Source: a virus
Length of the DNA stretch: 25,694 nt
Virus record (IMG/VR): IMGVR_UViG_3300035187_002158
Span: 1 to 25,694 of that record
Reading direction: 5' to 3' (one strand)
Part shown: positions 1 to 25,694 of the stretch, one piece after another
Numbering within the stretch: position 1 is the first letter of the stretch
Layout of the letters: every line of letters starts with the position of its first letter
Position numbers and translations under genes: made by a program
The notes under the pieces: model-generated
Seen by the model: the letters and a program-made list of their open reading frames with translations, nothing else
What the model was told of the DNA's origin: nothing
The model's database searches: none

Positions 1-43
1 GTTTCCGTGCGGTCTTCAAGCGTCGGCCGAACCCCACCCCCAT
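1..43 (-). CDS. Possible start of next gene, cut by window edge
   Basis: After the HNH gene stop there is an ATG 13 bases downstream, and the minus-strand frame stays open to the window edge, beginning MGVGFGRRLK. Only 14 codons are visible, so nothing can be said from the protein. No clear Shine-Dalgarno is seen. In HK97-type phages an HNH gene is commonly followed by the terminase genes, which are otherwise missing from this window. A terminase small subunit is therefore the natural guess, but it is a guess from gene order only. Confidence 0.3.
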   Translation of the reverse strand, partial: MGVGFGRRLKTARK

Positions 44-56
44 GCCGTTCTGGCAG

Positions 57-350
57 TCACGCCAGCCCTCTCAGCCGCTGCTCTGCCCGCGTCTTCCGGC
101 CGTGGTCCGCATCGCACAGGACCTGGAGGTTCGCGTCAGCGTCCGTCCCTCCGAGCTCGAGCGGGATGACGTGGTCGACGTGGGCAGCCTTGCCGCTGAC
201 CACTCGACGGCAGACCGCACAGACGAACGCGTCCCGGACCAGGATCCGTTGCCGCCTCGCCCGCCAGTCCGATGTCTGGTAGTGGGCGGTCTCCTTGTGG
301 ACGCTTGGCCGCATCCGATGCGGCTGCCAGCGCTCGACCTTCGCGGGCAT
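57..350 (-). CDS. HNH endonuclease
   Basis: A 97-residue protein with a single HNH nuclease domain: a CAVC zinc knuckle near residue 45, the catalytic HVDHVIPL stretch near 57-64, then GG, an Asn (N74) and a closing LQVLC...H..KT segment. The second zinc knuckle keeps only one Cys (CDADH in place of the usual CxxCH), so zinc binding may be incomplete. I start at the ATG one base after the upstream stop (TGACATG); a TTG four codons earlier is possible. Phage HNH proteins next to terminase genes act with the terminase in DNA packaging and cos cleavage (family knowledge). Here the gene is last before the window edge, where terminase is expected. Confidence 0.85.
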   Translation of the reverse strand: MPAKVERWQPHRMRPSVHKETAHYQTSDWRARRQRILVRDAFVCAVCRRVVSGKAAHVDHVIPLELGGTDADANLQVLCDADHGRKTRAEQRLRGLA

Positions 351-351
351 G

Positions 352-660
352 TCAGGACTCAACAGGCAGGAGGGCGACCGCTTCGGCCCACGGCATGACC
401 TCGACCGCCTGGGCGAGGGCGTCCTTGTCGGCCGCCGCCCACATGGCCTCTAGCAACCCGCCCGGCCCAACCTCTGTGAGAACGTCGGCCGAAAGCATCA
501 GCCGCCCATCGGTCAGCACTCGCGGCACGGGCCGGCAAAGGCGGGAGCCGTGCTGGGCGTGAATCTCCGCGAGCCGCTGTGCCAGGGCAACGTCGAACAC
601 TAACGCCCACTGCCGGGCATCGGCGTAGGAGATCGGCAGCGTGAGGTCGCCGAGCGTCAT
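352..660 (-). CDS. Hypothetical protein downstream of appendage gene
   Basis: A 102-residue acidic, Ala- and Leu-rich protein beginning MTLGDLTLPISY. I do not recognise the family. Its start overlaps the stop of the appendage protein gene as TGATG, so it is translationally coupled to it. Position directly behind a fibre-like gene would suit a fibre chaperone or accessory structural protein, but no motif supports that. No signal peptide or membrane segment is seen. Confidence 0.7.
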   Translation of the reverse strand: MTLGDLTLPISYADARQWALVFDVALAQRLAEIHAQHGSRLCRPVPRVLTDGRLMLSADVLTEVGPGGLLEAMWAAADKDALAQAVEVMPWAEAVALLPVES

Positions 661-1472
661 CAGATGGCCGCCGCGATGGCGTTGTAGAGCGTGGTCACGC
701 GGGTGTCTAAGAGCGCGAGGTCAAGGTTTTCGCCGATGCTGTAGAAGGACATGCGGCCGTCAGAGAACAGTCCCGCGACGTTCGTTGCGCTGTTTCTGGC
801 AAATACCAAAACGTTGCCATTGTGTGGCGTTTGCGATGCAGAAGTCCGAGTGGAGTTCGTGCCACTAACGCGAGACGTATACGAACCTGATGCAGCACGG
901 CTTGTGGCAATTAAACCAGTCGGCGAACCAATACTAGCCTGGGTAATTCCTGTGCCCGCCCTGTTTCTCCAGCCGAGCGTGCCGGAACCTCCAGTGACAT
1001 AATCAATTTGCGAAGAGCCAGTTCCGGCCGCCCCAGCGCCGACGTAGCCGGACGCAACAGTCGGTGCCGTCGCCACATACACCGCCTGGTGGTATGAATT
1101 CTGCGGGTCGGCGTTGACGTTTCGGTTCGAATCCAGATACTTCCCGACTCCGTCGCCGATGAGCCCCGTCTCGCGGTTGTAGTCACCCGATACGAAGGGG
1201 CCATTGTTCGTCGGAGCCGCACCGACCAGCGGCGTGAGCGCCCCGGCGAGCGTCCTCGGACCCATCAGCAGGCAGCAGCATTTGATGGCGGTGAAAAGGG
1301 AGTCTGCCTTCAGCCCGACGACGAAGGCGTTGATAGCCAGTTGAACGTCTCGCTCCATGTACCTCCCGGCGTCGGCTGCTCGCACGGCCTCGATGTAAGA
1401 GCGCGCGTTTGAATCCGTGGCGAAGTTTGCGTTCGTCGCCCGGGGCCGCAGGAGTCGTGGGGAGAGTGGCAT
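660..1472 (-). CDS. Phage tail/appendage protein with LamG-like receptor-type region
   Basis: A 270-residue protein. The N-terminal part (about 20-75) has the pattern YIEAVRAAD...INAFVVGLKAD..FTAIK..., followed by GP.TLAGALTPLVG, GDYNRETGLIGDG..KYLDSNRN and a Thr/Ser/Gly-rich body. It ends with FYSIGENLDLALLDTRVTTL. This layout is known to me from phage and prophage surface proteins in which a helical segment precedes a concanavalin/LamG-like sandwich. Its job is probably receptor or glycan contact at the tail tip. The central stretch (about 780-1150) is noticeably richer in A and T than its neighbours, which suggests domain exchange. The start ATG has no obvious Shine-Dalgarno. Confidence 0.75.
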   Translation of the reverse strand: MPLSPRLLRPRATNANFATDSNARSYIEAVRAADAGRYMERDVQLAINAFVVGLKADSLFTAIKCCCLLMGPRTLAGALTPLVGAAPTNNGPFVSGDYNRETGLIGDGVGKYLDSNRNVNADPQNSYHQAVYVATAPTVASGYVGAGAAGTGSSQIDYVTGGSGTLGWRNRAGTGITQASIGSPTGLIATSRAASGSYTSRVSGTNSTRTSASQTPHNGNVLVFARNSATNVAGLFSDGRMSFYSIGENLDLALLDTRVTTLYNAIAAAI

Positions 1473-1499
1473 GGGGCCCGTCCGGTAATGTGGAGACCG

Positions 1500-1994
1500 T
1501 CAGACCGCCCGCCAGCGGTTGGAAGCCGTCAGGTAGACGAGCAGGGCCGCACCGCCGCTGGCGCTCAGAATGAAGTCGCCCCCCCACGGGACCGTGATCC
1601 GATTGTTCGCCGAGCTCGAGGCGGACTCATGCTTGAGCGTGATCGCGTGGGATCCGACGTTGATCAGGAGGATCGCCCGGCCGTTGGCCCCCGCCACGAT
1701 CCCCGTGATGTCCCGGGCCGCGTCGGCGTCGAGCCGGAAGATGTCTCCGGTCCCGGGGTTGTAGTCGTTCTGGCTGACTGTGATCTGCGACGGCGAGACG
1801 ACGACGTTCGCGATCGGGTCCGACCCGCCGGTCCGGTGGGTCGACTCGTGGGCCGCCGGAGCTCCTCCCCCTAGGGCCGCGATCGCCCCGAGCGTGATCT
1901 TCTCGGTCGTGGTGCCCGCGGCGTTGGTGGCCGGGACGACCGCGTTCGCAGAGGCCGTGCCGGCCGGGAGCTGGGAAATCTTGACGTCGGCCAT
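1500..1994 (-). CDS. Tail fibre-like structural protein
   Basis: A 164-residue protein. It opens MADVKISQLPAGT, a motif very common at the N-terminus of phage fibre and tail-appendage proteins (KISxLP), and continues with AHESTHRTGGSDPI, another fibre-associated repeat-type motif. The C-terminal part (about 85-164) is beta-rich (ITGIVAG..GRAILLINVG.HAITLKHES) and ends in SNRWRAV, as in phage attachment proteins. Read with the preceding 50-codon gene and the following LamG-like gene, it looks like a receptor-binding set. A GGAG about 11 bases upstream serves as a ribosome-binding site. Confidence 0.75.
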   Translation of the reverse strand: MADVKISQLPAGTASANAVVPATNAAGTTTEKITLGAIAALGGGAPAAHESTHRTGGSDPIANVVVSPSQITVSQNDYNPGTGDIFRLDADAARDITGIVAGANGRAILLINVGSHAITLKHESASSSANNRITVPWGGDFILSASGGAALLVYLTASNRWRAV

Positions 1995-1997
1995 GTG

Positions 1998-2150
1998 CTA
2001 TTGCTCCGTCCGCAGGTAGGCCCCGGACTCTGCCCGGAGCTGGTCGCCGCTTTCGGCGAGGATCGTGTTCGGCGACGACTTCGTCCGCCGCAGCTTCTTC
2101 CGCGGCAGGCTCAGGATCCGCAGGTTCCGCACGCGGTAGGTGATCGCCAT
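1998..2150 (-). CDS. Small basic hypothetical protein
   Basis: A 50-residue open frame from ATG at 2150 to TAG at 2000-1998, beginning MAITYRVRNLRILSL and ending AYLRTEQ. The middle carries a basic cluster (RKKLRRTKS). It fills the gap between the HTH gene and the fibre-like gene with only 6 and 3 bases to spare, which fits dense phage packing. A GGAG near its 3' end doubles as the ribosome-binding site of the next gene. Function unknown; it is too short to assign a family. Confidence 0.6.
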   Translation of the reverse strand: MAITYRVRNLRILSLPRKKLRRTKSSPNTILAESGDQLRAESGAYLRTEQ

Positions 2151-2156
2151 AGCCGG

Positions 2157-2495
2157 TCAGTCTCGCGGGTCGTCCCGGCGGCGTGAACCTCGCCAGGCCT
2201 GCTCGCGCTCCTCGTCGCTCCACCGCTGCTGGAGCCGCCGCGTCAGGATCAGGATCTCCTCCTCGGTCGGATCGCCGCCCCGGCGTCCGCCCCCGAGGCC
2301 CTGGCGGCGCTTGGGGAGATCCCGGAGCTGGTCCTTGCGGCGGGCCTCGAAGACGTGGATCGTGATCCCGGCCAGCCGGGCGACCTCGTCCCTGGGGATG
2401 CCGTCGGCCCAGGCCTCGCGGACGAGCCGCTCCTGGTCGGCCGACAGGAACCGCGGCCGCATGTGGGCCGGCAGCGGCCGGTCACGCTTCGGCAT
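2157..2495 (-). CDS. Helix-turn-helix DNA-binding protein
   Basis: A 112-residue, very basic protein. A helix-turn-helix is visible at about residues 18-50: SADQERLVREAW, then DEVARLAGITIHVFEARRK. It is followed by a Gly/Arg linker (LGGGRRGGD) and a second short helical region (PTEEEILILTRRL...WSDEERE). The start overlaps the end of rusA by 14 bases. Sitting after rusA at the end of the early operon, it could be a late-transcription regulator or a terminase small-subunit-like DNA binder. The sequence alone does not decide. Confidence 0.7.
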   Translation of the reverse strand: MPKRDRPLPAHMRPRFLSADQERLVREAWADGIPRDEVARLAGITIHVFEARRKDQLRDLPKRRQGLGGGRRGGDPTEEEILILTRRLQQRWSDEEREQAWRGSRRRDDPRD

Positions 2496-2940
2496 CGGCC
2501 AGCCTCCGGATCACGACGACCGTCCGGGCCGGCTCCTTCCGGGACCCGTAGCGCTTGCGGAGGATCGCCTGGACGACCTGGTCGTCGTCGTGCCAGACGG
2601 CCCCCGAGTCCGTGATCGCGTCGGCCACGGCCTTTGCCAGGTTGTCGAGGTCCCCGCACCGCTTGGGTGGGAACGCCGGGGCCGAGCTCGTGAGCGCCCC
2701 GCCCTTCGTCCAGTGGCTGGGCGGCCTCTGGAACACGAACTCGACCTCGAGCTCGTGGGCGGCCTTCGACGACACCAGCCGGCATCGCTTGGCCTCCAGG
2801 GCCGCCCGGATCGCGAGGGCCCCCTTGTAGGCCCGGATCCCGTTGTCGGGCGTGTACGCGTGCCCGGAGCGGGTCATGCGGGCCCGTGGCTGCGGGACCG
2901 GCGTCCCGGCGATCTCGAACGTGATCTCGGCGGCGTCCAT
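2482..2940 (-). CDS. rusA: RusA-family Holliday junction resolvase
   Basis: A 152-residue protein with the full RusA layout. The N-terminus is IAGTPVPQPRAR. The acidic catalytic block is GDLDNLAKAVADAI..., followed by WHDDDQVVQ, which supplies the conserved aspartates that bind Mg2+ in this family. RusA enzymes cut Holliday junctions symmetrically and resolve recombination and replication intermediates before packaging. It lies downstream of the replication initiator and the Sak4-like recombination genes, consistent with a phage DNA metabolism operon. ATG start; length is close to the family norm of about 120-150 residues. Confidence 0.9.
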   Translation of the reverse strand: MDAAEITFEIAGTPVPQPRARMTRSGHAYTPDNGIRAYKGALAIRAALEAKRCRLVSSKAAHELEVEFVFQRPPSHWTKGGALTSSAPAFPPKRCGDLDNLAKAVADAITDSGAVWHDDDQVVQAILRKRYGSRKEPARTVVVIRRLADAEA

Positions 2941-2985
2941 GCCCCGGCCACCGTATGGCAGCCCGGGCCTGATTCCAGCGGCGCG

Positions 2986-3285
2986 CTACGGGACGAGGTT
3001 GATCGTCGTCGACCGCAGGACGGCCTCCTCGACCGGAATCTCATCCTCGTAGAGGACGATCGTCAGGTCGGCGTCGGGACCGTAGATCGCGAGAATCGTC
3101 TGTTTGAACTCGTAGAGGCGATCGAGGCACTTCTTGCACATCTCCTTGGGGTAGGTCGCCCGGAGGAACGTGTGGTCCTGGTGCAGGTGATCGACCCAGA
3201 TCTGGGCGGGCATGTGCTCGCGGTCATGCCAGACGATCTTGGCGACCTCGACCAGCTCGTCGGCGGTGATCGTCAGCATGGGCAT
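2986..3285 (-). CDS. Hypothetical protein of replication region
   Basis: A 99-residue acidic protein beginning MPMLTITADELVEVAK, with a CKKC pair (about residues 50-53) and a run of His residues (WVDHLHQDHTF). The CxxC plus histidines could bind a metal, but no second Cys pair is present, so a zinc finger is not supported. It is encoded between the replication protein and rusA with about 45-base gaps on each side. A short hairpin (GGGCA-TCA-TGCCC) overlaps its start codon. I do not recognise the family. Confidence 0.65.
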   Translation of the reverse strand: MPMLTITADELVEVAKIVWHDREHMPAQIWVDHLHQDHTFLRATYPKEMCKKCLDRLYEFKQTILAIYGPDADLTIVLYEDEIPVEEAVLRSTTINLVP

Positions 3286-3328
3286 GATGCCCAGTCGATC
3301 GCCGGCGGACGCTGGTTCCAGGTTTCAC

Positions 3329-4198
3329 CTACGCCACGCCCTCCCGAAACTTCGCAGCCATCGCCCGCTTCGTGGCCTCGAACCGGGCAGCGTCGTCGCC
3401 CGTCCAGGCCTGGGCCGGTGGACGATCGTCCGGTCCGCGAGGGCCGCTCGACGACCGCTCGCGCGGGTTGTCGAACTGGCCGCCCAGGACCTTGTCCACG
3501 AACCCCGGGGCCACGAGCTGCGGGAGCGTCACCGGATCCCGGAAGTACTTGCACCGCGGCAGGGCCTCGATCGCCGCCAGGGCCTTTTGGAACCAGCCGT
3601 CCTCCTCGAGCCGGTCGGCGACCTTGTCCGGTGGATCCGGCAGCCGCCAGGGCCGCCCCGTGCCGGCCGCCCAGGCCTTCCGCAGCGTGTCCCAGCCGGG
3701 CGGCCCGGCAGGGCCGCTGTCCCCGTCCCCCTGCGCAGCATCCCCGGGGGAAGAAGAAGAATTTCTATCTCCTCTATCTCTTCTCTCTAGGGCGCGCCGC
3801 GCCCCGCGTGGGGGCGCTACGCGCCCCCGCTGGGGGCGCTCAGCGCCCCGGGCCTTGTCGACCTGGTGCCGGACGGTGGCGAGAGCCCTTGATTTAGCGG
3901 CGTTTGCGAACCTGGCGTCCCATCCGGGGATCCCAACAGTCCCATTCTCCGCGTCGATCACGAGCCAGCCCACCGCCTCGACCTCCCGCCAGAAGTCCTC
4001 GTCGCCGCCGCAGAGCCGCGCCAGGAGCCGAATCGACATCCGGGCCGTCCCGTCGGAGCTGTTCAGGGCCGCCCAGCCCCAGAGCATCATCAGCCGGCCG
4101 ACGACCTGGTCCGGCTGGAGGCCGGTCCGGTCGACGAGCTCGAGGACCTCGGGCTTCTGGGGGAGGCAGACGTCGTAGGGGATCCATTCACCGGCCAT
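3329..4198 (-). CDS. Phage replication initiator-like protein
   Basis: A 289-residue protein in two parts. Residues about 1-110 (EWIPYDVCLPQKPEVLEL, VVGRLMMLWGWA..NSSDG, then EAVGWLVID) match the winged-helix N-terminal domain of lambda O/DnaD-like phage replication proteins as I know them. Residues about 165-240 (WDTLRKAWAAGTGRPW...WFQKALAAIEALPRCKYFRD...FVDKVLGGQFDNPRE) match the C-terminal part of such proteins, which contacts replicative helicase or loader. Between them lies an Arg/Pro/Ser-rich linker encoded by the hairpin array at 3790-3849. The start overlaps the preceding gene by 11 bases. The role is probably origin recognition and helicase recruitment. Confident on family type, less on exact mechanism. 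Confidence 0.75.
   Translation of the reverse strand: MAGEWIPYDVCLPQKPEVLELVDRTGLQPDQVVGRLMMLWGWAALNSSDGTARMSIRLLARLCGGDEDFWREVEAVGWLVIDAENGTVGIPGWDARFANAAKSRALATVRHQVDKARGAERPQRGRVAPPRGARRALERRDRGDRNSSSSPGDAAQGDGDSGPAGPPGWDTLRKAWAAGTGRPWRLPDPPDKVADRLEEDGWFQKALAAIEALPRCKYFRDPVTLPQLVAPGFVDKVLGGQFDNPRERSSSGPRGPDDRPPAQAWTGDDAARFEATKRAMAAKFREGVA
3751..3849. other. Candidate replication origin inside initiator gene
   Basis: Three perfect GC-rich inverted repeats (3790-3849) sit beside a roughly 40-base tract (3751-3790) that is AT-rich for this genome and strongly strand-asymmetric: purines at 3751-3761, then almost all pyrimidines to 3788. Both lie in the linker-coding part of the replication initiator-like gene. 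Lambda and related phages place their origin in the O gene in the same way: palindromic iterons, then an AT-rich asymmetric region, encoding the inter-domain linker. The call rests on this architecture; replication activity is inferred. Confidence 0.5.
3790..3849. repeat. Three phased GC-rich hairpin repeats
   Basis: Repeat 1 (3790-3804) is GGGCGC-GCC-GCGCCC. Repeat 2 (3810-3828) is GGGGGCGC-TAC-GCGCCCCC. Repeat 3 (3833-3849) is GGGGCGC-TCA-GCGCCCC. All share the GGGCGC-NNN-GCGCCC core with different 3-base loops. Their centres are at 3797, 3819 and 3841, exactly 22 bp apart, about two turns of B-DNA, so bound dimers would sit on one face. There is no T-run on either side, which argues against transcription terminators, and they are inside a coding frame. 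Confidence 0.85.
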
Positions 4199-4775
4199 TC
4201 TTCAGCTCCTCACGACGCTTGAACTGAACGCGCCCGCGTCCGCTCCTGACCTCGAGGTCGACGACGATCGCCGGCTTGCTGTACTTGCCCTTTCCTTGAT
4301 TGCCCGAAGACGCATTGAGTCGCGTCCCGTTGAGAAGCGCCTCCTTTCGGCGCTCCCTCCACTTGGTGCAGACGAGACGCTTCCGCTCGAACTGCATGGA
4401 GGGCTTAACAGCTTGCAACTCAAACCCTGCGTCCATTGCGACAGGACGGCCCCTGTCGAAGTCCTCGATCAAAGATCGCATCTGTGGAGAAAGCGCGAAA
4501 CGCTCAACCCTTCTTTTCCCGTTCTGCCCAGGAAGCTCGACGTAGGCAACGCTCCTCCAAAACAAAACCTTCGTCGCCGAGAATTGCCTCTTGCAGGCCT
4601 GCGCGAAAACGCAGCAGCCAGGATCCTTTGCGGTTGCGGATCGGACATCCTCTGGACTAATGAAAACGCGAAGGTCTTTCTTTGCGTCGACTACCTCAAT
4701 GTCGCCCCACAACCTCCGGATCTCGTTGTTAGATTTGCTCGCCATAGACGAGATCTTTGATGCATTGTTTCCCAT
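4188..4775 (-). CDS. Hypothetical protein of foreign base composition
   Basis: A 195-residue Lys- and Arg-rich protein beginning MGNNASKISSMASKSNNE. It contains LRVFISPEDVRSATAKDPGC (about 36-55) and a basic C-terminal half. I recognise no domain. Codon and base use differ sharply from the genes on either side (many A- and T-ending codons, more Lys), so it looks recently acquired. It has one of the few strong Shine-Dalgarno sequences here, AGGAGG six bases before the ATG. It overlaps the replication gene by 11 bases. It could be a moron, such as an exclusion or anti-defence factor; no motif proves it. Confidence 0.7.
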   Translation of the reverse strand: MGNNASKISSMASKSNNEIRRLWGDIEVVDAKKDLRVFISPEDVRSATAKDPGCCVFAQACKRQFSATKVLFWRSVAYVELPGQNGKRRVERFALSPQMRSLIEDFDRGRPVAMDAGFELQAVKPSMQFERKRLVCTKWRERRKEALLNGTRLNASSGNQGKGKYSKPAIVVDLEVRSGRGRVQFKRREELKNGR

Positions 4776-4813
4776 ATCAGCCTCCTATCATTCAGCCATT
4801 CAACGGCCGCACG

Positions 4814-5167
4814 TCACCGTGACGCCGCCGTGATCTGCCACACCCGCGCCCCGCTCGTCCCGTGCCCCTTCCGCCGCGCCGCAAACCCAACCGCCTCGAT
4901 CCGCCCGCGCCGCGCCAGAGTCCCGATCACCGCCCCGAAGGCCCGCGCGTCGTGCGGGACCAGGCCCAGCCGCTGGCAGTGGTCGACGATCTCCTCGCCG
5001 GAGCGGGCCCGGCCGTCCGCCAGCAGCTCAAGGACCGCGGCCCGGGCCCGGTCGGCGTCAAACGCCGTCACCCGCTCGGCCTTCGCCAGGCAGGCCGCGG
5101 CGGCCTCCTGGCCGCGGACCAGGGCGAAGAGCGGGACATCGGCGTCCTTCTCGATGAACGTCCCCAT
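4814..5167 (-). CDS. Winged-helix-like phage protein
   Basis: A 117-residue protein. The C-terminal two thirds (about 38-115) read as a winged helix: DRARAAVLELLADG, then SGEEIVDHCQRLGL...AFGAVIGTLARRGRIEAVGF and a beta wing RVWQITAA. The ATG at 5167 is chosen because it overlaps the upstream stop as TGATG; a longer frame upstream would read through that neighbour. Small proteins of this type in phage early operons probably bind DNA or a replication partner. Specific function unknown. Confidence 0.7.
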   Translation of the reverse strand: MGTFIEKDADVPLFALVRGQEAAAACLAKAERVTAFDADRARAAVLELLADGRARSGEEIVDHCQRLGLVPHDARAFGAVIGTLARRGRIEAVGFAARRKGHGTSGARVWQITAASR

Positions 5168-5358
5168 CACCCGGCCTCCCGCTTCGTGAGCCACTCGCGC
5201 CGGAACTCCTGCCAGCCGCCAGTCCCGCCGCCGACCCGGTACGCGTGGTAGGCGATCACCGCGGACTCGAGGTCCGGATCCGCCGCCGCCGCGTCCTTGG
5301 CCTTGCGGGCGACGAGCTCGTCCCGCTCGCGCTGCTGCTTCCATGCTGGCTCTGGCAT
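5167..5358 (-). CDS. Small hypothetical protein
   Basis: A 63-residue charged protein, MPEPAWKQQRERDELVARKA..., with an N-terminal helical basic/acidic stretch and a C-terminal WQEFRREWLTKREAG. No recognised domain, signal or membrane segment. Its TGA overlaps the ATG of the winged-helix gene (TGATG), so the two are probably made together. Function unknown. Confidence 0.6.
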   Translation of the reverse strand: MPEPAWKQQRERDELVARKAKDAAAADPDLESAVIAYHAYRVGGGTGGWQEFRREWLTKREAG

Positions 5359-5392
5359 CGTGCCCTCCGTGTGTGTGCTCCGTGTCGTGGAG

Positions 5393-5785
5393 CTAACGGC
5401 CGCCGCCCGCCGGGAGGTCCAGTGCAGCGTCGACGACTGCCGGAGATGTCCCGTCCGCCGGCTGCGGGCTCCCTGGGGCTTGTGCAGAGCCCCTGACGCC
5501 GGGAGCGGCGTGTTGTTCCTGGGCGGCCTGGTGCCGCAGGGCCGAGGCCTGGTCGATCACGCCGTCGGCGATCCGCTCGAGCTCCTCGGCGGCCCGCAGG
5601 AAAGATTCCCAGCGGGTCGTCCGCCACTCGCCAGTGAGCTTGTAGAGCCACGAGCCGGCGATCCGGACGTAGACCCCGATCCCGCTCTGCTCGTTCTTGT
5701 CGCGGACCTCCACGACCTCGCCGTCCTGGTGGTAGACCTCGACCGTGCCGTTCGGCTTCACGCTGACGATGGACCGGTAGACCAT
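5393..5785 (-). CDS. Hypothetical early protein
   Basis: A 130-residue protein. The first 60 residues look beta-rich (SIVSVKPNGTVEVYHQDGEVVEVRDK...IAGSWLYKLTG). A helix follows (ESFLRAAEELERIADGVIDQASALRHQAAQEQH), and the tail is a disordered Ala/Gly/Pro region ending DLPAGGGR. No family recognised. It sits between the ssDNA-binding-like gene (10 bases upstream) and the small gene pair downstream, within the replication/recombination operon, so a DNA-metabolism accessory role is likely but unproven. Confidence 0.6.
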   Translation of the reverse strand: MVYRSIVSVKPNGTVEVYHQDGEVVEVRDKNEQSGIGVYVRIAGSWLYKLTGEWRTTRWESFLRAAEELERIADGVIDQASALRHQAAQEQHAAPGVRGSAQAPGSPQPADGTSPAVVDAALDLPAGGGR

Positions 5786-5795
5786 GACTCGGCTC

Positions 5796-6245
5796 CTAGA
5801 AGGGGATGTCGTCCGGGGCGACCGCGGCCGGCTTCGCCGACCTCGAGCGGGTCGCGGCCTTCGGCGGCGCTTCGGCCGCCGTGAACTTCCGGACGTTTAC
5901 GAAGACGCGGCCGCTGTTGCCGGCCTTGTGGTAGATCTCGGCGGCCACCGTCCGGCCGACGAGCTGGTCCGGAGCCGTCTCGTTCCAATCCGCCGGCGAC
6001 ATCCCAAGGGCCCGGGCCAGGCTCGACACGATCCGAGCGCCCCAGTCCTTGTCCCGCGGGCAGTTCGCCCACACCCAGCCGAACCGCTTGTCCGCGTGGG
6101 CGAGGGCCAGCTTCAGATCGGCCCCCTCCTCGCTCGCCCGCACGATCTCGAGCGCGTGCGATCCCTCGGGGACGAGATCACGCTCGCCGGTAGCGGCCGG
6201 CGTCGGCTCGGCCCCGTCTTCGAATCCTTCGAACTTCCAGTCCAT
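5796..6245 (-). CDS. ssDNA-binding-like protein (DUF669-like) with acidic tip
   Basis: A 149-residue protein. It begins MDWKFEGFED, has a beta-rich core (residues about 25-120: LVPEGSHALEIVRASE, then LKLALAHADKRFGWVW, then LVGRTVAAEIYHK and GRVFVNVRKF) and a flexible Ala/Lys linker. It ends in DDIPF, the same kind of acidic tip that bacterial SSB uses to recruit partners. This is the layout of the DUF669-like proteins that commonly accompany Sak4-type recombinases in phages. Its start overlaps the upstream stop as TGATG, and a Sak4-like ATPase lies two genes upstream. A longer in-frame upstream extension is rejected because it runs through two real genes. Confidence 0.7.
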   Translation of the reverse strand: MDWKFEGFEDGAEPTPAATGERDLVPEGSHALEIVRASEEGADLKLALAHADKRFGWVWANCPRDKDWGARIVSSLARALGMSPADWNETAPDQLVGRTVAAEIYHKAGNSGRVFVNVRKFTAAEAPPKAATRSRSAKPAAVAPDDIPF

Positions 6246-6502
6246 CACACCGCTCCTTTTGCAGTGAGTCCCTCGCGGTCCGCATACGCTCGGACCGCCA
6301 TCCAGTGCCGCTCCTCGAAGCGGTAATGGCCGTACACCTTCGGCGGCAGGCCGACGGCCCGGACCGCCTTGCGAACGTCCCAGTCGCTGACGACGAGTCC
6401 AGCGGCCCGGCACCGCTCCAGGAGCTCGGCCCACCGCATCCAGTTCCGATCCGCCCGCGGCGGCTCGTGGCGGAGCTCGGTCCAGGTCCGATTCCAGAAC
6501 AT
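6245..6502 (-). CDS. Small hypothetical protein, possible HTH
   Basis: An 85-residue basic, Trp-rich protein. Residues about 25-55 (RWAELLERCRAAGLVVSDWDVRKAVRAVGLPP) could form a helix-turn-helix, followed by KVYGHYRFEERHWMAVRAYADREG, like small DNA-binding proteins that follow an HTH with a two-strand wing. It is locked between the Sak4-like ATPase and the ssDNA-binding-like protein by TGATG overlaps at both ends, so all three are co-translated. This suggests it belongs to the same recombination complex. Not assignable to a named family. Confidence 0.6.
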   Translation of the reverse strand: MFWNRTWTELRHEPPRADRNWMRWAELLERCRAAGLVVSDWDVRKAVRAVGLPPKVYGHYRFEERHWMAVRAYADREGLTAKGAV

Positions 6503-7419
6503 CAGGCCACCCCCTGGGGCTCGAGCTCGCGATGCTTGGAGTCGAGGGCCTGCCGGAGGTCGATCCGCTGGTCGTCGGTGATCTCGCCCGTCGAAAGCAG
6601 CTCGTCGATCCGGTCACCGATCTTGCCGAGCGTCCGGACGCTGCCGGCCTCGGCGATGTAGGCCCGGATCCGGTCCTCGAGCGGCAGCTCGGCGGGGGCC
6701 TGCTTCGGCACCGGGACCGGGACCGGAGCATTGGCCGGGGCCGGGACGCCGTCAGCCAGCCAGGCCGCGAGCTGCCGGCCGAAGTCCTCGCCCGGCTTCT
6801 CGATGAGCTTGTCCTGGAACTTGCCCGTCCGGTCCTTGATCACGTTCGCGATGTGCTCGGTCGAGATCTCGACGAGAAGGTCGAACTCGTACTCGACGCC
6901 CTTGCCCTGCTCGGGGGCCAGGCCGATCCGCTGCGGCGTCTTCTTGCCGTTGTTGTCGACGGTCGTCCACTCGGTCTTCGACCGCATGGTCGCGAGGACG
7001 TGCCCGGGGAACTGGAGGATCGCCTGGACGAGCTTCCGCTGGAGCGGCGTCCCCTCGCTCCAGGCCGACCAGGTGTTCCCCCGATACTTCGCCTTCGCCA
7101 GCTTCTCGACCTCCTCGAGCAGCGTTTGCCAGCCGTGCGACAGGCTGTCGATCACCAGGACCTCGTAGCCGGACTCGGCCGCCAGCCGGATCGCGTCGAC
7201 GTAGCCCTGGATCGACTGGTCCTCGAGCTCGAGGACGTCGAACCCGAACCGGTCCGAGTACTTCGACGCCGAGCCGCGCTCGGTGTCGATCACGGCGATC
7301 CGGCCGCCCAGCCCCGTCGCGATCCGGAGGCTCGTGTACGTCTTCCCGGACCCCGAGGGTCCGAACACCGCGGCCCGCAGCTTGGCGGCCGCCTTCGTTG
7401 CTTTCCTGAATCCGGTCAT
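6502..7419 (-). CDS. Sak4-like RecA-family recombination ATPase
   Basis: A 305-residue protein. Walker A is GPSGSGKT at about residues 20-27, followed by TSLRIATGLGGRIAVIDTERGSA. Walker B is EVLVIDSLSH at about 95-104. The RecA core continues to about 225 and is joined to a C-terminal region (ELPLEDRIRAYIAEAGS...DDQRIDLRQALDSKHREL) by a Pro/Val linker. This matches the phage AAA_24/Sak4 type of single-strand annealing/RecA-like ATPases. The ATG at 7419 overlaps the upstream stop as ATGA, so I reject a longer extension. It probably works with the DDIPF-tailed protein two genes downstream and with RusA. Confidence 0.85.
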   Translation of the reverse strand: MTGFRKATKAAAKLRAAVFGPSGSGKTYTSLRIATGLGGRIAVIDTERGSASKYSDRFGFDVLELEDQSIQGYVDAIRLAAESGYEVLVIDSLSHGWQTLLEEVEKLAKAKYRGNTWSAWSEGTPLQRKLVQAILQFPGHVLATMRSKTEWTTVDNNGKKTPQRIGLAPEQGKGVEYEFDLLVEISTEHIANVIKDRTGKFQDKLIEKPGEDFGRQLAAWLADGVPAPANAPVPVPVPKQAPAELPLEDRIRAYIAEAGSVRTLGKIGDRIDELLSTGEITDDQRIDLRQALDSKHRELEPQGVA

Positions 7420-7643
7420 CGCTCCTGGTCCTCCTTTGTGAAGACGCGGAGGCCCACTCCCTCGAGCCCCCGCGCGTGATCTCGTCCATGAGTCCACCGG
7501 CTCCGCCGGCATCCACCGCCGCGGCATCCGCCGCGGCGTCCGTCCTGAATCACTGCGATCCCGAACACGACGAGGCACCCCGTCGCGATGAACAGAATCA
7601 GCGAGGCCACGATCAGCCACGATCCGAGCGCGTAGTCGCTCAT
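7416..7643 (-). CDS. Small membrane protein
   Basis: A 75-residue protein with one clear transmembrane helix at about residues 7-32 (GSWLIVASLILFIATGCLVV...). A Gly/Cys/Arg-rich segment (GGCRGGGCRRSRW) and a charged tail follow. It overlaps both neighbours by ATGA. The positively charged part after the helix would stay in the cytoplasm. Early membrane peptides in phages are often exclusion or host-takeover factors, but nothing here proves that. Confidence 0.6.
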   Translation of the reverse strand: MSDYALGSWLIVASLILFIATGCLVVFGIAVIQDGRRGGCRGGGCRRSRWTHGRDHARGLEGVGLRVFTKEDQER

Positions 7644-7888
7644 TCCCACACCGTCCCTTCGGTGTCGCGGGCGTAGGGCATGGCGTCCTCGACCGCCCGC
7701 CGCCAGTCGGCGACGAGCCCGGGGTCCATCGCGTAGACGCCGGCCGACACCGGACGCATGGACACGAGGATCCGATGGCTGGCGTTGACGGGCCGAAGGA
7801 TTTTCATGATGTGGTAGGCCTTGCGGCGGAGCCACGAGTGGTGGGGGCCCACTCGGTTGTCCGCCCGGTGATGTGCCGTCCGTGGCAT
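7640..7888 (-). CDS. Small hypothetical protein
   Basis: An 82-residue protein, His- and Arg-rich at the start (MPRTAHHRADNRVGPHHSWLRRK). The centre is SHRILVSMRPVSAGVYAMDPG and the helical end is VADWRRAVEDAMPYARDTEG. No domain recognised. The His-rich N-terminus could bind metal or nucleic acid; this is speculation. It overlaps the next gene by ATGA and follows the SH3-like gene by 10 bases. Confidence 0.55.
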   Translation of the reverse strand: MPRTAHHRADNRVGPHHSWLRRKAYHIMKILRPVNASHRILVSMRPVSAGVYAMDPGLVADWRRAVEDAMPYARDTEGTVWE

Positions 7889-7898
7889 GGGGGACTCC

Positions 7899-8138
7899 TC
7901 AGAAGGGCATCAGCTCTTCGACGCTGACCTCGACGACGTCCGTCGCGGTCTCGACCAGGATGAGCCCCCGGTGAAAGCCGAGGACGACGCCGCCCTCGGC
8001 CCGGCCGGCGGGCCACTCCTCGCGCCGATACCAGACGTCGGACCCCTTGCGGAGATCCCGGCCGTACAGGTCCTGCATCCCCTCGACGGCCGCGGCGGCC
8101 TCGGCGTCCCCCGGCATCCGTTCGTTGTTGGCTTCCAT
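7899..8138 (-). CDS. Small hypothetical protein, SH3-like barrel possible
   Basis: A 79-residue acidic protein. The second half (RKGSDVWYRREEW, then AEGGVVLGFHRGLILVETATDVVEVSVEELMPF) reads as five short beta strands in a small barrel of the kind seen in phage transcription or translation factors. No catalytic residues stand out. It is among the first genes behind the candidate leftward promoter at 8285-8314, so it would be expressed early. Confidence 0.6.
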   Translation of the reverse strand: MEANNERMPGDAEAAAAVEGMQDLYGRDLRKGSDVWYRREEWPAGRAEGGVVLGFHRGLILVETATDVVEVSVEELMPF

Positions 8139-8166
8139 GCCATGTTCCCTTGTGTGAACTTGATGA

Positions 8167-8238
8167 TCAGCCAGCAGCCCCGGCGGCCAGCAGGCGAAAT
8201 ACGATCAGAACGATCTCAATCCAGAACTCGACGTTCAT
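8167..8238 (-). CDS. 23-residue membrane peptide
   Basis: A 23-codon frame, MNVEFWIEIVLIVFRLLAAG..., ending in TGA. It is almost wholly a hydrophobic helix. A good Shine-Dalgarno (AGGGAGGA) lies a few bases before the ATG, and it is the first frame after the candidate promoter at 8285-8314, about 40 bases from the expected transcript start. No other gene occupies this interval. Such short hydrophobic peptides are easily missed. Function unknown; the strong ribosome-binding site is the main reason to believe it. Confidence 0.5.
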   Translation of the reverse strand: MNVEFWIEIVLIVFRLLAAGAAG

Positions 8239-8284
8239 GACGGTCCTCCCTGTGAGCGAGCCCCGTCTTCCATGACGAGGCGAG

Positions 8285-8314
8285 GTTCTAGTTCATACGT
8301 CGAAACTTGGTCAA
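8285..8314 (-). promoter_or_regulatory. Candidate early leftward promoter
   Basis: On the minus strand TTGACC (8314-8309) is followed after 18 bases by TAGAAC (8290-8285), a fair sigma-70-type pair (5/6 and 4/6). It sits just downstream of a terminator hairpin and about 45 bases upstream of the first leftward early gene. It would drive the operon from 8238 to the replication genes. Confidence 0.5.
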
Positions 8315-8326
8315 GCCCGACTGTAG

Positions 8327-8353
8327 AAAAAATCTGGCCGGCCAGAATGGCCG
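8327..8353 (-). terminator. Intrinsic terminator
   Basis: On the minus strand a hairpin CGGCCA-TTC-TGGCCG, overlapping a second palindrome TCTGGCCGGCCAGA, is followed directly by a run of six T. It lies about 22 bases after the stop of the small membrane protein gene at 8376. It separates the excisionase transcript from the early promoter just downstream. Confidence 0.7.
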
Positions 8354-8375
8354 AGAAACGGCAGCCCGCGTCGTG

Positions 8376-8675
8376 CTAGCGGCCGGTGATGTCGGAGATC
8401 ATGTCGGAGACCTGGCCCTTCGTGGCTCGGCGTGGGACGACGATCCCGAGCGACTCGGCGTAGGCGAGCTGCTTCTGGCTGGGCTTGTCGCTTCGCCAGG
8501 CGTTCGGCCGCCGCGGCCAGCAGAAGAAACCAGCCACGCCGAATAGGCCGGCAGTGATCATCGAGGCCGCGTAGGCCTTGCCGTTGGAGAATCCGGTCAC
8601 GCCGACGAGGCCGGCGGTCGACACCATGACGATCGCCGCCACCAGGCGGACGGCATAGATCAGCCAGGCAAACAT
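8376..8675 (-). CDS. Two-helix membrane protein with KQ..LGI C-terminal motif
   Basis: A 99-residue protein. Two transmembrane helices occupy about residues 2-29 and 34-53. They are followed by a cytoplasmic tail with the motif SQKQLAYAESLGIVVP...TKGQVSDMISDI. That tail pattern (KQ..YA..LGI, then SD.I) is known from short helical modules at the ends of many phage and bacterial proteins, usually in soluble proteins; here it is tied to the membrane. The gene is 23 bases behind the excisionase-like gene and ends at an intrinsic terminator, so the two form a short leftward transcript. Role unknown; lysogeny-stage superinfection exclusion is possible. Confidence 0.6.
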   Translation of the reverse strand: MFAWLIYAVRLVAAIVMVSTAGLVGVTGFSNGKAYAASMITAGLFGVAGFFCWPRRPNAWRSDKPSQKQLAYAESLGIVVPRRATKGQVSDMISDITGR

Positions 8676-8698
8676 CGGGAGGCCCTCGAGGGTTCCCG

Positions 8699-8938
8699 TC
8701 AGGCGGCCCGGTTCGGCGGCCTCCCGCCGCGCTTCTTCCGGATCGCCGCCTTCTCCCTGGCGAGCCGCTTGACGTCCTGGACATCATAGAACGCCGTTCG
8801 GCTGTTTTGTAGGAGCCGGCGGACTTCGTTCTGGCGGGCGAGCTTGGCGATGTACGTCGTCGTGCAGCCGAACATCTTGGCAGCTTCGGACGCCGTCACC
8901 ATCTCGCGGCGTGTCTTGGGGTCGAGCAGCATGTCCAT
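8699..8938 (-). CDS. Excisionase-like HTH protein
   Basis: A 79-residue protein with a MerR/excisionase-type winged helix: VTASEAAKMFGCTTTYIAKLARQNEVRRLLQNSRTAFYDVQDVKRLA (about 14-60). It ends in an Arg/Lys tail with KKRGGRPP, which resembles an AT-hook. It lies next to the attachment site and faces away from the integrase, the usual place of a recombination directionality factor. A second ATG two codons in (8932) is better spaced from the GGAGG and may be the true start. It could also be a lysogeny regulator. Confidence 0.7.
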   Translation of the reverse strand: MDMLLDPKTRREMVTASEAAKMFGCTTTYIAKLARQNEVRRLLQNSRTAFYDVQDVKRLAREKAAIRKKRGGRPPNRAA

Positions 8939-8960
8939 AGCCTCCGGAGCGTAGGGGTCC

Positions 8961-8985
8961 GCCGGGGCGACTCAATCGCCCCGGC
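8961..8985. repeat. Perfect 10-bp inverted repeat
   Basis: Arms 8961-8970 (GCCGGGGCGA) and 8976-8985 (TCGCCCCGGC) are perfectly complementary around the 5-base loop CTCAA. It lies between the excisionase-like gene and the attachment site. On the plus strand it is followed by TTGCCTTTCC, too weak a T-tract for a confident terminator. An operator or accessory integrase site fits the position. Confidence 0.65.
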
Positions 8986-8994
8986 TTGCCTTTC

Positions 8995-9027
8995 CGCTGC
9001 CGTCGGCCATATGGTCGAACGGCAGCG
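8995..9027. repeat. Long imperfect inverted repeat beside attachment site
   Basis: Outer arms CGCTGCCGT (8995-9003) and ACGGCAGCG (9019-9027) are perfectly complementary, and the inner part CGGCCATATGGTCG is itself nearly palindromic. Together they make a 33-bp structure with one mismatch and one bulge. It starts three bases beyond the 3' end of the tRNA fragment. It may be the former terminator of the tRNA, or a binding site for integrase or excisionase. Confidence 0.6.
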
Positions 9028-9029
9028 AA

Positions 9030-9083
9030 TACACCCGGAAGGGCTCGAACCTTCAACCTTCGGTTCCGTAGACCGATGCTCTA
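9030..9083 (-). other. attP: Attachment site: 3' portion of tRNA-Arg(ACG)
   Basis: On the minus strand the sequence has a D-stem remnant GAGC, anticodon stem TCGGT/ACCGA around loop CTACGGA (anticodon ACG, Arg), a variable region, T-stem GAAGG/CCTTC with loop TTCGAGC, and the 3' acceptor strand CGGGTGT plus A at 9030. Upstream, no 5' acceptor strand or D-stem pairs properly, so this is not a working tRNA gene. It is the 3' end that tyrosine integrases carry to rebuild a host tRNA on insertion. It lies between excisionase-like and integrase genes, with phage genes on both sides. Confidence 0.75.
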
Positions 9084-9205
9084 CACAGGACCATCGGTTC
9101 CGGTTTTGCGGGGCGTTTGACGCTGTCGCGCCTGTAGGGACACTGGCGGACACCTTGCCGCAGAGGGGATCGGACACCCCAAGAGCGGGACGCCCGAGGT
9201 CCTCC

Positions 9206-10129
9206 ATGTTCCGCCGCGCCGGCCCGGCCACGCTGGGCGAATACGTCCGCCAGTCCTACTCGCTCTTGCGAGACGTCCGTCCCGGCTCGCTACGCCAACT
9301 CGTGATCTCGGCCGACCTGCTCGAGCGATGGGCCGGCGGGCCCGTCCGGCTGGACCAGCTCGACGAGCAGACGGTCTCGGCCTGGCTCCGCGATTACTCG
9401 GCCACCGTCCGGCCGGCCACCGTCCGGGCGAAGAAGGCCGCGATCCTGGCGCTCTGGCGGGCAGCCGCGGACGAGGGCCTGGCCGAGGACCCGGTCGCCC
9501 GGAGGGTCCGGCGTGTCCGGGTTCCCGAGCGAGTGGTCCAGGCCTGGACGAAGGAGGAGGTCGAGCGGCTCCTCGAGGCGGCCGCCACGCTGCCCCGGTG
9601 GCACCGCTGCGGGGTGCGGCGGTCGGCCTGGTGGGATCTGGCGATCCGCGTGGCGTGGGACACCGGCCTCCGCTGGGGCGATCTCGTCGCCCTGCGGGCC
9701 GACGTGCTGGGGCCCGACGGGACCGGCGTCGTCGTCCAGAGTAAGACGAGCCGGGCGATCACTGTAAGGCTGTCTGCGGGCACGCTAAAGGCCCTGCGGG
9801 CCAGCCTGGCGGCCTGCCCCCGGGATCTCGTCTGCCCCTGGCCGGCGTCCGGCGAGACCTTCCGGGCCCAGGTCGACCGGCTCGTCGCCCGGGCCGGCAT
9901 ACGGGCCGGGACCTGGAAGTGGATCCGCCGCGGGTCCGGGACGGACGTCGAGCTCCAAGCCGAGGGGGCCGGGCATCGCCACCTGGGGAACACGCCGGCC
10001 GTCTTCCGGGCCTTCTACGAAGACCCGGCGATCGTGGGCCGGCGGACGCCCATGCCCCGCGAGCTGCTCATCCAGGCCCTCTCGCGGGCGGATGGACGTC
10101 CAGACCCACCGGCCGCCACCGGCTCATAA
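9206..10129 (+). CDS. int: Tyrosine integrase
   Basis: A 307-residue phage integrase. The N-terminal core-binding domain is about residues 9-105 (TLGEYVRQSYSLLRD, then VSAWLRDYSATVRPATVRAKKAAI). The catalytic domain begins at WTKEEVERLLEA. It has the box I arginine in DTGLRWGDLVAL, a basic WKWIRRGSGTD segment, GAGHRHLGNT for the box II region, and the nucleophile tyrosine in VFRAFYEDPA. I start at ATG 9206, with GAGG six bases before it; the frame extends further upstream but would read through the tRNA fragment. It is on the strand opposite most genes. Its last 62 bases overlap the convergent GT2 gene. Confidence 0.9.
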   Translation: MFRRAGPATLGEYVRQSYSLLRDVRPGSLRQLVISADLLERWAGGPVRLDQLDEQTVSAWLRDYSATVRPATVRAKKAAILALWRAAADEGLAEDPVARRVRRVRVPERVVQAWTKEEVERLLEAAATLPRWHRCGVRRSAWWDLAIRVAWDTGLRWGDLVALRADVLGPDGTGVVVQSKTSRAITVRLSAGTLKALRASLAACPRDLVCPWPASGETFRAQVDRLVARAGIRAGTWKWIRRGSGTDVELQAEGAGHRHLGNTPAVFRAFYEDPAIVGRRTPMPRELLIQALSRADGRPDPPAATGS

Positions 10130-10772
10130 AGGCCGACCAGGCGGCCAGCCGCTCGGACTCGATCCGGCCGTTTGTGCCGCTCCATTCGTGCCGGAGGCCG
10201 TACTCGCCGACCCATCCCCCGAGGCCTCGGGACAGGCACTGGAGGCAGAACTCGGAGTCGTCGAGCCAGTAGGGGCCGTACTCGGTCCGCTGGACCCAAG
10301 TGTCCACCTCGCGGCGTCGGAAGAGCTGCGAGAATCCGCAGACGATCCCGACGGGCCCGACGTGGCCGGCCGTGGCCTCGACCGTCCACGACCAGTCCCG
10401 GCGGACCCAGCCGCCGTGCTCGCCGACGACGCCGATCCCGGGCCGGGCCAGGTCCTCGAGCATCCTGTCGACGGCCGACGGGTCGAGGACCTCGACGTCG
10501 GAGTCGAGCGAGAGGACCAGCTCGCCGCGGGCCCGCCGCCAGATCACGTTCCGGCCGCCGCCGCAGCCGAGGTTCTCGGCGGCCTTGATGATCGCGAGCT
10601 TCGGGCACTCGCCGGCCAGCCGCTCGAGCTCGTGGAGCGTGCCGTCAGTGGACGCGTTGTCGAGGACGATCCACTCGAGGACGTCGGGCCGCTCGGCGAT
10701 CCGGGCCACCGTCGGCAGGCAGCGGGCGACCTGGGCCCGGTTGCTGTGCGTGAGCTGGACGATCGAGATCAC
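10068..10772 (-). CDS. Glycosyltransferase family 2
   Basis: A 234-residue GT-A-fold transferase. Visible motifs are the N-terminal strand SIVQLTHSNRAQVARCL, VLDNASTDGT (nucleotide-sugar binding), ENLGCGGGRN, the metal-binding DSD in LVLSLDSDVEVLD, and the acceptor-side LDDSEFCLQCLSRG. The GTG start overlaps the GT32-like stop as GTGA. Enzymes of this family add sugars from nucleotide-sugar donors to glycans, lipids or proteins. No membrane segment is visible, so it is cytoplasmic. It is last in a run of three unrelated glycosyltransferases and converges on the integrase. Confidence 0.85.
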   Translation of the reverse strand: MISIVQLTHSNRAQVARCLPTVARIAERPDVLEWIVLDNASTDGTLHELERLAGECPKLAIIKAAENLGCGGGRNVIWRRARGELVLSLDSDVEVLDPSAVDRMLEDLARPGIGVVGEHGGWVRRDWSWTVEATAGHVGPVGIVCGFSQLFRRREVDTWVQRTEYGPYWLDDSEFCLQCLSRGLGGWVGEYGLRHEWSGTNGRIESERLAAWSAFMSRWRPVGLDVHPPARGPG

Positions 10773-11500
10773 AGGACACCCAGCTCGCGGAGCCGGCTGC
10801 CGATCTCGCTGTCCTTGGGGATGCCCTTCGGCCGCAGCCTCGAGAGCCACTGCCAGCAGATCGACTCCCAGAGATGGACCGAGTAGCTCTGCTCGAGGAC
10901 CTTCCGTATCGGCTGCCGGCGCGGTGCCTGGAAGATCTGCCGCAGCCGTCCCCACAATGGCGAGAAGAAACTCGTCGGCGGGTAGATCGTGATCGCGTTC
11001 GGGTGTCGCTTCGCCAGGTCGAGCGGCAGCCGGACGCTGTGCTCGTCCCAGTGCTTGTCGCGGCCTTCGCTGCGGAACCACTCGTACTCGGCGAGCCAGG
11101 CCTGGGCGAACTCAGATCCGGGGTCGCCGCCGATCGTGGCGTTGCACAGGCCGTATCGGTCGCCCTGTCGCCCCATCCACCAGCCGACGTGTTCGAGATT
11201 CGCAAACGGCCGCAGACACCAGACGTCCGAGTCGATGTAGGTCCCGCCGTGCTCGAGCAGGACCTGGAGCCGGACGACGTCGGCCCGGTGGGCCGGATGG
11301 ACGAGCGGCCGTCCGTGGATCTCGCGGGGGGCTGCGATCTGGCACAGGGTAAGATGCGGGCGGCTCGCGCACCACCATTCGCCCGAGGGCTCGTGCTCGT
11401 ACCAGAGAACCAGCTCGGCCCCGGGGTTGGCGGCCTGGGCCGACATGACGGAGATGTGATGGAACCAGCTCCAGGGCTTACCGCCGAAGTCCTCGGCCAT
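10769..11500 (-). CDS. Glycosyltransferase with DXD motif (GT32-like)
   Basis: A 243-residue transferase. WSWFHHISVMSAQAANP and LVLWYEHEPSGEWW are followed by HPAHRADVVRLQVLLEHGG and the DXD motif in TYIDSDVWCLRP, the hallmark of the Gly_transf_sug/GT32 (OCH1, capsule-synthesis) group. Similar proteins normally begin with an IHYVFG strand. Here that strand is encoded (11518-11501) but lies upstream of the first ATG, and no in-frame ATG, GTG or TTG precedes it. Either translation starts at ATG 11500 and loses the strand, or it starts at the ATC codon at 11518. The C-terminal part is Arg/Trp-rich (SICWQWLSRLRPKG). Confidence 0.8.
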   Translation of the reverse strand: MAEDFGGKPWSWFHHISVMSAQAANPGAELVLWYEHEPSGEWWCASRPHLTLCQIAAPREIHGRPLVHPAHRADVVRLQVLLEHGGTYIDSDVWCLRPFANLEHVGWWMGRQGDRYGLCNATIGGDPGSEFAQAWLAEYEWFRSEGRDKHWDEHSVRLPLDLAKRHPNAITIYPPTSFFSPLWGRLRQIFQAPRRQPIRKVLEQSYSVHLWESICWQWLSRLRPKGIPKDSEIGSRLRELGVL

Positions 11501-11512
11501 GCCGAAGACGTA

Positions 11513-12112
11513 ATGGATCCGGCGTCCGTGTTCTCGGCGATCTACGCCGGCGATCGGTGGACCGGCGGCTCCGGGCCCGGCAGCCGGCCGGGGTTTTGCC
11601 GTCCGCTCGTCCGCTGGCTGACGAACTACATCCGGGACAATCGCATCGGGTCGCTCTGCGATCTGGGCTGCGGGGACTTTCAGTGGATGCCCGACGTCCT
11701 TCGGGCGACCGGCATCGACTACACCGGGCTCGACGTCTACGGGCCGCTGATAGCGCGGCACCGGGCGGCGTATCGCGAGTATCGATTCTGCGAGCTTGCG
11801 GTGAGTGTCGCAGAGCTTGGACGGATCCCGGAGGCCGGCCTGTATTGGTGCAAGGATGTCCTCCAGCACTGGCCGAGCGGGACGATCAGCGACTTCCTCG
11901 GCGGTTTTTTTGCGGCGCGGCCGGCGGCCCGGCTTCTCGTCTGCAACTGCGCCGGGCAGACCTCCGACGTCCGGACCCTTGACGACCGGTGGCACTTCGC
12001 TCCCCTCGACGGCACGCGTCCGCCGCTTTCGGCGTTTCGGCCCGTCTTGCTCTTCGCCTGGGGCGGGAAGCATGTCTACTCGCTCTCTACTTCGGCGAGA
12101 CAAGCCGCGTAG
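11513..12112 (+). CDS. SAM-dependent methyltransferase
   Basis: A 199-residue class I methyltransferase. The opening DPASVFSAIYAGDRWTGG and the SAM motif LCDLGCGDFQWM (about residues 45-56), IDYTGLDVYGPLI, then GLYWCKDVLQHWPSGTISDFL, match the family with a CGDFxW SAM loop and a CKDxLxH segment. Its target is not shown; glycan or small-molecule O-methylation would suit the glycosyltransferase neighbours. It is the only cargo gene on the plus strand. I start at ATG 11513 on family fit; an in-frame ATG at 11459 with a better GGAG is the alternative. The 3' end overlaps the convergent DUF6378-like gene by 37 bases. Confidence 0.8.
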   Translation: MDPASVFSAIYAGDRWTGGSGPGSRPGFCRPLVRWLTNYIRDNRIGSLCDLGCGDFQWMPDVLRATGIDYTGLDVYGPLIARHRAAYREYRFCELAVSVAELGRIPEAGLYWCKDVLQHWPSGTISDFLGGFFAARPAARLLVCNCAGQTSDVRTLDDRWHFAPLDGTRPPLSAFRPVLLFAWGGKHVYSLSTSARQAA

Positions 12113-12531
12113 CCGGCGAGATCGACCGGCGTGTCGGCGCTCTTCGACCTCCCGCCGTTGCCCTGATGCCGCGCGAGCTTGTCGAGGATCATGATCTGGG
12201 CCCAGTCGGCGACCGTCAGCGGTTGGCGCAGCTTGTGGCCGAAGATCGCGTTCACGGCCGCCACCGTCTTCGCGAAGTGTTCCGCCGGCGGGCCGTAGGT
12301 GCTGCGGCGCTGGCGGACGGTTCGGCTCGCGAGCTCGAGCAGCTCCTCGGCCTTCGAGTACATGTGCCCGGCTGTTGGGCTGCCTTCGATTACGCTCACG
12401 GTCTCTCCTCGTTGTTCGCGGATCAGGTCCAGAGCGAACGAGGCTAGAGTCCCGCTGCACCCAGTCCAGCAGTTCGCCGACCCGAGCCGGCGGGCGAGAT
12501 GCTCGGCCCGCTCGAGGTCGGCTGCGATCAC
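12076..12531 (-). CDS. DUF6378-like phage protein
   Basis: A 151-residue protein. The C-terminal half (about 78-150: RRSTYGPPAEHFAKTVAAVN, VADWAQIMILDKLAR, DTPVDLAGYAACLAEVE) matches the helical DUF6378 domain found in many phages, with the TYG, H, D and DLAGYA positions in place. The N-terminal 44 residues are extra. The GTG at 12531 overlaps the phosphoesterase stop as GTGA. A second GTG at 12399 with a strong GAGGAGA gives a 107-residue product closer to the domain alone, and may be the main start. Function unknown; the domain somewhat resembles MazG-type helical pyrophosphatases, but its catalytic acidic pattern is not evident. Confidence 0.7.
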   Translation of the reverse strand: MIAADLERAEHLARRLGSANCWTGCSGTLASFALDLIREQRGETVSVIEGSPTAGHMYSKAEELLELASRTVRQRRSTYGPPAEHFAKTVAAVNAIFGHKLRQPLTVADWAQIMILDKLARHQGNGGRSKSADTPVDLAGYAACLAEVESE

Positions 12532-13520
12532 GAGGTCCTCACCGTCCCGTCGAGCATGACCCGGAAGTTCTGGACGTCGAACGCGCCTCGCTCGTGGACC
12601 GTGGCGATGGCGAACCCCCAGTTCCAGCGGTTTATACGGGCGTAGTCCGGCGTCAGATCACACAGGCAGCCGGTCGACCAGCAGGCCGTCTCTTTGTGCC
12701 ACATGTCGCTCTCGGCGTGGTTGCTCGAGCGGTGCGAGTGGCCGACGAGTCCCGTCGAGAGCGTCCGCATGAAGACGCCCCGGGCCGGGTTTACCGGCGC
12801 GGCCATCCCCTTCGGCAGCTCGTGGCCGTGCAGGACCGGAAGCTTCCCGAGCATGACCGGACGCTGATCCTCGACCAGCTCGACCCCGAGGTCGTCAAGA
12901 TTCAGCCACGCCCCGAGCGACATCCGGGGATCGTCGCAGATCTCGGCGGCGTTCTGGAAAATCCAATGGACCCAGCGCTCTTCATGGTTCCCGAGTTTGT
13001 AGACGATCGGGATCTCGGGGAACTGGTCGCGGAGCCAGCCCAGGAACTGGCGGACGGCCTCGAGCTCGGCCTTGAAGTTCCGCTGCCGCGGGTCCTTCAT
13101 GTAGCGCGAGATCGCGTAAAAGTCCGCGATGTCGCCATTCAAGAGCAGGGCCGCCAGGCCGTGGGCCTTCAGGTGATCGACCGCGGCCTGGACGGCGAGC
13201 TCCGAGTGATAGGGGACGTGTACGTCGGACAGGATCCCGACGGCCCCGAGGACCGCCATCCGGTGCGGCGTCCAGGGCTCGGCGATCGAGGCCGGCATCG
13301 AGCGGCCCTGGCCGGGCGAACGCCGTGGCCGCGCGAGCTTCGTCTTCTTTCGCAGGGCCGATCCGCTCGACCCGATCTGGAACCGGATCCGGCTCCGGGC
13401 CTGCTCGAGCGTGATCGCCTGGTTCGACTCTTCCACGAGCCGACGGGCCAGGCTTTTCGCCGGGGCGTCTGGATGCTGCTTCACCAGCCGGGCCGCGATC
13501 GCCGTAATAGGGTCGCCCAT
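12528..13520 (-). CDS. Calcineurin-like metallophosphoesterase
   Basis: A 330-residue phosphoesterase. All the two-metal motifs are visible: DVH in GILSDVHVPYH, GDIAD in LLLNGDIADFY, GNHE in LGNHEERW, LHGHE, and GHSH in GLVGHSHRSS. About 90 residues before the catalytic domain include a helical region (ITAIAARLVKQHPDAPAKSLARRLVEES) that may bind DNA or a partner, plus a basic stretch (ALRKKTKLARPRR). The substrate is unknown: DNA, nucleotides or phospho-sugars are all possible in this superfamily. It sits between the GT25-like and DUF6378-like genes in the cargo cassette. Confidence 0.85.
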   Translation of the reverse strand: MGDPITAIAARLVKQHPDAPAKSLARRLVEESNQAITLEQARSRIRFQIGSSGSALRKKTKLARPRRSPGQGRSMPASIAEPWTPHRMAVLGAVGILSDVHVPYHSELAVQAAVDHLKAHGLAALLLNGDIADFYAISRYMKDPRQRNFKAELEAVRQFLGWLRDQFPEIPIVYKLGNHEERWVHWIFQNAAEICDDPRMSLGAWLNLDDLGVELVEDQRPVMLGKLPVLHGHELPKGMAAPVNPARGVFMRTLSTGLVGHSHRSSNHAESDMWHKETACWSTGCLCDLTPDYARINRWNWGFAIATVHERGAFDVQNFRVMLDGTVRTS

Positions 13521-13552
13521 GCGTCCTCCGTGACGGGAGTCCCTGGTTTACG

Positions 13553-14263
13553 TCAGGACGCCGTTGATTCCAGGGGCTCTGGCCGGCGGCGGATCGTCCG
13601 GACGGCGCGCCGTGCGGCCCCGGGCTGCCACCAGCGGGCCGATACAGGTTTGCCGGATACGTCGCTCGTCTCGTCGGCGGCCTGGCCGCAGAGCCACTCG
13701 CGGGGGCTGTAGGCCACGAGCTGGCCCTCGCGGTGCAGCCGGCCGAACTGGTGGTCGACGTGGTGCCTGTCCCGCCAGCGGTCGCTCGAGCAAAGCCACG
13801 CGTAGGCCGCCCGCATCCCGGCCGGGCCGCGGAGCGCGTAGGCGTGGGTCCGGTTCACGTTCACGCCCTTTAGGATCCCGGGCCCGACCTCGACGGCCCG
13901 GGCCAGGTGCTGCCCGCCGAGGTAGGCCTGGCCCCAGTCGCCGGGCAGGGCCTCGAGGAACGCGACGGCCTTCTCCCGAAACCCGTCCACGAACGTCGCG
14001 TCGTCCTCGAAGATCAGGACCGACTCGAGTCCGTGCTGGAGCGCGTCCTCGATAATCCGCAGGTGCGAGCGGTAGCAGCCCCACGCCCCGGGCGTCGTCT
14101 TCCACCAGGCCGGCGGCGGGCAGAGCTCGCCGTCGATCGCGTACTCGACGAGGACCTCCTGGGCGATGTACGGACAGGCCGCGGCTGCCCGCTCCATGAA
14201 CGCCATCAGCCGATCCGGCCGCCGGTGCAGGTTCACGACGACGACGCGGTCGAATCGGATCAT
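13553..14263 (-). CDS. Glycosyltransferase family 25-like
   Basis: A 236-residue transferase. It begins IRFDRVVVVNLHRRPDRLMAF, the typical GT25 opening (NL..R.DR), has GAWGCYRSHLRIIEDAL and the metal site IFEDDATF, then AYLGGQHL, NRTHAYALRG and DHQFGRLHREG. The start codon overlaps the upstream stop as ATGA. GT25 enzymes transfer sugars in LPS core and collagen-like glycosylation. This one is cytoplasmic (no membrane helix). With two more glycosyltransferases close by, a combined glycan product is likely. Confidence 0.8.
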   Translation of the reverse strand: MIRFDRVVVVNLHRRPDRLMAFMERAAAACPYIAQEVLVEYAIDGELCPPPAWWKTTPGAWGCYRSHLRIIEDALQHGLESVLIFEDDATFVDGFREKAVAFLEALPGDWGQAYLGGQHLARAVEVGPGILKGVNVNRTHAYALRGPAGMRAAYAWLCSSDRWRDRHHVDHQFGRLHREGQLVAYSPREWLCGQAADETSDVSGKPVSARWWQPGAARRAVRTIRRRPEPLESTAS

Positions 14264-14664
14264 GTCATCCCGTACCACTTGGCGGCTTTGTTCACGGCCT
14301 GCTCGATCCGCTCCTGCTGGCGGTAGCCCCACTGATTGAGCCACCGCTGTCGGGCCGGGCAGCCGCAGGGCTTGCGCGTGATCTTTTGCACGAGCTCTTT
14401 TGTGATCCCGACGGCCGACAGCGTCCGCTCGACAGCGTCACCAAGGGCAAACCGCTTTCGGCGTGGTGCCGGCCGCGTCGTCCTCGGCTGCGGGAATTGT
14501 TTCTCGACCGCGATGAACTGCTCGCGGGTAAGGTAATAGTGGGACTCGTCGTGGCTCGCGGACACGGCCTTGATCGCAGCGGCGTAGCCCGGCTGGCGTT
14601 GCTCGCGGACCGCGACGGCCGTGGTTCGCAGACGGAGTAGCGTTACGGGTTGGTCGGTGGACAT
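14260..14664 (-). CDS. Hypothetical phage protein with CGCPxRQ motif
   Basis: A 134-residue basic protein. The C-terminal part reads ALGDAVERTLSAVGITKELV, then KPCGCPARQRWLNQWGY. A short conserved motif of this kind (GI.K..V, then PCGC..R...LN) occurs in many phage and prophage genomes near tail genes. The N-terminal half is not recognised. The two close cysteines could bind metal. The start overlaps the end of the Cys-rich repeat gene by 22 bases, so it belongs to the tail-end transcript even though the genes after it are glycan enzymes. Confidence 0.65.
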   Translation of the reverse strand: MSTDQPVTLLRLRTTAVAVREQRQPGYAAAIKAVSASHDESHYYLTREQFIAVEKQFPQPRTTRPAPRRKRFALGDAVERTLSAVGITKELVQKITRKPCGCPARQRWLNQWGYRQQERIEQAVNKAAKWYGMT

Positions 14665-15908
14665 TCTGTTTCACCTCCGGCCTGCCAGACCTGCACAAGA
14701 CCCCCGAAGTCCATCGCACACTCGTCGGCACGAACTGGGCCGAATGAAAACGTCAAATCGCCGTCTGTATACTCACAACAGATTTGCAGCGTGCATGGAT
14801 TCGGATCGCAGTCCACGCCCTCCAGCCATGCACCGGAACAGTCCGCCTCGGTCGTCTCCGTGCAGTTGCCGTCCTGGCAGCAGGCTCCCGTCGGCGGTTG
14901 CGGGCACGGGTTCGGGTCGCACTCGACGCCCTCGCTCCACAGGCCGGAGCAGTCCGCCTCGATCGTCTGCGTGCAGTTGCCCTCGCCGTCGCAGCACGCA
15001 CCCTCGGGCGGCTGCGGGCACGGGTTCGGCTCGCACTCGCCGCCGGCCGTCCATGTGCCGGCGCACTGGGCTTCGGTCGTGTAGGTGCAATTCCCCGTTG
15101 CAGCATCGCAGCAGGTGCCGCCGCAGGTCACGTCCTCGCAAAGCGTGTCGACGCCTTGCCAGTCTCCAGGGCAGGCACCCTCGGCGACGTTGTCGGAACA
15201 GATGACGCCTTCGCCGCCTTCCTCGCAGCATGCGCCGCACTCGCAGGGGTCAATCGTGGCCGTACCAGATATGCCGCAATTATTTAGAAAAGGAATCCAT
15301 GCGTCCCTGACTGCTTGCTCGGATATGCCGCCTTCAGGCGCAGAAAAGTCTACAGTGCTCCAATTTGACGATTCTTCTATCGCAAAGGCTATTGTATCGC
15401 TCCCACAAGGCCCGAGCGTTGCAGTAGTGCTGCTATCTAGAAGAATTTCGTAGTCCGAGCCGGTAACTTGAAGACGAACAGTAAAAAAAATACTGCACAA
15501 CACGCAGCCGCACCTATCCGGGACATCAGCCGACCCAATTGACACTACGCAAAGGCTTGCAGTGCCGAAATCATTTTCAATCGGCCACAAGTTTTCTGGC
15601 AGGATTAGCGGAGACGGAGCAAGGCAAAAACCCGGGTTATCGCCTCTCGGATTTTCAAGCGTGACCGAATCAACGTCGTTTGTTTGCAGAGATAGTGACG
15701 TTAACTTTTCCCTGTGAATGTAGGTACAAACAATGTTTGTGTTTGCTGCAACTGCGCCGTCTATGTTATTGGTGTAGTGCGTGCACTTGCTGCACTCGTC
15801 CGTGCAGCAGCAGTCCGAGCACACCCCGAACAAAAACCCAACCGGGTACATGCCGGCCGCCAGGACGGCGATCATCTGCACGGCGAGGGCGAGCGGGTCG
15901 TCGATCAT
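14643..15908 (-). CDS. Cysteine-rich repeat surface protein
   Basis: A 421-residue protein. A hydrophobic helix at about 5-28 (PLALAVQMIAVLAAGMYPVG) could anchor it or act as an export signal. A Cys cluster follows (CSDCCCTDECSKC), then about 170 residues of beta-rich sequence. Four tandem Cys-rich repeats occupy 225-373, and the tail is short. The repeats are of the extracellular kind I know from planctomycete surface proteins; disulphides would form outside the cell or on the virion. ATGA overlap with the upstream gene ties it to the distal tail operon. The middle (about 15250-15780) has lower GC than its surroundings. It may be a tail-tip adhesin or host mimic. Confidence 0.7.
   Translation of the reverse strand: MIDDPLALAVQMIAVLAAGMYPVGFLFGVCSDCCCTDECSKCTHYTNNIDGAVAANTNIVCTYIHREKLTSLSLQTNDVDSVTLENPRGDNPGFCLAPSPLILPENLWPIENDFGTASLCVVSIGSADVPDRCGCVLCSIFFTVRLQVTGSDYEILLDSSTTATLGPCGSDTIAFAIEESSNWSTVDFSAPEGGISEQAVRDAWIPFLNNCGISGTATIDPCECGACCEEGGEGVICSDNVAEGACPGDWQGVDTLCEDVTCGGTCCDAATGNCTYTTEAQCAGTWTAGGECEPNPCPQPPEGACCDGEGNCTQTIEADCSGLWSEGVECDPNPCPQPPTGACCQDGNCTETTEADCSGAWLEGVDCDPNPCTLQICCEYTDGDLTFSFGPVRADECAMDFGGLVQVWQAGGETECPPTNP
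14790..15236 (-). repeat. Four tandem Cys-rich protein repeats
   Basis: Residues 225-373 of the encoded protein hold four copies of about 38 residues with consensus GACC...G.CT.T.EADC.G.W.EGV.C.PNPCPQPP. Copies 2 to 4 are the closest, and the first is divergent. DNA identity between copies is also visible (repeated gcgtgcagttgcc and gcacgggttcgg blocks), which points to recent duplication and possible copy-number change by recombination. Confidence 0.8.
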
Positions 15909-16288
15909 GATCCCGGAGCCTGCGTGCTGCACTCGGCCGCGATCAGGTGCCACGTCGAGCCGATCAGAGCGCAGGCCACCCACACTTCCGACTCGTCGCC
16001 CAGAGTGACGTCCGCGAACCGGTTGATGGCCTCGAACTCGGATCCGGTGATCTCGTTCCCCTCGCCGTCGTGCTCCTGGACTGTGGCGGTAGCCCCTTTG
16101 TTCCAGTTTGCGTCGACCTTCCCAAGGCGAACGCCCCCCGCGTCATCGCCGACGGCGTCCCGAAACTTGACCGGCCGCTGGCTGCGGTCGCCCTGCTCGT
16201 AGTGCTGGACCGCAGCGGCGATCCGCTTCATGGAGTCGCCGGTCACCATGAACGGCCGCTGGCCGGGGTTTGAAAGTCGCCGCGTCAT
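15905..16288 (-). CDS. Hypothetical tail-associated protein
   Basis: A 127-residue protein. The N-terminus (GDSMKRIAAAVQHYEQGDRSQ) is a helical segment. The remainder is beta-rich (VRLGKVDANWNKGATATVQEHD, then INRFADVTLGDESEVWVACALIGSTWHLIAAEC). Such helix-plus-barrel proteins occur in planctomycete-type phages near distal tail genes. It is coupled by ATGA overlaps to genes on both sides, so it is a likely minor virion component. Exact role unknown. Confidence 0.6.
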   Translation of the reverse strand: MTRRLSNPGQRPFMVTGDSMKRIAAAVQHYEQGDRSQRPVKFRDAVGDDAGGVRLGKVDANWNKGATATVQEHDGEGNEITGSEFEAINRFADVTLGDESEVWVACALIGSTWHLIAAECSTQAPGS

Positions 16289-17247
16289 GGCGTGAATAGC
16301 TCGCCAAAGGGGCCCGCGAAATCTCGCTCCGGGTACACCCGAACGCCGGCCGAGCCGTTGATCACGCTGGGCTTTGTCCCCGGCTCCTTCGCTGTTCCGT
16401 CAGCATTGAGCGCCACCGGCTGGCGGACACCCTTCCCGTCCTGGCCCTTGATCTGGGCCCGCTTTGTTCCATACGGAGCCGGTTCGCCCTCGTCGTCGAC
16501 GAGCTGGGCGAAGCCGACGTCCCAAGGCATCAGGTCCCAGCCGCCCTCCTTGTATTCAAATTCCCAGCCGACCTCCCAGTAGACAATAGTCGCTCCGCCA
16601 TTGTTCTCGGTCTGTAGGCGGGCCGAGCATCCCTGGCACTTCCACTCGCGGGCCGCCCCGCCGTTCCAGGCGTTGCTATTGATTGCGTTTGTGTAATTCC
16701 CGGCGAGGTTGCGCCAGCCGTTGTGGTTGGCATAGTACTGCGTCAGAGTGAGCCTAAGCCCGGCCTGTTCTTTCTCCAGGCCCTCGAGCGGATCGCCCGC
16801 CGAGTTTGTAATCGTTTCTTTTGTGACATTGTCGCCGTCGTCCGGGAAATGCTCGAAACACGGACCGCTCGTGACGCTCGAGCTCGCGCCCCAGACGGGG
16901 GTCTTCATGATCCCGGGGATCTGGCCGGGCCCGCCACCGCCGCCACCGCCGCCACCGCCACCGCCGCCTCCCTGTGTGTTCGGCGGAGGAGCGGCGAATC
17001 GGATCCGCATCTTGTAGAGGAGACCCGAGTCGCCCTCGGGCTTGACGTCGAACTCGATCGCCTTACAGCTCGCGTCGTCCGGATGCGGGTCCATGTACTC
17101 GTAGCCGGCGGAGGCCCGGATATTCGTCATGGGCTCCGAAGGACTGTCCGTCCGGATCAGCCAAAACTCCTCGTAGGTGAACGTGTCCTGATGCTTGCCG
17201 CCGTGGCTGCGCTCAAGCGGACAGTAGCGGGACCAGACGACGGCCAT
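16285..17247 (-). CDS. Distal tail-type structural protein with polyglycine linker
   Basis: A 320-residue protein just downstream of the tape measure gene, the usual place of distal tail or baseplate hub proteins. It has a beta-rich first part (residues 1-87, ending FAAPPPNTQ) and a run of 14 glycines encoded at 16930-16971 by GGC/GGT repeats. A second larger region follows (KTPVWGASSSVT..., WKCQGCSARLQ, WEVGWEFEYKEGGWDLMPWDVGFAQLVDD). A CxxC pair sits at WKCQGC. No enzymatic motif seen. It starts two bases after the tape measure stop, so it is co-translated with it. Role inferred from position. Confidence 0.65.
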   Translation of the reverse strand: MAVVWSRYCPLERSHGGKHQDTFTYEEFWLIRTDSPSEPMTNIRASAGYEYMDPHPDDASCKAIEFDVKPEGDSGLLYKMRIRFAAPPPNTQGGGGGGGGGGGGGGPGQIPGIMKTPVWGASSSVTSGPCFEHFPDDGDNVTKETITNSAGDPLEGLEKEQAGLRLTLTQYYANHNGWRNLAGNYTNAINSNAWNGGAAREWKCQGCSARLQTENNGGATIVYWEVGWEFEYKEGGWDLMPWDVGFAQLVDDEGEPAPYGTKRAQIKGQDGKGVRQPVALNADGTAKEPGTKPSVINGSAGVRVYPERDFAGPFGELFTP

Positions 17248-17249
17248 CG

Positions 17250-18800
17250 TTACGCTCCTGCGGCTGGCGCTAGGTCGGCGACGTCGAACTCGATGTCGTC
17301 CCCACGTTCGAGGGCCGCTGCCGTGCGCTCAGACGCGGCGGCGATCCGCTCCTGGACCTGGGCGTCGTTGTCGCCCCGCATAAGCCGGAACATCTCACGG
17401 ATGCCCTCGGCCGACCGGCTGTCCGAGCCTTGGACCGCTTCGCGGATCTCGCGCGCGTCGACCTTCTGGACGACCTCGAGCGTCTGCTTCTCAGCCACGT
17501 CGACGGCCGCGGCCGCCTCCTGGGCCCGGGCGATCGCCGCGTCGAGCGTCTGGGTCAGCGGGCCGGGGATGGCCTGGCCGACCTCTTCGGCCTTGGTGCC
17601 GAACGCGTTGGCAAAGTTCGTCGCGGCTGAATCTAGGTTTTCCGTGATGCCGTCGGCGATCGTGTTATTGAAGCCCTGGACGCCAGCCAGGGCCTCGTCG
17701 AGCCCGGACGTGTCGATGCCGAGGGCGTTACCGATCGACTGGGCCGCGGTCATCAGTGCCTGCACGGGACCCGTGATGCCCAGGATCAGAATCCCGAAGG
17801 CGGCCTGGAGGCTGTCCCCGATGCCGGCGAAGAACGAGGCGACTCGCTGCCCGAACTGCCACACCGCGGACCATTGGCCGCCGACCTCGGAGAGGTACGA
17901 AAACACCCCCGACAGATTCTGGATCAGGTAGTCGCCGATCTGTGCCAGGAACCGCGCGCCCTGAAGGATGCCGTCGCCGATTGTCTGGCCGATCGTGGCC
18001 CCGCCGACGTTGCCGATCAGGTCGGAGAACGCCGTCGTCACGCCGTCGATCGCCGGGGCCAGGTAGGCGACGACCTGCTGGACGACGCCGGCGACGGCCT
18101 GCTGGGCCCGCGTGAACGCGTCGTTCATGCTCTCGACGTTCTGGCCCTGCATGTTGGTCAGCGTCAGCCCGAACCGCTCGGCCTCCGCTCGAGCTGCCGC
18201 GATCCCCTCGGCCCCGCCGGCGAACAGCGGCAGGAGCTGGGCCCCGGAGCGGCCGAAGAGCTGGACGGCGGCCTCCGCCCGCTGGGCCTCGGTGGGGAGG
18301 GCGGCGATCGCGTTCACGATGGCGTCGAACCGCTCGGCGGCCGACAGGCCCTGGAGGTTGTCGATCGACAGGCCGATCGACGAGAACGCGTCCGCGGCCG
18401 TCTTCGATCCCTCGGCCGCCCGGACGAACGCGACGTCCGCCTTCGTGACCGCCGCCCCGATCGTGTCCATCGAGACGCCGGCCAGGTCGCCGGCCAGCGA
18501 CAGGCCCGCGAGCTCGCCGTAGGTCATGCCCAGCCGGGCGGCGAGCTTGCTCGTGTCGTCGATGACCTGGGCCTGGGACTGGCCGAACGAGACCATCGAC
18601 CGGACGGCCTGGCTGGCCGCCGAAGCGATCTGGCCGAAGAGCTGGGCTCCGGAGATGGCCGTCAGCGTCGAGAGCTGGCCGCGGAGGCCCGCTACGGACT
18701 GCTGCATTTGCTGCATGGATCGGCTGGCCTGGTTCACGCCGGTCCGCAGGCCGGACGTCGAGGCCGTGAACACCGCCGATACTTTGCCGATCGTCGCCAT
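17250..18800 (-). CDS. Tail tape measure protein
   Basis: A 516-residue protein with the features of tape measure proteins: an N-terminal VFTASTSGLRTGVNQASRSMQQMQQSV coil, long Ala/Gln-rich helices, and GLSLAGDLAGVSMDTIGAAVTK and GLSAAERFDAIVNAIAAL motifs. A hydrophobic central part (FGILILGITGPVQALM) and a helical C-terminus follow. It sits right after the gpG/gpT chaperone pair, as in lambda. At the usual 0.15 nm per residue the tail would be roughly 75-80 nm (inference). ATG 18800 overlaps the upstream stop as TGATG; a GTG one codon earlier is also possible. Confidence 0.85.
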   Translation of the reverse strand: MATIGKVSAVFTASTSGLRTGVNQASRSMQQMQQSVAGLRGQLSTLTAISGAQLFGQIASAASQAVRSMVSFGQSQAQVIDDTSKLAARLGMTYGELAGLSLAGDLAGVSMDTIGAAVTKADVAFVRAAEGSKTAADAFSSIGLSIDNLQGLSAAERFDAIVNAIAALPTEAQRAEAAVQLFGRSGAQLLPLFAGGAEGIAAARAEAERFGLTLTNMQGQNVESMNDAFTRAQQAVAGVVQQVVAYLAPAIDGVTTAFSDLIGNVGGATIGQTIGDGILQGARFLAQIGDYLIQNLSGVFSYLSEVGGQWSAVWQFGQRVASFFAGIGDSLQAAFGILILGITGPVQALMTAAQSIGNALGIDTSGLDEALAGVQGFNNTIADGITENLDSAATNFANAFGTKAEEVGQAIPGPLTQTLDAAIARAQEAAAAVDVAEKQTLEVVQKVDAREIREAVQGSDSRSAEGIREMFRLMRGDNDAQVQERIAAASERTAAALERGDDIEFDVADLAPAAGA

Positions 18801-19060
18801 CACTTCATCCCCAGTTTCGCCAGCTCTGCCAACATCTCGGCCTCGGTCTGCGTCGGCCGGCCCGGGTCATAGGTCGGCAGGAACAGCTCCTCGGCGTCCT
18901 CTTTGACCTTCGCCCCGTTGCTAGCCGCCACCGTCATCGCCAGCCGCGCCGTCCGCCGCCAGTCGTCGCCGAATGGCACCAGCCGGTAAAAGGCGAGCCA
19001 GCGTTTCACTTGCTCGAGCGTGATCTCCTTCTTCCATTCCTCGACGTTCCAGATCCTCAT
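18800..19060 (-). CDS. Tail assembly chaperone, frameshift product part (gpT-like)
   Basis: An 86-residue frame from the first ATG: MRIWNVEEWKKEITLEQVKRWLAFYRLVPFGDDWRRTARLA... The frame is open further upstream to the slippery site at 19111-19117, adding LRERRPLDLFLYRLALE, which matches the gpT-type LDL..YRLA...W..FYRL.PFG pattern. It is most likely made only as a gpG-gpT fusion of about 225 residues by -1 frameshifting. It wraps the tape measure protein during tail assembly. The gene ends at the tape measure start (TGATG). Confidence 0.75.
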   Translation of the reverse strand: MRIWNVEEWKKEITLEQVKRWLAFYRLVPFGDDWRRTARLAMTVAASNGAKVKEDAEELFLPTYDPGRPTQTEAEMLAELAKLGMK

Positions 19061-19107
19061 CTCGAGCGCCAGCCGGTAGAGGAACAGATCCAGCGGCCGG
19101 CGCTCTC

Positions 19108-19476
19108 TCAGTTTTTTTCGAGTTCTCGGATCTCCTCGTTGGTGACCCGCATGAGCTGGAGCCCCTGCTCCCAGATCCGGTGCAGGGCGGCCGCGCTCTT
19201 CTCGCCGAGCTTCTGGATCTCGGTATCGGAGAACAGGAGTTTCCCCTTCTCGTCACAGAGCAGCATCGACGCCAGCTTCGCCCGCCAGACGTCCTTCGGC
19301 TTCGTCTTGTGCTGCTCGCAGTAGAGCTCCCAGGCATCCCGGGCGCTCGCCGTCGGACGTCGCAGGAGAACCCAGCCGTCCTCGGCCGGCGTGCCCTTGT
19401 CCCACTCGGGGACGTGAAACTTGATCGGCTCGCCCAGGTCGTCGATCGACAGGATCGAATCTTTCGTCAATGGCAT
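19108..19476 (-). CDS. Tail assembly chaperone gpG-like
   Basis: A 122-residue protein beginning MPLTKDSILSIDDLGEPIKF and ending NEEIRELEKN. A helical middle (SARDAWELYCEQHKTKPKDVWRAKLASMLLCDE) leads to FSDTEIQKLGEKSAAALHRIW, as in gpG-type tail chaperones. It starts two bases after the tail-tube-like gene and precedes the tape measure. Its last sense codons are GAA AAA AAC before TGA, a slippery site. Most copies would end here, and a minority would continue into the gpT frame. Confidence 0.8.
   Translation of the reverse strand: MPLTKDSILSIDDLGEPIKFHVPEWDKGTPAEDGWVLLRRPTASARDAWELYCEQHKTKPKDVWRAKLASMLLCDEKGKLLFSDTEIQKLGEKSAAALHRIWEQGLQLMRVTNEEIRELEKN
19111..19117 (-). promoter_or_regulatory. 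-1 ribosomal slippery site AAAAAAC
   Basis: On the minus strand A AAA AAC fits X XXY YYZ in the gpG frame (GAA AAA AAC TGA), right before the stop. Slipping back one base reads CTG AGA GAG ... with no stop for 17 codons to the gpT ATG at 19060, which is in the same -1 frame. This is the expected place for a lambda G/GT-type frameshift. Confidence 0.8.
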
Positions 19477-19478
19477 GA

Positions 19479-19859
19479 TCAGTCTTCTCCGGTGAGGATG
19501 AAAGTCGCCGAGCCGCGGAGCAGCTCGCCGACAGCCCCCGTCACCTCGAAGGACTCCAGGAAAGCATTCGCGGAAACAAACCCGCCCGTATAGGAGACAG
19601 ACAGGGTGCCGCGCTTTCCTAGAAGGCCTGCGGTGTGAGGAGGAGTCCCCAGGAGCGTATAGGTCGCCTTCCCTGGTTCCAGCGAGAAACACTCGTACTG
19701 GCGGACCAGGCGAGCCTCGCTGCCCGATCCGAGAACGAAACTAAATTCACTGGACACGTCCTGGACGACGGCCCGGCCCGGGCTGACAGTAAAGCCCGTG
19801 AGCTGCCCGATGTTTGTCCCGTCGAAGGAGACGGTCGAGCCCTGCGAAGATGCGGCCAT
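19479..19859 (-). CDS. Tail tube-like protein, copy 3
   Basis: A 126-residue beta-rich protein: SSQGSTVSFDGTNIGQLTGFTV, then FSLEPGKATYTLLGT, and an end TGAVGELLRGSATFILTGED. Size, position before the gpG chaperone, and the GEL..G.ATF ending fit a major tail tube subunit. It is the most divergent of three neighbouring genes of the same type and may be the real tube protein, since it lies nearest the chaperones. ATG start. Confidence 0.7.
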   Translation of the reverse strand: MAASSQGSTVSFDGTNIGQLTGFTVSPGRAVVQDVSSEFSFVLGSGSEARLVRQYECFSLEPGKATYTLLGTPPHTAGLLGKRGTLSVSYTGGFVSANAFLESFEVTGAVGELLRGSATFILTGED

Positions 19860-19882
19860 GTGTGATCCCTAAAAGCCCGGGA

Positions 19883-20251
19883 TCACGACTCCTCGGGCGG
19901 CTTCGTCTTGTAGGTCGCGGTTCCCTTGACCAGCTCGCCGACCGCGTACTCGACCTCGGACTCCGTACAGACCAGCGTCTGGCCGCCGTATTCCGTCTCG
20001 TCTCCGACGCTTGGCGGCGCGTCCGACAGGAACGACACCGAGACCGTGATCTCGAGTCCGTCGACCGCACCTGCCCCGGAGTCCGGCAGACCGTCGACGT
20101 AGACGCGGTCGTCGCCGTCGGCCAGCTCGAGCGTCGAGGCGTCCAGCCGGTTCGAGGAGTCGTTCGGGTCGGCGGTCTTCTTCGAGACCTTGATGTTCGT
20201 CAGGCCAGAAATGCCGGCGAAGGATTCGCCCTGGGAGCTGGTCATCGACAT
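19883..20251 (-). CDS. Tail tube-like protein, copy 2
   Basis: A 122-residue beta-rich protein. It has LTNIKVSKKTADPNDSSNRLDAST, VSVSFLSDAPPSVGDETEYGG, and a C-terminus LVCTESEVEYAVGELVKGTATYK ending KPPEES. The C-terminal 35 residues closely match the next gene upstream (copy 1), which shows a tandem duplication. Probably a tail tube subunit or a variant decorating the tube. It starts three bases after the copy 1 stop. Confidence 0.7.
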   Translation of the reverse strand: MSMTSSQGESFAGISGLTNIKVSKKTADPNDSSNRLDASTLELADGDDRVYVDGLPDSGAGAVDGLEITVSVSFLSDAPPSVGDETEYGGQTLVCTESEVEYAVGELVKGTATYKTKPPEES

Positions 20252-20254
20252 GGC

Positions 20255-20608
20255 TCAGGATCCCTCCGGCGGCTTGTAAACGTAGGTCGCAGTGCCCTTG
20301 ACGAACTCGCCGACCGCGTACTCGGTCTCGACCTCGGTGCAGACCCAGCCGGTGGAGCCCGGCGGATCCGGCTCGGGGGCCTCGCCGAAGAACGACGCCG
20401 TCACCATCTGCGTGACGCCGTCCTCCGCACCTGGGCCCGGGTCGATCAGCGGGGCCTTTTGGTAGACGCGCTCCGCGTCGGTGAGCGTCGTGATGTCGAT
20501 CTTGTTGTTGCCGGCCGACGGGTCGGCCCCCATCGACCGGACCTTTACGCTCGTGCAGTTCGCCGGGAGCGTGGGCCCCGGGCTCGGCATGGTGGACAGG
20601 ACGCCCAT
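20255..20608 (-). CDS. Tail tube-like protein, copy 1
   Basis: A 117-residue protein related to copy 2: CTSVKVRSMGADPSAGNNKIDITTLTD, then VTQMVTASFFGEAPEPDPPG, and the C-terminus VCTEVETEYAVGEFVKGTATY ending KPPEGS. The shared order of motifs (NKID.TTL, SFxxxAP, VCTE.E.EYAVGE) supports a common fold with copy 2. Its single Cys pair positions are conserved with copy 2. It lies between the tail-terminator-like gene and copy 2. Confidence 0.7.
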   Translation of the reverse strand: MGVLSTMPSPGPTLPANCTSVKVRSMGADPSAGNNKIDITTLTDAERVYQKAPLIDPGPGAEDGVTQMVTASFFGEAPEPDPPGSTGWVCTEVETEYAVGEFVKGTATYVYKPPEGS

Positions 20609-20611
20609 TCG

Positions 20612-21028
20612 TCACTCGCTCCAGGCGATCTGGTAGGTCTGCTCTACGATGTACGTCGGCACCTCGCGGCCCTCGAGGTAGACGGCCGCGGAGTCCGTGT
20701 CGTCCACTAGGAGACAGTGCTCGATTGTCAGCTCGTCCGCTGGCCCCGTGAACCTGTGGAGCGCGTCGGAGATGGACTGGGCGATCTCCCGGGCCTCGAG
20801 GTAGCCGTCGGCGTAGATCTCGACCGTGTAGGTCGCCTGGCGGGGAAACGCGTCCCCGGCCGGCGTCGAGCCCAGGAGGTCCTCGAGGACGAGCTGGGGC
20901 TGGGTGGAGGCCCGCTGGAACACGACGTAGGGCGGCTCGCCGCCCCCGGTGTAGCTGACCGGGTAGGCCTCGACGCCGGAGCCGGCGGCCTCCTCGATCG
21001 CCTCGTAGAGCCAGGATTCGGGGATCAT
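20612..21028 (-). CDS. Tail terminator/completion-like protein
   Basis: A 138-residue protein: MIPESWLYEAIEEAAGSGVEAYPVSYTGGGEPPYVVFQRAST, then ATYTVEIYADGYLEAREIAQSISDALH and a C-terminal VPTYIVEQTYQIAW. Alternating beta strands around a helix and the PPYVVFQ segment match the DUF3168/gpU-like tail terminator group. The place between the gp10-like protein and the tube genes is right. These proteins cap the tail tube and join it to the head. Confidence 0.7.
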   Translation of the reverse strand: MIPESWLYEAIEEAAGSGVEAYPVSYTGGGEPPYVVFQRASTQPQLVLEDLLGSTPAGDAFPRQATYTVEIYADGYLEAREIAQSISDALHRFTGPADELTIEHCLLVDDTDSAAVYLEGREVPTYIVEQTYQIAWSE

Positions 21029-21030
21029 GG

Positions 21031-21555
21031 TCAGCCTCCGTAGCCCGGGTTTTTGCCGCCCGCCAGTTCCTTAACGGCCTTCTCCAGCGCGAGGGCCATT
21101 TCATTCGCGAGCTTTCCAGCAACGACCGGGCCGAATTGGTCGACTGTGTTCTTCATCATCTCAAACGCCCTGACCCCCCTGCTCGTACCGAACTCCAGCC
21201 AGATCGCCTTCCTTGACTGGAGGCCGGCCCTGTAACCCAGGACGCCGTAGACGAACGCGTCGAACGCCTTGTTCTTCCCGGTCTGGCCGACGCGGACAGT
21301 GGCGGCCCTGCGAAGGTCGCCAGTGCTTTTTGGCTTTTCGCCCTTCTTCCGGCGTCCCCGGCGGGTTCCGAGCGGCGGCGTATTGCGGCGAAGGATCCCG
21401 ACGCCAGGCTTTAGGACGCGACGGAAACTCGCCCCTAAATGCTTGCGCGCGATGTGCCTCGGCAGGCCGCGGTATGCCTGCATCATCTTTCCGATGTGCT
21501 TGTCGAGATCGAGCGAGTTCGGCTCGAAGTTGGAATTCCAAGAAAGCGAAATCAT
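21031..21555 (-). CDS. HK97 gp10-like head-tail joining protein
   Basis: A 174-residue basic protein. MISLSWNSNFEPNSLDLDKH is followed by IGKMMQAYRGLPRHIARKHLGASFRR, a basic patch (GTRRGRRKKGEKPKSTGDLRRA), and the family's C-terminal AIWLEFGTSRGVRAF...FGPVVAGKLANEMALALEKAV. The W.EFGTS..RA motif is characteristic of HK97 gp10-family proteins. ATG 21555 overlaps the upstream stop as ATGA. It acts in head-tail connection. Confidence 0.8.
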   Translation of the reverse strand: MISLSWNSNFEPNSLDLDKHIGKMMQAYRGLPRHIARKHLGASFRRVLKPGVGILRRNTPPLGTRRGRRKKGEKPKSTGDLRRAATVRVGQTGKNKAFDAFVYGVLGYRAGLQSRKAIWLEFGTSRGVRAFEMMKNTVDQFGPVVAGKLANEMALALEKAVKELAGGKNPGYGG

Positions 21556-21899
21556 GCGACCTGCTCCTCGACGGTGAGCTCGAGCTCCTGTCGGTGGCCG
21601 CGCTCGAGGACGCTCGAGACGTAGAGCAGCCGGTCCCCTCGCGTGAGCCACCGCAGCCGCATCCCGCCGACGACGTCGGTCCGGTAGTGGGTCCGGACCA
21701 GGGCTTGGACGGCACCGCCGACCTTCCCCCGCTGCTCCTGCTCGATGTAGGCCTGTTGCTCGTAGGACCCGAAGAACTCGGCCACCTCGACCCAGTCGGT
21801 CGTTACGCGTTCGCCGACCTCGTTCCGCGGCTCCTCCTCCTCGGTGGGCAGCCGCTCGAGGGCGAACTTCTCGCGGAGGATTCCCGGGGGAAGGGCCAT
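21552..21899 (-). CDS. Head closure/head-tail adaptor
   Basis: A 115-residue protein: LPPGILREKFALERLPTEEEEPRNEVGERVTTDWVEVAEFFGSYEQQ, then RTHYRTDVVGGMRLRWLTRGDRLLYVSSVLERGHRQELELTVEEQ. This is the small beta-barrel of the SPP1 gp16/phage head-tail joining family: E.L...... G....W......A......, then R.D.......R....G..L.V.SV.....R...L. It sits one base before the connector gene end. Confidence 0.8.
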   Translation of the reverse strand: MALPPGILREKFALERLPTEEEEPRNEVGERVTTDWVEVAEFFGSYEQQAYIEQEQRGKVGGAVQALVRTHYRTDVVGGMRLRWLTRGDRLLYVSSVLERGHRQELELTVEEQVA

Positions 21900-21900
21900 G

Positions 21901-22461
21901 TCACCAGCCCCCCGCGTGGGACAGGCTGGCGAGCAGCGTCTCGAAGGCCTGCGGCAGCTCGGCCGACGAGTCCATCGCCAGCACGCCGCGGTTCGTGAAC
22001 TGGTGCTCGACGTACATCAGGATCGCGGACTTGATCCTGGCCGGCGTGGCCGAGCTGCCGGCCGGGCCGGCCCAGAACTCGACCACCACCTCGCCGGCCG
22101 GATAGTCCTCGAGTTCGACGTAGGCCGGCTCGGCGTCCTCCTCGAGCTCGTAGTCGGCCTCGGCCAGCTCGTCGCCGTCGACCGTCACCGAGAACGGATG
22201 CTCCTCGTCCACCAGGAGCGGAGGGTAGGGCAGGGTCAGCCGGGTCGAGGTCGGGGCCTTCCACTTGGCCCGGAACTTCTTGACGGCCAGAGCCTGGCCC
22301 AGGCGGGCCTCGACGAGCTCGCGGGCAGCCGCGATCTTCGCCGCCAGAAACTCGTCCCACTCGTCAACCTCCGGCACGATCGAGAGCTGGGCCTTCGCCT
22401 CCTCGACCGTCACCGGCTCGTCGGTCGGGTGGACGGTGATCTTCAGCGTGTCGGGCCTCAT
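21901..22461 (-). CDS. Head-tail connector protein (gp6-like)
   Basis: A 186-residue protein. It opens LKITVHPTDEPVTVEEAKAQL, continues DEWDEFLAAKIAAARELVEARLGQALAVKKFRAKW, and ends ARIKSAILMYVEHQFTNRG...LPQAFETLLASL. The VT.EEAK..L, then I..AR..VE...G.AL, then P..IK.AIL.YV.H pattern is that of HK97 gp6/phiE125 gp8-like connectors that bind the portal ring. The beta-rich acidic middle is an insertion of about 60 residues. Confidence 0.8.
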   Translation of the reverse strand: MRPDTLKITVHPTDEPVTVEEAKAQLSIVPEVDEWDEFLAAKIAAARELVEARLGQALAVKKFRAKWKAPTSTRLTLPYPPLLVDEEHPFSVTVDGDELAEADYELEEDAEPAYVELEDYPAGEVVVEFWAGPAGSSATPARIKSAILMYVEHQFTNRGVLAMDSSAELPQAFETLLASLSHAGGW

Positions 22462-22874
22462 GAGCTTCCCACCTCCTGGATCACGGTCGACTCAATTACT
22501 GGCGTCTGGTCCTCGACGAAGAGGACCGTCCCGGAGAACAGGACGTAGGCCGTCCAGGTCTCGGCGGACTCGTCGGCCTCGTCGGTGATCGTCACCTCGA
22601 CTGCCCAGTTGATCCCGCCGCCGTATGCGTCGAAGTCATAGGGGTCGAGTTGGACGACGACCTGGTCCTGATCGCCCGAGCCCGAGCCGATCTCCTCGGA
22701 CACGTCGAGGACGATCTCGTCGTCCCCGGACACGGCCACCGCCTCGAGCGTCCCATCGGGCAGCGTCTCGCCCTCGGCGATCGTGATCACGATCTCCTTC
22801 ACGCTGTCCGTGGACCGTAGGTTGACGAGCCTGCTGACGCTGCCCGAGAGCCGCTGCTTGACGATGTCGGGCAT
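22458..22874 (-). CDS. Hypothetical structural protein of head module
   Basis: A 138-residue acidic, beta-rich protein: KQRLSGSVSRLVNLRSTDSVKEIVITIAEGETLPDGTLEAV, then VVVQLDPYDFDAYGGGINWAVEVTITDEAD and WTAYVLFSGTVLFVED. The strand pattern suggests an immunoglobulin-like or jelly-roll fold, as in head decoration or fibre proteins. No named family recognised. It sits between the capsid/small gene and the connector and overlaps the connector by ATGA. Confidence 0.6.
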   Translation of the reverse strand: MPDIVKQRLSGSVSRLVNLRSTDSVKEIVITIAEGETLPDGTLEAVAVSGDDEIVLDVSEEIGSGSGDQDQVVVQLDPYDFDAYGGGINWAVEVTITDEADESAETWTAYVLFSGTVLFVEDQTPVIESTVIQEVGSS

Positions 22875-22884
22875 GGGCGGCGTC

Positions 22885-23073
22885 CTAGCGGGCCTCGACG
22901 GCCTGGTTCGTGGCTACGGCCCGCTCGGACCTCTGGCAGTCGAGCAGGGGCCGGGCGGCCTCGGCCACCGCCACGCCGAGCCGCTCGAGCTCCGCCGCCA
23001 GCCGGGGGCTGGCCTGGAACGTCTCGCCGGCCCGGTAGCCGCGGTAGGCCTTGACGAGTCGGACGATCTGCAT
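22885..23073 (-). CDS. Small head-module protein
   Basis: A 62-residue protein, MQIVRLVKAYRGYRAGETFQASPRLAAELERLGVAVA... The opening (KAYRGY.AG, then A.EL...GVA) is a short beta-beta-alpha motif that I know from small proteins near capsid genes in many phages. It begins just after the terminator-like hairpin that follows the capsid gene, with AGGTGACC as ribosome-binding site. Function unknown. Confidence 0.6.
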   Translation of the reverse strand: MQIVRLVKAYRGYRAGETFQASPRLAAELERLGVAVAEAARPLLDCQRSERAVATNQAVEAR

Positions 23074-23090
23074 GGGGTCACCTAAAGAGA

Positions 23091-23126
23091 GCGGCCGGGG
23101 TTGGCATCACTGCCAGCCCCGGCCGC
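23091..23126 (-). terminator. Terminator-like hairpin after capsid gene
   Basis: On the minus strand a 16-bp stem with one mismatch and a 4-base loop (GTGA) begins 25 bases after the capsid stop and is followed by TCTCTTT. The tail is weaker than an ideal U-run, so partial read-through to the connector genes is expected. This would make capsid protein more abundant than downstream proteins. Confidence 0.6.
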
Positions 23127-23151
23127 CATGCTGGCCGATGTAGTCCGTGGA

Positions 23152-24357
23152 TCAAGAAGCGGACACGAGCTTCGCGACGAAGGAGGCGTCGTGGTTGGAG
23201 ATCCCGACCCGCTGGGTGCCGCGGAAGACCGTCTGGTCCTTCGCGAACCCGGCGTCGACGCTCGACGCGATCTGGAGGCCGTTCGCCTTGTAGGCCACGG
23301 CCGTCGCCATCGAGAAGTCGCCGTAGAGGGCGAGCGTCCCGGCCGGCAGGCCGAGGCACCGGTAGACCGGAGCCCCCATCACGACCGGGAGGACCCGGTC
23401 GCCGATCGTGGTCGACTGCGTCACCACCGAGGCCTTCATGATGTGGCCCCAGCCGGCGCTCGACACGACCCAGGCCGTGTTCATGGCCCGGCTGTCGATC
23501 AGGCCGACCATCTCCGCCAGGTCGACGCCGTCGTGATCGGTGCCGGCCTCGACCTCGTTGCCCGAGTCGATCTCGTCGACGAGTCCGTCGATGCCCTTGC
23601 CGACGTCACCCTGGAGCCAGACCTCGTCGACCTTCTTGGCGATCGCGAGGCCGAGCCGGTTGGCGACGGTCTGGGCGAGGGCCACGCCGGAGGCGGCGTC
23701 CTCGACCAGCTCGTTGGACACCTCGATGAGGCGGCCCATCTTGTAGAGCGAGATCTCGACCTTGTCGGTCGTGGCGTCGTCGCCCGTCATGCTCTCGTTC
23801 TCGTCGAACCACTCGGCGGTGATCTCGCCGATCTTGGGGACGATGATCGAGTTCGAGCTGGTCGGGTACAGGCTGGCGAGCTGGATGCCCACCGACGAGT
23901 ACTGAAGGACGTCGATGAACCCGTTGAAGAGTTCGGGCGAGAGCAGCTCCTCGCCGGCCGCGGCCGACGTGCCGGCCATCGCCCGCATTTCCGCCCGATC
24001 CTTCCGGGCCAGGGCCCGCAGGAATCGGCCGGCGCGGTCGGCGGCCTCGTGGCTGCCGAAGCCGCGGAGCTGGCCGCGGGGGACCGTGTGGATGGCCGGG
24101 GCCTTCGCCTCGACGGCCGCCCGGGGCTCGCTGTCGCTCGTGCGGATCGCCTTCAGGCTCGCGAGACGCGCCTCGAGGGCGTTCTCCTCGCGGACCTCGA
24201 CGGTGATCTCGTCGGCCCGCTTGCTCGCCTCGGCCATGCGGGCCGAGACTCGCGCGGCGTCGTCGGCGTCGGTCGGCTCGTAGGCCCGGAGGGTCTCGAT
24301 CTCCTGGGTCACCGTGACGCTTTCGTCTTGCAGGCGGGCGAGCTTGGGCGAGGGCAT
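23152..24357 (-). CDS. HK97-family major capsid protein
   Basis: A 401-residue protein. Residues 1-about 75 form a coiled-coil delta (scaffold) domain (LARLQDESVTVTQEIETL, ARMAEASKRADEITVEVREEN). A linker (EAKAPAIHTVPRGQLRGFGS) follows, then the HK97 fold with LLSPELFNGFIDVLQYSSVG, IGEITAEWFDENESM, KMGRLIEVSNELVEDA, VDEVWLQGDVGKGIDGL, LPVVMGAPVYRC and DQTVFRGTQRVG near the end. A scaffold domain of this sort is normally cut off by a maturation protease; none of the usual type is in view. ATG 24357 chosen, because the longer upstream frame is arbitrary sequence. Confidence 0.9.
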   Translation of the reverse strand: MPSPKLARLQDESVTVTQEIETLRAYEPTDADDAARVSARMAEASKRADEITVEVREENALEARLASLKAIRTSDSEPRAAVEAKAPAIHTVPRGQLRGFGSHEAADRAGRFLRALARKDRAEMRAMAGTSAAAGEELLSPELFNGFIDVLQYSSVGIQLASLYPTSSNSIIVPKIGEITAEWFDENESMTGDDATTDKVEISLYKMGRLIEVSNELVEDAASGVALAQTVANRLGLAIAKKVDEVWLQGDVGKGIDGLVDEIDSGNEVEAGTDHDGVDLAEMVGLIDSRAMNTAWVVSSAGWGHIMKASVVTQSTTIGDRVLPVVMGAPVYRCLGLPAGTLALYGDFSMATAVAYKANGLQIASSVDAGFAKDQTVFRGTQRVGISNHDASFVAKLVSAS

Positions 24358-24436
24358 GTGTTCGGTCCTTCGTGTTCGGGTCTTGAAACTGTTCGCACGA
24401 TAGAAACGATTGCCGGCCCCGTGAACGTGTGCTGTC

Positions 24437-24754
24437 CTACCGTAGGACGTTTTGCGGGGTCGGGCAGCGGCCGTCCGGGCAGGCCTTCGCACGCTCGGCC
24501 ACGCATCGCGGGCACTGGCAGCGGCAGGTCTGCTGGACTCGTCCGTCCGGCTTCCAGATCCCGCGGACGCACGATTGGCCGCAGTCGCAGGCCGCCGGCG
24601 TCGGCGTGGGTGCCGGCGGATCTTCGGGCGTCATGCTCGCGAGGGCCGCCGTCACCGCCGCCGCGGCGCGTGGGGCCTCGAGGTCGATCGCGGCCGGGTC
24701 GGCCGAGAGCCAGACGAGGAACGCGATGATCGCCCGCCAGATCTCCGAGAACAT
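24437..24754 (-). CDS. Small membrane protein with Cys-rich tail
   Basis: A 105-residue protein. One hydrophobic helix occupies residues about 4-17 (EIWRAIIAFLVWLS). Then come an Ala/Pro linker (PPAPTPTPA) and a tail with ten cysteines (CDCGQSC, then CRCQCPRC), which could bind metal or form disulphides. Its start overlaps the upstream stop as TGATG. The gene ends in a perfect 7-bp palindrome (24434-24448). Two adjacent membrane proteins just before the capsid gene are unusual. A lysis or membrane-assembly role is possible. Confidence 0.6.
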   Translation of the reverse strand: MFSEIWRAIIAFLVWLSADPAAIDLEAPRAAAAVTAALASMTPEDPPAPTPTPAACDCGQSCVRGIWKPDGRVQQTCRCQCPRCVAERAKACPDGRCPTPQNVLR

Positions 24755-25011
24755 CACCAGCCTCCCGCGTTGTCGACGATCGGGTAGCCGTCCTCCCCGA
24801 GGAGCCGAGTCTTCGCCACGTCGGCCGGCGTCGGCTCCGGCGGCTTTTCGGCAATGAGCGCCACCCAGAGGAGGTTCTTCGCGATCTTGGCGACCCACCG
24901 CAGGACCGGCCGGTCCTGGGCCGGCGGCGTGAGCGGGACCGACTGGGCGGCGAGGTAGCCGATCGCGAACGCGGCGGCCACAACGAGGAGCGTCTTCCGG
25001 TCGATGGTCAT
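24754..25011 (-). CDS. Small membrane protein of head module
   Basis: An 85-residue protein with an N-terminal membrane helix at about 7-25 (TLLVVAAAFAIGYLAAQSV). A second weakly hydrophobic stretch (AKIAKNLLWVALIAE) and a short soluble end (DVAKTRLLGEDGYPIVDNAGGW) follow. No signal-peptidase site is obvious, so it is probably membrane-anchored. It is coupled to the following membrane protein by TGATG and lies four bases after the peptidase-like gene. Unknown function. Confidence 0.6.
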   Translation of the reverse strand: MTIDRKTLLVVAAAFAIGYLAAQSVPLTPPAQDRPVLRWVAKIAKNLLWVALIAEKPPEPTPADVAKTRLLGEDGYPIVDNAGGW

Positions 25012-25015
25012 CGTG

Positions 25016-25694
25016 TCACCTGGAGAAGAAACGGGCGAGCGTGTCGAACGCGTTCGGGCCGCGTTTGAGTTCGGGCGGCGGGGGGGCGAGCCAGTCGCCG
25101 TTGTGCAGGTCGCGCCAGCCGAAGCCGGCGACCGATCCCACGGCGAAAGAGTCCTTCTGGGCGAGCATCCGCTCGACGACCGGCCGCGTCACCCAGAACG
25201 ACCCCTCGGGCATGTCGTCGGGCCAGCGCGGCCCGGAGATCCATCGCGGCCCCCACGAGTTCAGGCAGAGCAGGGCGTCGGACGGGCTGCCGTTCTTCTG
25301 GTAGCGGACGGCCACGAAACACATCTGGTGGGCCCACGAGCCGCGGGCCGCCGCGTAGCCGTGAGCGTCCCGCTCGCTCGCGAACCCCTGCATACTGGCG
25401 ACCGGCACTGGGAACCCGGCCTCGACCGCGGCGGCCGCTTCGGCCCAGGTCGTGACGAGGGCGACATGGTTGGCCGGGTGTCGCTTGGCGATCTGGTCGA
25501 GCTTGCCCTTGTCGCCCTGGCCGCCGTTCCCATACGCGCCCCACTGCTTCGCCCGGTCGGCCGAGTAGGTCCGCAAATCGTGGCCGCCGACCTGGTCCCG
25601 GTAGACGACGCCCCAGTCGCGGACCCAGCGGGCGCAGGCCGCGCCGTACGACCCATCCGACCAGCCGCCGACCGGCGAGCTGCCGTCGCCGTTC
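25016..25694 (-). CDS. Papain-like cysteine peptidase, 5' end beyond window
   Basis: About 226 codons are visible and the frame is open to the right edge. The catalytic set appears in papain order: Cys in GSYGAACARWVRDWG, His in SWAHQMCFVAVRY, and Asn in LCLNSWGPRW, with NSWG the papain signature. GFPVPVASMQGF and GSFWVTRPVVERML complete a C1/C39-like fold. It could degrade peptidoglycan or act on proteins. Here it lies upstream of the capsid gene, where HK97-type phages usually keep a prohead protease. No signal peptide is seen in the visible part. Confidence 0.7.
   Translation of the reverse strand, partial: NGDGSSPVGGWSDGSYGAACARWVRDWGVVYRDQVGGHDLRTYSADRAKQWGAYGNGGQGDKGKLDQIAKRHPANHVALVTTWAEAAAAVEAGFPVPVASMQGFASERDAHGYAAARGSWAHQMCFVAVRYQKNGSPSDALLCLNSWGPRWISGPRWPDDMPEGSFWVTRPVVERMLAQKDSFAVGSVAGFGWRDLHNGDWLAPPPPELKRGPNAFDTLARFFSR

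Follow-up and report, generated by a model that had tools for sequence, protein, structure and literature searches.

Since an initiator protein and all of its sites have to change together, it is a standing question how a replicon can shift its origin specificity and still replicate. The locus considered here lies in a stretch of viral DNA of 25,694 nucleotides (positions 1 to 25,694 of the IMG/VR record IMGVR_UViG_3300035187_002158, hereafter the window). The family to which it belongs points to a solution, in which one short cassette holds the specificity helix next to its sites. From comparison of sequences, it is very probable that positions 3749-3849 are an origin nested in the initiator gene of a temperate phage. 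The protein would bind half-sites, melt an adjacent tract and recruit the replication machinery, its specificity depending on residues 107 and 111 and being carried by an exchangeable cassette.

The replication initiator gene occupies 3329..4198 on the minus strand and encodes 289 amino acids. The protein is matched by phrog_2509 (E=4e-22, spanning residues 1-149, the N-terminal domain) and phrog_9474 (E=1.5e-16). Codons 12-98 (3905..4165, minus strand) specify a predicted winged-helix DNA-binding domain, with an AlphaFold pLDDT mostly of 88-98. The basic C-terminal helix of the DNA-binding region follows at codons 101-118 (3845..3898, minus strand; pLDDT ~56-76) and is marked out by conservation, K102, R104 and R110 being near-invariant, and by the covariation described below. 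The C-terminal part, codons 165-289 (3332..3706, minus strand), is partly ordered in the model and is probably the replisome-recruiting domain. The sequence-only reading of this DNA had placed the array and its tract in the linker between two parts of the protein. The model agrees, in that the stretch encoded by array and tract falls below a pLDDT of 50 at residues 120-122 and 129-159, between the predicted winged-helix domain and the C-terminal part.

Among 107 initiators of the family the C-termini are modular: 17/107 carry a DnaT domain and 2/107 a Phg_2220_C domain, and the C-terminus of the window initiator matches neither. Some genes (L364, L376-L392, L230, L259 and their relatives) are only ~150 codons long, stop just after the array and purine tract, and lack the C-terminal domain. 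Searches of solved structures by sequence, with the window protein, its family profile and lambda O as queries, gave no match, and Foldseek of the model against the PDB returned nothing at E<=0.001. Eight viral structure models matched at E<=0.001, a replisome organizer and a primosomal protein among them. The remaining structural matches of the model are weak and point to RepA_N and DnaD N-terminal domains; the top ones (5kbj, 4pql and 4pt7; Z 6.2-6.4 over 83-84 residues) are tied with CRP-like entries.

The array consists of three perfect palindromes, to which no strand is assigned. In gene order, the first (3834-3848, centre 3841) reads GGGCGC-TCA-GCGCCC on the plus strand and is kept in relatives; the second (3812-3826, centre 3819) reads GGGCGC-TAC-GCGCCC; the third (3790-3804, centre 3797), which adjoins the tract and is degenerate in many relatives, reads GGGCGC-GCC-GCGCCC. 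A pattern search bore out what had been read by eye: GGGCGC-NNN-GCGCCC occurs three times in the 25.7-kb record, always in the array, with centres exactly 22 bp apart. Not one of 200 first-order Markov simulations with the dinucleotide make-up of the window contained even a single pair of same-arm palindromes 15-40 bp apart. The array corresponds to nt 351-409 of the initiator gene.

An AT-rich, strand-asymmetric tract at ~3749-3789, a candidate DNA unwinding element, flanks the array as had been claimed. Its purine strand is the coding strand of the initiator, on which it reads AGAGAGAAGAGATAGAGGAGATAGAAATTCTTCTTCTTCC. A purine asymmetry as strong as this is found in ~0.008% of 28-nt windows. 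Calculation of duplex stability over the whole record places the minimum in the tract, 3751-3790 being the least stable of all 40-bp windows, and the maximum in the palindrome array. The association holds across the family. When each gene was scanned in 20-nt windows, the one richest in purine came just after the last half-site in 193 of the 194 genes tested, and a 20-nt window of >=90% purine starts at most 25 nt from the last half-site in 178/194 genes, against ~10 expected at random places. A second AT-rich region of low stability, at 15267-15744 on the tail/structural side of the contig, holds the least stable 60-bp window of the record; no arrangement of purine tract and iterons was noticed there. 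The proposed check by GC skew was uninformative on origin location. The skew has no origin-like minimum at the array, its cumulative curve peaking near 3 kb and then falling, and in this window it is confounded by gene orientation.

The 58 close relatives of the initiator in IMG/VR indicate what is conserved. The arms are constant and the three loop bases vary, as the sequence-only reading had it, and some relatives have four palindromes. The array of L153, L155 and L166 begins one base earlier and is translated in another reading frame into a different peptide, the frame being restored before the tract. Preservation of the array in another frame, with a changed peptide, argues that selection acts on the DNA rather than on the peptide. 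Other close relatives carry different arms at the same place (GTGCGC-N4-GCGCAC and ACGCGC-N3-GCGCGT). Distant members, from phages of Pseudomonas, Xanthomonas and Escherichia, have GTAACGC/GCGTTAC, often as direct repeats, and then AGAGAAGAGAAG.

The family has more than 550 members in IMG/VR. The matches listed in profile scans comprise 265 distinct genes, 261 of which can be assigned to ten half-site dialects: GGGCGC, GTGCGC, ACGCGC, GTAACG, GTGACG, GTCACG, GTTACG, GTCCCG, GTCCG and GTACGC. These names were picked by inspection of the DNA and followed by automatic counts; the ACGCGC label of one gene (K107, Q111) and the status of three unlabelled genes are doubtful. Half-sites occur in both orientations at intervals of 9-13 bp that add up to 22 or 24 bp, roughly one half-site per helical turn, and a spacing of ~11-12 bp is what relatives keep. 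Judging from these sequences, the conserved property is a row of half-sites on one face of the helix followed by a purine tract, palindromy being one version of it.

In five dialects a second set of half-sites of the gene's own dialect lies at nt 100-210, within the winged-helix codons (GTAACG, 71/76 genes; GTCACG, 24/26; GTTACG, 15/16; GTCCCG, 16/16; GTGACG, 23/26). Some other dialects likewise have GTGACG and GTCACG hexamers in this stretch, so the correspondence is not strictly exclusive. None of 69 genes of the window clade (GGGCGC, GTGCGC, ACGCGC) has its own hexamer at nt 100-210. Examples of the second set are L139, L219 and L243 (GTAACG), L402 and L431 (GTTACG) and L364 (GTCCCG); the local residues, such as NCYA, NCHA or NCPA, follow the dialect.

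We propose that the N-terminal winged helix, together with the basic helix 101-118, would bind each half-site (5'-GGGGCGC-3', one per ~11 bp), half-sites paired head to head making up the 22-bp palindromic iterons. Several initiators could thereby line up on a single face of the GC-rich array; the strain this imposes would melt the purine/pyrimidine tract next to it, where the duplex is weakest in the genome fragment. The C-terminal part would then recruit the helicase-loading machinery, be it of the host or of the phage. Residues 107 and 111 may help to set which half-site is read, the helix and array acting as one exchangeable specificity cassette.

In the window, residue 107 is Ala (3878..3880, minus strand) and residue 111 is His (3866..3868, minus strand). 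Both positions track the dialect. All 39 genes of the GGGCGC dialect have A, S, T or G at 107, and all 39 have H111, which is found in none of the genes of other dialects. For the 65 closest full genes with an assigned dialect, the two residues separate three dialects without exception. For the 261 listed genes, 99.6% of the dialect entropy is explained by the two residues together, and a single combination of them is ambiguous. When comparison is restricted to proteins sharing under 50% identity over residues 1-97, the dialect is correctly predicted from the pair in 72/75 recurring cases; the nearest relative permitted under the same limit predicts it in 52/261. A tree built from residues 1-97 requires at least 36 changes of dialect. 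Lys111 goes with a GTC-type half-site in 11 (10-11 by pairing) of 11 independent supported tree contrasts, and His107 with GTG in 6-8 of 9, none being contrary in either case. The rules linking Val111 to GTAA and an acidic residue 107 to C at base 4 appear weaker: Val111 is concordant with GTAACG in only ~2/5 supported contrasts, and the acidic residue with base-4 C in 5-6 of 11, again with none contrary.

Certain pairs of genes indicate how dialects change. L322 and L341, which differ in dialect, are identical in residues 1-96 (~97% nucleotide identity there), fall to 42-63% identity in nt 300-420, which hold helix and array, return to ~93% in nt 480-720, and exceed 90% over most of the rest. 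L154 and L184 have the same pattern, less sharply. L259 and L405 also differ in dialect with residues 1-96/97 identical. Since the dialect differs despite this identity, its determinant should lie in or after the helix. Within the window clade, the N-terminal tree calls for at least 7 changes of dialect and the C-terminal tree for 14. The simplest reading of the sequences suggests that a block of ~130 bp, helix plus array, is exchanged as one specificity cassette.

Other explanations of the array have to be set against a nested origin. Tandem GC-rich palindromic units in a disordered linker resemble an insertion, and the array might be a mobile or spreading repeat with no role in replication. 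The array is found once in the record, however, and two palindromes 22 bp apart, sought as a bare DNA pattern, occur in 43 of 2.9 million IMG/VR contigs, all 43 of which contain the initiator gene. This confinement removes the idea of a wandering repeat. Moreover, distant relatives have different half-sites at the same place and the array co-varies with the protein, so that such a repeat is extremely improbable; the transposed GC-rich repeat, which the sequence-only reading had considered its main alternative, is ruled out by confinement to the initiator together with the dialects. It is scarcely more credible that the palindromes act as extruded DNA or RNA hairpins (a single-strand initiation or primase site, or a transcript pause) rather than as duplex sites. 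Both single strands of the array fold better than shuffles (z -2.75 and -3.28), and hairpins have been discussed at lambdoid iterons (PMC7466680). If hairpins were what mattered, pairing alone should be conserved, leaving the arms free to vary copy by copy, yet the arms are identical in all copies within a gene and follow the residues of the protein. In addition, the half-sites of many relatives are direct repeats (FFFR, FFRR), which cannot pair locally, at an unchanged spacing of 11-13 bp; direct repeats with a kept spacing favour duplex binding sites over hairpins as the general mechanism. The term hairpin used in the earlier reading is thus right as to dyad symmetry and perfect arms, and fails as to hairpin formation, which is not a conserved property. 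The units are most probably dyad-symmetric duplex sites, and their action as extruded hairpins is unlikely as a general mechanism. Initiators often autoregulate, and the array could be an operator of this kind, or a partition or incompatibility site, with replication starting elsewhere. It would be a binding array for the gene's own product either way, and the matched second set of half-sites in other dialects fits such a role. Against this, the array sits ~350 nt into the gene, well away from the gene start, and with hardly an exception a purine tract comes next, here the weakest duplex of the record; such a pairing is typical of origins rather than operators. An operator or partition site is accordingly given little credence.

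If the array is an origin as proposed, there is the question of whether residues 107 and 111 read it. They may correlate with the dialect through linkage in one recombining block, with specificity set elsewhere in the DNA-binding domain. Codons 107 and 111 lie 0-45 nt (median 17) before the first half-site, a proximity that lets physical linkage contribute to the correlation, and the neighbouring positions 109 and 114 are also informative on dialect. Nevertheless, the dialects of L322/L341 and L259/L405 differ behind identical residues 1-96/97, the same 107/111 pairs recur in proteins less than 50% identical, and Lys111 goes with three different GTC-type dialects in differing helix backgrounds. 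Linkage as the whole explanation is therefore judged rather unlikely. We lean towards a recognition code, in which 107 and 111 read the variable bases of the half-site and exchange of the ~130-bp cassette creates new origin-compatibility groups in one step. Candidate pairs include Lys111/GTC, Val111/GTAA, Met111/GTTA, His107 plus Gln111/GTGA, His111/GGG, and Asp or Glu107 with C at base 4. Because the helix codons are just upstream of the array, specificity and origin would be exchanged together. Direct base contact by the two residues is our inference, the helix 101-118 being modelled with moderate confidence.

The earlier reading had compared this arrangement with lambda. The likeness is one of architecture: position in the gene (iterons at nt 349-433 of gene O and at nt 351-409 here), several inverted-repeat iterons of ~20 bp (spaced 20-24 bp in the lambda record), an AT-rich purine tract on the coding strand after the iterons, and location between N-terminal origin-binding and C-terminal recruiting parts. 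Iteron copy number is 4 in lambda and 6 in Stx phages (PMC7466680). Unlike those of lambda, the iterons here are perfect and GC-rich, their half-sites also occur as direct repeats in the family, and no P gene was recognised in the window. By sequence the protein, which had been called O-like, is not an O-family member; it falls outside the lambda-O and P22-O families. PF04492 (Phage_rep_O) matched none of 107 family members at E<=0.1, and no O-like PHROG was matched by the window protein at E<=1, whereas several are common to lambda O and P22 gp18. A scan with lambda O found near-identical copies only. The analogy supports the view that the locus works like lambda ori by architecture, not homology.

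Nested origins are already known from lambda, P22, phage L and pSK41. The replication genes of P22 and L have different specificities, and gene 18 of phage L contains six imprecise repeats of an 11-bp sequence (PMC8022706). Repeats inside the initiator gene are thus shared with these phages, whereas P22 gp18 belongs to phrog_345 rather than phrog_2509, and no dialect code is described in PMC8022706. The rep of pSK41-type plasmids encodes a winged-helix N-terminal domain and has four central Rep boxes and a dispensable linker peptide (PMC5703833). These RepA_N proteins resemble the window initiator in its predicted winged-helix domain and in nested sites, and are its best, though weak, structural match. 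They differ in being plasmid-borne and without a sequence match (RepA_N is not among the Pfam families matched by the 107 members at E<=0.1), and the structural match is within the range of a common fold. In the RepA_N protein of PLE, a Vibrio satellite, the DNA-binding domain co-varies with the origin iterons, the C-terminus is conserved and modules are swapped (PMC8263062). There, two groups covary at the level of whole domains; here there are about ten dialects, two residues and a cassette of ~130 bp. Comparative prediction of amino acid-base pairs between initiator and iterons has a precedent in geminivirus Rep (Arguello-Astorga and Ruiz-Medrano 2001, as cited in PMC12548392), an unrelated rolling-circle initiator of plant viruses whose iterons lie outside the coding region. 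We found no description of an origin or code for the present initiator family in the open-access literature. Three things appear to be new: how many dialects there are, the signature of two residues, and an exchangeable cassette this short. The presumed binding sites of every initiator lie within its own gene, so that recognition between protein and DNA can be followed across many natural variants by reading sequence. The origins and compatibility groups of phages should be predictable in metagenomes, for Planctomycetota, Verrucomicrobiota and proteobacterial prophages.

As to partners, no helicase, loader or P-like gene was recognised beside the window initiator, and the next gene (2986-3285, 99 aa) has no Pfam match. 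We infer that host factors are the likely partners, as no P-like neighbour was recognised. Phage VW-6S has a homologue of lambda P (PF06992, E=2e-30) downstream of an initiator of the same family, and PAN70 has DnaC-like and DnaB genes after its own; both neighbourhoods support an O-like role. GTDB genomes scanned with the window protein gave no match. Scanning with a profile detected prophages whose initiators are 27-40% identical in Pseudomonas, Enterobacterales, Akkermansia and other Verrucomicrobia, and Planctomycetota. The window also contains a tyrosine integrase gene (PF00589, phrog_1) at 9011-10129 on the plus strand, so the phage is probably temperate. Neighbouring minus-strand genes point to recombination and replication: 6502-7620 encodes an AAA_24 protein that also has a Sak4-like match, a weaker one; 5796-6731 matches SSB weakly; and 2482-2940 encodes a RusA resolvase.
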